Program-made: the position numbers and the translations under genes
The notes under the pieces: model-generated
Seen by the model: only the letters and a program-made list of their open reading frames with translations
What the model was told of the DNA's origin: nothing
The model's database searches: none
Assembly: GCA_019912395.1 (NCBI GenBank)
Contig: JAIOIH010000049.1
Coordinates: 62,001 to 126,000, forward strand
Origin: Flavobacteriales bacterium
GTDB taxonomy: Bacteria; Bacteroidota; Bacteroidia; Flavobacteriales_F; PHOS-HE28
Length of the DNA: 64,000 bases
Reading direction: 5' to 3'
In this document: positions 1 through 64,000 of the stretch, one piece after another
How the letters are laid out: each line of letters begins with the position of its first letter
Position numbering within the stretch: the stretch's first letter is position 1

Positions 1-985
1 TGCCGCCCTCTTCCAACTCGAACGTGTATTGAGCGATGGCGTTCATGGTGTCCATGCTCGTAGGTGCAGCGATGCTCACCACGAAGGGTACACCTGCTTG
101 TGCGTCCACAAAGAGACTGGCTGTGCGGAAGGCGAAGTCGTCCAGTAGAAGTGTGTTGTTCAGCCACACATCAACGGTAGCTGCGGCGAGGTCGGCGGAG
201 TTATGCACCACTTGCACACGGGCGGTCGGGATGACGGCGGAAGGCAATGGCACCAAAGGTCCACCTGTGGCCAGGGCCACAAAAAGACCGAATTCCGGGC
301 CATTGCTGTTCGCTGCCGGATCCAGGAAGCCGCTGGCGAGCACAGTGATGGCCGCTCCTCCAAGACCCAAGGTGCTCAAGGGCGCCGAGTAAGCTGCAAC
401 GATGGTGCTGTTCGTAGCATCGCGCACCTGAAGGGTATAGTCGGCAGTGGGCAACGGCAGGTATCCGGCGAATTCGCTGTAGGAGATATCGTTCACAGCC
501 GTGGCGTTCAAAGCACTGCTCTCATACACGTCAACCGTGGGCGCATCGGTGCTACCATGATAGACCAACACGTCGGTGATTCCGCTTGGCGCGGCTTCCT
601 CGGCCATGTCGTACACGGCTAGTTGGAATGGTTGTGCCGGGCTGTAGCCGGTAGGGCTAACAATTCCCGAGGCCACAATAAGGTACTTCGCTCCATCGGC
701 CAAGGTGAAGGTTTGCTCGAAGATGGATTCGCTGGAACTCATACTGCTCGCGGGTGCGATGCCCACGGTCAAGTCCACGCCCACAGGAACGTCCACGAAG
801 GGGGTGGCGGTCCTGAAGTCAAGGTCGTCCAAGAAGAGCGCGCCGTTCACATAAACGTCCACGGAGGCGGCGGCGGCGTCCGCGCAGTTGTGGATGATCT
901 GCACGGTAGCGGTCGATCCGCCCGCCCAAGCTGTCGTGGACAGCGCAAGCCCGAAGGCCAGTAAGATGGTTTTGTTGAGTTGCAT
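1..985 (-). CDS. DUF4397-domain secreted protein, C-terminus cut by window edge
   Basis: Reading the minus strand from an ATG at 985 gives 328 codons with no stop before the left edge, so the gene is partial. The N-terminus (MQLNKTILLAFGLALSTTAWA) is a clear signal peptide. The mature part starts with TVQIIHNCADAAAASVDVYV and later has VLVYHGSTDAPTVDVY and RVQVVHNSADLAAATVDVWL, the repeated IIHNSxDAxxxxVDVY signature of DUF4397, present at least three times. Such proteins in Bacteroidota are exported and often carry a T9SS sorting domain at the end, which here would lie outside the window. The molecular function of DUF4397 is not established. Identification of the domain is firm; the role is unknown. 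Confidence 0.85.
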   Translation of the reverse strand, partial: MQLNKTILLAFGLALSTTAWAGGSTATVQIIHNCADAAAASVDVYVNGALFLDDLDFRTATPFVDVPVGVDLTVGIAPASSMSSSESIFEQTFTLADGAKYLIVASGIVSPTGYSPAQPFQLAVYDMAEEAAPSGITDVLVYHGSTDAPTVDVYESSALNATAVNDISYSEFAGYLPLPTADYTLQVRDATNSTIVAAYSAPLSTLGLGGAAITVLASGFLDPAANSNGPEFGLFVALATGGPLVPLPSAVIPTARVQVVHNSADLAAATVDVWLNNTLLLDDFAFRTASLFVDAQAGVPFVVSIAAPTSMDTMNAIAQYTFELEEGG

Positions 986-1007
986 GGTGTTGTTGGTTTT
1001 GAGGGTG

Positions 1008-1040
1008 CAAACATAACGGACAAAATCGAATGATGTTCAA
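1008..1040 (-). promoter_or_regulatory. Bacteroidota-type promoter of the DUF4397 gene
   Basis: On the minus strand TATGTTTG (1015-1008) fits the -7 consensus TAnnTTTG, with a TTG (1040-1038) 22 bases upstream as a possible -33 element. The -7 ends 22 bases before the ATG at 985. An A/T tract lies just upstream. The spacing is slightly longer than the usual 19 or so, so the -33 call is weaker than the -7. Confidence 0.5.
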
Positions 1041-1334
1041 GAAAAAAAGAAAAAAAGTGAACATCGCCCAATTTGGGCACCTGGCGCATGGACGAAGGAT
1101 GAGCCGTTAATATGGGTACTGGTGAGGTGGAAAGGCCCATTGCATGAGTCGCCCCCAATGCCTTCTGGATGTTTTGCCCCATCGTGGGGGTTGACTGTCC
1201 GTAAAGGATCTGCGAGATACCGGTCAAGCATAGGACAGCTCCACATGGGCTTGGCTTGTCACTTGCGGTGTAGATGCCGATCAACTGGCATTTCGCACCG
1301 GGAAGGTGATGTTGCGGTAACTGAAAAAACGCAC

Positions 1335-1366
1335 ATGTTTAACTTAGTACTATATTTGTCAAACAT
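1335..1366 (+). promoter_or_regulatory. crt operon promoter with overlapping inverted repeat (candidate operator)
   Basis: TATATTTG at 1351-1358 matches the Bacteroidota -7 element and ends only 11 bases before the crtI ATG. It sits inside an imperfect inverted repeat, ATGTTTAAC (1335-1343) and GTCAAACAT (1358-1366), matching at 8 of 9 positions with a 14-base spacer. A regulator bound there would cover the -7 element and start site. In other bacteria carotenoid operons are often controlled by MerR-type light-responsive repressors (CarH/LitR); no such gene is in the window, so the regulator is inferred only. Confidence 0.5.
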
Positions 1367-1369
1367 TCG

Positions 1370-2866
1370 ATGAAGGCTCAATCTTTCAAATCACCTACTG
1401 TGGTCATCATTGGCTCGGGTATCTCGGGCCTTGCAGCGGCGGCCATGTTGGCCCAGCAAGGGTGCAAGGTCACTGTGTTGGAGCGCAACGCGACAGTAGG
1501 TGGACGGGCCCGGACATGGACCCAGGATGGCTTCACCTTCGATATGGGTCCCAGCTTCTATTGGATGCCGGATGTCTTCGAGCGGTTCTTCTCACGCTTC
1601 GCCACATCTGCTTCGGATCATTACGAACTCTGCCGCCTCGACCCTTCCTATTCCGTGATCTTCGGGGAGAATGACCGATGGGGACTTCCAGCCGGGCGCG
1701 CGGCGGTCGCTGAACTGTTCGAGCGGGAGGAAAAGGGAGCAGGCAAGAAGTTGGACCTCTTCCTGGAGGAAGCTGCGATGAAGTACCGCTTGGGCATGCA
1801 GGACATCGTGTACAAGCCCTCGTTGAGCTGGATGGAATATGCGGATGCGCGCATCCTTAGCGGCCTATTGCGAACTTCCATACTCAACTCATTGCGGTCC
1901 CACGTGCGTAAGAATTTCTCCAGCGCACGCATCCGCCAAGTGATGGAATTCCCGGTGCTCTTTCTCGGTGCCACACCTCAGAACACCCCTGCCCTATATA
2001 GTTTAATGAACCATGCGGACGTCGACCTGGGGACCTGGTATCCGATGGGCGGCATGGGCAAGGTGATGGATGCGATGCAACGTGTCGCTAAAGCACAGGG
2101 CGCTGTCATAAGGACTTCCGATGCCGTGGAGCGCATCATCGTGGAGCAAGGCAAGGCCATTGGTGCGAAATCGAAAAGCGGCGTTCATCATGCGGACGTG
2201 GTGCTGGCCACTGCGGATTACCATCATGTGGAGCGGGACCTGATCGAGGCCCCGTATCGATCCTATTCCGAGGCCTACTGGAAGAAGCGGACCATGGCCC
2301 CGAGCACCCTGTTATTTTACATCGGGTTGAATACACGGTTGCAGAACGTGGAACACCATACGCTGTTCTTCGATGAAGACCTCGACCGCCACTGCGCGGA
2401 CATCTTTGAACTCCGTCGTTGGCCGGAAAAGCCGTTGTTCTACTTGAGCTGCACGTCGCGTACGGATCCTTCCACGGCTCCGCCCGGCGGGGAAAACCTG
2501 GTCATCCTCATCCCCATTGCGAGTGATTCCTTGGATGACGAGGACACACGTGAACGTTATTTCCAGATCGTGGCAGAGCGCATGCATCGTCACTTGGGGG
2601 TTGACATCCGCCCGCACATCAAAGTGAAGCGGAGTTATTGCGTGAAGGACCTGGAACGGGATCACAACGCGTACAGGGGCAATGCCTACGGCATGGCAAG
2701 CACATTGCGGCAAACAGGCCCCGCACGGCCCAGCGTGAAGAGCCGAAAGGTGCGTGGACTTTACTTCGCCGGGCAGTTGAGCATACCCGGCCCCGGTATG
2801 CCACCGGCGCTGATCAGCGGTCAAGTGGCAGCGGAACTCATCATGAAAGAGAAACCTTGGAAATGA
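1370..2866 (+). CDS. crtI: Phytoene desaturase (CrtI family)
   Basis: 498 residues, the usual CrtI length. It desaturates phytoene towards lycopene using FAD. The N-terminus has the dinucleotide-binding motif GSGISG (residues 15-20), then LERNATVGGRARTW, typical of the amine-oxidase/CrtI fold. The C-terminus (GLYFAGQLSIPGPGMPPALISG) matches the conserved CrtI FAD-binding end. It is the first gene of a string of overlapping genes: its TGA overlaps the crtB ATG by four bases. Promoter and candidate operator lie immediately upstream. Other CrtI-type oxidases (CrtN, CrtD) are possible by fold, but pairing with crtB, crtZ and a lycopene cyclase supports phytoene desaturase. Confidence 0.92.
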   Translation: MKAQSFKSPTVVIIGSGISGLAAAAMLAQQGCKVTVLERNATVGGRARTWTQDGFTFDMGPSFYWMPDVFERFFSRFATSASDHYELCRLDPSYSVIFGENDRWGLPAGRAAVAELFEREEKGAGKKLDLFLEEAAMKYRLGMQDIVYKPSLSWMEYADARILSGLLRTSILNSLRSHVRKNFSSARIRQVMEFPVLFLGATPQNTPALYSLMNHADVDLGTWYPMGGMGKVMDAMQRVAKAQGAVIRTSDAVERIIVEQGKAIGAKSKSGVHHADVVLATADYHHVERDLIEAPYRSYSEAYWKKRTMAPSTLLFYIGLNTRLQNVEHHTLFFDEDLDRHCADIFELRRWPEKPLFYLSCTSRTDPSTAPPGGENLVILIPIASDSLDDEDTRERYFQIVAERMHRHLGVDIRPHIKVKRSYCVKDLERDHNAYRGNAYGMASTLRQTGPARPSVKSRKVRGLYFAGQLSIPGPGMPPALISGQVAAELIMKEKPWK

Positions 2867-3705
2867 ACACCATTGCGCTTTACGATTCCGTTTGCTCGGA
2901 GGCCAGCAGCACCGTGGTGCGCCGGTACAGCACTTCCTTCTCCATCGGGGTCCGTGCCCTGCACCCGCGCTTTCGCGATCCCATCAAGGCCATCTATGGA
3001 TTCGTGCGCTTCGCGGATGAGATCGTGGACACCTTCCATGGGAACGACAAGCGCGCTTTGTTGGAACGGTTCCGTGTGGATACCTATCGGGCCATCGAGG
3101 AGGGCATCAGCCTGAACCCGATCCTGCACAGCTTCCAGCGTTGCGTGCGGAAGTATGGTATCGGTCGGGAATTGATCGACCCATTCCTGGACAGCATGGC
3201 CATGGACTTGGAGCGCACCGCACATGATCCGGAAACCTTCGCCACCTATGTCCTGGGATCAGCGGAGGTAGTGGGCCTGATGTGCCTCCGCGTATTCTGT
3301 GAAGGGGATGAGACCACTTACTCGCGACTGAAGCCTGCCGCCATTCGGCTGGGTGCCGCATTTCAGAAAGTGAATTTCCTGCGCGACCTGAAAGATGACC
3401 ATGTCGCAATGGGCCGAAGCTATTTCCCCGGGGTGGATGTGAGCCGTTTCGATGAAGTGATGAAGCAGGCGGTGGAGCGGGATATGGAGGCGGATTTCAA
3501 GGCGGCGCTTGGAGGGATCCGTAGATTGCCCAAAGGGTCCCGCTTCGGCGTGTACATCTGCTATGTCTACTACAGGGCGCTGTTCAAGAGGATCCAAGGA
3601 CTTGCTGCGGGCCGGATCATGGAAGACCGCATCCGGGTCGGGAGGCGTGCGAAGATGCGGTTGCTCGCTACGAGTTATTTCAAACACAACTTCGGCTTGA
3701 TATGA
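2863..3705 (+). CDS. crtB: Phytoene synthase
   Basis: 280 residues from an ATG that overlaps the crtI stop (ATGA); a longer open frame starts earlier but lies inside crtI. It condenses two geranylgeranyl diphosphates to phytoene. The two aspartate-rich Mg-diphosphate motifs are visible: DEIVD at residues 52-56 and FLRDLKDDHVAMGRSYFP in the middle of the protein, along with the early YSTSFS signature of squalene/phytoene synthases. Its stop overlaps the idi start, suggesting translational coupling. No crtE (GGPP synthase) is present in the window, so the substrate must come from elsewhere in the genome. Confidence 0.93.
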   Translation: MNTIALYDSVCSEASSTVVRRYSTSFSIGVRALHPRFRDPIKAIYGFVRFADEIVDTFHGNDKRALLERFRVDTYRAIEEGISLNPILHSFQRCVRKYGIGRELIDPFLDSMAMDLERTAHDPETFATYVLGSAEVVGLMCLRVFCEGDETTYSRLKPAAIRLGAAFQKVNFLRDLKDDHVAMGRSYFPGVDVSRFDEVMKQAVERDMEADFKAALGGIRRLPKGSRFGVYICYVYYRALFKRIQGLAAGRIMEDRIRVGRRAKMRLLATSYFKHNFGLI

Positions 3706-4256
3706 TGCGGGATCACACCATCGATGAGCTGGACCAAGTGGTGCTGGTGAACGAGCGCGATGAGGCGATCGGCTCCATGGAGAAGATGGCCGCCCACCGC
3801 CAAGGCGCATTGCACAGGGCTTTCAGCATCTTCCTCTTCGACCGCAGCGGTCGGACACTCCTGCAGCAACGGGCAGAAGGGAAGTACCACAGCGCCGGGC
3901 TTTGGAGCAATGCCTGTTGCAGCCATCCCCGCCCCGGAGAGGGGCTGGCAAGCGCTACTTCGCGCCGACTTTTTGAAGAACTCGGCATCACAAGCGATCT
4001 CATCGAGCGATTTGCCTTTACCTATCAAGCAAGCCTTGGCAATGACCTGCTCGAACACGAGTTCGATCATGTGTTCTTCGGTGGTTTTGAAGGTGATACG
4101 CATCCGGATCCAGAGGAAGTAAAAGCGCTGCGATGGATCGCTCCGGAGCAACTGGATGCGGAGATCCTCGCCGGACCGGAGCGCTTCACACCTTGGTTGT
4201 TGATCTGTTGGGAACAAGTGCGCGAGCACTTGCTCCAGAAGCCTATTCCCCAATGA
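3702..4256 (+). CDS. idi: Isopentenyl-diphosphate delta-isomerase, type 1 (Nudix)
   Basis: 184 residues. It interconverts IPP and DMAPP, feeding the carotenoid pathway. The sequence has the type 1 IDI layout: VVLVNERDEAIG at the start, HRAFSIFLFDRSGRTLLQQRA, the active-site cysteine region LWSNACCSHP, a Nudix-box region ending RRLFEELGI, and the acidic LEHEFDHVFFG. Start overlaps the crtB stop by four bases (two ATG codons in tandem, 3702 and 3705), and its own stop overlaps the photolyase start. An IPP isomerase inside the crt operon would raise the DMAPP supply when pigment synthesis is switched on. Confidence 0.93.
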   Translation: MMRDHTIDELDQVVLVNERDEAIGSMEKMAAHRQGALHRAFSIFLFDRSGRTLLQQRAEGKYHSAGLWSNACCSHPRPGEGLASATSRRLFEELGITSDLIERFAFTYQASLGNDLLEHEFDHVFFGGFEGDTHPDPEEVKALRWIAPEQLDAEILAGPERFTPWLLICWEQVREHLLQKPIPQ

Positions 4257-5593
4257 GCGAAACAAGGCCGGAGGTGAGCATCCATTGGTTCCGTCGGGAC
4301 TTGCGGATCGCCGACAACCACGGGCTGTTTCGGGCCTTGTCCGAGCAGGGTGACGTGCTTCCCCTCTTCATCTTCGATCGCGAGATCCTTGGTCGCTTGG
4401 AGAGCAGGTCTGATCGCCGTGTAGACTTCATCCATCGCGCCTTGGCGGACATCAGGGAGACCCTGGAAGCGCAGGGTGGTGCGCTGTTGATCGAACAAGG
4501 ATCACCGAAGGAGGTCTGGTCCAGCTTGGTTGAGCGCTACAAGATCACAGCGGTCACAGCCAACCATGATCATGAGCCTTATGCGCTCCAGAGGGATGAA
4601 GCGGTGCGCGCGCTCTTGTTGAAGGAGGGGATACCCTTCCATACGTACAAGGACATCAGCATTTTCGAGCGCGGCGAGGTGATGAAGGAAGTCGGTGATC
4701 CCTACACGGTTTTCACGCCGTACAGCCGAAAGTGGAAGGCCCTCTTCACTCCGGAAAAGGCCGAACCCTTCCCCAGTGAAAACGAACTCAGGCGAATCTG
4801 GAAGACCACACCCTTGCCCTTTCCCACACTGTCCTCCATCGGCTTCGAGCCCACGGACCTTCAGGTTCCGCCCGCTGAAGTGGCCGATGAGGTCCTGATG
4901 CACTATGCGCAAACGCGGAACTTGCCTGGGATGGCTGGCACCTCGCGGATGAGCGTACACCTCCGCTTCGGCACGGCGAGCATTCGTGCCGTGGTGCGCA
5001 AGGCCATGGATCACGGAGAGACCTACCTCAACGAGTTGATCTGGCGTGAATTCTTCATGCAGTTGATGTGGCATTTCCCGCGTGTGGTGAATGAGTCGTT
5101 CAAGCCAGCCTATGATCACATCGCATGGACCAACGACCCCGCGTTCTTCCACGCTTGGTGCGAAGGACGTACCGGCTTTCCCTTCGTGGATGCGGGCATG
5201 CGCGAGCTGAGGGCAACCGGCCTGATGCACAATCGAGCACGTATGGTCACAGCGAGCTTTCTAACCAAGCATCTCCTCGCGGATCCGAGCTTGGGCGAAG
5301 CCTGGTTCGCAAAGCATTTGTTGGACTTTGAGCTCAGTAGCAACAATGGCAACTGGCAATGGGCGAGTGGCAGTGGATGTGACGCTTCGCCGTGGTTCCG
5401 CGTCTTCAACCCGACCCTTCAGCAGCAGCGCTTCGACCCGGACCTGCGCTATGTGAAGCGCTGGATACCTGAATACGGTACGGCCCGCTATCCGGAACCG
5501 ATCGTCGATCATGCCACTGCACGGAACAAGGCCATAGAGACATACAAGGCCGGCCTCTCGGAAGGACGCGTAGCGGTGAATGTCCATCATTGA
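4253..5593 (+). CDS. phr: Cryptochrome/deoxyribodipyrimidine photolyase, class I type
   Basis: 446 residues from the ATG overlapping the idi stop; the frame is open further upstream but that part lies inside idi. The N-terminal photolyase domain begins VSIHWFRRDLRIADNHGL. The FAD domain contains LNELIWREFFMQLMWHFP, GFPFVDAGMRELRATGLMHNR, and the C-terminal SSNNGNWQWASGSGCDASPWF with RVFNP, the conserved flavin/tryptophan-chain region of class I CPD photolyases. It is predicted to split UV-induced pyrimidine dimers with blue light. Placement within a carotenoid operon ties repair to pigment production. A (6-4) or signalling cryptochrome cannot be fully excluded by eye. Confidence 0.9.
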   Translation: MSETRPEVSIHWFRRDLRIADNHGLFRALSEQGDVLPLFIFDREILGRLESRSDRRVDFIHRALADIRETLEAQGGALLIEQGSPKEVWSSLVERYKITAVTANHDHEPYALQRDEAVRALLLKEGIPFHTYKDISIFERGEVMKEVGDPYTVFTPYSRKWKALFTPEKAEPFPSENELRRIWKTTPLPFPTLSSIGFEPTDLQVPPAEVADEVLMHYAQTRNLPGMAGTSRMSVHLRFGTASIRAVVRKAMDHGETYLNELIWREFFMQLMWHFPRVVNESFKPAYDHIAWTNDPAFFHAWCEGRTGFPFVDAGMRELRATGLMHNRARMVTASFLTKHLLADPSLGEAWFAKHLLDFELSSNNGNWQWASGSGCDASPWFRVFNPTLQQQRFDPDLRYVKRWIPEYGTARYPEPIVDHATARNKAIETYKAGLSEGRVAVNVHH

Positions 5594-5601
5594 AAAGCAA
5601 C

Positions 5602-5769
5602 ATGACCATGCCAAGGAGGAAAAGAGATCTCATTCTTACCCGGCCAGTGAAGGAAGGGCTCAAGCTGATCAAGATCCGCCTGGACGCGCGCACCGTGATC
5701 ACGGTGGTCAGTAAGAATGCGCTCGAAATGTGGAAGGTGCGATACCCTAATGCCGTGATCATTGGCTAA
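5602..5769 (+). CDS. Small basic protein of 55 residues in the carotenoid operon
   Basis: ATG at 5602, nine bases after the photolyase stop, TAA at 5767-5769. The product is basic: it begins MTMPRRKRDLILTRPVKEG, continues LKLIKIRLDARTVITVVSKN and ends YPNAVIIG. There is no signal peptide or membrane segment. Codon use looks like its neighbours, it fills the only gap in the operon, and its last eight bases overlap the next gene, all supporting a real gene. I have an impression of similar short proteins ending in a WKxKYPNA-like motif in other Bacteroidota, but cannot verify it. Function unknown; nucleic-acid binding is conceivable from the charge only. Confidence 0.65.
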   Translation: MTMPRRKRDLILTRPVKEGLKLIKIRLDARTVITVVSKNALEMWKVRYPNAVIIG

Positions 5770-6232
5770 GCTGCATCACCTCGAGCGGGAGCAATTCCTG
5801 CCCATCCCCCTCCGGGATGCCTGGGGGTTTTTCAGCTCCGCGGCCAATCTTGCGCGCATCACACCCAAGGAGATGGGCTTCGTGATCCGACCGCCCCATC
5901 CGGATGGTCCCATGTACCCCGGCCAACTCATCACCTATACCATCCGGCCCGTGCTGGGCATACCATTGAAATGGGTGACGGTGATCGCTGAAGTCGACGA
6001 GCCGCTATGCTTTGTCGACACACAGCTAAAAGGCCATTACGCCATCTGGCGGCATCGGCACACGTTTCAGGCCGTTCCCGGAGGTACACTGATGAGGGAT
6101 CATGTGGAATACGCCCTTCCTTTGGGGCCCTTGGGTGAGGTGGCGCATATGGCTTTTGTCAACAAGCAGTTGAATGGGATCTTCGACTTCAGGCAACGGA
6201 CCTTGGCACAGCTATTCCCGAAAGAGCCATGA
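5762..6232 (+). CDS. SRPBCC (START-like) family protein
   Basis: 156 residues using a TTG start at 5762; no nearer ATG preserves the fold, and MAKLHHLEREQFLPIPLRDAWGFFSSAANL aligns with typical SRPBCC beginnings (xLxREQFIPxPxxxVWxFFSxPxNLxxITP). ITPKEMGFVI, a central W..H strand and ALPLGPLGEVAH near the end also fit. These helix-grip proteins bind hydrophobic ligands. The gene overlaps the small upstream protein by eight bases and crtZ by four. In photolyase/carotenoid clusters such proteins are common, but a substrate is not known; a carotenoid or quinone precursor is only a guess. Confidence 0.8.
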   Translation: MAKLHHLEREQFLPIPLRDAWGFFSSAANLARITPKEMGFVIRPPHPDGPMYPGQLITYTIRPVLGIPLKWVTVIAEVDEPLCFVDTQLKGHYAIWRHRHTFQAVPGGTLMRDHVEYALPLGPLGEVAHMAFVNKQLNGIFDFRQRTLAQLFPKEP

Positions 6233-6717
6233 GCATTTGGCAGATCATCGGTACCGTGGTGCTCACCTTCGTGATCATGGAGTTCGTGGCGTGGCCCACG
6301 CACCGTTTCGTGATGCATGGTTTTCTGTGGAGCTTGCACAAGGACCATCACCAGCGCGACCATGACCATGTGCTGGAGCGAAATGATTCCTTCTTCCTGC
6401 TGTTCGCCATTCCTTCCATGGCCTTGTTCCTCATCGGCTCCCTGCGCGGCCTGCATACCCCTTGGCTTTGGATCGGTCTGGGCATTCTGCTCTATGGCAT
6501 CGCCTATTTCCTGGTCCACGAGATCTTCATCCATCAACGCATCAAATGGCTGCGCAATTCGAACTCGACCTATTTCCTCGCCCTGCGCCGCGCGCACAAG
6601 GTGCATCACAAGCATACGGGCAAGGAGGATGGGGAATGCTTCGGAATGTTGATCGTGCCGTTCATCTACTTCCGAGAGGCACGTCGGCATAAACGCGAAA
6701 ACAGCTCCGTTGGTTGA
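6229..6717 (+). CDS. crtZ: Beta-carotene hydroxylase (CrtZ, fatty acid hydroxylase superfamily)
   Basis: 162 residues with several hydrophobic membrane segments and the di-iron histidine clusters of the family: HRFVMH (about residues 25-30), HKDHH, HEIFIHQR and HKVHHKH. It hydroxylates the beta-ionone rings of beta-carotene at C3 and C3' giving zeaxanthin. Start overlaps the SRPBCC stop by four bases; the stop overlaps the lycopene cyclase start. Length and motif spacing fit bacterial CrtZ, not the larger CrtR or the P450 types. Confidence 0.92.
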   Translation: MSIWQIIGTVVLTFVIMEFVAWPTHRFVMHGFLWSLHKDHHQRDHDHVLERNDSFFLLFAIPSMALFLIGSLRGLHTPWLWIGLGILLYGIAYFLVHEIFIHQRIKWLRNSNSTYFLALRRAHKVHHKHTGKEDGECFGMLIVPFIYFREARRHKRENSSVG

Positions 6718-7436
6718 TGTGGACCTACCTCTGGATCGATCTCGGTGCATTCGCCGTGCCGTTCCTGTTCAGCTTCCATCCCCGCTTGCGTTTCGATCGG
6801 CAATGGCATGCCGCATGGCCTGCCATACTGGGCATGATGCTGCTCTTCATACCGTGGGATGCATGGGCCACATCCCGGGGTATCTGGGGGTTCGATCCGG
6901 AGCATCTCGTGGGTCCCAACCTGTTGGGCCTGCCCATTGAGGAATGGCTCTTTTTTATCTGCATCCCGTATGCTTGCCTCTTCACTTACCATTGCTTCAA
7001 CGTTCTTGGTGTGAAGGACTACCTCAGGCCCTACGCTAAAGGAATCACACGCGGTCTTATTGCTGCGTCGGTCCTGATCGCCGTGTTCTTTCCACACCAG
7101 CTGTACACCTGCATCACCTTCGCACTGCTCGCCTTCTTTCTCGTGATGGTCACACTTTGGTCGGAACCGCAGTGGATGGGCCGTGCCTATTTTACGTATG
7201 TCGTTCTGCTCGTACCCTTCCTGATCGTGAACGGGTTGTTGACCGGGACCGGCATGGACCAATCCGTGGTCTGGTATGACGAAGCGCACATTCTGGGCTT
7301 GCGCATCATCTCGATCCCCGTGGAGGATGTGTTCTACGGGCTGTTGATGTTCCTGCTTACCGCGTTGATCCATGAGGCGCTGTTGGCCCGGAAGGGGAAA
7401 GCCCAAAGCCGGCCCGGTAAGCAGCTCCCCCGATAG
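6717..7436 (+). CDS. Lycopene beta-cyclase, membrane CrtYcd type
   Basis: 239 residues from ATG 6717 (a TTG one codon earlier, at 6714, is also possible). The protein is almost wholly membrane-embedded (seven or so hydrophobic segments). It carries the twin signatures of the lycopene cyclase domain: WDAWATSRGIWGF and LPIEEWLFF in the first half, and the matching second half with IISIPVEDVFYGLLMFLL. This is the single-chain fused form of heterodimeric CrtYc/CrtYd cyclases found in Bacteroidota. It would convert lycopene to beta-carotene, just before CrtZ in the pathway. Last gene of the operon; the next gene is convergent. Confidence 0.9.
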   Translation: MWTYLWIDLGAFAVPFLFSFHPRLRFDRQWHAAWPAILGMMLLFIPWDAWATSRGIWGFDPEHLVGPNLLGLPIEEWLFFICIPYACLFTYHCFNVLGVKDYLRPYAKGITRGLIAASVLIAVFFPHQLYTCITFALLAFFLVMVTLWSEPQWMGRAYFTYVVLLVPFLIVNGLLTGTGMDQSVVWYDEAHILGLRIISIPVEDVFYGLLMFLLTALIHEALLARKGKAQSRPGKQLPR

Positions 7437-7565
7437 GCTCCGTGCCTGCAGCGGTGCCGCTCTTATCCGCCTTCCGGTCCAGTGGCATCGGCACGTCGGT
7501 CTCCCGGAAATGCGTTTCCGGCGGAACGAGGGCGATGTGGCGGGGATCCGGTGCAAGGGAACGCT

Positions 7566-7982
7566 CTACCGGAGCGTGGTGCCGATCGCACCGTACCACG
7601 GGTGGATCTCATACTTCAACTGCCCGGTCCGTACGAAGGGGTCCGATCGCAAATGGCCTTCCACCTCCTCACGCGAGTCGCAATCGTAGAGTAATAGACC
7701 TCTCCAGTCCCCTTCGTCGCCGAACGGACCGGCCATTTGCAGCAGCCCACGCTTGGCCTGCTCCTCCTGGTGCTCCAGGTGTTGTCTGAGCGTGGAGGCC
7801 GATGTGGCACTGTCCAAAGGAGGTGCATCCCCCCTGGTGTAGAGCACGAACCAGTATTGTTTCATGTGGTAGGTGCTGTCGGCGATGGTAACCTCGAACG
7901 TGCGTTGGGCAAGGGAGGCTCCAACCATCTGGAGGAAAAAGCCAAGTGTGATGAGGAGGCGCATGATGAAGGTCCTGGTCAT
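7566..7982 (-). CDS. Exported YCII-related protein
   Basis: 138 residues (or 132 from the internal ATG at 7964, which gives a cleaner signal peptide MRLLITLGFFLQMVGASLAQ). The mature part has YWFVLYTRGDAPP, LRQHLEHQEEQAKRGLLQMAGPF, then RGLLLYDCDSREEVEGHLRSDPFV and IHPWYGA, which is the YCII/dimeric ferredoxin-like fold pattern. The role of YCII proteins is mostly unknown; secreted forms occur in Bacteroidota. It converges with the crt operon across a 129-bp gap and diverges from the cystathionine gamma-synthase gene. Confidence 0.75.
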   Translation of the reverse strand: MTRTFIMRLLITLGFFLQMVGASLAQRTFEVTIADSTYHMKQYWFVLYTRGDAPPLDSATSASTLRQHLEHQEEQAKRGLLQMAGPFGDEGDWRGLLLYDCDSREEVEGHLRSDPFVRTGQLKYEIHPWYGAIGTTLR

Positions 7983-8065
7983 GGAGGTTCATGTGGTTCG
8001 GATAAAAGTATCCAGCTTCCCGTTTGACGGCACCCCTACTTTCGCGGGTCAATTCAAACCCTGCC

Positions 8066-9205
8066 ATGAAATTCTCGACCAAGGCTGTACACGCCGGCGT
8101 GGAACCCGATCCCTCCACCGGCGCCATCATGACCCCGATCTTCCAGACCAGCACCTACGTGCAGGCCGCGCCGGGCGATCACAAGGGCTATGAGTACAGC
8201 CGCACGCACAACCCCACACGCACGGCGTTGCAACATGCACTGGCGGCATTGGAGAATGGAAAGCACGGCCTCTGTTTCGCTTCGGGCATGGCCAGCATCG
8301 ACGCGGTGGTGAAGCTGCTGAAGCCGGGCGATGAGGTGGTGAGCACCAACGATCTCTACGGTGGCACCTATCGCCTCTTCACCAAGATCTTCGAGCCCTA
8401 CGGCATCAAGTTCCAGTTCGTGGACATGGGCGACCCGGCCAACATCGCCGCGGCCATCACCCCGAAGACAAAACTCGTCTGGGTGGAAACGCCCACCAAC
8501 CCCACGTTGCGCATCGTGGACCTCGCCGCCGTGGCGGAGCTGACCAAGGGCAAGGACATCCTGCTCGCCGTTGACAACACCTTCGCCTCGCCCTTCCTCC
8601 AGAACCCCATGGATCTTGGAGCGGATATCGTGATGCACTCGGTGACCAAGTTCCTCGGAGGGCACAGCGACGTGGTGTTGGGTGCGCTGGTGGTGAACGA
8701 CGATGACCTTGCCGAGCGTTTGGCCTTCATCCAGAACAGCTGCGGCGGAACGCCGGGTCCGCAGGATTGCTTCCTTGTACTGCGCGGCATAAAGACACTG
8801 CACCTGCGCATGGAGCGCCATAGCTCCAACGGCCGTGCGATCGCCGAATGGTTAGTGAAGCATCCCAAGGTTGGCCGTGTGTACTGGCCCGGTCTTCCCT
8901 CCCATGCCAACCACGAAGTGGCCAAGCGCCAGATGCGCGATTTCGGTGGCATGATGAGCTTCACGATCAAAGGTGACCACCAAGCCGATGCCACCAAGTT
9001 CCTCAGTTCCTGCCAGCTCTTCACCTTGGCGGAATCACTGGGCGGCGTTGAATCCCTGATGGGCCACCCGGCGAGCATGACGCATGCCAGCATTCCCCGC
9101 GAAGCGCGCATTTTGTCCGGGGTCACCGATTCATTGATCCGCCTCAGCGTGGGGGTGGAGGACCCTCAAGACCTTATCGACGATCTCGCTCAAGCCCTGG
9201 GTTGA
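8066..9205 (+). CDS. Cystathionine gamma-synthase / trans-sulfuration PLP enzyme
   Basis: 379 residues from the ATG at 8066 (the open frame extends 14 codons upstream without another ATG). The Cys/Met metabolism PLP-enzyme family is clear: KAVHAGVEPDPSTGAIMTPIFQTSTYVQ, YEYSRTHNPTRTALQ, FASGMASIDAVV, DNTFASPFLQNP, and the PLP lysine in HSVTKFLGGHSDVVLG. The end SLGGVESLMGHPASMTHASIP and IRLSVGVEDPQDLIDDL is typical. It makes or breaks cystathionine; the synthase and gamma-lyase forms cannot be told apart by eye. A possible -7 element TACTTTCG lies at 8037-8044. Confidence 0.9.
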   Translation: MKFSTKAVHAGVEPDPSTGAIMTPIFQTSTYVQAAPGDHKGYEYSRTHNPTRTALQHALAALENGKHGLCFASGMASIDAVVKLLKPGDEVVSTNDLYGGTYRLFTKIFEPYGIKFQFVDMGDPANIAAAITPKTKLVWVETPTNPTLRIVDLAAVAELTKGKDILLAVDNTFASPFLQNPMDLGADIVMHSVTKFLGGHSDVVLGALVVNDDDLAERLAFIQNSCGGTPGPQDCFLVLRGIKTLHLRMERHSSNGRAIAEWLVKHPKVGRVYWPGLPSHANHEVAKRQMRDFGGMMSFTIKGDHQADATKFLSSCQLFTLAESLGGVESLMGHPASMTHASIPREARILSGVTDSLIRLSVGVEDPQDLIDDLAQALG

Positions 9206-9281
9206 TCCAGCGCGAGCGGTTGGAACCCAAGAGTTCCTGTGCCTTTGCCGAACGGGTCGATCGGAATCGGTGCGTGTTCCG

Positions 9282-9289
9282 TAAATTTG
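9282..9289 (+). promoter_or_regulatory. -7 promoter element of the metalloprotease gene
   Basis: TAAATTTG fits TAnnTTTG and lies 32 bases before the chosen ATG at 9322, which supports that start over the longer open frame beginning at 9202. I see no good -33 TTG at the expected distance. Confidence 0.45.
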
Positions 9290-9321
9290 GGACTCTGCCT
9301 TTGCCCTCACCCATCTTTCGC

Positions 9322-11397
9322 ATGATCCAGAACAGATTTCGGCTTCTCGCTGCCACGCTCCTTCTTTCCTCCCCGATGCTCCATGCGCAGGACGTGGGTT
9401 TCCACTGTGGCGCCAATGAGTTGGACCGGATGGGGACCCTGATCACCGGTCATCCCGAAAGATTGCAGGAGATCGCCCAAGTGGAGGCGCAACTCGAGCA
9501 TTTTACCCAAACGTGGGAACTTGAAGCCCGTGAGGATGGCTACGTCATCCCTGTCGTGTTCCACATCATTCACAATAATGGCTCGGAGAACATCAGCAAT
9601 GAGCAGGTCCATGATGCGGTCCGCGTAATGAACGAGGACTTCAACAAGATGACCCCGGATTGGACGCAGGTGCAGCCGGAATTCTTGAGCTTGGTGGCCG
9701 ATATGGGCATCACCTTCAAGCTGGCCCAGTTGGACCCCGACGGCAATTGCACCAACGGCATCACCCGCACCGTAAGCACGTTGACCAACTCGGGCGACCA
9801 GAACATGAAGAACCTGATCAACTGGCCCCGGAACCGCTACCTGAACGTGTGGGTGGCCGCCAATGCTGGCGGAGCGGCGGGCTATTCGATGTACCCTTCC
9901 AGCGTATCCGGAAGTTGGGGCGCGGCCGCGGACGGTATCGTGGTGTTGAGCACCTATGTGGGTGCCATCGGGACCAGCAGCGAAGGCCGCTCCCATACGT
10001 TGAGCCATGAGGCCGGACACTGGCTGAACCTAAAGCATTGCTGGGGAGACTCCAACGACCCGGGCGTGGCGTCCAACTGTGGAACGGACGACAATGTGGC
10101 GGATACCCCCTTGACGATCGGTTGGACCAATTGCAGCCTTCGGGGCTCCAGTTGCAGTTCCTTGGACAACGTGGAGAACTTCATGGAATACTCCTACTGC
10201 TCCAAAATGTTCACCAATGGCCAAAAGGCACGCGTGCTCGCTGCGCTCAACAGCAGCACGGCCTCCCGCAACAACCTGTGGACCGCATCCAACCTGGCGC
10301 TTACGGGTGTTTCCACGCCGCCGCAGATCTGTAGCGTGCAGTTCAACAGCACGCTGCGCACCATCTGCGCCGGGCAAAGCATCACCTTTACCGATGGCAG
10401 CTATAACGGAGTGACCCAAAGGCAGTGGACTTTCCCCGGAGGGAACCCGGCGAGTTCCACCTCGCCCGATCCCCAGGTCACCTATGACACGCCCGGGCAG
10501 TACAACGTGACGCTCAGCGTGAGCAATGATGCCCAGAGCGAAGAGATCACCGAGCAGCAGTATGTACTGGTCCTTCCCTCCACGGGCATGCCCTTGCCGG
10601 TGGTCGAAGGTTTTGAATCAATGGACCAGCTGCCTTCGGAAAATTGGGAGGTGAATGACATTGACCAGGACGGGAGCTTTCAGCTCAGCAGTTCCGCTGC
10701 ATACAGTGGAACGCAGAGTGTTCGGCTGCTGAACTCTTCAGCCGCTGCAGGGCGAAGGGATGAATTGATCAGCAACACGATCGACATCACCATCGCTCCC
10801 CCGGCGATCCTCAGCTTCCGGTACGCGTTCGCCAAGCGGCTCAATGGCAACAGTGATGCCCTCCGTGTATATGCGAGCCGTGATTGCGGCCTCACCTGGA
10901 GCTTGCGCCGCACCCTGATCGGGGATAACCTCGTTACTGCACCGAACACCGCTGGATCCTTCGTTCCCAACGGGCCGGACCAATGGGCGTATAACGAGCT
11001 GGCACCCATCGGCGGCCTCTTCGAGGTGTCCAACCTGCGGATCAAGTTCGTTTTTGATAGCGATGGCGGCAACAACTTCTGGCTTGATGACATCAACATC
11101 AACGGCGCGTCCGTGGGCATCGATGAGGCCGCGATGACAGCGGGGAACACGGTGCTGGTAGTACCGAACCCGGCACGGGACCGGGCGGTGGTATCCGCGT
11201 ACCTGAAGGAACCAGGGGCCGTAAAGGTTGAGCTGATGGACCTGTTGGGACGACCGGTCCAAGTGATCGACGATGGGACCAAACCTTCCGGCCCCGTCCA
11301 GTGGGAAATGGACCTTGGCTCCTTGCCCAGCGGAATGTACTTTGTGCGTGTGCAGCAGGCCGGTGGGATCCGGGTAGCGAAGTTCACCAAGGAGTAG
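9322..11397 (+). CDS. T9SS-secreted M43-family zinc metalloprotease with PKD domain
   Basis: 691 residues from the ATG that begins a signal peptide (MIQNRFRLLAATLLLSSPMLHAQ). The catalytic domain has IPVVFHIIHNNG near its start and the zinc site HEAGHWLNLKHCWGD, followed by NFMEYSYCSKMFT as the Met-turn, the pattern of cytophagalysin/pappalysin-like M43 peptidases. A PKD-type domain follows (ITFTDGS, WTFPGGNPASSTSPDPQVTYDTPGQYNVTLSV), then a MAM/jelly-roll-like region, and a C-terminal sorting domain (VVPNPARDRAVVSAYL, VELMDLLGRPV, LPSGMYFVRV, AKFTKE). It should be exported by the type IX system and act at the surface or outside the cell. Single gene flanked by non-coding DNA. Confidence 0.9.
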   Translation: MIQNRFRLLAATLLLSSPMLHAQDVGFHCGANELDRMGTLITGHPERLQEIAQVEAQLEHFTQTWELEAREDGYVIPVVFHIIHNNGSENISNEQVHDAVRVMNEDFNKMTPDWTQVQPEFLSLVADMGITFKLAQLDPDGNCTNGITRTVSTLTNSGDQNMKNLINWPRNRYLNVWVAANAGGAAGYSMYPSSVSGSWGAAADGIVVLSTYVGAIGTSSEGRSHTLSHEAGHWLNLKHCWGDSNDPGVASNCGTDDNVADTPLTIGWTNCSLRGSSCSSLDNVENFMEYSYCSKMFTNGQKARVLAALNSSTASRNNLWTASNLALTGVSTPPQICSVQFNSTLRTICAGQSITFTDGSYNGVTQRQWTFPGGNPASSTSPDPQVTYDTPGQYNVTLSVSNDAQSEEITEQQYVLVLPSTGMPLPVVEGFESMDQLPSENWEVNDIDQDGSFQLSSSAAYSGTQSVRLLNSSAAAGRRDELISNTIDITIAPPAILSFRYAFAKRLNGNSDALRVYASRDCGLTWSLRRTLIGDNLVTAPNTAGSFVPNGPDQWAYNELAPIGGLFEVSNLRIKFVFDSDGGNNFWLDDININGASVGIDEAAMTAGNTVLVVPNPARDRAVVSAYLKEPGAVKVELMDLLGRPVQVIDDGTKPSGPVQWEMDLGSLPSGMYFVRVQQAGGIRVAKFTKE

Positions 11398-11730
11398 AAC
11401 CGTGCCATGCCGCAGAGCCCGGACTGAAGCCCTCAGCTCCTGCGCCGACAGGGAAAGGACGACCGGGGGTGGGCGGTGTGTTTCTTCCCTTCCATTGGTG
11501 CTGGAGTGGGAGATGTTCACATGGAACAGTCCAATACCGGGCTGATGGAACCCGGCCGGAATTGCCCTCTCGGGCCAAGCTGAACAGATAATGGAAAACC
11601 AGGCCCGGCCCGACCATGTGCATGGGCGGGGGGCGATGGCACGTTGTTGCGAAAGGGGATGAACACCGGTGCGTGGCAGTGTCCGCTCCCTGTCCCGGCG
11701 ATCCCGGGAAGTTGCATGATCACCGAGCGA
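11398..11730. other. Intergenic region after the metalloprotease
   Basis: 333 bp between convergent genes. It contains no open frame with recognisable features. A short repeat of GATCACCGAGCGATCA near 11720 lies next to the end of the minus-strand gene and could be part of a weak terminator, but there is no T-run. Otherwise I see nothing. Confidence 0.5.
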
Positions 11731-12168
11731 TCACTCCTTGTAACCTACCAGAATGCCCACGCAACCCACGGTGAGCATGTTGTTACCTCCCCTTTCGGCC
11801 TCGGGCACGTCAATGTGAACGGAGAGCTTCTGCGTGGTGGCCACCTTGAAATCGAAGTGATCTTTTGGGCTGTCCGCAGTGCTTTCGAAAAGTGCCTTTC
11901 CGGAAGCGTCGGCGAGCTGCCAGTTCACGTTGCCAAGGATGGGATGGGCGCAAACCAGCAGGCGGTATTCCTGTCCGCTGTAAAAGGTGAGGTCCACTTG
12001 AGCCTCTTCACCGGGGGCCAATTGCGCGGCATTGAAGGTTTCGTTGAACTTGTACGGGGCCATGGAGGGCATGCACTTGTTCTTGGCGAAGCTGCGGCAC
12101 TGCGCGCTCGAAACAGCAGGGAGCGCCAGAATGAACAGTACGGCGAGGATCGAGGTAAGATGCTTCAT
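11731..12168 (-). CDS. Exported protein of unknown function
   Basis: 145 residues with a signal peptide (MKHLTSILAVLFILALPAVSSAQ). The mature protein has several cysteines (CRSFAKNKCMPSM early, VCAHP in the middle, VGCVGILVGYKE at the end) and a repeated beta-strand look, with EEAQVDLTFYSGQEYRLLVC resembling the start of a small beta-sandwich. It starts eight bases after the stop of the upstream lipoprotein gene, so the two are likely one operon. I do not recognise a named family. Confidence 0.75.
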   Translation of the reverse strand: MKHLTSILAVLFILALPAVSSAQCRSFAKNKCMPSMAPYKFNETFNAAQLAPGEEAQVDLTFYSGQEYRLLVCAHPILGNVNWQLADASGKALFESTADSPKDHFDFKVATTQKLSVHIDVPEAERGGNNMLTVGCVGILVGYKE

Positions 12169-12176
12169 GGCCGGTA

Positions 12177-13058
12177 TTAGTTGATGTAGTTGGCGCGAAC
12201 GGTGGCCACTTTCTCGGTGATCGTCTTCAATTGGTCATCGGTGAGGCTGGCCGTGGGCGAGGTTCCCCCTATGGTGGCCACACCGCCCTCCTCGGTCACT
12301 GTGCTGCTGCCGGAGGGTATCGTCACATCAGCGTACAAGGCATTGAGGGCGTCCAGGTCCTTCAGCACCGAGCCAATGGCGGGATCGTCGGGACTGTACG
12401 TCTTCACCAGTTCCATCAGGTCCACCAAGGGCAAGCGCTGCTCCGCGATCCGTTGGCGCAGCTCGGGCGTATCATGCCTGTTGGCCACCTGCGTGGCGAT
12501 GTACAGTCCTTCCACCCAGCCTCCGGCCACCATCAATGCGCTGATGTTGTCGCGCTGGTTTTCCTTCAGGTAGGCATCCACGTGCCAATAGGTCTCGCTG
12601 ATGATGCTCAGGAGCGAATCCCGGTTGTTCCGGTTCTTCTCCAAGCGGCCAACCACCTCCTCGTTGAAGGCGTTGTTCACGTCCAGCTTCTTGGCCAGTT
12701 TCTGGGCGCAACTGGTGTAGAGCATGCTCTCCTGCGTGTTGTTGAACACGCTCGCATAGCTGAGGTCCGCACCGTAGATGCCCAGGTTGAGGGCCTGCTT
12801 GCTGGCCGAGGTGTAATTGTCCACGTTCTTCACATCGTTGAGGATGTTCTTGTCGTAGTCCGCGCCTGCCTTCTTCAGGAGCGCGGCGGTCTCCATGGGC
12901 GAGGGGATGTTGTGGAAAATGTTCCGGGTGCGTTCCGAACGGATCACCGCCGTGGAGTCAGTGGGCACGGTGAGGGTATCCTGCTGCGGTTGGTCGCCGC
13001 CGCACGCAGCAAGCGCCAAGGTCGCAAGAGTGGCACAAAAGAGATGGTTCGGTCGCAT
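12177..13058 (-). CDS. Lipoprotein of unknown function
   Basis: 293 residues from the ATG at 13058, chosen because it starts a lipoprotein signal peptide with the lipobox LALAAC (MRPNHLFCATLATLALAAC). The mature part is mainly alpha-helical, with PSPMETAALLKKAGADYDKNILND, YGADLSYASVF, and a long helical stretch with VGGWVEGLYIATQVA. It resembles a group of Bacteroidota lipoproteins without assigned function. It lies 58 bases downstream of polA on the same strand and is followed by a secreted protein gene eight bases later. Confidence 0.8.
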   Translation of the reverse strand: MRPNHLFCATLATLALAACGGDQPQQDTLTVPTDSTAVIRSERTRNIFHNIPSPMETAALLKKAGADYDKNILNDVKNVDNYTSASKQALNLGIYGADLSYASVFNNTQESMLYTSCAQKLAKKLDVNNAFNEEVVGRLEKNRNNRDSLLSIISETYWHVDAYLKENQRDNISALMVAGGWVEGLYIATQVANRHDTPELRQRIAEQRLPLVDLMELVKTYSPDDPAIGSVLKDLDALNALYADVTIPSGSSTVTEEGGVATIGGTSPTASLTDDQLKTITEKVATVRANYIN

Positions 13059-13116
13059 GATGGGCTGACTTCGATGTGGATGAGCGCGGTAAAGGTGCCC
13101 TCCAAGTGAGGAAGGA

Positions 13117-15990
13117 TCAATGGGCCTCCAACCAGTTTTTCCCCACGCGCATGTCAACAACAAGCGGCACGGCCAGTTCCAGTGCTCCTTCCATCAAGTG
13201 TTTCACCTGTGCTTGCAATGCCTCCGCCTCCTCCAGATGGCAGTCGAACACAAGCTCGTCATGCACTTGCAACAACAGCTTGCTATTCATCCGTTCCGCC
13301 TTCAACCAGGCATGGATCCGGATCATGGCCACCTTGATGATGTCCGCGGCCGTGCCCTGCATGGGGGCGTTGATGGCCACCCGCTCGGCCGCGGCGCGCA
13401 CCGTGTTGTTGCCGCTGGTAATGTCAGGCAGGTACCGGCGCCGGCCCATCAGGGTTTGCACGTAACCGTGTTCGCGGCAAAAGCCGATCATTTCGTCCAT
13501 ATAGCCCTTCACGCCCGGGAACTCAGCAAAATAGCCGGTGATGATCCCCTGCGCTTCAGCGCGCGGAATGCCGAGGTTTTGACTGAGACCGAAGGCCCCT
13601 TGACCGTACGCGATACCGAAGTTCACGGCCTTGGCGCGACTGCGCTGTTCCCGTGTAACTTCATCAAGCGGCGTGTTGAACACCTTGGCAGCCGTGGCCG
13701 CGTGGATGTCCAGCCCTTGGCGGAAGGCCTCCTGCATGTTGGCATCACCGCTCATGTGCGCGATGATGCGCAGCTCGATCTGCGAGTAGTCCGCGCTGAG
13801 CAGTCCGTAGTGCTCATCGCGTGGCACGAACGCCTTGCGGATCTCACGCCCTTTTTCCGTGCGGATGGGGATGTTCTGCAAGTTCGGCTCGTCGCTGCTG
13901 AGGCGGCCCGTGGCGGCGACCGCTTGGCGGTAGTTGGTGTGTACGCGCCCGTCGGTCGGATCAACTGCGAGCGGAAGGGTGTCCACGTAGGTACCCTTCA
14001 ATTTCCGCAGGCTCCTGTAATCCAGGATCAGCGGGATCACGGCGTGCTCGTGTGCCATGGCGCTCAGTACGTCCTCGCTGGTCTGGTACTGTCCGGTCTT
14101 GGTCTTTTTGGGTTTTTCGCCACCGAGCTTCAGCGTTTCAAACAGCACATCGCCCAGCTGCTTCGGCGAATCAATGTTGAATTGCACGCCGGACACCGCA
14201 ATGATCTTGTCCTGCAGCACGATCAGCTCATCGCCCAGTTCCTTGCTGAAAGCGTTCAGCGCTTCCACGTCCAAGCGGATGCCTTCGCGTTCCATGTCCG
14301 CCAGCACGCGTACCAGGGGCATCTCCACTTCGTGGAAGAGCTTCTCCTGTTCCATCTCCTTCAATCGTGGCACCAGCAACTCGTATAACTGCCATGTGAT
14401 GTCGGCATCCTCAGCGGCGTATTCGGCGGCGATCTCCACGGGCACATCCCGCATGCTCTTCTGGTTCCTTCCCTTTGGCCCGATCAGGTCGGTGATGGGC
14501 CGTGGACGATAATGCAAAAGCGTTTCCGCCATGTAGTCCATCCCGTGCCGTAGGTCCGATTCCAACAGGAAATGCGCGAGCATGGTATCGAACTGCGGAC
14601 CTTGAACGCTTAGGTCGTAGCGCTCCATCACCAGCATGTCGTACTTCAGGTTCTGCGCCACCTTGGTGATGTGCCCACTCTCCAGCACCGCACGGAAAAG
14701 GTTCACCACCGCTTGCGCACGCTCCTTGCCCTCGGGTACCGGCACATACCAGCCTTCGTGCGCTTTCCAACTGAACGACAGGCCCACCAGTTCGGCCTTT
14801 CGCACATCGAGGTCGTCCGTCTCCGTATCGAAGCAGAATTCCTTCAAGCCCGCCAGTTCCTTGGCCAAGGCCAACTGTTCCGCCGCCGTGGAGGCGATGC
14901 GGTAATCGTGCGCCACGGTGGACAGGTCGTCCATGGCCGTGGGTCGACTTGTGGCGTCGGTGCTACCGGTGCCTTCAACCTCGGCCTTGGCGCTACTATC
15001 GGCACCGAACATGTCCATCTGGTTCTTCGGCGTCACCTTCCTTCGGCTTGCCTGCTGCGCGGGAACGGCATCCAACTGCGCCTCCTCGCCCAGCACTGTC
15101 TTCAGCAGTGTCCGGAATTCCAGCTCGCTGAACACCTCGCGGATCTTCTCCTCATCCGGCGGGTCCAAGTGCAGGGCCTTGTGGTCCACATCCACCGGAG
15201 CATCCACCAGAATGGTGGCCAGCGCCTTGCTCATGCGCCCTTGCTCCGCGAAGGCGATCACGTTCTCCTTTTGCTTTCCCTTCAGCTGCTCCACACCTTC
15301 CAGCACACCCTCCAGGCTGCCGAACTGCTTCACCAATTTCACGGCGGTCTTCTCGCCGATGCCGGGGATACCGGGAATGTTGTCCACCGCGTCGCCCATC
15401 AGGCCGAGGATGTCGCGCACTTGGTCCGTGTTCTCCAGGTCCCATCGCTCGCAGACTTCCTTTGGGCCGAGCAGCTCCGGGGGTGCGCCGTTGCGGCCCG
15501 GCTTGTACATCAGGATCTTGTCCGTCACCAGTTGGCCGAAGTCCTTGTCCGGCGTTACCATGTAGGTGGTGTAGCCTTCCCGCTCGGCCTTCTTCGCCAG
15601 GGTGCCGATCACGTCGTCGGCCTCGTAGCCGTCGCTTTCGATCACCGGGATGTTGAACGCTTCGATGATGCGGCGGATGTAGGGTACGTTGCTGCGGATA
15701 TCGTCCGGCATCTCCTGTCGGTTGGCCTTGTATTCGGTGTGTACAGCATGCCGCTCGGTGGGTGCGGCCGTGTCGAAGACCACCGCGATGTGCGTCGGCT
15801 TTTCGCGCTTGATCAGGTCCAGCAAGGTGAGCGTGAAGCCGAATGCCGCACTGGTGTTCATGCGCTGGCTGTTCACGCGGGGGCTGCGGATGAAGCTGAA
15901 GTAGGCGCGGTAGATCAAGGCGTAGGCATCCAGCAGGAAGAGGCGCTTGTCCTCGGTGGTACCGTTGGCGTTCTCAAGGGTAAGGGGCAT
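13117..15990 (-). CDS. polA: DNA polymerase I
   Basis: 957 residues from ATG 15990 (the frame is open upstream but starts with MPLTLENANGTTEDKRLFLLDAYALIYRAYFSF, the true beginning). All three domains are present: the N-terminal 5'-3' exonuclease (LLDAYALIYRAYF, ESDGYEADDVIGTLA, GIPGIGEKTAVKL), a 3'-5' exonuclease with the acidic pair in CFDTETDDLD, and the polymerase with ATGRLSSDEPNLQNIPIR, LSADYSQIELRIIAHMSGD, RSRAKAVNFGIAYGQG and LLQVHDELVFDC. The proofreading residues look intact. It acts in Okazaki fragment processing and repair. A lipoprotein operon follows downstream. An unusual hairpin lies in its leader at 16068-16104. Confidence 0.97.
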   Translation of the reverse strand: MPLTLENANGTTEDKRLFLLDAYALIYRAYFSFIRSPRVNSQRMNTSAAFGFTLTLLDLIKREKPTHIAVVFDTAAPTERHAVHTEYKANRQEMPDDIRSNVPYIRRIIEAFNIPVIESDGYEADDVIGTLAKKAEREGYTTYMVTPDKDFGQLVTDKILMYKPGRNGAPPELLGPKEVCERWDLENTDQVRDILGLMGDAVDNIPGIPGIGEKTAVKLVKQFGSLEGVLEGVEQLKGKQKENVIAFAEQGRMSKALATILVDAPVDVDHKALHLDPPDEEKIREVFSELEFRTLLKTVLGEEAQLDAVPAQQASRRKVTPKNQMDMFGADSSAKAEVEGTGSTDATSRPTAMDDLSTVAHDYRIASTAAEQLALAKELAGLKEFCFDTETDDLDVRKAELVGLSFSWKAHEGWYVPVPEGKERAQAVVNLFRAVLESGHITKVAQNLKYDMLVMERYDLSVQGPQFDTMLAHFLLESDLRHGMDYMAETLLHYRPRPITDLIGPKGRNQKSMRDVPVEIAAEYAAEDADITWQLYELLVPRLKEMEQEKLFHEVEMPLVRVLADMEREGIRLDVEALNAFSKELGDELIVLQDKIIAVSGVQFNIDSPKQLGDVLFETLKLGGEKPKKTKTGQYQTSEDVLSAMAHEHAVIPLILDYRSLRKLKGTYVDTLPLAVDPTDGRVHTNYRQAVAATGRLSSDEPNLQNIPIRTEKGREIRKAFVPRDEHYGLLSADYSQIELRIIAHMSGDANMQEAFRQGLDIHAATAAKVFNTPLDEVTREQRSRAKAVNFGIAYGQGAFGLSQNLGIPRAEAQGIITGYFAEFPGVKGYMDEMIGFCREHGYVQTLMGRRRYLPDITSGNNTVRAAAERVAINAPMQGTAADIIKVAMIRIHAWLKAERMNSKLLLQVHDELVFDCHLEEAEALQAQVKHLMEGALELAVPLVVDMRVGKNWLEAH

Positions 15991-16308
15991 GCTCACGGCA
16001 GGGTTCGTGTTGGGGCCGTGAAGGTAGCGGATGACAAGGTGAGCGAAGATCGAAGATGCCAACGAGGTGCGCACAGGACCGGAGAACTGCCGGTCCTGTG
16101 CGCAAACTTCCACCAAACCCCCGCAGTACGGATCCAATGCAATACATTGGCAACGTGGAAAGGATTTTCTTGCCGCTGCTCGCGCCGCGAAGAGGCAAGG
16201 CAGTTCATGCACGGGGGATCGAGCTGGATCGGCCTGAGCGGCCGAAGAAGGTGTGACCGTTGTCCGATGTACATCGAACGCACGCCCCGGTGCCGGGATT
16301 CAGGGTGA
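15991..16308. other. Region between divergent polA and methyltransferase genes
   Basis: 318 bp. It holds the strong hairpin at 16068-16104. On the minus strand a TACCTTCA sequence upstream of polA could be a poor -7 element. Apart from these I see no gene or clear promoter for the plus-strand gene. Confidence 0.5.
16068..16104. repeat. Perfect 15-bp inverted repeat (hairpin) upstream of polA
   Basis: TGCGCACAGGACCGG at 16068-16082 is the exact reverse complement of CCGGTCCTGTGCGCA at 16090-16104, with a 7-base loop. Neither side is followed by a T-run, so it is not a typical intrinsic terminator. It lies 78 bases upstream of the polA start and about 205 bases before the methyltransferase. 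Confidence 0.85.
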
Positions 16309-17043
16309 ATGAGTTGGGCAACATCAAAGCAATGGAACATGGGGATCACACAATTCTTCGCAAGAAAACTGATGAACTATCAGTCGGAAAAATCACTTGC
16401 GTTCAAGATGAGAAAAAAAAGAGCTGAAAGGATCAAGATGTTAATTGTCGAATGTTATCGAAAACACGGTAACGTGAATATTATTGACATTGGTGGGTCG
16501 GTATTGTATTGGAATATTATTCCAACCTCGTTCCTGATGGAAAACAAGGTTCGGATCTCAATAGTCAATCTGCCCTCGGATATGCCATTCCCTGAAGATG
16601 ACCATATATTCAGTTTTCAGGCAGGGGATGGATGCAACTTGGTAAACATCGAGGACGACTCCTTTCATATTGCCCATTCGAATTCAGTGATCGAGCATGT
16701 CGGGGATGATTCAAGGCGGATCATGTTTGCACATGAATTCAGGCGTGTAGCGAGGTCCTACTACCTGCAAACCCCCAATTTCTGGTTCCCGATAGAACCA
16801 CATTTTGCAGCTCCATTTTTTCATTGGCTACCGGAGCAATTGCGAATCAAACTAATCTCAAATTTTGATCTCGGTTATTACAATAAAGCAAAGAACTATC
16901 AAGAAGCGAAGGAAGTAGTGGATAGCTGTAATCTGCTTTCAATGGGAGAACTAAGTACACTATTCCCGAAAGCTGTGATTCATAAGGAAAAGATCGCATT
17001 ATTCACTAAATCACTCGTATTGATCGAGCATAAGGCCGCATGA
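16309..17043 (+). CDS. Class I SAM-dependent methyltransferase-like protein, AT-rich
   Basis: 244 residues from the first ATG (a second ATG at 16339 is possible). The pattern VNIIDIGGSVLYW resembles the SAM-binding motif I and DSFHIAHSNSVIEHVGD the later motif of methyltransferases acting on small molecules or glycans; YYLQTPNFWFPIEPHF also occurs in this group. Base composition is strikingly lower in GC than everything around it (for example 37% over 16441-16500), with codon use to match, so recent transfer is likely. It stands alone with no operon partner. The substrate is unknown; surface polysaccharide or lipid modification would be usual for such genes. Confidence 0.75.
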   Translation: MSWATSKQWNMGITQFFARKLMNYQSEKSLAFKMRKKRAERIKMLIVECYRKHGNVNIIDIGGSVLYWNIIPTSFLMENKVRISIVNLPSDMPFPEDDHIFSFQAGDGCNLVNIEDDSFHIAHSNSVIEHVGDDSRRIMFAHEFRRVARSYYLQTPNFWFPIEPHFAAPFFHWLPEQLRIKLISNFDLGYYNKAKNYQEAKEVVDSCNLLSMGELSTLFPKAVIHKEKIALFTKSLVLIEHKAA

Positions 17044-17243
17044 CCTTTCCTGAAGGGGAATGGGAGGCTGCGAACCGCGATGCGTTGGCGGATGCTTGCC
17101 ATGAGCGGTCTCAAGCTCTGACGGGGCATTGCGCGCAACCCTGGTTCGTTGGGCCAACCTTAACGGCGGAAAAGAAGAGCTCGAAGCTTCGCAACGGAGT
17201 GGGGGAGCTTGGGGTACGACCGGAGTGCCGATCGTCCCCACTG

Positions 17244-17273
17244 TTGTCCATTCCGCATCTATAGCTATATTTG
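17244..17273 (+). promoter_or_regulatory. Promoter of the rimP-nusA-infB operon
   Basis: TTG at 17244-17246 and TATATTTG at 17266-17273 are separated by exactly 19 bases, the preferred spacing of the Bacteroidota -33/-7 promoter. The start site would be near 17279, giving a leader of about 65 bases before the rimP ATG. The -7 element lies inside a 9-bp inverted repeat. Confidence 0.75.
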
Positions 17274-17290
17274 CCGCCGTTTAGATGCGG
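17253..17290. repeat. 9-bp inverted repeat framing the rimP -7 element
   Basis: CCGCATCTA (17253-17261) and TAGATGCGG (17282-17290) are exact reverse complements with a 20-base gap that contains the -7 element. Only the right arm would be transcribed, so this would act as DNA (operator) and not as an RNA hairpin. Confidence 0.7.
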
Positions 17291-17300
17291 TGAAGTGAGG

Positions 17301-17324
17301 AAGAGGGGGCCGCCCCTCTTTTTT
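17301..17324 (+). terminator. Attenuator-like hairpin and T-run in the rimP leader
   Basis: AAGAGGGG (17301-17308), loop GCCG, CCCCTCTT (17313-17320), then four more T residues. This is a textbook intrinsic terminator lying between the promoter and the first gene, so it more likely works as an attenuator of rimP-nusA-infB than as the end of an upstream gene. Confidence 0.7.
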
Positions 17325-17344
17325 GTTCCCGCCCGCGCAGACGA

Positions 17345-17815
17345 ATGATGATCACCTCAGACCAGCTGGAACAGGCCCTGCTGAAGCAACTTGAAGGCAC
17401 TCCCCATTTTTTGGTGAGCGCAGCGGTGCGCCCGGGCGGGAAGGCCGTGGTGGAGGTGGACCATGGCGAAGGGTCAATCACCCTGGCGGACCTCACTGCC
17501 ATCAATACAGGCCTCCTGGAGAAATTCGGCGAAGCCCTCGATGACATGGAAGTGCAAGTGGGCAGTCCGGGTCTAGGCAAACCGTTCAAGGTGGAGCGCC
17601 AATACCTCAAGCACCTCGGTAAGAACGTGGACGTTACGCTCAGCGACGGCACTTCCTTTCAGGGCGTGCTGGAAGCCTACGACGACACCGGAATTACGCT
17701 ACGCATCCTTCACCCGTCCAAGGTGAAAGGCCGCCAGCCCAAGCTATCGGAAGAAACCACGGTGATACCTTTCACCGGTATCAAGACCACCCAGGCCTCC
17801 ATCAAACTCAACTGA
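17345..17815 (+). CDS. rimP: Ribosome maturation factor RimP
   Basis: 156 residues (two tandem ATG codons at 17345 and 17348). N-terminal domain with VEVDHGEGSITLADLTAINTGLLEKF and the conserved EVQVGSPGLGKPFKVERQY, followed by an SH3-like C-terminal domain (LKHLGKNVDVTLSDGTSFQGVLEAY). It binds the 30S subunit during maturation. It is the first gene of the conserved rimP-nusA-infB operon; nusA follows nine bases later. Confidence 0.95.
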   Translation: MMITSDQLEQALLKQLEGTPHFLVSAAVRPGGKAVVEVDHGEGSITLADLTAINTGLLEKFGEALDDMEVQVGSPGLGKPFKVERQYLKHLGKNVDVTLSDGTSFQGVLEAYDDTGITLRILHPSKVKGRQPKLSEETTVIPFTGIKTTQASIKLN

Positions 17816-17824
17816 AGCAGTGCA

Positions 17825-19063
17825 ATGAGCACAGTGAACCTCATCGAATCCTTCGGGGAATTCAAGGACATCAAGAACATCGACCGGGTGACCATGATGG
17901 GCATCCTGGAGGATGTGTTCCGCGGCGTGGTAAAACGGAAGTACGGCGAAGAGGCCAAGTTCGACATCATCATCAACCCGGACAAGGGCGACCTGGAGAT
18001 CTGGTTGAACCGCGAGATCGTGCCCGATGGCGAGGTGGAGGACGAGGGTTTGCAGATCCCGCTCAGCGAAGCCCTGAAGATCGAGCCCGACTTCGAGGTG
18101 GGCGAGGAGGTGAGCCAGGAGGTGAAGATCCCCGACTTCGGCCGTCGCAACATCCTTTCCCTGAAGCAGAACCTCCAGAGCCGGATCATGGAACTGGAGA
18201 AGGACCACATCTACACCAAGTACAAGGAGCGCGTGGGCGAGATCATCACCGGCGAGGTGTACCAGATCTGGAAGCGCGAGACCCTGGTGTTGGACGATGA
18301 GGGCAATGAGCTGATCATGCCCAAGGACCAGCACATCAAGACCGATTTCTTCAAGAAAGGCGATACCGTGCGCGCTGTGGTGTGGAAGGTCGAGATGCGC
18401 AACAACAGCCCTGTGGTGCTCCTTTCCCGTGCGGCACCGGAGTTTCTGGAGAAGCTGTTCGAGCAGGAAGTGCCTGAGGTCGCCGATGGCTTGATCACCA
18501 TCAAGCGTATCGTGCGCGAGCCGGGTGAGCGCGCCAAGGTGGCCGTGGAGAGCTATGATGACCGCATCGACCCTGTGGGCGCATGCGTGGGCATGAAAGG
18601 GAGCCGCATCCACGGCATCGTCCGCGAGCTGCGCAACGAGAACATCGACGTGATCAACTGGACCACCAACGATCAATTGCTGATCCAGCGCGCATTGAGC
18701 CCTGCCAAGGTGGGCGAGATCAAGTTGGACGAAGTGAACAAGCGGGCTGAGGTCTACATGAAGCCGGACCAGGTGGCGCTGGCCATTGGCAAGGGCGGGC
18801 ACAACATCAAGTTGGCGGGCAAGCTCACCGGTTTTGATATCGACGTGTACCGCGACAGTGACGAGGTGACCGACGACGTGGACCTGGACGAGTTCCGCGA
18901 TGAGATCGAGCCGTGGATCATCGAGGCACTGAAGAACATCGGTTGTGATACGGCACGCTCCGTGGTGGAGATCGCCCCGGATGAATTGGCGAAACGCACC
19001 GATCTGGAAGATGAAACCGTGATCGAAGTGCTTCGCGTGCTGAAATTGGAACTGTCGAAATAA
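17825..19063 (+). CDS. nusA: Transcription termination/antitermination factor NusA
   Basis: 412 residues, the usual length for the form without the C-terminal acidic repeats. NusA N-terminal domain first ([27 protein letters not shown]), then an S1 domain ([19 protein letters not shown]), and two KH regions with [31 protein letters not shown] and [26 protein letters not shown]. It binds RNA polymerase and nascent RNA in pausing, termination and antitermination. As a gene in the operon downstream of a leader hairpin, it is a natural candidate for regulating its own attenuator. Confidence 0.97.
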
Positions 19064-19110
19064 GGCGCGGGGCAGGAAGGATCGGTGACGGGCAAACGAG
19101 AAACAGGCGA

Positions 19111-21870
19111 ATGAGCGAAACGGCAGGAAAGACGGTGCGATTGAGCAAGGTGACGCGGGATTTCAATCTCGGCGTGCATACCGTGGTGGAATTCCTCGCC
19201 GAAAAGGGTCATACCGTGGAGGAATCCCCGAACGCCAAGATCCCCGGCGAGCTGTACGCGTTGTTGGAGAAGGAGTTCGGGCAGGACAAAGCGGAGAAGG
19301 AAGCAAGCAAGCAGGTGATCCAGGAGCGCCAGGAGCGGGAAGTGATCGCCTTGGCCAGTGTACCCGAGCCGGTGGAGACACCGGACCCCGCACCGCCTTC
19401 GGGTACGACCCCGCCAACGGCCGTGCCGACGGAAAAACGTACAAAAGCGGAATCACCGACCGTCCCCAAGACCAAGGCTCCGGCGAAGGAAAGGAAAGCT
19501 CCCGCTGCCAAGGCGGATGAGCCAGTAGCGAAGGAAACCCCGGTCTCCCCATCTTCATCCTCGGAGGTGTACCGGGCAACGACACAGCGGGTTACCGGTC
19601 CGAAAACCGTGGGGAAGATCGATCTGGAAGGGACCAGGAAGGCCAAGCCCGCCCCCAAGGCCACGCCTCCGGCCAAGGTGGAGCCAGCGGAGGAAAAGCC
19701 ACAGGCCTCCGCAACCACAGCCCCGTCCGTCGTACCGGATCCCGTCCCGGAACGCGAGACCATCCGGGTGAACGTGGAAAAGCTTGCCGGACCCAAGACG
19801 GTGGGCAAGATCGAACTGCCCAAGGAGCGTGAGCGCAAGCCCAGCGACCGCGACAAGGACCGCGGCCGCCGCAAGCGCATTGTGAAGCCCGGCCCCGTGA
19901 ACGTTGGCCGGGTGGTTCAGCAGGAGCAGCGCAAGGTCGTACCGGGCCGTCCGGGAGAACTCGATGAGAACGCGGTGAAGCGCAAGGTCAGCGAAACCTT
20001 GGCCCGCCTCACCGGTGGAGGCGGAAGAGGCCGTGCCTCGAAGCGCAAGGGGGATAAGCGACAGGAGCGCTACCAACGCAGGGAGGAGGAGAGCCAGGCG
20101 CGCCAGCTCGCCGGTCGTACCCTGCAGGTTACCGAATTCGTTACCGCCAGCGAACTGGCCTCGATGATGGACGTGCCCGTGACGGACATCATCAAGGCCT
20201 ACTTCTCACTGGGCATGATGGTGAGCATCAACCAACGGTTGGATGCCGAAACCTTATCGGTGATCGCCGATGAGTACGGCTTCAAGGTGGAGTTCGTCGG
20301 TGCCGATGTGCAGGATGATACGGTGGAAGAAGCCGATGATCCCGAACGGTTGGTGCCGCGCGCTCCCATTGTGACCGTTATGGGCCACGTGGACCATGGA
20401 AAGACCTCATTGCTCGACCAGATCCGCAAGGCCAATGTGATCGCAGGCGAAGCGGGCGGCATCACCCAGCACATCGGTGCATACAGCGTAACGTTGGACA
20501 ACGGCAAGCGCATCGCTTTCCTTGACACTCCAGGTCACGAGGCCTTTACCGCCATGCGTGCGCGTGGTGCACAGGTCACCGACATCGCCATCATTGTGAT
20601 CGCTGCCGACGACAGCGTGATGCCGCAAACCCGCGAGGCGATCAACCACGCACAGGCCGCGGGCGTACCCATGGTGTTTGCCTTCAACAAGATCGACAAG
20701 GAAGGCGCCAACGCTGATAAGATCCGCGAACAGCTCTCCCAGATGAACATCCTCGTGGAGGAGTGGGGAGGCAAGTTCCAGACCCAGGAGATCAGCGCGA
20801 AGAAGGGTATCGGCATCGAACAGCTCCTGGACAAGGTGCTGTTGGAGGCCGACATTTTGGACTTGAAGGCCGACCCGAAGAAACGGGGAACGGGTGTGGT
20901 GATCGAAAGTACGTTGGAGGTGGGCCGCGGCTATGTGACCACCTTGCTGGTGGAGGGTGGCACGTTGCGCAAGGGCGACGTGTTGCTCGTGGGCCAGTAC
21001 AGCGGTCGCGTCCGCAACATGTTCAACGAGCGTGGACAAGCGGTCCCTGAGGCCGGGCCTTCCGTACCCGTCTCCATACTGGGCCTCGACGGTGCACCGA
21101 ACGCGGGCGATCGCTTCCATGTGATGATCGACGAGCGCGAAGCACGCCAGATCGCCACGCGCAGGCAACAACTACAGCGTGAGCAAGGCATTCGTACCCG
21201 TAAGCACATCACCTTGGACGAGATCGGGAGACGCCTTGCCATCGGTGATTTCAAGGAGCTCAATGTCATCGTCAAGGGCGATGTGGACGGATCGGTGGAG
21301 GCGCTTACGGACTCGTTGCTGAAGCTCAGTACGGAGAACATCAAAGTGGATGTGATCCACAAGGCGGTTGGCCCGATCGCGGAGAGCGATGTGTTGCTGG
21401 CCTCGGCCTCCAACGCCATCATCATCGGCTTCCAAGTGCGGCCCACGGTGGGTGCCCGCCGATTGGCCGAGAACGAGGAGATCGAGATCCGCCTCTATTC
21501 CATCATTTACGATGCGATCGAGGAGCTGAAATTGGCCATGGAGGGCATGCTCGCACCGAAGGAGGAGGAGCGTGTACTGGGAACGGCCGAAGTGCGCGAG
21601 ACCTTCCGCATCAGCAAGGTGGGCACCGTGGCGGGTTGCTATGTGCTGGATGGCAAGATCACCCGGAACAGCCGGATCCGCTTGATCCGCGACAGCATCG
21701 TGGTGTACACCGGCGAGCTCAGCGACCTCAAGCGCTTCAAGGACGATGTCAAGGAAGTGACCCATGGCTACGAGTGTGGCCTCAGCATCAAGAACTTCAA
21801 CGATATAAAGGTCGGCGATAACATCGAGGCCTTCGAGATGGTGGAGGTGAAGCGCACCTTGGGGGACTAA
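19111..21870 (+). CDS. infB: Translation initiation factor IF-2
   Basis: 919 residues. The N-terminus has the IF2_N motif ([21 protein letters not shown]), followed by a long low-complexity Pro/Ala/Lys-rich linker (about residues 75-300) with the repeated phrase GPKTVGKI, then a second IF2_N region, and the GTPase with G1 GHVDHGKT (about residue 427), G3 DTPGHE and G4 NKID, and domains II-IV ([25 protein letters not shown]). It delivers initiator tRNA to the 30S subunit. Starts 47 bases after nusA. Directly behind the stop lies the repeat element at 21872-22009. Confidence 0.97.
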
Positions 21871-21871
21871 G

Positions 21872-22009
21872 AACCTGTTTGGGACCACTGATGGACCAGG
21901 AGCCTGTCCCTTGATCAGGATTTGTCGCATTTTTCCGCGCAGCGTTGTCTGAGAAGAAGTCCTGATCAGGGACCAAGGGCCACGTTGGGCGTTCTATCCG
22001 AACAGGTCG
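21872..22009. repeat. Nested inverted-repeat element behind infB (copy A of a two-copy family)
   Basis: Outer arms AACCTGTTTGGG (21872-21883) and CCGAACAGGTC (21999-22009) pair; within them TCCCTTGATCAGGATTT (21907-21923) pairs with AAGTCCTGATCAGGGA (21957-21972), with one bulge and one mismatch. The phrase GAGCCTGTCCC at 21900-21910 and the CCTGTTCGG outer-arm sequence recur in the element at 42330-42395. It sits where the terminator of the infB operon would be expected, one base after the stop. Confidence 0.6.
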
Positions 22010-22273
22010 CAGTGGACCGTTCTTCGGTCGTGTTGGGAGAAACGGGTTCCACAGTGGAAGTCCAACGAACACCTGAATTGCCGGTTGTTCCGGTGCGCGT
22101 GGCTTTTACCCGCACCGGGGGGTCAAGGTGTAGTTCGGGCCCTTGTGGTCATGCGATCGCCAATCCACCCAGGACGGACGTTCCCGCAGCGCGTGTGCCC
22201 CTGCCGGGACTCATCGCTGAACGGATGGCTCGTGTTGGGAATGACCGAACAGTGGGGATCCGGGTTCCGGTGA
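22010..22273. other. Remaining intergenic sequence between infB repeat and SPOR gene
   Basis: 264 bp between convergent genes after the repeat element. I see no gene, tRNA or promoter here. Confidence 0.5.
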
Positions 22274-22777
22274 TCAATTGCGTTCGGTGCTGATCGAGGG
22301 AAACCGAGGGGGTTCGATCTGGTCCGGTACCACATAAAGCCCAGGGAATTCACTCCTGAGCTGCTCCCGCATGTGCTCGGCCGCCACGCGATCGCGCAGA
22401 TCCCCCACCCTTACCCGGAAGTTGGGGGCCAGGTAGCTCAGATAGGCCGGGGTGTCCGGATGTTGCCGCAGAAAGTCCCGGCGGGTGTTCTCCGCAGCGG
22501 TCCGATCCCCTAGGAAGATCTGCACGCGAAAGCCCTTCAACGGTTGTTTGCGGGAGGCGTAGTCCGCCATGATCGCCTTGATGCGGTCGCTTTCCGTCAC
22601 AAGGATGGTTCCGGGCTCCACGCTGTCGGCATGTACTTGGACGGGGAGCGGCGGCGTGGAGGTCGGTCGGTCCACACTGTCGTTCACGGCATTGGACGGG
22701 CGGAAGAGCCGGATGTCGTCCTGGGCGGAAAGGGAGCTGCACAGGGCGAGGGTGAACAGCAGGGAGGCGATGCGCAT
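22274..22777 (-). CDS. Exported SPOR-domain protein
   Basis: 167 residues from ATG 22777, which begins a signal peptide (MRIASLLFTLALCSSLSAQ); a longer frame upstream lacks any feature. A short Pro/Thr/Ser-rich linker leads to a C-terminal SPOR domain: GFRVQIFLGDRTAAENTRRDFL, then YLSYLAPNFRVRVGDLRDRVAAEHMREQL and YVVPDQIEPP. SPOR domains bind denuded peptidoglycan, commonly at division sites. It is divergent from the act operon and convergent with infB. Confidence 0.87.
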   Translation of the reverse strand: MRIASLLFTLALCSSLSAQDDIRLFRPSNAVNDSVDRPTSTPPLPVQVHADSVEPGTILVTESDRIKAIMADYASRKQPLKGFRVQIFLGDRTAAENTRRDFLRQHPDTPAYLSYLAPNFRVRVGDLRDRVAAEHMREQLRSEFPGLYVVPDQIEPPRFPSISTERN

Positions 22778-23090
22778 GGTGCGGGCCAAATGTACCGGTG
22801 CGGGACCGCCTAGCAAGGACCGTGCAAAGCTGTTCCTATTAAACCGAGGGTTCTTTTTTAGGCATGTCGGGCATGAATTCGGACGGAAATCAGGTGCAGA
22901 AAATGACATGCCCGTGACACCGGGATCCCCAGTGGGGATGCGGCTTGGATTCATATTGCAGAACCTTAGAATGATTCTAAATAGGGCTGTTGGGGGCGAT
23001 CCGTTGACAGGATGCTCAGGCCCGTATGCCTTCACGGCTATTTTTGCCCGGCGCGGACCCGATCGGGACCCGCCTACAAAATCGTTTGGA
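22778..23090. other. Divergent control region between SPOR gene and act operon
   Basis: 313 bp holding the Fur-family-like palindrome at 22966-22980, an inverted pair GGCATGTC/GACATGCC (22861-22868, 22905-22912) and a possible -7 element TATTTTTG at 23039-23046. There is no gene; the actA reading frame is open across much of it but without features until 23091. Confidence 0.6.
22966..22980. promoter_or_regulatory. Fur/PerR-type 7-1-7 palindrome upstream of actA
   Basis: TTAGAAT-G-ATTCTAA is a perfect 7-1-7 inverted repeat with the AATnATT core. It matches the published PerR box TTATAATNATTATAA at 13 of 15 positions by direct comparison and stands out in GC-rich surroundings. It lies about 110 bases before the actA ATG and about 190 before the divergent SPOR gene. 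The regulator is not in the window. Confidence 0.5.
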
Positions 23091-24410
23091 ATGTCCCTTG
23101 TATTCAGGCTTCTTAAGCGCTCAACCGGGCTGCTCGGCCACGTTGCCATTCTTGCTTTCCTGTTGATCACCACCGGAGCGTCCGCGCAAATTGACCAGGA
23201 GGTCTATGACAAGGGCGAGAAGATCTTCAAAGCGAACTGTGCCGCCTGCCACAAGCCGGACAAGGACATGACCGGCCCTGCGGTGAAGGGGGCCACGCAG
23301 CGCTGGGAAGGGAAAGGCGATCTGCATGAGTGGATCAGGAACAGCCAGGGCTACATCAAATCGGGCAATCCGTACGCCAAACAGGTCTTCGAGGATCACA
23401 ACAAGATCATCATGCCCCCGCAGGCGGTGTCGAATGAGGACATCGATGCCATTCTCTATTACGCGGACAATTATGCTCCTGCGGGCGCGAAACCCGGTAC
23501 CACCGCCCCGGCCCCGGAAACTGCGGCACAGCCATCGAGCAATTGGGAGTGGTTGCTGATCACCGGCCTGTTGCTGCTGGTGGTGCTCCTTTCCTTGGGC
23601 GGCGTGCGCCACCAGCTATCGAACGCGGTCCGTGAGAAGCAAGGGCTGAACCCCGAACCTCCGTTGGGCACATGGGGTCGCATCAAGAGATGGGCCGGCC
23701 GCAACAAGGGTTGGGCCTCGGTGGCCGTGCTCCTGTTGGTGGTCTGGGGTTCGGTGCTCTGCTGGAATTTCCTCTTCCGCATCGGGGTATACGGAGGCGA
23801 CAAGGCGGAGCACTACAAGCCTTCGCAACCCATCAACTACGATCATACCCTGCATGCCGGGGCGGACAACCTCGCCATCAATTGCCAGTATTGCCACAGC
23901 GGTGCTGAAAAGAGCAGGCACGCCGGGATCCCCAGCGCGAACGTGTGCATGAACTGCCACCAAGCGGTAAGCGAAGGACCGGCCACAGGCACGGCCGAGA
24001 TCGCCAAGATCTACGAGGCCACCGGCTGGGATCCCACCACCATGACCTACAGCGGACCGGAGAAACCGATCGTATGGAACAAGGTGCATAACCTGCCGGA
24101 CCACGTCTATTTCAGCCACGAACAACATGTGGCAGTGGGAAAGATAGAATGTCAGGAGTGCCACGGGCCGGTGGATACGGAAATGGACCAAGTCCAACAA
24201 TGGACCCCCCTCACCATGGCCTGGTGCCTGGATTGTCACAACACCACGGAAGTGACCGTGGCCGGCTCGGACAACGGCTATTACAAGGAGATCCACCGCC
24301 GGTTGGCCGAAACACCGATGGGCCAGCGTGAACTGCGCAAATATTTGGAGGACGAGAAGATCACCGTACGTGAGCTTGGCGGCTGGGAGTGCGCCAAGTG
24401 CCATTACTAA
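23091..24410 (+). CDS. actA: Alternative complex III subunit ActA, multihaem cytochrome c
   Basis: 439 residues from ATG 23091, chosen because it opens a signal sequence/anchor (LLGHVAILAFLLITTGASAQ). An N-terminal cytochrome c domain has CAACH at residues 50-54; after a linker and two membrane segments (around WLLITGLLLLVVLLSLGG and VAVLLLVVWGSVLCWNFLF) come five more haem motifs: CQYCH, CMNCH, CQECH, CLDCH and CAKCH. So six haems c are predicted: a monohaem domain fused to the usual pentahaem ActA. It takes electrons in the periplasmic arm of the quinol:electron acceptor oxidoreductase. First gene of an eight-gene operon. Confidence 0.93.
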   Translation: MSLVFRLLKRSTGLLGHVAILAFLLITTGASAQIDQEVYDKGEKIFKANCAACHKPDKDMTGPAVKGATQRWEGKGDLHEWIRNSQGYIKSGNPYAKQVFEDHNKIIMPPQAVSNEDIDAILYYADNYAPAGAKPGTTAPAPETAAQPSSNWEWLLITGLLLLVVLLSLGGVRHQLSNAVREKQGLNPEPPLGTWGRIKRWAGRNKGWASVAVLLLVVWGSVLCWNFLFRIGVYGGDKAEHYKPSQPINYDHTLHAGADNLAINCQYCHSGAEKSRHAGIPSANVCMNCHQAVSEGPATGTAEIAKIYEATGWDPTTMTYSGPEKPIVWNKVHNLPDHVYFSHEQHVAVGKIECQECHGPVDTEMDQVQQWTPLTMAWCLDCHNTTEVTVAGSDNGYYKEIHRRLAETPMGQRELRKYLEDEKITVRELGGWECAKCHY

Positions 24411-24429
24411 GACCGATCAGCGAAGACAG

Positions 24430-27400
24430 ATGTCGAGCACCAAGCGATACTGGCAGGATTTGTCCGAAATGGACCCTGCAGGCCCTCCGGCCAAGGCCGA
24501 GGAGTTCAATGAACCCATGCCCTTGGACCAAGTGTTGGCCGATGGAAGCATTACCGGCTCCACCACCAGCCGGCGCGATTTCCTGAAATTCCTGGGTTTC
24601 TCCGTGGGGGCCGCCACCTTGGCCGCCTGCGAGGCCCCGGTGATCAAGAGCATCCCGTACGTGAACAAACCGGAGGAGATCACCCCGGGGGTGGCAAACT
24701 GGTATGCCAGCACCTACTATGACGGCGAGGACTTTGCCAGTGTACTGGTGAAGACCCGTGAAGGCAGGCCCATCCACATCACCGGCAACCACCGCTTCGG
24801 GATCAACCGGGACCCGAGATCGGGGAAGGGCGTGGTGAATGCCCGGGTGAACAGTAGCGTGCTGACCCTTTATGACAGCGAGCGCCTGCCCGGCCCCATG
24901 CAGGTGACGGAGGGCAATTTCGTCCAGCAGGCCTGGGCTGATGCGGACAAGGCCATCGGTGAAGGACTTGCCAAGGTGAGTGCTGCCGGCAAGCGGACCG
25001 TCATTCTTACGAGCACGGTGATCAGCCCCAGTATCAAGGCGGCCATCCGCGTGTTCAAGGCGAAGTTCAACCTGAACATCAGCGATGGCGACCCATCGGT
25101 GAACGCAAGCGTAGGCGGGGCGGTGGACCACGTGCAGTACGATGCCGTGAGCTATGCCGGTATCGCCAGCGCCAACCTGAAGAGCTTCGGTAAATGGGCC
25201 TTCCCATCCTACGACCTCACCAAGGCCGATGTAGTGGTGGGTATTGGGGCGGACTTCCTGAGCAACTGGGGAAGCAGCACCGAGAACACATGGCAATACG
25301 CCCAGCGCAGAAAACCTGAGCTCGCCACGGAAAGCCTGCCCATGAGCCGGCACTGGCAATTCGAGGCACGGATGAGCCTCACCGGTGCCAATTCCGATCG
25401 TCGCGTTGCCGTGCGGGTAAGCCAGCTTCCCCTTGTGGTGATGGCCCTGCACGATGCCATAGCCGAAGGTGTCGGCGGAAGCCGGATTTCCAACGCCAAG
25501 CTGGACGAGTCCAGTGCAGCGGCAGTGGCGCAATGTGCCAAGGAGCTTCTTGCCGCCAAGGGCAAAAGTGTTGTGATGTGCGGTGTAAACGACGAGGGGA
25601 CACAAGTGTTGGTGAACAGTATCAACACCATGCTCTCCAACTACGGAAATACCGTGGATATCCGGAACGCATCGCCCCTCTTTCAAGGGAATGATGCCGC
25701 GATGGCGCAGTTGGTGAAGGACCTGAACGACGGGACCGTTGGAGCCCTGCTCATCCACGGGACCAACCCCGCCTATACACTGCCCAACGCGGAGAAATTC
25801 AAGACAGGTGTGAAGAAGGCCTCCCTCAGCGTGAGCTTCAGCAGCCATGCGGACGAGACGGCATCGCTGTGCCAATGGATCACGCCCGATCACCATTGGC
25901 TGGAAAGCTGGGGAGACCATAATCCCAAAGCGGGTGTCTTCGCGTTGACCCAGCCGACCATCCGTCCCTTGTTCGATACACGCCAGTGGGGCGAGAGCCT
26001 GCTGAAGTGGAGCGGAACGGATACGGACTGGCGTTCCTTCGTACAGACCGTGTGCAAGGACACGATGCCCGGTTCCTGGGACCAGCACCTGCACGACGGT
26101 GTGTACCAAGGTGCGACTGAACCAACGGTCGAGCCCTTGACCTTTTCCGCGGACGTGGCCGATGCGGCAACACGTGCAAGTGAAAGTGCGCAAGGTGCCG
26201 GGGAATGGGAAGTGGAACTGTACACCTCCGAGGCGCTCGGCAGTGGCCTGCATGCCAACAATCCTTGGTTGCAGGAATTGCCCGACCCCATCACCAAAGC
26301 AACTTGGGATAATTACGTGTGTATTTCCCCGGAGGACCTCAGTGCCCTTACCGGTAAGTCCTTCAAGGAGCTGTACATCGGCCAGGAAAGCCCTGCACAG
26401 GTGCTCAAGGTCACGGTGAACGGCACATCCATGGAACTGCCGGCGTTATTGAGCCCGGGCCAAGCGCCCAGGACCATTGCGATCGCGCTGGGCTATGGAC
26501 GGGGCGCCAACGGTGAGCGCGTCGGACGTGCGGCATGCTTGCGCAACCCCGACGGCAGCCCAGCCCCTGTCGGGCAGAATGCCTACCCTTGGACCACGCT
26601 GCGCGGCAATACCGTTCGTTACGAGGCCCTGAACGCCACCGTGGAACCTACCGGGGGTACCTATGCCGTTGCGCTCACCCAAACGCAGATGACCGGGATG
26701 GACCGCGGCAGCATCGTGAAGGAGACCTCCTTCACCGTATGGGCGCTCAACAAGCCGGAAGAGACCTACAACCCGCCCCATACCCTGGCCGTGCACGAGG
26801 ACGTGAACAACGACGGCAAGATCAATGCCCTGGACCGGGTGCCCGCCACCTCGATAGATCTATGGGCAGAACACCCGGTGGCCGAGGTGGGGCATCGCTG
26901 GGGCATGAGCATCGACCTCAATAGCTGTATTGGGTGTGGTGCCTGCATCACCGCCTGCAACAGTGAGAACAACATTTCGGTGGTGGGTAAGGACGAGGTG
27001 CGCCGAAGCCGCGAAATGCACTGGCTGCGCATCGACCGTTACTATACCAGCGACACCCACGAGGATACTCCGGGGCTGAGCTGGGCCGGGAAGCTGGCCA
27101 GTATGGAAAGGCCGAGCCTCTCACCATCAGTGCTGTTCATCCCGATGATGTGCCAGCACTGCGACCACGCTCCGTGTGAGACGGTATGCCCGGTGGCCGC
27201 CACCACTCACAGCGAGGAAGGACTGAACATGATGACCTACAACCGGTGCATCGGCACGCGTTATTGCGCGAACAACTGCCCGTACAAGGTCCGTCGCTTC
27301 AATTGGTTCAACTATCTCACCGAGGACTTCAGCCAGGTGAACCCCGCTTGGGACGATCTGGGCCGCATGGTGCTGAACCCCGATGTGGTGGTGCGGAGCC

Positions 27401-27693
27401 GCGGCGTAATGGAAAAATGCTCCCTTTGCGTACAGCGCATTCAGGCGGGAAAGCTCGAGGCCAAGAAGGATGGCCGACCCGTGCGGGATGGCGACATCGA
27501 AACGGCTTGCTCCTCCGCTTGCGGGTACGGTGCCATCATCTTCGGCGACCTCAACGACGAGGGAAGCAAGGTGCGCGCAGGCCGCGACGATCCACGGGGA
27601 TATGAAATGCTCGAGGAGGTCGGTACCCATCCCAATGTCAACTATCTCGTGAAGGTGCGGAACACCTCCGATGACGATAACCACCACGCCTAA
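24430..27693 (+). CDS. actB: Alternative complex III subunit ActB, iron-sulfur/molybdopterin-fold protein
   Basis: 1087 residues. Near the N-terminus a twin-arginine stretch SRRDFLKFLGFSVGAATLAAC directs Tat export and carries a lipobox-like cysteine. The first ~700 residues follow the molybdopterin oxidoreductase fold, which in ActB has no cofactor; the last ~250 form the ferredoxin-like part with cysteine clusters CIGCGACITAC, CQHCDHAPCETVC, CIGTRYCANNC and CSLCVQRI. The third cluster lacks one expected cysteine spacing (CIGTRYC), the type that may hold a 3Fe-4S centre in this family. It couples quinol oxidation at ActC/ActF to the ActA haems. Confidence 0.95.
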   Translation: MSSTKRYWQDLSEMDPAGPPAKAEEFNEPMPLDQVLADGSITGSTTSRRDFLKFLGFSVGAATLAACEAPVIKSIPYVNKPEEITPGVANWYASTYYDGEDFASVLVKTREGRPIHITGNHRFGINRDPRSGKGVVNARVNSSVLTLYDSERLPGPMQVTEGNFVQQAWADADKAIGEGLAKVSAAGKRTVILTSTVISPSIKAAIRVFKAKFNLNISDGDPSVNASVGGAVDHVQYDAVSYAGIASANLKSFGKWAFPSYDLTKADVVVGIGADFLSNWGSSTENTWQYAQRRKPELATESLPMSRHWQFEARMSLTGANSDRRVAVRVSQLPLVVMALHDAIAEGVGGSRISNAKLDESSAAAVAQCAKELLAAKGKSVVMCGVNDEGTQVLVNSINTMLSNYGNTVDIRNASPLFQGNDAAMAQLVKDLNDGTVGALLIHGTNPAYTLPNAEKFKTGVKKASLSVSFSSHADETASLCQWITPDHHWLESWGDHNPKAGVFALTQPTIRPLFDTRQWGESLLKWSGTDTDWRSFVQTVCKDTMPGSWDQHLHDGVYQGATEPTVEPLTFSADVADAATRASESAQGAGEWEVELYTSEALGSGLHANNPWLQELPDPITKATWDNYVCISPEDLSALTGKSFKELYIGQESPAQVLKVTVNGTSMELPALLSPGQAPRTIAIALGYGRGANGERVGRAACLRNPDGSPAPVGQNAYPWTTLRGNTVRYEALNATVEPTGGTYAVALTQTQMTGMDRGSIVKETSFTVWALNKPEETYNPPHTLAVHEDVNNDGKINALDRVPATSIDLWAEHPVAEVGHRWGMSIDLNSCIGCGACITACNSENNISVVGKDEVRRSREMHWLRIDRYYTSDTHEDTPGLSWAGKLASMERPSLSPSVLFIPMMCQHCDHAPCETVCPVAATTHSEEGLNMMTYNRCIGTRYCANNCPYKVRRFNWFNYLTEDFSQVNPAWDDLGRMVLNPDVVVRSRGVMEKCSLCVQRIQAGKLEAKKDGRPVRDGDIETACSSACGYGAIIFGDLNDEGSKVRAGRDDPRGYEMLEEVGTHPNVNYLVKVRNTSDDDNHHA

Positions 27694-27708
27694 GAGAGAA
27701 TCGGTAAC

Positions 27709-29103
27709 ATGCATCAAGAAGCAGCGATAAGACCTCCCCTCATCCTGGGCCACAGGACTTACGGCGACATTACCGCCGACGTGGCCGCGCCGATCGAGAA
27801 CAAAGCTCCCCGGGCGTGGTATGTGCTGATCGCCATCGCATCGATCATTGCCTTGTACGGAATAGGCTGTATCGCCTACCTGATCAGCAAGGGCATTGGC
27901 ACCTGGGGCTTGAACAAGACCATCAACTGGGCTTGGGACATCACCAACTTCGTGTGGTGGGTGGGCATCGGACATGCCGGTACGCTCATCAGTGCGGTGC
28001 TCCTGTTGTTCCGCCAGAAATGGCGGATGGCAGTGAACCGTTCGGCGGAGGCCATGACCATTTTCGCCGTGATGATGGCCGCGGTATTCCCCATGATCCA
28101 CATGGGGCGGATCTGGCTGGCCTATTTCGTGTTCCCCCTACCGAACCAGTTCGGTTCGCTTTGGGTGAACTACAACTCGGCCCTGCTCTGGGACGTGTTC
28201 GCCATTAGCACCTACTTCTCGGTGTCCTTGGTGTACTGGTACATCGGTCTGATCCCCGATTTTGCCACGCTGCGCGATCATGTCACCAAGAAGTGGCAGA
28301 AGCAGTTCTATGGGGTCGTTTCCTTTGGTTGGACCGGCAATGCCAAGGCCTGGCAACGGTTCGAGGAGGTGAGCTTGGTGCTTGCCGGCCTTGCCACACC
28401 GCTGGTGTTCTCCGTACACTCGGTGGTGTCCATGGACTTCGCCACCGCCTTGGTGCCCGGCTGGCACAGTACCATCTTCCCACCCTATTTCGTGGCCGGT
28501 GCCATCTTCTCCGGTTTTGCCATGGTGCAAACCCTGCTCCTGGTGATGCGCAAGACGATGAACCTGGAGGCCTACGTCACGCGCAAGCATGTGGAATACA
28601 TGAACATCGTGATCATGGTCACCGGCGGCATCGTTGCCGTGGCCTATGTCACCGAGTTCTTCATGGGCTGGTACAGCGGCGTGGAATACGAGTACTACAC
28701 CTACATGTCCGTGGGCGCGGCCACGGGCCAATACTGGTGGGCATTCTGGGCCTTGATCCTCTGCAATATCCTCATTCCGGCCATGCTCTGGTTCAGGAAG
28801 ATCCGTACCAGTTTCTTCTGGGCATGGGTCATCTCCATCGTGATCAACGTGGGCATGTGGTTCGAGCGTTTCGACATCATCGTGCTCTGCCTGCACCGGG
28901 ACTTCATGCCTTCGGGATGGACCATGTTCTACCCCTCGTGGGTGGATGTGGGAACCTTCCTGGGCACCATCGGGATCTTCTTCACCTTCTACCTGCTCTT
29001 TGCCCGCTACTTCCCCGTGCTCGCTCTCAATGAGCTGAAGAGCATCCTGAAGTCCAGCGGCGAGAGCTACAAGGGAGAGGTATTACCCAAATCACAGCAT
29101 TGA
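27709..29103 (+). CDS. actC: Alternative complex III subunit ActC, NrfD/PsrC-like quinol-binding membrane protein
   Basis: 464 residues with about ten membrane segments. The NrfD-type signature is visible in TINWAWDITNFVWWVGIGHAGTLISAVLLLFRQKWR and in the paired PMIHMGRIWLAYFVFPLPN. It is the membrane subunit that contacts ActB and is thought to oxidise menaquinol and perhaps take part in proton movement. It follows actB by 15 bases and runs into actD. Confidence 0.95.
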   Translation: MHQEAAIRPPLILGHRTYGDITADVAAPIENKAPRAWYVLIAIASIIALYGIGCIAYLISKGIGTWGLNKTINWAWDITNFVWWVGIGHAGTLISAVLLLFRQKWRMAVNRSAEAMTIFAVMMAAVFPMIHMGRIWLAYFVFPLPNQFGSLWVNYNSALLWDVFAISTYFSVSLVYWYIGLIPDFATLRDHVTKKWQKQFYGVVSFGWTGNAKAWQRFEEVSLVLAGLATPLVFSVHSVVSMDFATALVPGWHSTIFPPYFVAGAIFSGFAMVQTLLLVMRKTMNLEAYVTRKHVEYMNIVIMVTGGIVAVAYVTEFFMGWYSGVEYEYYTYMSVGAATGQYWWAFWALILCNILIPAMLWFRKIRTSFFWAWVISIVINVGMWFERFDIIVLCLHRDFMPSGWTMFYPSWVDVGTFLGTIGIFFTFYLLFARYFPVLALNELKSILKSSGESYKGEVLPKSQH

Positions 29104-29108
29104 GCGAC

Positions 29109-29642
29109 ATGGTCAATAAAGTCATCTACGCGGTATACGAGGACCCCGAGCTGCTGAAATCCGCGGCGCGCAAGCTGATCACCGCCGGTGTGAAGGTGCG
29201 CGACGTGTTCAGCCCGTTCCCGGTCCACGGTATCGATCCCATCATCGGGCTCAAGCGTACCCGGCTCGGTATCGTTTCCTTCATGTTCGGGGTGTTCGGA
29301 TTGTCCCTGGCCGTGCTGGGCACCTATTACATGTCCATCTACGATTGGCCCATGAACATCGGGGGCAAGCCGAACCAGTTCTATTACCAGAACGTTCCGG
29401 GTTTCGTGCCGGTGTTGTTCGAATTCACCGTACTGTGCGCCGCGCACGGAATGGCGATCACCTACCTGATCCGCAACAAGACGCTGCCCGGAATGCCCGG
29501 CCGCAACCCGGACCCCCGCAGCACCAATGATAAGTTCATCATCGAACTACGCATGGAGGACAACCAACAGCACGCCTCGGAGGCGATCACCAATATGCTG
29601 CGCGAAACCCCTGTGTTCGAGATCAATGAGCGCCAATGCTGA
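29109..29642 (+). CDS. actD: Alternative complex III subunit ActD (DUF3341)
   Basis: 177 residues from ATG 29109; a TTG at 29100 that overlaps the actC stop is an alternative adding MSD. N-terminal soluble part VNKVIYAVYEDPELLKSAARKLITAGVKVRDVFSPFPVHGID is typical of DUF3341/ActD; two membrane helices follow (IVSFMFGVFGLSLAVLGTYYM and FVPVLFEFTVLCAAHGMAITYL). It is a structural subunit of the complex. Its end overlaps the actE start by seven bases. Confidence 0.93.
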   Translation: MVNKVIYAVYEDPELLKSAARKLITAGVKVRDVFSPFPVHGIDPIIGLKRTRLGIVSFMFGVFGLSLAVLGTYYMSIYDWPMNIGGKPNQFYYQNVPGFVPVLFEFTVLCAAHGMAITYLIRNKTLPGMPGRNPDPRSTNDKFIIELRMEDNQQHASEAITNMLRETPVFEINERQC

Positions 29643-30334
29643 GCATGAAGAGGAAGAACATCAACCCGGCCCAGATAGCCACCGTCATTGGTGGCATGGC
29701 ATTGGTCATGGGTTGCAGCAGTGATCCGGACAGTCCGGGACTGGAATACATGCCGGACATGTACCGCAGCCCGGCCATTGAGGCCTACGTGGACTACGGC
29801 CTGGACCCGTACTACTTCGGCGATAGCCTCGTCAACGCGCAACGCGCCACCCCCAGCGCACGACTGCCCGTGCAAGGCACCATTGCCTTCGCCGAGAACG
29901 AGGCTGATGCCTTGTACAACTTCCCGTACCCGTACCCACATACCAATGAGGGCTACGAACAGGCCGGGCGTGAACTGCACAGTCCGATCCCCATGACGGA
30001 GGCCACGGTGGAACAGGGCAAGATCATTTACGAGAAGTTCTGCATCGAATGCCATGGGCCCAAGGGGATGGGGGATGGACCCGTGGTGAACAAGGGCAAC
30101 TATCCGACACCTCCCGCCTTCGATGGCCTGCTCCGTGACCTGCCGGAAGGAAAGGTCTTTCATTCCATCACCTACGGCAAGAACATAGCCATGGGCAGCC
30201 ATGCAAGCCAGATCAACCAGAAGGAACGTTGGTTGGTGGTCCAGTACGTGAAATACCTGCAGCACGACGGGAAGATGCCCGGGGAATCCGCTGCCAGTGA
30301 CAGTACAACGACAGCGACCACCGAAGCCAAGTGA
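29636..30334 (+). CDS. actE: Alternative complex III subunit ActE, monohaem cytochrome c lipoprotein
   Basis: 232 residues (a second ATG at 29645 is possible). The lipobox is VMGC at about residues 24-27, giving a membrane-anchored periplasmic lipoprotein. PMTEATVEQGKIIYEKFCIECHGPKGMGDGPVV contains the single haem motif CIECH. ActE is the monohaem c subunit that passes electrons from the complex towards the oxidase. A Ser/Thr/Ala-rich tail (DSTTTATTEAK) ends it. Overlaps actD. Confidence 0.93.
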   Translation: MLSMKRKNINPAQIATVIGGMALVMGCSSDPDSPGLEYMPDMYRSPAIEAYVDYGLDPYYFGDSLVNAQRATPSARLPVQGTIAFAENEADALYNFPYPYPHTNEGYEQAGRELHSPIPMTEATVEQGKIIYEKFCIECHGPKGMGDGPVVNKGNYPTPPAFDGLLRDLPEGKVFHSITYGKNIAMGSHASQINQKERWLVVQYVKYLQHDGKMPGESAASDSTTTATTEAK

Positions 30335-30348
30335 TCAAACAAGCAGCG

Positions 30349-31557
30349 ATGAATTTCACTCTTAGCAAACGGGCACGTACGATCCCCTTGGTGCTGATCA
30401 TCATCGGCTTGGTGATGGCGGTGATCGGATTCACGGGTGACCATACGGACCATAAGCAGTACACCTGGGCCGCCTTCTACGCGAACGCCCTCTTCTTTTT
30501 CTTCATTGCGTTGGGAACACTGTTCTTCTACGTGGTGAACCACGTCACCGAGACCGGTTGGACGATCCTGGTAAAGCGCGTTTACGAAGCCATCGCCGCC
30601 TACCTGCCATGGGGTGCCTTGGCCGTACTGCTGGTGCTGGTGGCCGGGTCGGCGGGCTTGCATCACATCTGGCCGTGGATGGACACCCGCACCTTGGACA
30701 CTGCGGACCCGCTGCACTACGATGCGCACATCGCGCTACTTTCACCGTATCTGAACAAGCCGTTCTTCTGGATACGGACGATCTTGATCATGGCGACCTT
30801 CATCTTCTTCGCCCGCTGGTTCCGTGCACACAGCCTGCGCATGGACCAGGAGACCGGTGAAGCGCTCATACGATCCCATTGGAAGAACTACCGCCGCAGT
30901 GTCGTGTTCATCCTCCTGTTCGCTTTCTTCAGCTCCGTGCTGGCTTGGGACTGGATCATGAGCATCGACGTGCATTGGAAGAGTGCCCTGTTCGGTTGGT
31001 ATGTCTTCGGTGGCATGTGGGTCAGTGGCATGATCACCGCAGTGATCCTCGTGCTCTACCTCAAGGGCAAAGGATATCTGCCACAAGTGAACAGCAGTCA
31101 CATACAGGACATGGGCAAGTGGGTCTTCGCCGTCAGTTTTCTCTGGAGCTACCTTTACTTCGAGCAATTTTTGTTGATATGGTACTCCAACATCCCGGAG
31201 GAGAGCAGTTATTACATGGTACGGATCGCCCATCATCCATGGCTGATCTGGGGCATGTTCTTCATCAATTTCGCCCTGCCGATGGTGCTGTTGATGAGCC
31301 GCGATTCCAAGCGCACCCCGCGCTACCTCATCGGGGTGGGCGTGTTGATCTTCATCGGGCACTGGCTGGACACCGTCCAAATGATCATGCCGGGCTCATT
31401 GGGCCCTCACTTCGAGCACATCGGGATCTTGGAGGTGGGCTTCTTCGTGGCATTCCTCGGCATATTCATCCGCTTGGTGTTGTCCGCGTTGGCCAAGGCA
31501 CCCCTCACGGTGGTGGCCCATCCGTTCCTGGAAGAAAGTGTTCATCACCACATTTGA
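30349..31557 (+). CDS. actF: Alternative complex III subunit ActF, membrane protein
   Basis: 402 residues from ATG 30349; the frame can also begin at a GTG at 30331 overlapping the actE stop, adding six residues. About ten membrane segments, including IPLVLIIIGLVMAVIGFTG and AVLLVLVAGSAGLHHIWPWMDT, and conserved DWIMSIDVHWKSALFGWYVFGGMWVSG in the centre, which is characteristic of the second NrfD-like subunit ActF. It pairs with ActC in the membrane. The coxB gene follows 31 bases later, consistent with a complex III-oxidase supercomplex. Confidence 0.92.
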   Translation: MNFTLSKRARTIPLVLIIIGLVMAVIGFTGDHTDHKQYTWAAFYANALFFFFIALGTLFFYVVNHVTETGWTILVKRVYEAIAAYLPWGALAVLLVLVAGSAGLHHIWPWMDTRTLDTADPLHYDAHIALLSPYLNKPFFWIRTILIMATFIFFARWFRAHSLRMDQETGEALIRSHWKNYRRSVVFILLFAFFSSVLAWDWIMSIDVHWKSALFGWYVFGGMWVSGMITAVILVLYLKGKGYLPQVNSSHIQDMGKWVFAVSFLWSYLYFEQFLLIWYSNIPEESSYYMVRIAHHPWLIWGMFFINFALPMVLLMSRDSKRTPRYLIGVGVLIFIGHWLDTVQMIMPGSLGPHFEHIGILEVGFFVAFLGIFIRLVLSALAKAPLTVVAHPFLEESVHHHI

Positions 31558-31588
31558 CCCGAGACCTAACCGAGCATAATCAAATAGC

Positions 31589-32875
31589 ATGACGACGTTG
31601 TTGATAATTGCGGTCCTGGTACTTGGCTTCATGGTGGTTCTGCGCTTGAGCCGGGTGGCGGAACTCACCGGTGCATTGCGCGGGCATCGGGAAGAAGTGA
31701 TCAGCGAACAGGACAACCGGACCTCCGGCAGGTTGATGTGGGCCTTCGGGGCGATCTACCTCATCTGGTTCATATGGCTCCCATTGGAGTACCATGAGGT
31801 CTTCCTGCCACAGGCAGCCAGCACCCAAGGGGTCTGGATCGATGCGATGTACACCTTCAATTGGTGGATGTTGGGCATTGTCTTCTTCGGCACCAACATC
31901 GCCCTGTTCTATTTCGCGGGGAGATACTACCACCGGGACAACCGCCGAGCGTTCTGGTATCCGCACAATAACAAGTTGGAACTGCTCTGGACCGTGGTGC
32001 CATCGGTGGTGCTCGTCGGGGTGATCATTTATGGCCTCTCGGTATGGAACAAGATCACTGCGGCACCCGCCCCGGGAACGATGGAGGTGGAGATCTACTC
32101 CAAACAGTTCGATTGGACCTTCCGCTATCCGGGCAAGGACGGAAAGTTGGGGGCCACGGATTTCCGCCTGATCAATGCGGACAACCCGTTGGGCATCGTG
32201 ACGCGCAACACCATCACCAACCGCTTGGCCGAGTTGCACGAGGAAGTGGACAAGGCCACCGCCGAGCGCGATGCACTGGCGGAGGTCCTCCCCGAGGACA
32301 TCAAGAAGAAGAAGTCGGAGGAGATCGCTCACCTCAATCGCTTGATCGAACGGATCATGGGCCTGCGCACATTGATGGAGCAGGATGTGGCGACCAACGG
32401 GGACAATAGCACCTACCTGCATGGTGCCGACGATAAGGTGACCAAGGAGTTCCACCTGCCGGTGAACACGGACGTGGAATTGATCATCCGCAGCCAGGAC
32501 GTGATCCACAGTGCCTATCTCCCCCACATGCGGGCACAGATGAACGCCGTGCCCGGAATGGCCACGCGCATGCACTTGGTACCGACGATCACCACCGACA
32601 GCATGCGCACGATCACGGGCAACCCTGATTTTGAGTATATCCTGCTGTGCAACAAGGTATGCGGGGTCTCCCACTACAACATGCAGTCTCCATTGACCGT
32701 GGAGACCGCTGGGGCCTTCAAGGTATGGACCATCATGCTGACTCCCTTCGAGAAGGCTGGAGTCCCCCCTGTCGAGGCATCGAGCGGAGGGGAGGCCACC
32801 CTGTCGGATACTGTGAAGACGGAGATCGCCGGTGGGGCAGAGGCCGCAGCCGGGACGAACAATCAATCGAACTGA
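31589..32875 (+). CDS. coxB: Cytochrome c oxidase subunit II
   Basis: 428 residues, larger than usual. Three membrane segments lie in the first ~150 residues (1-20, 48-66, 92-110 and one at 132-150). The CuA domain keeps its ligands: H307 (SQDVIH), C354, C358, H362 and M365 in CNKVCGVSHYNM, the variant form of the CuA loop seen in Bacteroidota. Residues about 208-266 form an inserted, strongly charged helical stretch (RLAELHEEVDKATAERDALA and onward) inside the CuA domain. It receives electrons from ActE/ActA and passes them to CoxA. Four bases separate it from coxA. Confidence 0.93.
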   Translation: MTTLLIIAVLVLGFMVVLRLSRVAELTGALRGHREEVISEQDNRTSGRLMWAFGAIYLIWFIWLPLEYHEVFLPQAASTQGVWIDAMYTFNWWMLGIVFFGTNIALFYFAGRYYHRDNRRAFWYPHNNKLELLWTVVPSVVLVGVIIYGLSVWNKITAAPAPGTMEVEIYSKQFDWTFRYPGKDGKLGATDFRLINADNPLGIVTRNTITNRLAELHEEVDKATAERDALAEVLPEDIKKKKSEEIAHLNRLIERIMGLRTLMEQDVATNGDNSTYLHGADDKVTKEFHLPVNTDVELIIRSQDVIHSAYLPHMRAQMNAVPGMATRMHLVPTITTDSMRTITGNPDFEYILLCNKVCGVSHYNMQSPLTVETAGAFKVWTIMLTPFEKAGVPPVEASSGGEATLSDTVKTEIAGGAEAAAGTNNQSN

Positions 32876-32879
32876 GACC

Positions 32880-34685
32880 ATGAGCGCCGTAGCCCATCCG
32901 CCGGTCGCCGATAGCGGCCACGCCCACGCGGAACATCACCATCACAAGGAGAGCTTCATCTCGAAGTATGTCTTCTCGCAGGATCACAAGATGATCAGCA
33001 AGCAGTTCCTGATCACGGCGATCATCATGGCCTGGGTGGCCATGATCATGTCCCTGATCTTCCGCCTGCAGATCGCATTCCCCGGGGAGAGTTTCGCGTT
33101 CACGCACTTCTTCCTGGGCGATAAATGGGCCCCTAATGGCGTGCTCAGTTCGTCGATGTACCTCGCGCTGGTGACCATTCACGGTACACTGATGGTCTTC
33201 TTTGTGCTCACCGGTGGCCTCTCGGGCACCTTCAGCAACCTGCTGATCCCCTTGCAAATAGGGGCTAGGGATATGGCGAGCGGATTCATCAACATGCTCT
33301 CCTATTGGTTCTTCCTTGCATCGTCCATCATGATGCTTTCCTCCCTGTTCGTGGAAAGCGGCCCCGCTTCCGCTGGATGGACGGTGTATCCCCCGCTGAG
33401 CGTTTTGCCGGAGGCCATACCGGGTTCAGGTGCTGGCATGACCCTCTGGCTGTTCAGCATGGTCCTGTTCGTCGCGGGTTCCCTCATGGGCAGCCTCAAC
33501 TACATCGTTACCGTGCTCAATCTTCGCACCAAGGGCATGCGGATGACCCGCCTCCCCTTGACCATCTGGGCGTTACTCCTTACCGCCATCATCGGAGTGC
33601 TGGCCTTTCCGGTATTGGTGAGCGCCGTGCTCTTGCTGATCATGGACCGCCTCTTGGGCACGAGCTTCTACCTCAGCGAGATCCACATTGCCGGCGAGGC
33701 GTTGGACAACATGGGAGGCAGCCCCATCCTGTACCAGCATCTGTTCTGGTTCCTGGGCCACCCCGAGGTGTACATCGTGATCCTGCCCGCGTTCGGTATC
33801 AGCTCCGAGGTTATTTCCACCATGAGCCGTAAGCCCATCTTCGGCTACCGCGCCATGATCGGTTCCCTGATGGCGATCTCCTTCCTGAGCTTCCTTGTGT
33901 GGGGCCACCATATGTTCGTTACCGGCATGAACCCCTTCCTCGGTTCGGTCTTCGTGTTCACCACCCTGTTGATCGCCATTCCCAGTGCCGTTAAGGTGTT
34001 CAACTACCTCACTACGTTGTGGCGCGGCAACATTGTGTTCTCCCCGGCCATGCTCTTCAGCGTAGGCATGGTATCCACCTTCATCGCCGGTGGTCTTACG
34101 GGTATCATCGTTGCCAACAGTGCCTTGGACATCCAAGTGCATGACACCTATTTCGTCGTGGCACACTTCCACATGGTGATGGGCGTGAGCGCGATCTTCG
34201 CCATGATGGCCGGGGTGTATCATTGGTTCCCGCGCATGTACGGCCGCATGATGAACACCAAGTTGGGCTATTTGCACTTCTGGGTCACGCTGATCTCGGC
34301 CTACGGAGTGTTCATCCCCATGCATTATGTGGGTCTGGCCGGCGGTCCGCGCCGGTATTACGAGTACACCGAATTCCCCATGTTCCAAGGCCATTTCATG
34401 GACCTTAACGTGATGATCACCCTCTTCGCCATCTTGGGTGGTGCGGTGCAGATCGTGTTCACCTATAACTTCTTCCACAGCATTTGGCGCGGACAAAAGG
34501 CACCCCAAAATCCGTGGCGCAGCAATACCCTGGAATGGACCGCACCCGTGGAGCACCTCCACGGCAACTGGCCCGGCCCTCTACCTACCGTGTATCGCTG
34601 GCCCTATGATTACAGCAAGCCCGGCAAGTCGGAGGACTATGTGCCGCAGACCGTTCCATTGGAAGAAGGGGAGGAGGACCATTGA
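32880..34685 (+). CDS. coxA: Cytochrome c oxidase subunit I
   Basis: 601 residues from ATG 32880. Twelve or so membrane segments. The haem-copper residues are present: the low-spin haem histidine region TIHGTLMVFF, FLGHPEVYIVILPAFG with the CuB histidine and the cross-linked tyrosine, VWGHHMFVTGM with the histidine pair, and HDTYFVVAHFHMVMG with the two haem histidines. A His-rich start (HAHAEHHHH) precedes the first helix. It reduces oxygen to water. Probable last gene of the act-cox operon; coxC and coxD are not in the window. Confidence 0.96.
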   Translation: MSAVAHPPVADSGHAHAEHHHHKESFISKYVFSQDHKMISKQFLITAIIMAWVAMIMSLIFRLQIAFPGESFAFTHFFLGDKWAPNGVLSSSMYLALVTIHGTLMVFFVLTGGLSGTFSNLLIPLQIGARDMASGFINMLSYWFFLASSIMMLSSLFVESGPASAGWTVYPPLSVLPEAIPGSGAGMTLWLFSMVLFVAGSLMGSLNYIVTVLNLRTKGMRMTRLPLTIWALLLTAIIGVLAFPVLVSAVLLLIMDRLLGTSFYLSEIHIAGEALDNMGGSPILYQHLFWFLGHPEVYIVILPAFGISSEVISTMSRKPIFGYRAMIGSLMAISFLSFLVWGHHMFVTGMNPFLGSVFVFTTLLIAIPSAVKVFNYLTTLWRGNIVFSPAMLFSVGMVSTFIAGGLTGIIVANSALDIQVHDTYFVVAHFHMVMGVSAIFAMMAGVYHWFPRMYGRMMNTKLGYLHFWVTLISAYGVFIPMHYVGLAGGPRRYYEYTEFPMFQGHFMDLNVMITLFAILGGAVQIVFTYNFFHSIWRGQKAPQNPWRSNTLEWTAPVEHLHGNWPGPLPTVYRWPYDYSKPGKSEDYVPQTVPLEEGEEDH

Positions 34686-34695
34686 TCATGAACTG

Positions 34696-35373
34696 ATGGA
34701 CCTTGGATCATCCGGGTCTTTGGGAAAGTCCGCACCGCAGGTGCGGACTTTCCTGTTCCCTGTCCTCCTGTTCCTTTGGGCATGGATGGCTGCATCGCCC
34801 GGACAGGCCCAGTTATTGGACAGCCTGGCCCTGTTCAGCCAGGAACGTCCCCGGTTTATCGTGAAGCTCGACACGCGCGGTTCGTTCATCAGCAATAGCA
34901 ATGTGCGGCTGATGGGTGTGAAGGTGGGGCTTGAACACGCCGGTCGATTCCAGTACGGCTTGGGCTATACCTTCCTCGCCAGTCCCGTTGAGCAACCCCG
35001 CACAGTGAACGATCAAGCAGCCGTTCCGGTGCGCTTGCACTTGGATTATGTGACCCCTTACGTGGAGTATGCCTTCTACCAACGCGGGCATTGGGAGGTG
35101 CGGATCCCGGTGCAACTGGGTTTCGGAGGCGGATCGCTCGTATACGAGGATGACCAAGGAAGAAAGAACAAGCTGAAGAGTGCCGTTCTCTTCCTCTATG
35201 AACCCTCGATGACGGTGCAGTACCGGTTCTTGCGGTATTTCGGCATCAGCGCCGGATGGGGCTTCCGCCTGGTACTTTCCAACGCCCGGTTGGATGAGCA
35301 GCTTTCCGCCCCGATATACATCTTCGGCCTAAAGGTCTTCTTCGGTGAGGTCTGGACGGACCTGCACCGATGA
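34696..35373 (+). CDS. Exported protein, probably an outer-membrane beta-barrel-like protein
   Basis: 225 residues from ATG 34696; a GTG at 34741 would give a tidier signal peptide ([24 protein letters not shown]) but lies inside a hairpin. The mature part alternates polar and hydrophobic residues with many aromatics ([57 protein letters not shown]), as in small outer-membrane barrels. I do not recognise a named family. It follows coxA by ten bases and overlaps ruvB by four. Start codon uncertain because of the hairpin at 34723-34753. Confidence 0.7.
34723..34753 (+). terminator. 14-bp perfect hairpin just after coxA (possible terminator)
   Basis: GGAAAGTCCGCACC (34723-34736), loop GCA, GGTGCGGACTTTCC (34740-34753). 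The arms are exact complements, and the fall-off sequence CTTTCC could act as a weak U-tract. It lies 37 bases after the coxA stop and so fits the end of the act-cox operon, but it also overlaps the start region of the next gene. Confidence 0.6.
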
Positions 35374-36425
35374 CCGCCACGGTTAACTTTACCGCTCCCA
35401 TGCCCGAGCAGTTCGATGTACGCCATGAACAACGCTCCTCCTCCGATAAGGAGCTGGAGCAAGTGTTGCGTCCGCGCCGCTTTGAGGAATTCGCCGGGCA
35501 GCGGGCCGTGACGGACAACCTGAAGGTGTTCGTGCAAGCCGCGAAGCAGCGGGGCGAGGCGTTGGACCATGTGTTGCTCCATGGCCCGCCCGGACTGGGC
35601 AAGACCACCTTGGCAGGCATTGTGGCGCACGAAATGGGAGTGGGCATGCGCGTGACCAGCGGCCCGGTGCTGGACAAGCCTGCGGACCTCGCCGGACTGC
35701 TTACCAACCTGGAGCCGAACGACCTGCTCTTCATCGATGAGATCCACCGCCTCAGCCCGATCGTGGAGGAATACCTCTACAGCGCGATGGAGGATTACCG
35801 GATCGACCTGGTGATCGATGCCGGGCCCAATGCGCGCACCGTGCAGATCAACCTGAACCCCTTCACCCTGGTGGGCGCCACCACGCGTAGCGGCTTGTTG
35901 ACGGCCCCGTTGCGTGCGCGTTTCGGTATCAATAGCCGCTTGGATTATTACGACACGGAAACGCTTACCGGCATCCTGAAGCGCTCGGCGGGTTTGCTCA
36001 ACGTGCCCATCGAGGATGAGGCCGCCCATGAGGTGGCCCGCCGCAGCCGGGGCACCCCGAGGATCGCCAATGCCTTGCTGCGGCGGGTGCGCGACTTTGC
36101 CCAGATCCAAGGGAACGGGTCCATCGACATGGCCATTGCGAAGCATGCCTTGTTGGCGCTCAATGTGGATGCGCATGGCCTTGACGAAATGGACAACCGA
36201 ATCCTCCTCTGCATCATCGACAAGTTCGCTGGCGGCCCCGTGGGCCTCAACACCGTGGCCACGGCCGTGGGCGAGGAGAGCGGTACGATTGAAGAGGTGT
36301 ACGAGCCGTTCCTGATCATGGAAGGCTACATCATGCGCACACCGCGTGGAAGGCAGGCCACCGAACGTGCGTACAAGCACCTTGGCAAGGCCCCTGCGGC
36401 GAAGCCGGGCAGTCTTTTCGAGTGA
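35370..36425 (+). CDS. ruvB: Holliday junction branch migration helicase RuvB
   Basis: 351 residues. Walker A is GPPGLGKTT at residues 72-80, Walker [11 protein letters not shown] at about 121-130, and the conserved ending [26 protein letters not shown] with [15 protein letters not shown] is clear. The first residue overlaps the upstream stop (ATGA); an internal start at residue 11 ([10 protein letters not shown]) would give a shorter protein nearer the average length. It drives branch migration with RuvA. queG follows. Confidence 0.96.
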
Positions 36426-36472
36426 AGGGCCAGTGTGCCTTCAAAAGCGGAACGCTCCCCGCAACGCTTGTG

Positions 36473-37396
36473 ATGATCCATCCGAAAGACCGCTCCGAAC
36501 GCATCAAGGCCAAGGCCAAGGAACTGGGATTCCTGGCATGCGGTGTGGCGAGGGCTGGTTTTCTGGAAGAAGAGGCATCCCGACTGGAGCAATGGCTACG
36601 TTCCGGGGAGAACGGGCAAATGGGATACATGGCGAACCACTTCGACATGCGCCTGGACCCGCGCAAGCTCGTGCCCGGAGCCAAGAGCGTGATAAGCTTG
36701 GCGTACAACTATTTCACGGAGCCGAAGCAGGAGGACCCCGATGCCCCGAAGCTGAGCACCTACGCTTATGGCCGTGATTACCACAAAGTGGTGAAGCAGC
36801 GGCTGAAACCGCTCATGGCCTTCATTGCGGAGCTGTTCGGGGACGTGGACATGCGCTGTTTCACGGACAGTGCCCCGGTGCTGGAGAAGGCCTGGGCGGA
36901 GAAGGCTGGCATCGGATGGCGGGGAAAGCACACCAATGTGATCCGCCAAGGCAACGGATCGTTCTTCTTCCTCTGCGAGATCATCCTGGACCTGGAGCTC
37001 GCACCGGATGTTCCGGCCACGGACCACTGTGGGACCTGTCGCCGTTGCATTGATGCGTGCCCCACGGCTGCCATCACCCCCTATGGCGTTGATGGAAGCA
37101 AGTGCATCAGCTATTTCACCATCGAGCTGAAGGACGGGATACCTGCGGATGCCGGGGACTTCAAGAACTGGGCGTTCGGCTGTGACATTTGCCAACAGGT
37201 ATGCCCTTGGAACCGCTTCAGCCAACCGCACAGCGAGCCTCAATTTGAACCAAGGCCCGAACTGATGGCACTGACCAAGGACGAATGGCACGGCATGACC
37301 GAAGTGGTATTCGACGAGCTCTTTCAGGGAAGCCCGGTGAAGCGCACCAAATATGAAGGGTTGATGAGGAACTTGAGGTATCTGGAAGCGGAATGA
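36473..37396 (+). CDS. queG: Epoxyqueuosine reductase
   Basis: 307 residues from ATG 36473; the open frame also begins at a GTG at 36422 that overlaps the ruvB stop. The cobalamin-dependent N-terminal half has FLACGVARAGFLEEEASRLEQWL and KYRYLxx-like YGRDYHKVVKQRLK; two 4Fe-4S motifs are visible as CGTCRRCIDACPTAAI and CDICQQVCPWN. It performs the last step of queuosine synthesis, epoxyqueuosine to queuosine, in tRNA position 34. Ends 100 bases before the convergent cysN. Confidence 0.95.
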   Translation: MIHPKDRSERIKAKAKELGFLACGVARAGFLEEEASRLEQWLRSGENGQMGYMANHFDMRLDPRKLVPGAKSVISLAYNYFTEPKQEDPDAPKLSTYAYGRDYHKVVKQRLKPLMAFIAELFGDVDMRCFTDSAPVLEKAWAEKAGIGWRGKHTNVIRQGNGSFFFLCEIILDLELAPDVPATDHCGTCRRCIDACPTAAITPYGVDGSKCISYFTIELKDGIPADAGDFKNWAFGCDICQQVCPWNRFSQPHSEPQFEPRPELMALTKDEWHGMTEVVFDELFQGSPVKRTKYEGLMRNLRYLEAE

Positions 37397-37497
37397 AGGC
37401 AACCTGCTTGGTCCATTTGAATGGATGGCTTGTATGAAGCGATCGGCCGTGCCTTCCCATGCTGGTGGCCATGGCTCAAAGGACGTGGACGCCGGAC

Positions 37498-38787
37498 CTA
37501 CACGATCATGCCGGCGGCAACGGTCTCGTTGGTGGCCTCATCAATAAGGATGAGGCTACCGGTGTGCCGGTTGCGCGCATAGTTGTCGAAGTGCAATGGC
37601 ACGGTGGTGCGAAGCAATACCCGCCCGATGTCGTTCATGCCGATCGTGCGATCCTCTTCGTACCTGCGCAAGGAGTTGATGTCCATCTTATAGGTCACCT
37701 CCTTCACCATGCAACGCGCGTCCCGTGTGGTATGCTTCACCGCGTACTTCCCATTGGGCTGCAAGGGGCGTTCGTTCAACCAGCAAAGCATCACGTCGAT
37801 GTCCTGGCTGCTCTGGGGCAGGTTGTGGGGGCTCACGAGCATGTCCCCACGGCTGATGTCGATCTCATCATCGAGCGTCACCACGATGCTTTGTGGGGCG
37901 AATGCCTCTTCCACTTCATGTTCGCCGAGATGAATGGACTTGATCGTGCTCTGGAAGCCGCTGGGCAGCACTTGCACCGTTTCCCCCTTGCGGAAAATGC
38001 CTCCTGAGATCTGACCGGCGAAGCCCCGGAAATCATGCCATTCATCGGTCATCGGGCGGATCACATGCTGCACAGGCAAGCGGCGGTCGATATGGTTGAG
38101 GTCACCGGCAATGTGAATGTTCTCCAAGAGATACATCAAAGTGGAACCTTGGTACCAATCCATCCGGGTGCTCCGGTTCACCACGTTATCCCCTTTCAAG
38201 GCACTGATGGGAATGAAGTTGAGGTCCCTCGCCTCCAGCTTGCTGCTGAAATCCTCCAGTTCGCTCTTTATCTTGTGGAAGACCGCCTCGTCGTAATCCA
38301 CGAGGTCCATCTTATTGATGCAGAACACTACGTGCGGGATGCCCAGCAACGAAGCAATGAAGGCATGGCGGTTGGTCTGCTCCTGGATCCCCTTGCGCGC
38401 ATCCACCAGAATGATCGCCAAGTTCGCCGTGCTGGCACCCGTGACCATGTTCCGTGTGTACTGGATGTGCCCGGGCGTATCGGCAATGATGAATTTTCGC
38501 TTTGGCGTGGCGAAGTAGCGGTAGGCCACGTCGATGGTGATGCCTTGTTCGCGTTCGGCGCGCAGGCCGTCGGTGAGCAGGCTCAGGTCCACGTCCCCGT
38601 TTCCGCGCTTCGAGCTGGCTTGTTCCACCGCCTCCATCTGGTCGTCGAAGATCGCGCGGCTGTCGTACAAAAGACGGCCGATCAATGTGCTTTTGCCATC
38701 GTCCACGCTTCCTGCGGTCGTAAAGCGCAGCAGGTCCATGTCGAGGTATCCCACTGAAGCCTTTGCGTTCTTCTTCTGCTCTGTCAT
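37498..38787 (-). CDS. cysN: Sulfate adenylyltransferase, large subunit (GTPase)
   Basis: 429 residues from ATG 38787 (the longer frame upstream includes cysD-end sequence). EF-Tu-like GTPase motifs: GSVDDGKSTLIGRLL (G1), DTPGHIQYTRNMVTG (G3) and NKMD (G4). It regulates ATP sulfurylase activity of CysD, forming adenosine 5'-phosphosulfate from sulfate and ATP. It has no fused APS kinase domain; that job belongs to the separate cysC. Third gene of the cysC-cysD-cysN set, 31 bases after cysD; a perfect palindrome occupies the gap. Confidence 0.95.
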   Translation of the reverse strand: MTEQKKNAKASVGYLDMDLLRFTTAGSVDDGKSTLIGRLLYDSRAIFDDQMEAVEQASSKRGNGDVDLSLLTDGLRAEREQGITIDVAYRYFATPKRKFIIADTPGHIQYTRNMVTGASTANLAIILVDARKGIQEQTNRHAFIASLLGIPHVVFCINKMDLVDYDEAVFHKIKSELEDFSSKLEARDLNFIPISALKGDNVVNRSTRMDWYQGSTLMYLLENIHIAGDLNHIDRRLPVQHVIRPMTDEWHDFRGFAGQISGGIFRKGETVQVLPSGFQSTIKSIHLGEHEVEEAFAPQSIVVTLDDEIDISRGDMLVSPHNLPQSSQDIDVMLCWLNERPLQPNGKYAVKHTTRDARCMVKEVTYKMDINSLRRYEEDRTIGMNDIGRVLLRTTVPLHFDNYARNRHTGSLILIDEATNETVAAGMIV

Positions 38788-38803
38788 TTTCTGATCATCT
38801 GAT

Positions 38804-38825
38804 TTTCTGATCGATCGATCAGAAA
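38804..38825. repeat. 22-bp perfect palindrome between cysD and cysN
   Basis: The inner 20 bases are TTCTGATCGATCGATCAGAA; one more T/A pair extends it to 22. It overlaps the cysD stop and ends 16 bases before the cysN ATG on the minus strand. It contains three overlapping GATC sites, and TGATCAGAAAA-like pieces recur next to it. Confidence 0.8.
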
Positions 38826-39724
38826 TAACCTTCCTTCTTCCTGTCCTCCATCGCCGCTTCACTGCGCTTGTCATCAATCCGGGACCCACGTTCAGTAGTG
38901 CGTGTGGAAGCCACTTCTTCGATGATCTCTTCCAAGGTTGAAGCAGGTGAATCCACCGCACCGGTGCAGCTCATGTCGCCGATGGTGCGGAAGCGGACGC
39001 GTTTCATGAAGGGCTTTTCAGTTGGCTTCAGGTGCATAAAGGGGGAGTTGGCGTAGATCACTCCGTCGCGCTCGAACACTTCCCGTTCATGGCTGAAGTA
39101 GATGTTCGGGATATCGATGTGCTCCAGCAGGATGTACTGCCACACGTCCATCTCCGTCCAATTGCTGATGGGGAAGGCGCGAAAATGCTCGCCCGGCCGC
39201 TTACGTCCGTTGTAGAGGTTCCACAGTTCTGCGCGTTGGTTCTTGGGGTCCCATTGCCCGAATTCGTCGCGGTGGCTGAAAACGCGTTCCTTGGCACGGG
39301 CCTTTTCCTCATCACGGCGTGCACCGCCGATGGCACAATCGATCTTCTGCGTCTCGATGGCCTCCAGCAGCGTGTTGATCTGCAGCTTGTTGCGGCTGGC
39401 ATGGAAACCGGTCTCCTCCTGCACCTTGCCCTCATCGATGCTCTTCTGCACGCTGCCCACGATCAACTTGGCACCGTGTTCCGCCACCAGTTTGTCGCGG
39501 AATTCGATGGTCTCACTGAAGTTGTGGCCGGTATCTACATGAAGCAACGGGAAGGGCACCTTGGCTGGAAAGAACGCCTTGCGGGCCAAATGAAAACACA
39601 GGATGCTGTCCTTGCCACCGCTGAAGAGCAGGGCGGGGTTGTCGAATTGCGAGGCCACTTCCCGGAGGATGTGCATGCTCTCGCTTTCGAGTTCCTTCAA
39701 ATGGGTCAGTCGGTATGAATGCAT
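38819..39724 (-). CDS. cysD: Sulfate adenylyltransferase, small subunit
   Basis: 301 residues. The PP-loop motif SGGKDSILCFHLARKAF is at about residues 35-51, followed by FPLLHVDTGHNF, TGFHASRNKLQ and the conserved FSHREVFERDG-like region. Forms APS from sulfate and ATP together with CysN. It starts five bases after the end of cysC. The C-terminal end SEAAMEDRKKEGYF matches the family. Confidence 0.96.
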   Translation of the reverse strand: MHSYRLTHLKELESESMHILREVASQFDNPALLFSGGKDSILCFHLARKAFFPAKVPFPLLHVDTGHNFSETIEFRDKLVAEHGAKLIVGSVQKSIDEGKVQEETGFHASRNKLQINTLLEAIETQKIDCAIGGARRDEEKARAKERVFSHRDEFGQWDPKNQRAELWNLYNGRKRPGEHFRAFPISNWTEMDVWQYILLEHIDIPNIYFSHEREVFERDGVIYANSPFMHLKPTEKPFMKRVRFRTIGDMSCTGAVDSPASTLEEIIEEVASTRTTERGSRIDDKRSEAAMEDRKKEGYF

Positions 39725-39728
39725 GTGG

Positions 39729-40337
39729 TCAGTTCCGTTTGATGCGCGGCAGCAGGTACTGGAGCAATTGATCCGCAGCCGCTTCGGCGGTAAGTCCCGT
39801 AGTGGTCAGTCGCAAGGCAGGGGAGGGTGGGGGTTCGAATGGAGCGCTGATACCGGTAAAATCCTTCACTTCCCCTGTGCGGGCCTTGGCATAAAGTCCT
39901 TTCACATCCCGCCGCTCGCACTCATCCAGCGGGGTATCCACGAACACTTCGAGAAAGTCGTTTGCCCCGATGATGCTCCGGGCCTGCTCGCGGATGGCGA
40001 TGGTGGGGCTAACGAAGCAACAGATCACCACCGCTCCGTTCTGCAGGAACAGCTTGGCCACCTCGGCAATGCGGCGGATGTTCTCCGTGCGGTCCGCATC
40101 GCTGAAGCCGAGATTGCTGTTGATCCCAGCCCGGACGTTGTCCCCATCCAATACCACCACATAGTGGCGCGCCGCGTGCAGCTGTTTTTCCAAGGCGATG
40201 GCGATGGTGCTTTTGCCACTGCCGCTCAGCCCTGTCATCCACACCACTGCACCGCGCTGTGCCAGTAGGGCCTCCTTGTCGGAGCGTTGGAGCAGATGGT
40301 TGGCCACGGGATGGATATGCTGCGGTACAGGGGTCAT
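39729..40337 (-). CDS. cysC: Adenylyl-sulfate kinase
   Basis: 202 residues, with the P-loop GLSGSGKST at residues 36-44, DGDNVRAGINSNLGFSDADRTENIRRIAEVAKLF and FVDTPLDECERRDVKGLYAKAR, all typical of APS kinase. It phosphorylates APS to PAPS. First gene of the cysC-cysD-cysN operon, divergent from deoC. No PAPS reductase or sulfite reductase is in the window, so the PAPS could serve sulfation as well as assimilation. A -7 like sequence TACCTTCG lies upstream at 40350-40357 on the minus strand. Confidence 0.95.
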   Translation of the reverse strand: MTPVPQHIHPVANHLLQRSDKEALLAQRGAVVWMTGLSGSGKSTIAIALEKQLHAARHYVVVLDGDNVRAGINSNLGFSDADRTENIRRIAEVAKLFLQNGAVVICCFVSPTIAIREQARSIIGANDFLEVFVDTPLDECERRDVKGLYAKARTGEVKDFTGISAPFEPPPSPALRLTTTGLTAEAAADQLLQYLLPRIKRN

Positions 40338-40413
40338 TGAAATGTGCCGCGAAGGTACCGTTGTTGAAGGGATCTGGCCACCTGAAAGTGAATGCCCTGA
40401 TACAGCACTGGCC

Positions 40414-40421
40414 TATATTTG
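40414..40421 (+). promoter_or_regulatory. deoC -7 promoter element, nine bases before the ATG
   Basis: TATATTTG fits TAnnTTTG. With only nine bases to the ATG at 40431 the transcript would be nearly leaderless. The -33 side is weak. Confidence 0.55.
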
Positions 40422-40430
40422 ACCATCGCC

Positions 40431-41360
40431 ATGAGCAGAACGAAGGACAAGAGCATCCGTAAGGGCATTCCCACACCGGGTCAGGCGCCCAGCGTTGACC
40501 AGGTGGGTATCGAGGAGCGCGTCGCCCGCATCAGGACACGCAGCATCAAGAAGGAGGCGAAAGTGGAAGGGATGAAGCTCGCCCTGAGCATGATCGACCT
40601 CACCACGCTGGAAGGGGCGGACACGCCCGGAAAGGTGCGCCAGCTATGCTACAAGGGCATCCACCTGCACGACCAAATGCCCGGGCTTCCGACCGTGGCT
40701 GCCATCTGCGTGTATCCCACCCTGGTGAAGGTGGCCAAGAAAGCCCTCGGTGACAGCGGTGTGAAAGTAGCCGCCGTGGCAACCGCCTTCCCCAGCGGCC
40801 AAGCACCCAAAGCAGTGAAGATCGCCGACACCAAGTTCGCCGTCAGTGAAGGTGCCGACGAGATCGACATGGTGATCTCCCGCGGGCATTTCCACAGCGG
40901 TGAGCATGGTTTTGTCTTTGATGAGATCGCCGCCATCAAGGAGGTCTGCGGCAAGGCCCGCCTGAAGGTGATCTTGGAGACGGGCGAGCTGGGCACCTAC
41001 GATAAGGTCCGCCTGGCGAGCGACATTGCCATTGCGGCCGGAGCGGACTTCATCAAGACCAGCACCGGAAAGATCAGCCCTGCGGCCACCATGGATGTGA
41101 CCTTGGTAATGCTGCATGCCATACGCGACCACTATTTGCGGACCGGCGAAATGATCGCCATGAAGCCCGCAGGGGGCATCCGCACCAGCAAGCAGGCCCT
41201 GCACTACCTGATGATGGTGAAGGAGGAGCTCGGTCCCGAATGGCTGAACAACCACTGGTTCCGCTTCGGAGCAAGCAGCCTTGCCAACGACATCCTCATG
41301 CAGTTGCAAAAAGAGGAGACCGGCAGATACCAGAGCGCGGACTACTTTAGTGTGGATTGA
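40431..41360 (+). CDS. deoC: Deoxyribose-phosphate aldolase
   Basis: 309 residues from ATG 40431. It has the longer N-terminal extension of eukaryote-like/Bacteroidota enzymes (MSRTKDKSIRKGIPTPGQAP). The DERA motifs are present: LSMIDLTTLEGADTP, AICVYPTLV, AVATAFPSG, DEIDMVISRG, and the Schiff-base lysine in GADFIKTSTGK, with VGMKPAGGIR-like MKPAGGIRTSKQAL later. It cleaves 2-deoxyribose 5-phosphate to glyceraldehyde 3-phosphate and acetaldehyde in nucleoside salvage. Divergent from cysC. Confidence 0.94.
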   Translation: MSRTKDKSIRKGIPTPGQAPSVDQVGIEERVARIRTRSIKKEAKVEGMKLALSMIDLTTLEGADTPGKVRQLCYKGIHLHDQMPGLPTVAAICVYPTLVKVAKKALGDSGVKVAAVATAFPSGQAPKAVKIADTKFAVSEGADEIDMVISRGHFHSGEHGFVFDEIAAIKEVCGKARLKVILETGELGTYDKVRLASDIAIAAGADFIKTSTGKISPAATMDVTLVMLHAIRDHYLRTGEMIAMKPAGGIRTSKQALHYLMMVKEELGPEWLNNHWFRFGASSLANDILMQLQKEETGRYQSADYFSVD

Positions 41361-41386
41361 ACGGGGCGGTACAGGTCGCGGATAAA

Positions 41387-41416
41387 TTGCATGTGACCTT
41401 GGAGTACTTATTTTCG
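41387..41416 (+). promoter_or_regulatory. Promoter of the T9SS-cargo gene at 41473
   Basis: TTG at 41387-41389 and TATTTTCG at 41409-41416 are 19 bases apart, the favoured -33/-7 spacing. A start near 41422 gives a leader of about 50 bases to the ATG at 41473, an independent clue for that start. Confidence 0.65.
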
Positions 41417-41472
41417 TCAGCCAGCCCACCGGAAAAGGCGGGCATTGAACGAACTTGAACAATCACCCTGCC

Positions 41473-42315
41473 ATGAGAAAACTCCTCATCCTATTGTCCA
41501 CGTTGTGCTTGTTCACCCAAACCTCGGCACAAGATGTCCAGAAATGCTGCGGTACGTCAAGCAGCACGTTCCTGCTGGGCAGCACGAGCTATGCGCGCCA
41601 CACGCAATGCCTGTATGCTCCCGGCGACTTTACGGGGGCTGTCTCCGGAAGTATTGTTCGATTGTATTACCGCTATGGGGTCAGCGGCATTACGGAGGGC
41701 AATACGTTGGGCCAGCTCAGAATTAGCTTGATCCAGACCCCGGCTACGGCGTTCAGTGGGGTGGATTTTCTTACTGGTTTGCAAACCGTGCTCAATGCGT
41801 CCGCGCTCACCATCCCTCCAGGCTCCTCCGGGGAATGGTTCAGCATTGATCTGGACACTCCTTTCGAATACGATCCAACGCTGTCTTTGGTGGTGGACAT
41901 TCGTTTTGAGACTTCGGTCAACACCTCCTTTGGTACCATGAGCGTCTCGGGGACAACGGGCCGGAAGATCATGTCCAATTCCACGACCACTACTTCGGGT
42001 GAGACCTGGACTACGCTTCAGGACATCGGATTCGACCTGTTGGGAACCGGCACGTCCGATCGACTCCCAGGCGTGACCAGCTTGTTCCCCAACCCAGCGG
42101 ACACCCGCACGGAACTGAATTTGGCCGTACCCCTGAAGGAACAAGCCCTACTTACCCTGTCTGACATCTCAGGGCGTGCAGTGCTCCTGCAGCAGATGCC
42201 CGCTGGATGCAGCCGTGCAACGATCGATGTGAGCGAACTGCCGCACGGGACATATCTGCTACAACTCCGCGGGCCATCCGGTTTGATCGATCACCGGCCC
42301 TTGGTGCTTCAGTGA
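41473..42315 (+). CDS. T9SS-sorted secreted protein
   Basis: 280 residues from the ATG of a clear signal peptide (MRKLLILLSTLCLFTQTSAQ); a longer TTG frame exists but is less likely. The mature part is a beta-rich domain of about 170 residues (VQKCCGTSSSTFLLGSTSYARHTQCLYAP onward) with LRISLIQTPATAFSGVDFLTGLQTV, similar in style to jelly-roll surface proteins. It ends in a type A sorting domain: TSLFPNPADTRTELNLAVPL, LTLSDISGRAVL, ELPHGTYLLQL. The biochemical role is not recognisable. Convergent with dprA, the gap containing a repeat element. Confidence 0.82.
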   Translation: MRKLLILLSTLCLFTQTSAQDVQKCCGTSSSTFLLGSTSYARHTQCLYAPGDFTGAVSGSIVRLYYRYGVSGITEGNTLGQLRISLIQTPATAFSGVDFLTGLQTVLNASALTIPPGSSGEWFSIDLDTPFEYDPTLSLVVDIRFETSVNTSFGTMSVSGTTGRKIMSNSTTTTSGETWTTLQDIGFDLLGTGTSDRLPGVTSLFPNPADTRTELNLAVPLKEQALLTLSDISGRAVLLQQMPAGCSRATIDVSELPHGTYLLQLRGPSGLIDHRPLVLQ

Positions 42316-42329
42316 GCGCTCCATCGCGG

Positions 42330-42395
42330 GAGCCTGTCCCGGACCTCCTCACAGGAGTTGACCGGTCGGTTTTGTAAGAGACCCCGAACAGGCTC
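42330..42395. repeat. Inverted-repeat element between convergent genes (copy B of family)
   Basis: GAGCCTGT (42330-42337) pairs perfectly with ACAGGCTC (42388-42395), and the pairing continues imperfectly inward (CCCGGACCTC against the matching right arm). A small inner stem CTCCT/AGGAG (42345-42349, 42353-42357) lies inside. The motif CCTGTTCGG reappears from copy A at 21872-22009. The right arm ends immediately before the dprA stop, so it may end both genes. Confidence 0.6.
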
Positions 42396-43505
42396 TCAAT
42401 TCAGCGCGTACATCTTCCCCGGAAGGCTGCGCACCACACCGTTGAACTCCAGGTTCAGCAGGATGCCAGCGGCCTTGTGCGGGAGCATTCTGCTGCGGAA
42501 GCAAAGCGTATCGATATCGATCTTTCCCTGGGCCCTGATCAGGTCCACCAAGGTCTGTTCCTCCGGCATCAGCTCGGTGAAGAGCGCAGGTTGAACGGCT
42601 GACTTCCTCTTGGTCTCGGGCAGCCACTCCATCAACTTGAGCACATCCATCGCATTGGTGACCAAGTGCGCCTTGTTCTGCTGGATCAAGCGATTGCAGC
42701 CGATGCTCTGGCTGTCGGTGGGCCTGCCGGGGAAGGCCATCACATCCCGATCGTAGCTGTCGGCGATATCCGCTGTGATGAGCGAGCCACCCTTTGGTCC
42801 ACTTTCCACTACGATGGTGCAATCGCTGAGGCCGGCGATCACCCTGTTGCGCGCTGGAAAATTGCCGGGCGCGAACGGGGAACCGCTGGTCAACTCGCTC
42901 ACCAAGGCGCCTTGTTCACACATCTCCTTTGCCGTAGCAGCATGTTCGCCCGGATAGAGCCGGTCCAGGCCGTGGGCCACGCAGCCCACTGTGCTTAAGC
43001 CATTGCGCAGCGCCGATCGATGGGCGATGATGTCGATGCCGTATGCCAGTCCGCTCACGATGGTGGCACCGCTTTCCGCCAAGCCTTCCACAAGTTCTTC
43101 GCAGAGCCGCTTGCCCTGTTCGGTAGGTGTACGGGTACCTACAATGGAAACGCATCTCGAAGGATCCAGATCGGCATTGCCCCTTACAAAAAGCAGCACC
43201 GGTGCATCAAGGCAATGCCGAAGTCGCTTGGGATACTCCGCATCGAGATAGAACAGGGTGCGCAGTTTCTGCTTGCGGATATATTCCAACTCCTTTTCCG
43301 CTGCCTTGATCACGCCCGGCCCCAGTATGGACGCGGCCAGCACCGGTCCGATCCCGGGCACCTTGGCCAATGAACGCCGTACCGCCCTATCGGTGAACAG
43401 CGGCTCCACCCCGCCGCAATAGGCCACGAGGTTCCGGGCGTTCACCGGTCCGATGCCCTTGAGCATGGAGAGGGCAATGCGATGTATCAATTGGCGGTCG
43501 TCCAT
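42396..43505 (-). CDS. dprA: DNA-processing protein DprA
   Basis: 369 residues. HhH-like N-terminal region (LSMLKGIGPVNARNLVAYCGG, VPGIGPVLAASIL), the Rossmann-type core with SIVGTRTPTEQGKRL, TIVSGLAYGIDIIAH, GCVAHGLDRLYPGEH, SELTSGSPFAPGNFPARNRVIAGLSD and VVESGPKGGSLITADIA, and a winged-helix C-terminal domain. It loads RecA onto incoming single-stranded DNA in natural transformation. Divergent from the TonB receptor gene; ends at the repeat element. Confidence 0.95.
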   Translation of the reverse strand: MDDRQLIHRIALSMLKGIGPVNARNLVAYCGGVEPLFTDRAVRRSLAKVPGIGPVLAASILGPGVIKAAEKELEYIRKQKLRTLFYLDAEYPKRLRHCLDAPVLLFVRGNADLDPSRCVSIVGTRTPTEQGKRLCEELVEGLAESGATIVSGLAYGIDIIAHRSALRNGLSTVGCVAHGLDRLYPGEHAATAKEMCEQGALVSELTSGSPFAPGNFPARNRVIAGLSDCTIVVESGPKGGSLITADIADSYDRDVMAFPGRPTDSQSIGCNRLIQQNKAHLVTNAMDVLKLMEWLPETKRKSAVQPALFTELMPEEQTLVDLIRAQGKIDIDTLCFRSRMLPHKAAGILLNLEFNGVVRSLPGKMYALN

Positions 43506-43564
43506 CGGGGCGTGGTGGCGATCGCTACATTCGCCGTCAACGCATGCCGCCCAAAATAAGCGCG

Positions 43565-45970
43565 ATGAGGATCTTACCGATAGGGGCCGCCTTTCTGGTG
43601 GCGCTGGCCGTTCAGGGTCAACCAGGACCGGTGTCGCAAGGCCACGTGGTTGGCCGCGTTGCCAGTGCCTCGGACCAGCAGCCGCTGCCCGGTGCCAGCA
43701 TTACGTTCGGAGGCACCCGATCGGCCACGGCCAACGACAGTGGGCATTATGCCATCGACCTGCCCGCGGGGAAATACACGGTGATCTTCCGTTTCATTGG
43801 CTTTGCCGAAAAGAGCATGGCCCTGAGCGTCCCTTCGGGAGGCACGGTGACCTTGGACGCGGCGCTGGTGCCTTCCACCTCCCAGCTGGACATGGTGGTG
43901 GTGAGCGCAGGGAAATTCGAGCAGCGGGTGGGTGAGGTCACACAATCGCTGAGCATTTTGCCGGCATCCATAATCCGCGACAAGAACATCACCAATCTGA
44001 ACAAGGCGCTGGACCAAGTGCCCGGTGTGGTGGTAGTGGACCAGGATCCACAGATCCGTGCCGGTAGCGGTTTCAGCTATGGTGCAGGCAGCCGAGTGAT
44101 GATGCTGGTGGATGGCATGCCCATATTGAGCGGGGACATCGGGCGCCCGAACTGGACGTTCCTCCCGATCGAGGACATTGAGCAGGTGGAGGTGATCAAG
44201 GGCGCAAGCAGTGTGCTATACGGCAGCGCGGCCCTCAGTGGCGTGATCAATGTCCGCACAGGCTGGCCGGTCGATTCTTTCAAAACACGCGCAACGGTCT
44301 TTGGTGGTGTCTATGACACGCCCGGGAACCCGGATTCCAAATGGTGGGGGCCCAACCCTCCACTTACCACAGGCGCCAGCTTTTACCATGGCCAGCGGTT
44401 CAGGAAATTCGACCTGGTGATCGGGGGGAATGCCTTCGGCGATCAGGGTCATGTAGGTCCCGAGCGCATTGCACCGGACAGCCTTGTGCAGGATCCCTAC
44501 CGCATGGGCACAGGCGGATATGATCACCGGGTGCGCTTCAATTTCGCCACGCGATGGCGCAACCAGAAGCTCAAGGGACTGAACTACGGCCTGAACGGGA
44601 ACGTGATGAAAAGCCGCAGCACCAGTGTTTTCCTCTGGGATAATTTGAACGAGGGTTTGTTCCGGCCGTCGCCGAACACGATGACCAATACCATGGGGAC
44701 CCAGTTCTATCTCGATCCGTTCGTGAACTATACCGGACCCAAAGGCACCCGGCACAGCCTGCGAGGTCGCTGGTACCATCAGGATTTCGAGAACAACAAC
44801 GACCAGAGCAATGCGAACGACATGCTCTACGGCGAATACCAATTCCAACAGAAGTTCGACCTCTGGGGTCCCGCGGTCGTCACGGTAGGGGTAACCGGGC
44901 AGCAAGTTGCAAGCAATGCCGTGTTGTACAGCGGCGATCCCGATGGCGATGGCGAGAACACCGCCACCAATGCTGCGGGCTACCTGCAAGTGGACAAGAA
45001 GCTCATGGGCAGGCTCATGCTCAGTGCAGGTGTGCGCTATGAGCAATTCAAGGTGAACAGCTACGAACAGGCTGAACCGGTGTTCCGCGCGGGCGCCACC
45101 TATCAGGTATTCGATGGAACCTTCCTGCGCGCGAGCTATGGTGAAGGCTTCCGTTTCCCCACCATCGGGGAACGCTACATCATCACCAACGTGGGCTCCC
45201 TGCACATTTATCCCAACCCCGATCTATTGCCGGAGACCAGTGTGAACATGGAGGCCGGCATCAAGCAAGGGTTCAAGTTCGGCGGGATCACTGGCTATGT
45301 GGATGTGGTGGCTTTCCAGCAGGATTTTGACCGTTACGTGGAATTCACTTTCGGCCAGTGGGGAGCGGACCGGTCCTTTGCCAACCTGTTGGGTTTCGGC
45401 TTCAAGAGTGTCAATACCGGAGGCGCCCGGATCACCGGTACAGAGATAGAGGTGGCCGGCAAAGGCAAGCTGGGCGGGGTGGAACTGCAATTCCTGCTGG
45501 GCTACACACACGCCTTACCGGTGAGCACCACTCCCGATGAGGCCTACGCCAGTACGGTCACAACTACGGGGGCTGTGGAGGAAGTGAGCTATGCCAGCAC
45601 CAGTTCCTACACGGAAAATGACATCCTCAAGTTCCGAGTGGAGGACCTCTTTCGCAGTGACCTCGGAGCCACTTGGAAACGCCTTTCCGGCGGTGTCAGT
45701 TTCAGGTACAACAGCCATGTGCGCAACATCGATGAGGCCTTCATCACCTTCGAGGAACTGGGCCTCCTCGGTGATATCGGGATCAAGGAATGGATGGATA
45801 CGCACACCACCGGCGATTGGATCACCGACATCCGGGTGGGTTATGCGCTAACCCCCGAACTGAAGGCATCGTTCATTGTGAACAACCTCAGTAACGAGGT
45901 GTACGCCATCCGGCCCATGGCGATCGAGGTGCCCCGAAGCTTCCAAGTTCAACTGGCCTATTCACTATGA
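43565..45970 (+). CDS. TonB-dependent outer-membrane receptor with N-terminal carboxypeptidase-regulatory-like domain
   Basis: 801 residues from ATG 43565; an ATG at 43544 would add seven residues and lies ten bases after a TACATTCG -7 element, so it is also credible. Signal peptide, then a CarboxypepD_reg-like domain (GRVASASDQQPLPGASITF with YAIDLPAGKYTVIFRFIGF), a plug (NKALDQVPGVVVVDQDP, LVDGMPILSGDIGRPNWTFLPIEDIEQVEVIKGASSVLYG, VINVRT) and a barrel ending in an aromatic-rich QVQLAYSL. It imports an unknown substrate, perhaps an iron complex. It overlaps kdsB by four bases. Confidence 0.9.
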   Translation: MRILPIGAAFLVALAVQGQPGPVSQGHVVGRVASASDQQPLPGASITFGGTRSATANDSGHYAIDLPAGKYTVIFRFIGFAEKSMALSVPSGGTVTLDAALVPSTSQLDMVVVSAGKFEQRVGEVTQSLSILPASIIRDKNITNLNKALDQVPGVVVVDQDPQIRAGSGFSYGAGSRVMMLVDGMPILSGDIGRPNWTFLPIEDIEQVEVIKGASSVLYGSAALSGVINVRTGWPVDSFKTRATVFGGVYDTPGNPDSKWWGPNPPLTTGASFYHGQRFRKFDLVIGGNAFGDQGHVGPERIAPDSLVQDPYRMGTGGYDHRVRFNFATRWRNQKLKGLNYGLNGNVMKSRSTSVFLWDNLNEGLFRPSPNTMTNTMGTQFYLDPFVNYTGPKGTRHSLRGRWYHQDFENNNDQSNANDMLYGEYQFQQKFDLWGPAVVTVGVTGQQVASNAVLYSGDPDGDGENTATNAAGYLQVDKKLMGRLMLSAGVRYEQFKVNSYEQAEPVFRAGATYQVFDGTFLRASYGEGFRFPTIGERYIITNVGSLHIYPNPDLLPETSVNMEAGIKQGFKFGGITGYVDVVAFQQDFDRYVEFTFGQWGADRSFANLLGFGFKSVNTGGARITGTEIEVAGKGKLGGVELQFLLGYTHALPVSTTPDEAYASTVTTTGAVEEVSYASTSSYTENDILKFRVEDLFRSDLGATWKRLSGGVSFRYNSHVRNIDEAFITFEELGLLGDIGIKEWMDTHTTGDWITDIRVGYALTPELKASFIVNNLSNEVYAIRPMAIEVPRSFQVQLAYSL

Positions 45971-46731
45971 GCCGGGTGCAGCGCATCCTCGGGATCATTC
46001 CCGCGCGCCATGCCAGCAGCCGGTTGCCGGGCAAGCCCTTGGTGGATATCGGCGGAAAAAGCATGGTGCAGCGCGTGGTGGAGCAGGCCATGCGTTCCAA
46101 TGGTCTTTCCGCCGTGGTGGTGGCCACGGACGACCAACGCATCGTGGACCACGTGCTGGCCTTCGGTGGAGATGCGGTGTTGACTTCCGCCTCCCATGCC
46201 AGCGGCACGGACCGATGCTGGGAGGCCTTGGAGGTGGTGGGGAAGGAAAAATTCGATGGTGTGGTGAACATTCAAGGGGACGAACCCTTCATCGAACCTG
46301 CCCAGATCGATGAACTCTGTGCTTGTTTGATGCAACCGGGTGTTTCAATCGCCACGCTGGCACAAGTGGTCACCTCGGATGAGGACCTGGATGATCCGGG
46401 TGAGGTGCTCATCACGGTGGATCGCTCCATGAACGCCTTGTACTTCAGCAGGGCGGCGATCCCCTTTCTGCGTGATCAAGGGACCGGAGCCAGGCACACG
46501 CGGTTCCGCTATTTGAAACACGTGGGGATCTATGCATACTCGGCCGAGGTCTTGTGGAAGATCGTCCGCATGCCGCCATCCCCGCTGGAACTGGCCGAGT
46601 CCCTGGAGCAACTGCGCTGGCTGGAGAACGGCGTGGCCGTACGTGTGGGCCTTACCGAACATCCCTCGTTCTGCGTGGACACCCCTGAGGACCTGGAACA
46701 AGCGCGGCGCAAGGTGAGGGCGGGAAAATGA
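45967..46731 (+). CDS. kdsB: 3-deoxy-manno-octulosonate cytidylyltransferase
   Basis: 254 residues. Starts IPARHASSRLPGKPLVDIGGKSMVQRVVEQA, the nucleotidyltransferase signature, then VVVATDDQRIVDHV, VVNIQGDEPFIEP and RHTRFRYLKHVGIYAY. It activates Kdo with CTP for lipopolysaccharide synthesis. The start overlaps the TonB receptor stop by four bases (ATGA), an unusual translational coupling between an LPS-precursor enzyme and a receptor. Confidence 0.95.
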   Translation: MSRVQRILGIIPARHASSRLPGKPLVDIGGKSMVQRVVEQAMRSNGLSAVVVATDDQRIVDHVLAFGGDAVLTSASHASGTDRCWEALEVVGKEKFDGVVNIQGDEPFIEPAQIDELCACLMQPGVSIATLAQVVTSDEDLDDPGEVLITVDRSMNALYFSRAAIPFLRDQGTGARHTRFRYLKHVGIYAYSAEVLWKIVRMPPSPLELAESLEQLRWLENGVAVRVGLTEHPSFCVDTPEDLEQARRKVRAGK

Positions 46732-46774
46732 ACGTCGGATAACGGGGTGCCGATCTCTCCAGCACGCATTCCCT

Positions 46775-46782
46775 TAGTTTTG
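46775..46782 (+). promoter_or_regulatory. -7 promoter element, nine bases before the HU-CCDC81/SPOR gene
   Basis: TAGTTTTG fits TAnnTTTG; the ATG is at 46792, so the transcript would be nearly leaderless. It also argues for that ATG over an earlier in-frame start. Confidence 0.5.
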
Positions 46783-46791
46783 CCCTGCACA

Positions 46792-47838
46792 ATGGCCCTT
46801 GACCGCTACATCCACGACCTGCTGTTCCTGCACGATTGCGTGATCGTCCCTGATTTCGGTGGTTTCCTCACGCACTATCGCCCTGCCCGCTTGGATGAAC
46901 AGCGCCGCTTGGTCCTTCCCCCGTCCAAGGACCTTAGCTTCAACAAGCACCTCGTACGGCAGGACGGCCTTTTGGTCGATCAATTGGTGCGGCGTGAGGG
47001 TCTTGATTTCCCTGGCGCGAAGGTCAAGATCGATGCGGAAGTGGCCGGGTGGAAACGGAAGCTGCAGCACCACGGCCGATTGGAAGTTCTGCGGGTGGGC
47101 ACCTTTTTCCATGATGCGGAGAACAATCTCCAGTTCGAGCCCGATCGGCGCGTGAACTTCCTCAAGGATGCCTACGGTCTCAGGCCAGTGGCGGCCGTTC
47201 CAGTGCCCGTTGTGGAATTACCCGTCATCAACCCTGCACCGACCGAGATCGCGGCAATTGTCGGAAAGGAGCGCGGACGCCTCACCGGGGCTTTGGCCGC
47301 TGCTGCCGTTGCCGCCATTCTGCTTACCGCCGCCACCTGGTGGGCCGTGGGCAGTTCGGAAAGCAACCCCATCGCCTGGAGCGGTTTCGATGTGCTGCGT
47401 GGTTCGGAGCCTTCACGCTATGTCCTTCCCGCTGCACCACCTGCACCGACCGGGGAACCGGTGCAAGCCTCTTTCTGGTCCGCACCCGCGGACCTGCATG
47501 GCGTGCAGGAATTGCCGATCGCGGGCCCGGATGTTGCCCCCGTGGCGGTGGACTTGGGCCAAGCGCCGGGAAACGCCGCTCCGGAAAGCACCGCCGTGGC
47601 CACCCCCGCCGTCCGTTCGCGCTATCATATCATCGGTGGTTGCTTCCTGGAAAAGGAGAATGCCGACCGATTCATCTCAGAGCTTCAGGCCAAGGGCTTT
47701 GCCGCTTCATTGGTCGATGTGAAGGGCGGGCTTCACCGGGTTGCCTACGGCAGCTATCCCTTGAAGGCCACAGCGATGGAAGCGCTGAATGCCGTACGCA
47801 AGGAAGAAGCGCCCGATGCGTGGATGCTGGTGAAGTGA
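46792..47838 (+). CDS. HU-CCDC81-like and SPOR domain membrane protein
   Basis: 348 residues. The first ~125 residues (LDRYIHDLLFLHDCVIVPDFGGFLTHY, LSFNKHLVRQDGLLVDQLV, LEVLRVGTFFHDAENNLQFEPD) follow the bacterial HU-CCDC81 pair of IHF/HU-like domains. A single membrane helix lies at about 165-186 (ALAAAAVAAILLTAATWWAV), a Pro/Ala-rich linker follows, and a SPOR domain ends it (YHIIGGCFLEKENADRFISELQAKGFAASLVDVKGGLHRVAYGSYP, from about 272). So a DNA-binding-fold domain is predicted in the cytoplasm and a peptidoglycan-binding one in the periplasm. The role is unknown; a link between chromosome and septum is plausible. Confidence 0.85.
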   Translation: MALDRYIHDLLFLHDCVIVPDFGGFLTHYRPARLDEQRRLVLPPSKDLSFNKHLVRQDGLLVDQLVRREGLDFPGAKVKIDAEVAGWKRKLQHHGRLEVLRVGTFFHDAENNLQFEPDRRVNFLKDAYGLRPVAAVPVPVVELPVINPAPTEIAAIVGKERGRLTGALAAAAVAAILLTAATWWAVGSSESNPIAWSGFDVLRGSEPSRYVLPAAPPAPTGEPVQASFWSAPADLHGVQELPIAGPDVAPVAVDLGQAPGNAAPESTAVATPAVRSRYHIIGGCFLEKENADRFISELQAKGFAASLVDVKGGLHRVAYGSYPLKATAMEALNAVRKEEAPDAWMLVK

Positions 47839-47872
47839 ACACCATCCGGGATCCATCGGTGGTAACTTTGTA

Positions 47873-47880
47873 CGGCATCC
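47873..47880 (+). promoter_or_regulatory. -7 promoter element, nine bases before the gene at 47890
   Basis: TAACTTTG fits TAnnTTTG, with the ATG at 47890. Same close spacing as deoC and the gene at 46792. Confidence 0.45.
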
Positions 47881-47889
47881 GAAAACGCC

Positions 47890-48288
47890 ATGACGCGAAC
47901 GATCGACATGAAGGCCTTGGAACTTTCCTTCCGGGACATGGACGTGGTACACGCCCATTTCAAGGATGAAGTGCTAGGCACCGTGAACGATGTGCATGAA
48001 CTCTTCGACACCATCGGCCGGGAGCGCAACGGTCGCAAGGCGCTGCTGGTGGTGACCATGGGCGAGCATGCCACCCTCACCAACGAGGCGCGTGCACTGG
48101 CCAGCGGGCCGGAGGGCGACAGGGTGCTTGCTGCCGACGCGATCGTGCTGCGCGACTTTGGGCATCAACTCGCCGCGAATGCCTTCGTGCGTCACAATCG
48201 ACCGGTGCGGCCCACCAAATTGTTCCCGGACATGGTAAGTGCCTTGACCTGGCTGGGAGAACAACAACATCTTATCGACCAGGAATGA
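47890..48288 (+). CDS. Small cytoplasmic protein, STAS/SEC14-like (DUF7793-type)
   Basis: 132 residues with no signal peptide. It contains VVTMGEHATLTNEARALASGPEGDRVLAADAIVLRDFGHQLAANAFVRHNRPVRPTKLFPDMVSALTWL, a pattern I associate with short Bacteroidota proteins of the SpoIIAA/STAS-like kind. The alternating strands and helices fit that fold. The function is not known. Its stop overlaps the next gene by four bases. Confidence 0.65.
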   Translation: MTRTIDMKALELSFRDMDVVHAHFKDEVLGTVNDVHELFDTIGRERNGRKALLVVTMGEHATLTNEARALASGPEGDRVLAADAIVLRDFGHQLAANAFVRHNRPVRPTKLFPDMVSALTWLGEQQHLIDQE

Positions 48289-48932
48289 CCGGATCCGTTC
48301 TAGCGACTGCATGTGCCGTGCTTTCTTTCCATGTTTCCGCACAAGTGGTGCTGGAACCCGCCGCCAAGACCATCAAGCTGGGAAAGGCCGAGATCACTTC
48401 CTTGGCCATCGCGCCCAAAGGGGACCGCATCCTGGTGGGTACCGACAGTGGTGCCGAGCTGCGCGACCTGGAGAGCGGCAAGCGCGTAGCGCAATTTCCG
48501 TACGATGAGGATGGCAGCAAGGCTGTGTACTACACCGCTTTCAACGAGAACGGCGAATTCGTGGTGCTGATCGGCTATGCCGGAACACGGGAGGTTTGGG
48601 ACGTGAAGAGCGGCAAACAGGACAAAATGCTGTCACGCCAAGGATGGATCCCCGATGCGATACGCACCAAGGACATGGGGCTGAGGAAGGGTAATTCCAA
48701 TTTTGATCGCTTCTACCTGCAGACCGAGGCTGACCAGGACGGGATCACAGCGCGTGCCGATAGGGACGGTGCGGTAGTGTTCACCGATGCGGACGGGAAC
48801 GCCTTGCAAACACTGACCTTTTCCGAGAACAAGGACCAGCATCACCGGGCACCCTGCCTGTTCCACAATGGGCAGTTCATCACTGGCACGGATGATGGCC
48901 GGGTGCTCTTCTACGAGCTGGCCAAGCCCTGA
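48285..48932 (+). CDS. Exported WD40-like repeat protein
   Basis: 215 residues with a probable signal peptide (MTGSVLATACAVLSFHVSAQ). Repeats of the type ITSLAIAPKGDRILVGTDSGAELRDLESGKRV, VYYTAFNENGEFVVLIGYAGTREVWDVKSGK and FHNGQFITGTDDGRVLFYEL look like three or four beta-propeller blades, too few for a closed propeller. It starts within the stop of the upstream gene and its end overlaps the convergent prxQ by 22 bases. Unknown function. Confidence 0.65.
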   Translation: MTGSVLATACAVLSFHVSAQVVLEPAAKTIKLGKAEITSLAIAPKGDRILVGTDSGAELRDLESGKRVAQFPYDEDGSKAVYYTAFNENGEFVVLIGYAGTREVWDVKSGKQDKMLSRQGWIPDAIRTKDMGLRKGNSNFDRFYLQTEADQDGITARADRDGAVVFTDADGNALQTLTFSENKDQHHRAPCLFHNGQFITGTDDGRVLFYELAKP

Positions 48933-49390
48933 TCGCGCAATGCGGCCAAGGCCGTGCGCACATGCTTCCCCGCGTTGAGGCGGTCCTGTGTGGCTGCGCG
49001 GATGATGCCGCCGCCGTCGATCACGAAGGTGGCACGTTCCTTCAGGCCAAGGAAGCTTTTGAGGCCAAAGGCACGGAATGCGACATTGTCGGGATCGCTG
49101 AGCAGGATGAAGGGCAGCTTGTGCCGATCGGCAAAGGCCCGATGTGAGGCCACATCATCCGTACTGATGCCGATCACTACAGCGCCAAGGCCGGTGAATT
49201 CGCTGTAATGGTCGCGGAAGCCGCAGGCCTGCCTGGTACAGACCGGCGTGTCATCCTTGGGGTAGAAGTAGACCACCGCCGGGCCTTGACTGCGCAAGGA
49301 GGAAAGCCGGAACAGCTTGCCGTTGTTGTCCAACAAGGCAATATCAGGCGCGGGATCCCCTGGTTTCAGCATGAACGGACAGTTGGGCAC
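48911..49390 (-). CDS. Thioredoxin-dependent peroxiredoxin, PrxQ/BCP type
   Basis: 159 residues; a shorter form from ATG 49372 is possible. Thioredoxin-fold sequence with KPGDPAPDIALLDNNGKLFRLSSLR, then YFYPKDDTPVCTRQACGFRD holding the peroxidatic cysteine and a second cysteine five residues later, as in the 2-Cys BCP/PrxQ group. It reduces hydroperoxides, using thioredoxin. The 3' end overlaps the convergent WD40-like gene. Confidence 0.93.
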   Translation of the reverse strand: MPNCPFMLKPGDPAPDIALLDNNGKLFRLSSLRSQGPAVVYFYPKDDTPVCTRQACGFRDHYSEFTGLGAVVIGISTDDVASHRAFADRHKLPFILLSDPDNVAFRAFGLKSFLGLKERATFVIDGGGIIRAATQDRLNAGKHVRTALAALRDQGLASS

Positions 49391-49456
49391 AATTTCGTGA
49401 AACGGCGGAAGGTAACAGCATGCAACGGGCTAATTTCGCATCCCGAAACACCGTCC

Positions 49457-49966
49457 ATGGAAGCCAGGCCTACCAGCAAGAGTTATTCCGAGACCACCCA
49501 CATCGTTCTCCCCAATGATACCAACACGATGGACAGCCTCTTCGGCGGCCAGTTGCTGAGGTGGTTGGACATGAGCTGCGCCATCAGCGCGCACCGGCAC
49601 TGCCACCGTGTTACGGTTACTGCGGCGGTGAACAACGTGAGCTTCGATGTGCCCATCAAGCTGGGCGACATGGTGACGATCAAGGCGCACGTGAGCCGCA
49701 CCTTCAAAACGAGCATGGAGGTATGGGCCGATGTGTGGACCGAGAACCAGTTCAGCGGGGAACGCACCAAGTGCAACAGTGCCATATACACCTTCGTGGC
49801 CGTGGATGAGCAAGGCAAGCCGACTGCGGTTCCCGAAGTGGTCCCGGTGACCGATGAGGAAAAAGTGCGTTTCGCCGGTGCCCTGCGCCGCAGGCAATTA
49901 CGACTGATCCTTGCCGGAAAAATGAAGCCCGAGGATGCTACGGAGCTGAAGGCATTGTTTGTTTGA
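49457..49966 (+). CDS. Acyl-CoA thioesterase, hotdog fold (YciA/BFIT type)
   Basis: 169 residues from ATG 49457. The sequence TTHIVLPNDTNTMDSLFGGQLLRWLDMSCAISAHRHC holds the N/D active-site turn of hotdog thioesterases, followed by VTAAVNNVSFDVPIKLGDMVTIKAHVSRTFKTSMEVWADVW and AIYTFVAVDEQGKPT. It hydrolyses acyl-CoA to free acid and CoA. A TAATTTCG promoter element is at 49431-49438. Divergent from prxQ. Confidence 0.9.
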   Translation: MEARPTSKSYSETTHIVLPNDTNTMDSLFGGQLLRWLDMSCAISAHRHCHRVTVTAAVNNVSFDVPIKLGDMVTIKAHVSRTFKTSMEVWADVWTENQFSGERTKCNSAIYTFVAVDEQGKPTAVPEVVPVTDEEKVRFAGALRRRQLRLILAGKMKPEDATELKALFV

Positions 49967-50060
49967 AGTGGAGCATGCGGCTCCCCAGCAATACTGTCCC
50001 GAACTGGTCTTCTCTGCGCCCCTGGCTGCCGAAGGCATGCACTGCCGCATGACCCCAACA

Positions 50061-51041
50061 CTATTGCCCGTTCACTAACGACGCGATCCCCTCCAGGTCC
50101 TGCTTTTCCATGCACCGAAAATGGCCACGTGGACACTGATCGAAACCGATCTTGGAGCAGGGCCTGCAGTCCAAGCCCTTCACTTCGCTGATGTACGCCC
50201 GCCCGGGATGCTCCGGGATGTAGGGACCCATGCCGAACTGGGGAACCGTGTTGCCCCACACGCTTACTACTTTTTTGCGGAACGCGCTGGCCACGTGCAT
50301 GGCACCGCTGTCATGTGCGATCACGCTGTTCGCCTGTCGGATCAATGAGGCGGAACCGGGAAGGTCGAATTTCCCGGTGGTGTCGAATACCCTGGCACCC
50401 ACTGCGTGCGTGATCGCTCGTCCCACGGCTTGATCGTCCGGGCCACCGATGATGACCAGTGGCCCCTTCAGCTTTTCGGCCAGCTCGATCAGTTTGTGCT
50501 GCGGCAAGCGTTTGGTGAAGTGGCCGGCACCGATGCACAGCGCGATATATCCATCGCGGTGCGTGGGCGGCAGGCTCTCCATGTTCACCTCGCGCTCCGG
50601 CGGGATGAAAAGATCAAGGCCCTTCCCATCGTTCTTCACGCCCAGGTGCGCCACGGTGGAAAGGTAGCGGTCCACAATGTGGATGTTCGGCAACCGGTCC
50701 TTCTTGAAATTCACCAGCAGCCACTTCTCGAAGTTCAGCTTGGGAAAGCTCTTGGATGGAACGCCCAGGGCCATTTTTACCCGCTGGGTCCGCGCGTTTC
50801 GGTGCAGGTCCACCACAAGGTCGAATTTTTCCCTCTTCAGGTCCCGGACCACTTCCCCCAGGTTTTCCTTCAGAAGGTGTACACGGTCCACGTGCGGCGA
50901 TCGCTCCACCAAGGCGCGGAAGCCCTCCTTGGTGAGGAAGTGCAGCTCGACACCGGAAACCTGTTCCTTCAAGCAACGCAGCACCGGCGAAGTGAGGATG
51001 ATGTCACCGATGGAACTGAAGCGGATAACGAGTACCTTCAT
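50061..51041 (-). CDS. Glycosyltransferase family 9 (heptosyltransferase-like)
   Basis: 326 residues from ATG 51041 (MKVLVIRFSSIGDIILTSPVL); a start four codons earlier is possible. GT9 features are VIRFSSIGDIILTSPVLR, DLVVDLHRNARTQRVKMAL, IALCIGAGHFTKRLPQHKLIELAEKLKG, VIIGGPDDQAVG and IAHDSGAMHVASAFRKKVVSVWGNT. It adds a heptose or related sugar to the lipopolysaccharide core. A cysteine cluster near the end (LDCRPCSKIGFDQCPRGHFRCM) is found in many relatives. Confidence 0.92.
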   Translation of the reverse strand: MKVLVIRFSSIGDIILTSPVLRCLKEQVSGVELHFLTKEGFRALVERSPHVDRVHLLKENLGEVVRDLKREKFDLVVDLHRNARTQRVKMALGVPSKSFPKLNFEKWLLVNFKKDRLPNIHIVDRYLSTVAHLGVKNDGKGLDLFIPPEREVNMESLPPTHRDGYIALCIGAGHFTKRLPQHKLIELAEKLKGPLVIIGGPDDQAVGRAITHAVGARVFDTTGKFDLPGSASLIRQANSVIAHDSGAMHVASAFRKKVVSVWGNTVPQFGMGPYIPEHPGRAYISEVKGLDCRPCSKIGFDQCPRGHFRCMEKQDLEGIASLVNGQ

Positions 51042-51193
51042 GGGAGTGGGCACGAAAGTAGACCTCCGGCATGGACCGGTGCCCGTGTACGGCGCGGCGA
51101 GCTCCCCAGTTCATCCCGTTCCGGGCGATCGCTCCACTGAACACTTATCTTGGTCCGACGTTCGGCGAAGTGACCGACCATCAGGAGTAGAAA

Positions 51194-51961
51194 ATGTATA
51201 TTGATACCCACGCCCACCTCTATCACAAGCAGTTTGAACAGGACCGTACCGAAATGGTGCAGCGCGCACTGGATGCCGGTGTCCTCAAGCTCTTCCTTCC
51301 CAATATCGACCTCACCAGTGTGGAAGCCCTGCATGCCCTCTGCGACCAGTTCCCGGAGGTTTGTTTCCCCATGATGGGGCTGCATCCCTGCTCCGTGGGC
51401 GAAGATCCCAGCCGCGATCTGGGCGAGGTGGAACGCCTCTTGGGCACCGGCCGCTATTGGGCCGTGGGTGAGGTCGGCATCGACCTGCACTGGGACAAGA
51501 CCTGGCTCAGCCAGCAGCAGGATGCCTTTCGGCAACAAGTGCGCTGGGCCAAGGAGCTGGCATTGCCCGTGGTGATCCACTGCCGCGAAAGCTTCGAGGA
51601 GACCATTTCCATCATCGAGGAAGAGAAGGACGAGCACCTCACCGGTATCTTTCATTGCTTCACCGGTTCCGTTGAGGAGGCCCGGCGCATCATTGATCTT
51701 GGGGATTTCATGCTCGGTATCGGGGGCGTGATCACCTACCCCAAGGGCGGCCTCGCGGAGACCATGGCCGAAGTGGGCGCCGCGCATTGCGTGCTGGAGA
51801 CCGATGCGCCCTACCTCACTCCCGTGCCGTTCCGCGGCAAACGGAACGAGAGCAGTTACATCCCTTTGATCGCGGAAGCATTGGCCACCGCCGTGGGGCT
51901 TCCGGTAGAGGAAGTAGCCCGCATCACCACCGCCAACGCCGAGCTGCTCTTCGCCGAATGA
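51194..51961 (+). CDS. TatD-family metal-dependent hydrolase
   Basis: 255 residues. Metal ligands and motifs of TatD DNases are present: DTHAHLYH at residues 4-11, GEVGIDLHWDKTW, VIHCRESFEETI, GIFHCFTGSVEEA and ETDAPYLTPVPFRGKRNESSYIPLIAE. Members have 3'-5' exonuclease activity on DNA or RNA. The stop overlaps the ansA start (ATGA). Confidence 0.93.
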   Translation: MYIDTHAHLYHKQFEQDRTEMVQRALDAGVLKLFLPNIDLTSVEALHALCDQFPEVCFPMMGLHPCSVGEDPSRDLGEVERLLGTGRYWAVGEVGIDLHWDKTWLSQQQDAFRQQVRWAKELALPVVIHCRESFEETISIIEEEKDEHLTGIFHCFTGSVEEARRIIDLGDFMLGIGGVITYPKGGLAETMAEVGAAHCVLETDAPYLTPVPFRGKRNESSYIPLIAEALATAVGLPVEEVARITTANAELLFAE

Positions 51962-52986
51962 GCATGCCCAAGGTCTTGCTGATCTATACTGGCGGTACCA
52001 TCGGCATGGTCGCCGACCCGCGCAGCGGCACGCTCCAAGCCATGGACCTGGACCACTTGGAGGAACAGGTGCCGGAGCTTGTGCGAATGGGCATCACCTT
52101 GGAAACGGTCTCCTTTGGCACCCCCATTGACAGTAGCGACATGCGACCGGACCAGTGGGTACGCATCGCGCGCACCATCGGCCAGCGCTATGCGGAATTC
52201 GACGGCTTCGTGGTGTTGCACGGCAGCGACACCATGGCGTACACGGCCAGCGCATTGAGCTTCCTGCTGGAGAACCTGGCAAAGCCCGTGATCCTTACCG
52301 GGAGCCAATTACCGTTGGGCACCATCCGAACGGACGGCAAGGAGAACCTGCTCACGGCCATCGAGATCGCCGCAGCCAAGGAGAATGGCAAACCGATCGT
52401 GGCCGAAGTGGCGATCTATTTCGAGTACAGCCTCTATCGTGGTAACCGCACGGTGAAGGTGCATGCGGAGCGTTTCGAGGCGTTCCGTTCGCCCAACTGG
52501 CCCGTGCTGGCCGAGGCCGGCGTCCACATCCGCTACGATCGGACCGCGTTGCTTCCCATGCGCACCGCTCAGCTCCGGGTGCATGCGCACATGGACGATC
52601 GCGTGGGCGTGATCCGATTGTTCCCCGGCATCCGGGCATCCTGGGTTCAGGCGTTGTTGAACACGCCCGAACTGAATGCTGCTGTGATCACCACGTTCGG
52701 AAGCGGCAATGGCCCCACCGATGAAGAGTTCCTGCATGTGCTTCGCGAAGCGCGCAAGCGCGGCATCGTGCTGGTGAACATCACCCAATGTGTTGGAGGC
52801 CGCGTGGAGCAGGGCCGATACCAGACCAGCCAGGCCTTTGCGGAAATGGGCGTGGTAAGCGGGCACGACATGACCACGGAGGCGGCGATCACGAAGCTGA
52901 TGTTCCTGTTCGGGCAGGGCCTGGGCACTGAAGACGTGATGCGACGCATGGACGAGGAGCTTTCCGGGGAGATGCAAAAGCAGTGA
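51958..52986 (+). CDS. Type I L-asparaginase
   Basis: 342 residues from ATG 51958 overlapping the tatD stop; the earlier open frame is inside tatD. The two catalytic threonine motifs are TGGTIGMVADPRSG near the N-terminus and VVLHGSDTMAYTASALSFLLENLAKPVILTGSQLPLG. It converts asparagine to aspartate and ammonia. The tatD-ansA pair is likely co-transcribed. The tRNA-Ser gene begins 50 bases after its stop. Confidence 0.92.
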   Translation: MSMPKVLLIYTGGTIGMVADPRSGTLQAMDLDHLEEQVPELVRMGITLETVSFGTPIDSSDMRPDQWVRIARTIGQRYAEFDGFVVLHGSDTMAYTASALSFLLENLAKPVILTGSQLPLGTIRTDGKENLLTAIEIAAAKENGKPIVAEVAIYFEYSLYRGNRTVKVHAERFEAFRSPNWPVLAEAGVHIRYDRTALLPMRTAQLRVHAHMDDRVGVIRLFPGIRASWVQALLNTPELNAAVITTFGSGNGPTDEEFLHVLREARKRGIVLVNITQCVGGRVEQGRYQTSQAFAEMGVVSGHDMTTEAAITKLMFLFGQGLGTEDVMRRMDEELSGEMQKQ

Positions 52987-53000
52987 GGCCGGTCAATTGT

Positions 53001-53008
53001 TACATTCG
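53001..53008 (+). promoter_or_regulatory. -7 element upstream of tRNA-Ser
   Basis: TACATTCG fits TAnnTTCG and ends 28 bases before the tRNA. No good -33 is seen. Confidence 0.35.
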
Positions 53009-53036
53009 CGGCCCGTATTCCCGGATACGGAGTAAT

Positions 53037-53124
53037 GGAGAAGTGGCCGAGTGGTTTAAGGCGCACGCCTGGAAAGTGTGTTTACTGAAAGGTAACGGGG
53101 GTTCGAATCCCTCCTTCTCCGCCA
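53037..53124 (+). tRNA. tRNA-Ser, anticodon GGA
   Basis: The acceptor stem is GGAGAAG (53037-53043) with CTTCTCC (53114-53120), discriminator G and an encoded CCA at 53122-53124. The D arm is GCC...GGC, the anticodon stem CACGC/GTGTG with loop CTGGAAA, so the anticodon GGA is 53071-53073 and reads TCC/TCT serine codons. A long variable arm (GTTTACTGAAAGGTAAC) marks a class II tRNA, as expected for serine. The T stem (53097-53101 with 53109-53113) holds TTCGAAT. Confidence 0.95.
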
Positions 53125-53144
53125 ACGCTGCCCGTGCAGCGGGC

Positions 53145-53204
53145 GGTCCCAAGCAAAAAGTTGGTGCGGAGCTTGCTCCAAGCACCAACTTATTGCTTGG
53201 GACC
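53145..53204. repeat. Large hairpin downstream of tRNA-Ser
   Basis: The 23-base arms 53145-53167 (GGTCCCAAGCAAAAAGTTGG...) and 53182-53204 pair with a single mismatch, and inside them GGAGC/GCTCC (53168-53172, 53175-53179) forms a further stem round a TT loop. It would make one long structured RNA if transcribed with the tRNA. Confidence 0.85.
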
Positions 53205-53405
53205 AAAGGCCGCGCAGCGGCCGCAGCGTTGAAGCCACCCCCTCCGGGAACGCGCGCCTCGCGCAATCCCTCCTTCTCCCTCTCGCTCACCCTTACGGCT
53301 GCGGAGCTTGCTCCAAGCACCAACTTTTTGCTTGGGACCAAAGGCCGCGCAGCGGCCGCAGCGTTGAAGCCACCCCCTCCGGGAATGCGCGCCTCGCGCA
53401 ATCCC
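53166..53405. repeat. Two 105-bp direct repeats, period 135 bp
   Basis: 53166-53270 and 53301-53405 match at all but two positions. Each begins GCGGAGCTTGCTCCAAGCAC, includes GGCCGCGCAGCGGCC (a short palindrome), and ends with a hairpin GGGAAxGCGCGCCTCGCGCAATCCC-type sequence. A 30-base spacer separates them. Confidence 0.9.
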
Positions 53406-53423
53406 TTTTCCCTTTTCCCTTTT
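53403..53423. repeat. Short tandem repeat CCCTTTT x3
   Basis: Three perfect tandem copies of the heptamer CCCTTTT directly after the second 105-bp repeat. Confidence 0.9.
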
Positions 53424-53489
53424 CTGGACCACGCTTGCTTGGAGAAGCGGCGTTCGTCTTGCCTGCGGGACCCGCGTAGCAGGTCGCCG

Positions 53490-53541
53490 ATCGAAGCCCC
53501 CCCTTCCGGGAAAGCGCGCTTCGCGCGATCCCTCCTTCTCC
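53490..53541. repeat. Third, degenerate repeat copy ending in tRNA 3' sequence
   Basis: The section GAAGCC...TTCCGGGAAAGCGCGC...TCGCGCGATCCC follows the 3' half of the 105-bp repeats with several changes, and ends ATCCCTCCTTCTCC (53528-53541), the same as the tRNA 3' end at 53107-53120. Confidence 0.75.
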
Positions 53542-53650
53542 CAACCTTTCCCGCACTTCAGTCTTATCGCTGAAATTTCTCCTCTGTACTGCGGAAGATC
53601 GCCTTTCACGCCAACCCCCACCATTTCCGTAAATTCGCGGCCCTGTTCAC

Positions 53651-54637
53651 ATGCCCCGCATCGGTCCCATAGAACTCCCGGAATTCCCGTTGCTCCTCGC
53701 TCCCATGGAGGACGTGAGCGATCCGCCGTTCCGTGCGCTCTGCAAAAAGCACGGCGCGGACCTGATGTACACGGAGTTCATCAGTAGCGAGGCGTTGATC
53801 CGGCAAGCGGCCAAGGGCTTGAAGAAACTGGATATCTTCCCGGAGGAACGACCGGTGGGCATCCAGCTTTTCGGCGGTAGTGAGGATGCCATGGAGGAGG
53901 CTGCCCGAATCGCGGAACAAGCCGGACCGGAATTGATCGACATCAACTACGGTTGCCCGGTGAACAAGGTAGTGAACAAGGGCGCGGGTGCCTGCTTGCT
54001 GCAGGACGTGGACAAGATGGTGCGCCTCACCGAAAAGGTGGTGAAGGCCGTGAAGCTGCCCGTGACGGTGAAGACGCGCCTTGGCTGGAACGATCACACC
54101 AAGAACATCATGGAGGTGGCCGAGAGGTTGCAGGATATCGGTATCCAAGCGCTAAGCATCCATGGCCGCACACGTGCCCAACTTTACCGGGGTCCGGCGG
54201 ACTGGACCTTGATCGGAGAGGTGAAGAACAACCCGCGCATCCACATCCCCATCTTCGGCAACGGCGACATCGACAGTCCGGAGAAGGCGCTGGAATACAG
54301 GAACCGCTATGGCGTGGACGGCCTGATGATCGGTCGTGCCAGTATCGGACAACCGTGGATCTTCAACCAGATCAAACACTACTTCGCAACGGGAGAACAC
54401 TTGGCACCACCTACCCTGAACGACCGCGTGGACGCCGCGCGGGAGCACTTCGAGCGCAGCCTCCTCTGGAAAGGCGAGCACGAGGGCGTGGTGGAAATGC
54501 GGCGGCACTATTCCAACTACTTCAGGGGCATGCCCCATTTCAAGGAACACCGCATGAAGCTGGTGACTGAGCGGGACCCGCGGATCGTGCTGGAGCTGCT
54601 GGAAGCCGTGCGGGAGCTGCGCGCATTGGCGGCTTAA
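53651..54637 (+). CDS. dusB: tRNA-dihydrouridine synthase B
   Basis: 328 residues. A TIM-barrel flavoenzyme with LLLAPMEDVSDPPFRALCKKHGADLMYTEF, the catalytic cysteine in DINYGCPVNKVVNKGAGACLL, VTVKTRLGWNDHTKNIMEVA, IHGRTRAQLYRGPADWTLIGEVK and GDIDSPEKALEY, then GLMIGRASIGQPWIFNQIKHYF. It reduces uridine in the tRNA D loop. Length and motif order match DusB. Sits after the tRNA-Ser repeat array. Confidence 0.94.
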   Translation: MPRIGPIELPEFPLLLAPMEDVSDPPFRALCKKHGADLMYTEFISSEALIRQAAKGLKKLDIFPEERPVGIQLFGGSEDAMEEAARIAEQAGPELIDINYGCPVNKVVNKGAGACLLQDVDKMVRLTEKVVKAVKLPVTVKTRLGWNDHTKNIMEVAERLQDIGIQALSIHGRTRAQLYRGPADWTLIGEVKNNPRIHIPIFGNGDIDSPEKALEYRNRYGVDGLMIGRASIGQPWIFNQIKHYFATGEHLAPPTLNDRVDAAREHFERSLLWKGEHEGVVEMRRHYSNYFRGMPHFKEHRMKLVTERDPRIVLELLEAVRELRALAA

Positions 54638-55040
54638 GGGCGGAGGGGATCCCTTGGTCCAATTTACGGGCTATTGACCATCGGCCTTCACAGCGAGGCA
54701 CTCCCGCATCGCGGAAATGACCGAATGAGCCGTGCAAGGATCTTGACGGTGTTCCGCCGTGTAGCATTCATGGCATATGCTGAGAATGTGAGCGGAGGTC
54801 GGACCCTTGGCAGATACCTCAAGACCCGTTGAAGCACCAGGCGAAGAACTGTCGACCGGCCATGAAAAGGGAAGAAGGGACACGATGCTGGATCACTGCT
54901 CCGCGGTAATGACGACCATCTTGCGGAAGGACCCACCGGCGGGGAACGAGGATGAAAAGGGGAGCATGCTCCCCCCATCGCCACCCGTATTGGGCGGAAA
55001 AGAGGCCGGGGCAGCGAGCGAAGAGGATCTGTACAGGCAC
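54638..55040. other. Intergenic region between dusB and a T9SS-cargo gene
   Basis: 403 bp between convergent genes. I see no recognisable gene, RNA or promoter. The open frames on both strands have no features and are best treated as chance in GC-rich DNA. Confidence 0.5.
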
Positions 55041-55805
55041 TTAGCGCACCACCACCAAGCGCTTGGTAGCCAATGGCTTGCCGTTGCGCTCAAGCACGGC
55101 GAACCAAACACCGCTGGTTAGGTCGCCGTCACGGATCACCACCTTGCCTTGTGCTGCGCCAATGGCACGGACCAGCTTGCGCTCGCCGAGCATGTTGTAG
55201 ATCGCCAAACGTGTTCCGGTGGATGCGTTCGCCAGTTCATAGTTGAAGGTGATGTTGCCACCGATCGAGGGGTTGGGGAATGCCTCGAAATCCAGCACTG
55301 GCGAAGTAACCTCTTGGATACCAACGGACAACGCGGAGAAATGAAGATCCACCCAGGTGCTGTCATTGGGGCTGTCCACGTCATACCACACATAGCGGAA
55401 CGAGGCCTCACCGGAGATCGCCATCGGCATGTAGTAGCCGTGAAAGCCGTTCACGGTCTGCCCATTATCAACGTAGATCGGGTCCAGGGAGGTCCAAGCG
55501 GGCCTGGCTCCTGCATAAATTGCGTCATAGCACAGGTCCCAGCAGAAGTAGTTCTTCGTGCCGGTAGGCACGGAAAGCTCATATCGCTTCACATTGATGG
55601 TACGCCCGCTGCCGGAAACATTCTCTGCGTTAAAGCCTATGCCGAGCACTTGGGTCGTATCCGCCATGAGTGGCTCGCTGATGATGACCGTGGTACCGTT
55701 CACAGGTTGGCCATCCCCATCCGTGATGCTGACGATCTGGGCTTGTGCAACGCCCATGGTGGCAAGGGAGAGGAGGAAGAGGGCAACGGTGTACGTGTGT
55801 TTCAT
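55041..55805 (-). CDS. T9SS-sorted secreted protein with C-terminal sorting domain
   Basis: 254 residues from ATG 55805 (signal peptide MKHTYTVALFLLSLATMGVAQAQ). A beta-sandwich-like region (IVSITDGDGQPVNGTTVIISEP to WVDLHFSALS) with paired cysteines in NYFCWDLCYDAIY is followed by a type A sorting domain (PVLDFEAFPNPSIGGNITFNYEL, LAIYNMLGERKLV, SGVWFAVLERNGK). The function of the domain in front is not recognised. The TATCTTTG -7 element at 55845-55852 on the minus strand lies 39 bases upstream. Divergent from the next T9SS gene. Confidence 0.82.
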   Translation of the reverse strand: MKHTYTVALFLLSLATMGVAQAQIVSITDGDGQPVNGTTVIISEPLMADTTQVLGIGFNAENVSGSGRTINVKRYELSVPTGTKNYFCWDLCYDAIYAGARPAWTSLDPIYVDNGQTVNGFHGYYMPMAISGEASFRYVWYDVDSPNDSTWVDLHFSALSVGIQEVTSPVLDFEAFPNPSIGGNITFNYELANASTGTRLAIYNMLGERKLVRAIGAAQGKVVIRDGDLTSGVWFAVLERNGKPLATKRLVVVR

Positions 55806-55990
55806 GCTTAATGTCGGTTTGCAACAGGTGTGCGGCTTCACTTGCAAAGATAGGCCCAATGATCATCGCTGTGCCGGTATGCGCGTATGCCGTCGCTCGA
55901 ATAAGATCCCAACCATTGGCCTGAGTAGGTTGAGCGGTTACAACCGACAGCCAATAGCTTCGCTCCTCGATCCACTCAAACCCAAGATAC

Positions 55991-57721
55991 ATGAAGAAGC
56001 TCCTACTCATTTCCGCCTTGGCCCTGTTCGCGGGCGGCACCACCATGGCACAATGTCCCTCCGGCGAGGTACCCGTGACCGTGTCCATATCCACCGATGC
56101 ATATGGCACCGAAACCACATGGACATTGACCGGCCCTGGCGGCTCTCCTTCCTATAGCAGTGGGGGTCCCTACACCAACCACGGTTCCGCAGGGGCATAC
56201 CCGCAAACACCGGTCACCGTCTGCATCCCGTTGGGTTCTTCCGTAACGTTCACCATTACCGATTCATACGGCGATGGTATGTGCTGTAGTTATGGCGAAG
56301 GGTACTATGAAGTGGCCATGAACGGTTGCACTGTAGTTGCCACCGGCGGTGAGTTCAATGCGTCGGAAACCAGTACGTTCACCACTGCGCTCCAGATCCC
56401 TCTTGACCTTGAACTCGTTTCGATCAACTTGATGGATGTCGCCCTGGCAGGTAACACCAATATTGCCGGGCAGGTCAAGAACAATGGCAGCACGGACATC
56501 ACCTCGTACGACATCAACTACAGCGTTGACGGAGGTGCCTTGGTGACCCAGTCGATGACCAATACCATACCGTCCTGCGGCACCTACAACTTCACCCACA
56601 ATACACCATGGGATGGCGCTGCAGGGTATCATACCGTGGTGGTCTCGGTGAGCAATGTGAACGGAGGATCCGCTGATGACAACCCCGCCAACGACTCGAA
56701 GTCGATCAACACTTCGATGGCCACCCAAGCAGTTCCGCGTGTGTCCATGGTCGAGGAGTTCGGTAGTTCCACCTGCCCCCCCTGCTTTCCCTTTGCCGAA
56801 AACTTCACCCCGGCGCTTGAGAACTTCAATACGAATACGCCTGGGGCCAGTGTGGCTGCCGTGGAATACCACATGAACTGGCCTGCACCGGGGAATGACC
56901 GCAGCTACAATCCGGACGGCAATACCCGTCGCGGCTTTTATGGTGTCTCCGGTATTCCTTCCCCGTGGTTGGATGGACGCGAAATGAACGGTTACTCGAC
57001 CGCTAGCCTCATTGCGGACATCAATTCCGCTCTGGCCGTGCCAGCGTTCATTGACTTGGATGTCACCACCACACTGGTCGGAAATCATATTACGGTGAAC
57101 GCCGTTGTAACACCCCACTTCGACGTTCCCTCCGGCTACAAGCTCCACATCGTCATCACCGAGGATCTCTATACGGGCTCCACGACCGTCGCCGGGTACA
57201 ACCCCTACGATTTTCATCATACGATGCGGAAGATGCTACCCAACGGCAACGGCACCACCTTGGCGTCCTTTGTGGACGGTCAACCGCAGACCATCACCCA
57301 GTCATATACCCTGGTCTCGGGCAATCCGCAGCAAGGCAACTACGAACTTTGGGGGGATGTCAGCGGCGTGACCGTGGTGGCCTTCGTTCAAAAAACAGCC
57401 ACCAAGCAGATCTTTCAGGGTGCCGTTGCAACGCTTGCCACCGATGTGAACGAACTTGACCAGAACAACGACCTGTTGGGCGTTTGGCCGAATCCCACCA
57501 CGGGCATGGTCAGCATGCGCTACGGCAAGGCGACCACCGGTTCCGCACAGGTGGAAGTGTTCAACGTGCTCGGTGAGCGCGTCATGAACCTCAGCCGCAA
57601 CTTCACCTCCACAGGCCAGACACAAACCCTCGACATGAGCGGCTTGGAGAGCGGCATGTACATGATCAGCGTGACCGCGGACGGTGTTCGTTCCACCGGT
57701 CGCGTCACCGTGAACAAATAA
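55991..57721 (+). CDS. Omp28/thioredoxin-fold T9SS-sorted protein
   Basis: 576 residues. Signal peptide (MKKLLLISALALFAGGTTMAQ), then a domain with DSYGDGMCCSYGEGYYEVAMNGCTVVATGG, then a CARDB-like stretch (LELVSINLMDVALAGNTNIAGQVKNNGSTDI). Next comes an Omp28-type thioredoxin-like part with VEEFGSSTCPPCFPFAENFTPAL, a CPPC motif, and FYGVSGIPSPWLDG; the end is a type A sorting domain (LLGVWPNPTTGMVSMRY, VFNVLGERVMNL, GLESGMYMISVTAD). So a redox-like fold is predicted at the cell surface. A possible promoter is TTG 55930-55932 with TAGCTTCG 55955-55962. A terminator follows at 57743-57782. Confidence 0.8.
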   Translation: MKKLLLISALALFAGGTTMAQCPSGEVPVTVSISTDAYGTETTWTLTGPGGSPSYSSGGPYTNHGSAGAYPQTPVTVCIPLGSSVTFTITDSYGDGMCCSYGEGYYEVAMNGCTVVATGGEFNASETSTFTTALQIPLDLELVSINLMDVALAGNTNIAGQVKNNGSTDITSYDINYSVDGGALVTQSMTNTIPSCGTYNFTHNTPWDGAAGYHTVVVSVSNVNGGSADDNPANDSKSINTSMATQAVPRVSMVEEFGSSTCPPCFPFAENFTPALENFNTNTPGASVAAVEYHMNWPAPGNDRSYNPDGNTRRGFYGVSGIPSPWLDGREMNGYSTASLIADINSALAVPAFIDLDVTTTLVGNHITVNAVVTPHFDVPSGYKLHIVITEDLYTGSTTVAGYNPYDFHHTMRKMLPNGNGTTLASFVDGQPQTITQSYTLVSGNPQQGNYELWGDVSGVTVVAFVQKTATKQIFQGAVATLATDVNELDQNNDLLGVWPNPTTGMVSMRYGKATTGSAQVEVFNVLGERVMNLSRNFTSTGQTQTLDMSGLESGMYMISVTADGVRSTGRVTVNK

Positions 57722-57742
57722 GACCTGTTGCCACCGCCAATG

Positions 57743-57782
57743 AAAAAGGCCGGCGGACCCGTACGGGACCGTCGGCCTTTTC
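57743..57782 (+). terminator. Intrinsic-type terminator after the Omp28/T9SS gene
   Basis: AAAAAGGCCGGCGGACCC (57743-57760), loop GTAC, then GGGACCGTCGGCCTTTT (57765-57781) with two mismatched pairs, ending in a T tract. It lies 22 bases after the stop and separates this gene from tlpA. Confidence 0.75.
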
Positions 57783-57858
57783 CTTGGCCCGGGGTTTGAA
57801 GGAACGGCACCGCCCAAAAGGGACAACCGGACCCACCCACCCGATAAAACACAACAAC

Positions 57859-58350
57859 ATGAAGAAAATCCTTCTTTCCCTCGCCTTTGCACTACCCTTC
57901 ACCCTCACTGCCCAAACCGGTAAACTGCCTGCGGTCACCGTTCAGAACATGAACGGACAGAAGGTGAACACCAGTACGTGGGAGAACAAGGGCAAGCCGA
58001 TGATCATCAATTTTTGGGCGACGTGGTGCGCCCCCTGCAAGCGCGAGCTCAATGCCATCAATGACCTCTATCCGGATTGGCAGAAGGAGACGGGTGTAAA
58101 GCTGATGGCCGTGAGCATCGATGATACCCGCAGCATGAACCGCGTAAAGCCCTACGTGAACGGCCAGGCATGGGACTATGAGATCTTTCTGGACCCCAAT
58201 GGTGACCTGAAGCGCGCATTGAACGTGAACAATATCCCGCACACCTTTCTGGTGGACGGCAAGGGGAACATCGTGTGGCAGCACAACAATTACGAACCCG
58301 GCGACGAGAACGAACTCTACAAGCAGGTGAAAATGCTGGTGGGAAAGTGA
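57859..58350 (+). CDS. TlpA-like exported thioredoxin-family protein
   Basis: 163 residues from ATG 57859 (signal peptide MKKILLSLAFALPFTLTAQ); the frame is open further upstream but the ATG is preferred. The thioredoxin fold has FWATWCAPCKRELNAINDLYPDW with a WCAPC active site, VKLMAVSIDDTRSMNRVKPYV and NIPHTFLVDGKGNIVWQHNNYEPGDE. It reduces or passes electrons to disulfides in the periplasm. It precedes DUF6029 and Omp28 genes and is likely part of that cluster. Confidence 0.88.
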   Translation: MKKILLSLAFALPFTLTAQTGKLPAVTVQNMNGQKVNTSTWENKGKPMIINFWATWCAPCKRELNAINDLYPDWQKETGVKLMAVSIDDTRSMNRVKPYVNGQAWDYEIFLDPNGDLKRALNVNNIPHTFLVDGKGNIVWQHNNYEPGDENELYKQVKMLVGK

Positions 58351-58481
58351 ATTGACCTGGCGGCAAGGGATTACCGTTGCCGGTTGTCCGTTGTCAGGCT
58401 TGGCCGCGATTGCGCAATGGCTCCGATCATTCGCCGATCTTCCACCGTCCCTAACTTCACCACCCCTCCTCCATATTCCAC

Positions 58482-60164
58482 ATGAATTCATCACTATTCG
58501 GCACGCTGCGCACGCTCACCGCAGCTACGGCACTGATAATGGCCCACGCCCTGCTTGCGCAAGGAGGTGGTCAGGTGCATGGCAACTTCAGCATGGACGG
58601 CCAGCTGTACAATGATGATGAACAGATCGGCGCGGTGAAGCCCCCGGCGGACTTCGGGCTCAACGCATGGACCAATCTCAACTACCGGAGCGGGAATTTC
58701 GAGGCGGGCATGCGGTTCGAAAGCTATGAACCCGCGCTATTGGGCTACCCTGCGGGTGCAGCCTATAAAGGTACCGGCATCGGTTACCGCTATGCCACTT
58801 TTCGCAAGGACGGACTGGAAGTGACCGCAGGGAACTTCTATGAGCAATTCGGGCAGGGCCTGGCTTTCCGCACATACGAGGAACGCTCCTTGGGCGTGGA
58901 CAATGCCATGGACGGCGTACGGGTGAAGTTCAGCCCGGATACCGGGATCTACCTCAAGGGCATCATCGGAACCCAGCGCTTGGCCTTCGATAAGGGAGCC
59001 ATCCAAGGCGTGGGCATCGTGCGCGGTATCGATGCCGAGATCTCCTTGGTGGAAGCCTTCCCGCGTTTTTTCCCGGATCTCGCTGCGAAGGGGAACAACC
59101 TCACCGTGGGCGGATCCTTCGTCAGCAAGTTCCAACCCGACCAGGACCCCTTGCTGGTACTGCCGGAGAACGTGGGCACATGGGCGGCCCGGGCACATTA
59201 CACCACGGCCAAGTGGGACCTGTACAGCGAATACGCCTACAAGATCAATGACCCGAACGGTAGCAATAATGAGATCTACAAACCGGGCCAAGCGCTCATG
59301 GTCAACGCCACCTACAGCGTTCGTGGTCTGGGCATCAACGCCGGTGCGCACACCTATGACAACATGGTGTACCAGAGCGACCGTGGGGCACCCACCTTGT
59401 TCGATCTGAACATCAACTATCTGCCCACCCTGGCCAAGCAGCACAGCTACAACTTGCCCGCCACGCTGTACCCCTATGCCACACAGCCCAACGGAGAGGT
59501 TGCTTACCAAGGTGAAGTGTTCTACAAGTTCAAGCGGGGGAGCAAACTGGGCGGTAAGTACGGCACCAAGATCACATTGAACTGGAGTGGTGCATGGAGC
59601 TTGGACAGTACGGCCATTCCCAATGATACGGTGCATTATACCGGTTATCGCACCAACTTCTTCGCCATGGGCGAGCGCCAATATTTCAGCGACTTCAATG
59701 TGGAGCTGCGCAAGAAGTTCAGCGCGGACTGGGAGCTGGCCCTGACCTACTTGAACCTGGTCTACGATATTGAAACCGTGCAGGGCAAAGCCGGGCAACC
59801 CGTGGTGTATGCGAACATGTTCATCCTGGAAGGGCTGCACAACTTCAATGACCGCAACTCGGTCCGTTTCGAACTGCAGCAGCTCAGCACCAAACAGGAC
59901 CATGGCGACTGGGCAACGGCCTTGGCCGAGTTCACCTTCAGCCCGCATTGGTTCGTGGCGATAATGGACCAATACAACTATGGCGGTTCCCTGGACGTGG
60001 AGCAGATCCATTACCCCATCGGTACCTTTGGATACATCCGGGGCGGATCCCGTTTTTCGTTCAGCTATGGACGGCAGAGGGCGGGTATCTTCTGCGTGGG
60101 CGGGGTGTGCAGGGTGGTGCCCGCCGCCAATGGTCTTACCGCTTCCATCACCACAACATTCTGA
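58482..60164 (+). CDS. DUF6029 family outer-membrane-type protein
   Basis: 560 residues with a signal peptide (MNSSLFGTLRTLTAATALIMAHALLAQ). The body has a long series of amphipathic strands with aromatic girdles (FGLNAWTNLNYRSGNFEAGMRF, YRYATFRKDGLEVTAGNFYEQFGQGLAFRTYEERSLGVDNAMDGVRV, and the C-terminal FSFSYGRQRAGIFCVGGVCRVVPAANGLTASITTTF), as in beta-barrel proteins. The pattern NFYEQFGQGLAFRTYEERSLGVDNA is, by recall, the hallmark of DUF6029. Function unknown. Follows tlpA and precedes the Omp28 lipoprotein by three bases. Confidence 0.8.
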   Translation: MNSSLFGTLRTLTAATALIMAHALLAQGGGQVHGNFSMDGQLYNDDEQIGAVKPPADFGLNAWTNLNYRSGNFEAGMRFESYEPALLGYPAGAAYKGTGIGYRYATFRKDGLEVTAGNFYEQFGQGLAFRTYEERSLGVDNAMDGVRVKFSPDTGIYLKGIIGTQRLAFDKGAIQGVGIVRGIDAEISLVEAFPRFFPDLAAKGNNLTVGGSFVSKFQPDQDPLLVLPENVGTWAARAHYTTAKWDLYSEYAYKINDPNGSNNEIYKPGQALMVNATYSVRGLGINAGAHTYDNMVYQSDRGAPTLFDLNINYLPTLAKQHSYNLPATLYPYATQPNGEVAYQGEVFYKFKRGSKLGGKYGTKITLNWSGAWSLDSTAIPNDTVHYTGYRTNFFAMGERQYFSDFNVELRKKFSADWELALTYLNLVYDIETVQGKAGQPVVYANMFILEGLHNFNDRNSVRFELQQLSTKQDHGDWATALAEFTFSPHWFVAIMDQYNYGGSLDVEQIHYPIGTFGYIRGGSRFSFSYGRQRAGIFCVGGVCRVVPAANGLTASITTTF

Positions 60165-60167
60165 GCC

Positions 60168-61007
60168 ATGCGCGATCTCATCATCCCAGCCCTACTTATC
60201 GCTGCGCTTTCCGGTTGCGATATCATCGATCAGCCCAAGGAAGACCTGGCCACACCCACACCGCCGGGCGGTGGGAACGTGACCCGCAACGTGTTGTTGG
60301 AGGACTGCACGGGCTTCCGTTGCAATAATTGTCCGGATGCCGCTACCCGAGCCATGCAGCTAAAGGGTATCTACGGTGATCGCCTGGTGGTAGTAGGCGT
60401 TCACATGGTGAACACCTTTGCAGAACCATTGCCGCCCAATTTTCTAACTGATTTTCGCACTCCTGCCGGGGCAGCATACGAGCAGACCTTCGACATATCT
60501 GCCTTGCCCACCGGCTTGATCAATCGCAAGAAGATCAATGGTAGCTGGCTCGTGAGCCGATACAGTTGGAGCACCGCCACTGCGGGAATGATCGACCAGG
60601 CGGCAGACATCGATCTGCGGATCGATACGCTGAGTTATGACGCCACTACGAACACGGTGTCGGGAAACATTACGGGAGTTGTGCTCCACCCACTCCCAAC
60701 AGCGCACAACATCACCATCTACCTCACGGAGGATAGCGTAATGGACTGGCAGATCGATGGACAGACCTACTTGTCCGACTATGTACACCGCCATGTTCTT
60801 CGAGGCGCATTGAACAGCCCATGGGGAGGGTCGTTCATGGCCGCCACTGATCAGGTGGGCGATACGATCAGTCTTCCCTTCAGCTACCCGTTGCCTAGCA
60901 ATGTGCTCCAGCCGGATAATTGTGCGCTTGTGGCCTATGTGTACAGTACCAGCGGAGCGGACCAGTACGAAGTGAAGCAAGTGACCGAGCGGAAGTTCAC
61001 CCCGTGA
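60168..61007 (+). CDS. Omp28-related lipoprotein
   Basis: 279 residues. The lipobox is ALSGC (residues 13-17). The mature region starts with a Pro/Thr-rich linker and then VLLEDCTGFRCNNCPDAATRAMQLKGIYGDRLVVVGVHMVN, an Omp28-type thioredoxin-like domain with the CNNC motif, and TFDISALPTGLINRKK, followed by a beta-rich half. It starts three bases after DUF6029 so the two are one operon. Its localisation would be the outer membrane. Confidence 0.82.
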   Translation: MRDLIIPALLIAALSGCDIIDQPKEDLATPTPPGGGNVTRNVLLEDCTGFRCNNCPDAATRAMQLKGIYGDRLVVVGVHMVNTFAEPLPPNFLTDFRTPAGAAYEQTFDISALPTGLINRKKINGSWLVSRYSWSTATAGMIDQAADIDLRIDTLSYDATTNTVSGNITGVVLHPLPTAHNITIYLTEDSVMDWQIDGQTYLSDYVHRHVLRGALNSPWGGSFMAATDQVGDTISLPFSYPLPSNVLQPDNCALVAYVYSTSGADQYEVKQVTERKFTP

Positions 61008-61188
61008 GCGACTCTTGCATTGCAGCCACATACCGATCCCCGGTCCGGATCGTTACTCCCTGAATGTGGCGTTTCCGGTCAGGAGGGCAAGTTCTCAACG
61101 ATCCCCCCGGGCTGTTGCAATATTCTCAAGACGGACTTACCTTCAACCCACGTTTCGGACTGCAAGCCGTTGCCAACTTGGAACCATC

Positions 61189-61404
61189 ATGAAGGAAAAT
61201 GGCAGGAAGATGCTGGAGCTCAGCCAGCAGGTGCTACAAAAAGTAAGCTTCGATCCGAGGCTCTTCCAGAAGGAACTGGTGAAAGCCGCTCGCTGGGTCG
61301 GTGCACGGGATCAACTCCTCCTCAAGGCTTGGTGCTTGGCCACCTTCGGGCACATGTACAAGGACGTGATCTTGGAAGTGTTCCAACGGAGCATGCGTGC
61401 GTGA
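61189..61404 (+). CDS. Small protein of 71 residues
   Basis: ATG 61189 opens MKENGRKMLELSQQVLQKVSFDPRLFQKELVKAARWVGARDQLLLKAWCLATFGHMYKDVILEVFQRSMRA. The central part LFQKELVKAARWV...LLLKAWCLATFG resembles, by recall, a family of short Bacteroidota proteins of about 70 residues with a conserved Lys-Trp-Cys region; it looks wholly helical. No signal peptide. Function unknown. A longer frame from 61015 is possible but its start region is not similar. Confidence 0.55.
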   Translation: MKENGRKMLELSQQVLQKVSFDPRLFQKELVKAARWVGARDQLLLKAWCLATFGHMYKDVILEVFQRSMRA

Positions 61405-61536
61405 CCGGCGACCGGTGCCGACGACAGTTGCTTTTGCGGACCGCGGACGTGGGGCTTTGGGCTTCAGATCTCCAAGACGGGTACTTGGTTGCGAATGCTC
61501 GTGGACGGGTTACTTGTGCTGCCATCGGCCGGGTAC

Positions 61537-61917
61537 TCACGCCTTGACCCGTTGCCGCCAGCGCAGGAAAGCGTAACCGATCAGTGCACCCATGCTATCC
61601 GCCAAAAGGTCCCACGCGTCGCCGTGCCGCCCCTCGCCCATGCATTCCTGCAGCAGCTCGATCACCGCACCATAGAGGATCGCCAGGAGAAGGCCGATGA
61701 CCAAAGGTTGGGCCGACGAGCGCCACATGCGCATGTCGGCCAATGCCAAGCCCAGCAGCACGCTTTGAACACCGAACAGGAAGGCATGCACGAACTTGTC
61801 CACATGCAATAGGTCCGCCAAAGGCCACGAAGGCACTTCGCTTGCGGGCATCAGCGTGAGCACCAAAATGCCCAGTGTCCAAAGCACGGCCCATGGCGCC
61901 GCTCGCCGCATGTTCAT
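61537..61917 (-). CDS. VanZ family membrane protein
   Basis: 126 residues with four membrane helices. The VanZ pattern is VLTLMPASEVPSWPLADLLHVDKFVHAFLFGVQSVLLGLAL and IELLQECMGEGRHGDAWDLLADSMGALIGYAFLRW, including the HxxD/K and (D/E)xxGDxxDxxAN-like ends. The role is poorly known. In Bacteroidota such a gene commonly follows gcvH, as here (29 bases away). Confidence 0.88.
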   Translation of the reverse strand: MNMRRAAPWAVLWTLGILVLTLMPASEVPSWPLADLLHVDKFVHAFLFGVQSVLLGLALADMRMWRSSAQPLVIGLLLAILYGAVIELLQECMGEGRHGDAWDLLADSMGALIGYAFLRWRQRVKA

Positions 61918-61946
61918 GCCTCGGGATCGATGTGCCGGGCCTGCGC

Positions 61947-62324
61947 TCAGCCTATGGTCTCCCGGTACTGCTCGGCAGTCAACAGACCTTCGATCTCCTC
62001 CCGGTCGGCGAGCTTCACCCGTACCAACCAGCCGGTGCCGTAGGGATCCTTGTTCACCGCTGCCGGATCGTCCGCCAAGGCGGGGTTCACCTCCAGGACC
62101 TTGCCCGAAAGGGGCATGAACAGATCGCTCACCGTCTTCACGGCCTCGATCGTGCCGAAGACCGCCTCCTGCTCCACATCCTCACCCTCCGTGTTGATGT
62201 CCACGAACACGATATCGCCAAGTTCGCTTTGCGCATGGTCCGTAATACCGACGACGGCCTCATCGCCTTCAATACGGACCCATTCATGGTCCTTGGTGTA
62301 CTTCAATTCCGCTGGGGTGTTCAT
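61947..62324 (-). CDS. gcvH: Glycine cleavage system H protein
   Basis: 125 residues. [37 protein letters not shown] is followed by the lipoyl-lysine motif [22 protein letters not shown]. It shuttles the aminomethyl group between the P and T proteins of the glycine cleavage system. It sits between sprA and vanZ on the same strand, a linkage known from Bacteroidota. Confidence 0.96.
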
Positions 62325-62370
62325 CTGTTCGTATGGGTAGGTTCGTTGATCGTCACTGCAAAGATGCTCG

Positions 62371-64000
62371 TCATTGCGTCAATGTAAAGCGAAGACTGAC
62401 CCCGATGTTGGTATTGGCGCTCGGGAAGGAGGTGCTGATCACGGGCTTGTTGATCACCCGCTCATAGAAAGCGCGCAGGTTCAGGCGTTGGTCGATCACG
62501 TAATCCACACTGGTCTTGATGGAGATGATGTCCTGCCCGGCGGTCACCTGGTTCTGCATCTCCTCCATCTTGCGGATCACCGTGTTGTTCTGCCTCCAGC
62601 TCAGGTCCACCCGCAGGTTGAGGTCGCTCTGGGGCGTCTTGCCGCCCAGCTGGAAGGGGAATTTCACGTTCTTGAACCGATAGCCGCTGCCGATCACGTA
62701 CTCCTTGCCGCGCACCTCGGTCACCTGGTAGTTCGTTAGGCCCAGGCTCAGGTTGCGGTCGCGGTTGTACTCGAACTTCGCGATCAGGCTGTTCTGCAAG
62801 GTGGCGTCGAAGTTGATGAACGGATGCATCACCTCGGAGATAGTGACCACCGAGATCTGTCGCTCGGGCAGGAAGTTGCCGCCCGCGTCCAGTACACTGC
62901 CGCCAGGTTCGTACAACAAGTTGGTTTGGTACCCTCCGATGTTGAAGGTGCTCCGATAGCTGTGCTTCACGGAGAAGGTGCGGAAGAGTTTCTTGAAGAA
63001 CTCCAGCTTGGTGAGGCCATCGTAGGTGATGTCCCAGTTGGGCAAGGGCACCAACTTAAAGGGGTTCAACGTCACCTTCTCCGCGCTCTTGCCGGAGTAG
63101 GCGGCGAGGAAGGAGCTGATCACCACCTCCTGGCTCGTGGCCCCGTACCCGCTCCAGTAGAGGCTGTCCGTGGGACTGCTGCGGTCCATGTCGGCACGGC
63201 CCAGGCGTTCGCTGATGATCGGCCGGTTGTTCAGCATCTGCGTGAAGATGTTGTTCACGAAGTTCTCGTCATCGTGGCTGAAGGTCGTGGCCCAATTGAT
63301 GGTGCTCACGCTGAAGTTGCCGAACTCACGCGGGCTATCGTTCACGTAGCGCTGCTCGGTCTGGTTCCACCGGAAGAAGGAGCTGCGGTTCTCGCTCTGG
63401 GTGCGCGTGGCCATCAATTCGATGCGCATGCTCTTGAAGGGCTCCAACGAGAGCCGTCCGTTGATCGTCTCGGTACGCGTATTGGTATAGGGGTTGAAGA
63501 TGCTGGGCGTTTGCACGAGCCATCCCTTGCCTGCGGCCTCACTGGCGAAATCACGCACGTAGTTGCCACTGAGGTCCTGGTTCTGCTCACCGAGGATGAA
63601 GCCGAAGCCTGGTGCGCCAAAGCCTTGGTCCATGCCGAGGACGTTACTTCCGCGTCCCCAGCCGGGCAGCAGGATCCCGCTGTTCTGGCTATAGGTGAAG
63701 GTACCTGTACGGATCGTCATCAGCACGCGGGCCAAGCCCTCCAGCGGATTGATCTTCAGGCCGGTCTTCTCCGGTTCCTCCGTTCCCGTCTTCGCTGGTG
63801 TGCCTGACTTGCGTGAGGTGGGCCGGGACCTCCCGCGGGCCTTGTCGTTGATCTTCTTGAGGTACTTGAACTTATTGTAGAGGCTCACGAAGTTGAATTG
63901 CCCGTTCAGGTTGATGTTCCGGGAGTTCTGGATGGTGTTCCCGATGCTGTCCTGCGTCAGGGGGGCCCGGTCCCACTTGTATCCTGCACCGTAGGTGGCG
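62371..64000 (-). CDS. sprA: Cell surface protein SprA (T9SS translocon), C-terminal part
   Basis: At least 543 codons on the minus strand; the frame is open through the right edge, so the N-terminus (most of the ~2,400-residue family length) lies outside. The visible part contains [68 protein letters not shown], and many barrel strands with aromatic ends, closing with [10 protein letters not shown]. SprA/Sov is the giant outer-membrane barrel through which T9SS cargo passes. The open frame reads across a GTG at 63888 without interruption, so that codon is not a start. Confidence 0.88.

Follow-up and report, generated by a model that had tools for sequence, protein, structure and literature searches.

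A repeat array behind tRNA-Ser(GGA) in a Flavobacteriales genome: a candidate Bacteroidia form of the rtT-type tRNA-tail repeat

The tRNA-Ser(GGA) gene in the window (the whole stretch of 64,000 nucleotides that was analysed) is followed by an array of one full and two partial units, in which the last ~15-19 nt of the tRNA are copied after each strongly folded body. The explanation that we favour, with somewhat better than even confidence, is that this array is a Bacteroidia form of the rtT-type tRNA-tail repeat array, a form absent from Rfam, and that it gives rise to a read-through trailer RNA of unproven function. Until now rtT repeats have been an oddity of E. coli and its relatives, with no agreed function. 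Arrays of a similar kind stand behind serine tRNA genes across many phyla of bacteria, the window version being one that Rfam lacks. If the tail boundary, the match of each tail to its own tRNA and the strand-specific fold do recur across Bacteroidia and other phyla, then the question of function becomes a comparative one; and, given such recurrence, the function of tRNA-tail repeats could be tested in many culturable bacteria.

The neighbours of the array – an asparaginase gene and a tRNA-dihydrouridine synthase (dus) gene, both recognised by Pfam – are separated by ~600 nt. Its parts are as follows.

53037-53124, + strand: tRNA-Ser(GGA) gene, CCA encoded; the repeated tail is its 3' end (A58-A59-T60, the 3' strand of the T-stem, the 3' strand of the acceptor, and G73)
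53125-53264, + strand: body of unit 1, the full unit
53125-53131, + strand: left side of P0, ACGCTGC, a closing stem with 53223-53229
53130-53144, + strand: hairpin H1, GCCCG-TGCAG-CGGGC, without a U-tract at the tRNA-Ser(GGA) locus
53145-53204, + strand: long hairpin H2, with 23-nt arms (53145-53167 and 53182-53204) and the inner stem GGAG-CUUG-CUCC
53208-53222, + strand: hairpin H3, GGCCGC-GCA-GCGGCC, with a GNA triloop
53223-53229, + strand: right side of P0, GCAGCGT
53230-53236, + strand: conserved linker TGAAGCC
53246-53270, + strand: pseudo-T-arm GGGA...TCCC, with a GC hairpin (GCGCGCCTCGCGC) in place of the T-loop
53265-53279, + strand: tail 1, AATCCCTCCTTCTCC, identical to the 3' end of the tRNA
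53300-53412, + strand: unit 2, partial, starting from the H2 loop; right arm at 53317-53339, degenerate tail AATCCCTTTTCCC from 53400
53427-53541, + strand: unit 3, partial, of another body type (the GCCGATCGAAGCC type), ending in tail 3
53527-53541, + strand: tail 3, GATCCCTCCTTCTCC, with one change relative to AATCCCTCCTTCTCC

That the 3' end of the tRNA is used again downstream, as the initial annotation reported, is borne out: the sequence at 53106-53120 returns unaltered in tail 1 and with its single change in tail 3, where simple arithmetic leads one to expect ~6e-7 chance occurrences of an exact 15-mer within 600 nt. The two long direct repeats described earlier extend over 107 nt (53165-53271 and 53300-53406, 98%), and a third, weaker copy that had been missed lies at 53427-53533 (61%). 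The near-perfect 23-bp hairpin is likewise present, the arms of H2 forming an inverted repeat of 96% whose right arm recurs in unit 2 at 100%, and the tRNA-like tails do end hairpin units, three in all when the degenerate one is counted. Both partial units begin at or near the loop of the long hairpin (53300, 53427). The earlier statement that the array has no ORF stands only in part, given that reading frames of 133-196 aa cross it; the three of these that were tested have no Pfam match, and on this ground a coding function was rejected. Such arrays carry a warning for annotation, for they give long spurious frames and can mimic integration scars. A genomic island at the tRNA was also set aside: the three tested array frames show no Pfam match to the integrase or foreign genes that would define one, and the same neighbours are present in relatives.

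Arrays stand behind all four tRNA-Ser genes of the host genome (GGA, TGA, CGA and GCT), each with its own tail, and the same genome has arrays with their own tails behind tRNA-Lys(TTT) (100-nt period), tRNA-Leu(GAG) (96-nt period) and tRNA-His. Overall, a tail copy was found downstream of 8 of the 42 host tRNAs and upstream of one of the 42; one of the eight downstream cases, that of Val, falls within a cluster of duplicated tRNA-Val copies. With the tails of other tRNAs as a control, matches occurred in 42 of 1632 comparisons. At locus L085, a cluster of partial tRNA-Val copies occupies positions 1348-1702, and the tRNA-Leu(CAG) that ARAGORN calls in it resembles a tRNA-Val copy. Differently built tail arrays, each with the tail of its own tRNA, were seen behind tRNA-Lys, -His, -Leu(GAG), -Glu and -Pro(GGG), at loci L088, L097 and L115 of the host genome, L161 and L164 of G004, and L177 of G010.

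Across the genus, arrays recur at orthologous tRNA-Ser genes, the number of units varies, and some sites are empty, with a tRNA-to-gene distance of 44-67 nt at empty sites versus 187-529 nt where units or remnants are present. The array is dispensable, a point against the reading that we favour: it is absent at the same site in some members of the genus, as it is in some E. coli strains. In part of the genus, tRNA-Ser(GGA) and its array are inverted relative to asparaginase and dus (window 51961-54637; L031-L059). A covariance model of the body (R1), which matches the body of unit 1 at 120 bits (G000:C18:115125-115236), is positive in seven of eight genus genomes and negative in G010. A tRNA scan of 21 body-model loci found tRNA-Ser adjoining 20 of them, a count that covers body hits of >= 60 bits in the eight genus genomes and has outside it four hits of 28-39 bits (G019:C73:41470-41572, G019:C6:122927-123009, G022:C1:357940-358046 and G031:C158:12417-12518). 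At L341 (G031:C236) the body unit sits on a short contig on which no tRNA was found; its tRNA may have lain beyond the end of the contig. Because hits of the body model and of BLAST keep to tRNA-Ser, a free mobile element was rejected as the main reading.

The initial annotation had leaned toward an element that targets tRNA ends, and had proposed to look for copies beside further tRNA genes and for empty sites. Both exist, and to that extent the proposal stands; the evidence nonetheless favours a transcribed tail or in-situ duplication over a free element, because hits stay at tRNA-Ser, tails are local, hairpins change in a compensatory manner, loops are strand-specific, and E. coli RtT is annotated as a processed transcript. 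Bodies at the same locus are alike across species (93.7% between the cga loci of G004 and G032), and vertical inheritance of the arrays together with the tRNA is the best reading.

The pattern extends well beyond the genus. A search pattern with two tRNA-Ser tails at a spacing of 136-166 nt matched 17 of 395 Bacteroidia genomes, from about eleven families besides that of the host, while the reversed pattern, used as a control, matched none of the 395. The Bacteroidia bodies are mutually unrelated in sequence; their layout is the same in most. In most of the other loci H1 is a strong intrinsic terminator between tRNA and body, with H2 pairing with its U-tract, and since this terminator precedes the body, the body may rarely be transcribed there. 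A scan of GTDB representatives yielded at least 80 loci, and in 72 of the 80 listed the second tail lies outside any full tRNA gene, although a few of these 72 (L231 and L252, for example) are partial tRNA copies and not folded units. Tandem full tRNA genes were considered as the cause of the GTDB matches and account for only 8 of the 80 listed. The titles of the matches include Gammaproteobacteria, Desulfuromonas, Verrucomicrobia, Spirochaetes, Chlorobium, Nitrospirae and candidate phyla; many of these are metagenome-assembled genomes, for which single taxon assignments may be wrong. Among the matches listed many bodies are rtT-like, the body class having been assigned for part of the 72 loci, and loci of Marinobacter, Wenzhouxiangella and Alteromonas score 40-44 bits with the RtT model (cut-off 45). 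Culturable strains with arrays include Sphingobacterium micropteri (L269), Marinobacter similis (L211) and Alteromonas sediminis (L242). By our reading of motif counts, a conserved GGGATTCGAACCC-like stretch in the bodies of loci from other phyla is the reverse complement of a T-arm. Rfam returned no family in the window or in twelve Bacteroidia loci beyond tRNA and sub-threshold matches; one of its candidates, Flavo-1 RNA, was discarded, its single sub-threshold match lying in L194 outside the array. Our literature search, which returned an RtT paper (PMC4986893) and papers on casposons and trailers and did not return the older RtT papers, found the Bacteroidia arrays nowhere described.

The tail follows the local tRNA. 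At position 66, a variable base that the search pattern left free in both tRNA and tail, the tail agrees with its own tRNA in all 20 class loci and in 71 of the 72 GTDB loci listed (shuffled mean 30.6, maximum 46). Genome G085 is instructive: its two tRNA-Ser loci have bodies that are 94.9% identical, with T in both tRNA and tail at one and A in both at the other, so the loci have shared a body, yet each has the tail of its own tRNA. The arrays are demonstrably anchored to tRNA 3' ends.

A match between tail and tRNA fits target duplication and also other mechanisms, and the main rival to our reading builds upon the former. A non-autonomous element would insert at tRNA-Ser 3' ends through a staggered cut reaching from the T-loop to the tRNA 3' end, the tail being a casposon-like target-site duplication of 15-19 bp and repeated insertion producing the array. 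We regard this as unlikely, though it has real attractions: filled and empty sites occur between the same genes, the length and position of the tail are constant, the two G085 loci are much as it would predict, and a casposase is known to duplicate 14-15 bp of its target at the 3' end of tRNA-Pro (PMC6614799). Yet in the eight genus genomes no checked hit of >= 60 bits, L341 excepted, lies away from tRNA-Ser; the two ends of the unit body do not form an inverted repeat, P0 closing ~35-45 nt ahead of the tail; bodies at the same locus remain similar across species, changing by compensation; and a strand-specific fold is unexpected for the end of a duplex transposon. Moreover, Cas1, present in G000, G004, G032 and G085 (the host genome, G000, has two Cas1 genes, at G000:C68:44673 and C87:80197), is missing from array-bearing G028, G022 and G039, which removes the casposon route for these three.

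Integrase sites in tRNA genes typically have identity blocks of 15-19 nt. The tails equal these blocks, and could in principle serve as decoys, offering tRNA-targeting integrases a place to attach other than the tRNA gene. No integrated element lies between the tails in the loci read, however, and the decoy idea, which leaves the structured bodies unexplained, seems to us highly improbable.

A further issue is the form in which the unit acts. Folded as RNA, 53037-53560 gives z = -5.6, with none of 100 shuffles equally good; for unit 1 alone, the + strand gives z = -7.0 when folded as RNA and z = -8.0 when folded as DNA. Among 19 bodies from the genus both sides have changed in 22 of the 27 pairs of H2, compensatory cells number 137 against 42 when shuffled, and sliding the partner by one base reduces paired cells from 95% to ~35%; as the structure derives from the same sequences the paired-cell share is biased upward, and more weight belongs to the compensatory counts. 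Within these alignments, then, H2 pairing is shown to be kept through compensatory change. The loops are markedly asymmetric with respect to strand: array units contain 87 GNA triloops versus 3 of the reverse complement (TNC), 14 CUUG loops versus 1 and 19 GNRA loops versus 5, counts taken from similarity-thinned sets in which related units remain and which are not fully independent. Array-free tRNA trailers, the control, have 6 GNA versus 4 and favour GNRA and UNCG loops. Full units from Bacteroidia show an excess of G-T over A-C mismatches (46 versus 25, p = 0.017), a test that we consider weak because the ratio is 14:10 for bodies from outside the Bacteroidota and no more than 18:11 for the tRNA positive control. 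Duplex palindromes should lack such loop asymmetry, which points to function in the single strand of tRNA sense; the unit would therefore act as a folded sense strand, be it RNA or single-stranded DNA. GNA triloops are best known from DNA, where they form mini-hairpins of exceptional stability (PMC4686876). This makes single-stranded DNA a live alternative to RNA and, together with the preference of control trailers for GNRA and UNCG, means that it may be the functional form.

The same asymmetry bears on the idea that the arrays are a passive by-product. Palindromes behind tRNAs would provoke template switching or slippage in replication, thereby copying the tRNA 3' end, and quasi-palindrome correction would keep the palindromes near-perfect without any function. 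The partial units, which start at the hairpin loop, speak for it, as does the number of units, which differs from species to species and, in the case of RtT, ranges from 0 to 4 among E. coli strains; quasi-palindrome correction could, moreover, mimic covariation. But symmetric correction does not predict GNA loops at 87:3, CUUG loops at 14:1 or an excess of G-T, and the same architecture and tail boundary recur across phyla. We judge a by-product quite unlikely. Doubtful, too, is a broader proposal: that one general tRNA-anchored repeat, gene-free, self-propagating and confined to tRNA 3' ends, exists in many phyla, with E. coli rtT as a branch. Its body would fold as tRNA-sense single-stranded DNA, with GNA mini-hairpins, and the tail would be duplicated as the body is copied into the tRNA 3' end.

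We return to the rtT-type array as the preferred reading, and to how it might arise and operate. The unit consists of a folded non-coding body (P0, a terminator-derived H1, H2 and H3), the linker GAAGCC, the pseudo-T-arm, in which a hairpin replaces the T-loop, and the tail, which copies the 3' end of the host tRNA from A58 onward. Arrays would arise and grow in situ, through tandem duplications in which the 3' end of the tRNA takes part, and would afterwards be inherited together with the tRNA; in-situ duplication combined with vertical inheritance is the best reading in that it fits most of the facts. No intrinsic terminator was detected between tRNA-Ser(GGA) and tail 1, and for this reason we propose that RNA polymerase reads past the tRNA at this locus, giving a long 3' trailer. 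The array is probably read-through trailer RNA that is processed as tRNA 3' trailers are: the enzymes of tRNA 3' maturation would cut at the tails, liberating structured RNAs ~110-160 nt long, the kind of processing annotated for the rtT RNA of E. coli, and these may serve as small RNAs or as decoys for tRNA-binding factors.

Several known systems share features with the array. Like REP/BIME elements, it is made of short non-coding palindromes with strand-specific folds; unlike them it is tied to tRNA 3' ends, carries tRNA sequence and is undispersed, the BLAST hits and the checked body-model hits in the genus genomes including no copies between unrelated genes. With casposons and other tRNA-targeting integrating elements it shares direct repeats built of the tRNA 3' end, but its units contain no genes, their ends lack terminal inverted repeats, and Cas1 is lacking from the three array-bearing genomes named above. 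Closer in kind are tRNA 3' external transcribed spacers such as 3'ETS-leuZ, a tRNA 3' trailer that acts as an sRNA sponge (PMC8166272). Here too the product would be a non-coding tRNA-trailer RNA and possible regulator, as we propose for the array, although these spacers are single, short and without tRNA-tail repeats.

The nearest parallel is RtT RNA, encoded by the 178-bp repeats of E. coli tyrT-tyrV (RF00391). RtT RNAs are reported to be released during tRNA processing and to be tied to the stringent response (PMC4986893); the RefSeq note on E. coli reads 'rtT sRNA, processed from tyrT transcript'. The number of units at tyrT-tyrV ranges from 0 to 4 between strains (E. coli genomes, hits H1-H12), strain DETEC-S566 having none at its tandem tRNA-Tyr genes. 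The differences are clear. The body in the window has a palindromic P0-H1-H2-H3 fold, unlike the GATGAGAACC..GGTTCGAC type of RtT, and, read by eye, contains neither the GATGAGAACC...GGTTCGAC motif nor the CCCGAAGGG hairpin; and whereas RtT is found on tRNA-Tyr, the arrays here are on tRNA-Ser (and Lys, His and Leu), with many loci per genome. The RtT covariance model has no match in the window up to E = 1 and exceeds its gathering cut-off (45 bits) in none of 58 relatives, the E. coli control scoring positive, and because of this failure we keep the array out of the RtT family. The likenesses are nonetheless extensive: in both, tandem units lie directly behind a tRNA, the tail that closes each unit reproduces the 3' end of the tRNA exactly, from A58 (in E. 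coli tyrV exact tails begin there too, at +162, +340 and +518), hairpins replace the T-loop of a pseudo-T-stem, GNA loops are present and copy number varies. We accordingly file the array in the window as one that would work like the rtT repeats while standing outside the RtT family.
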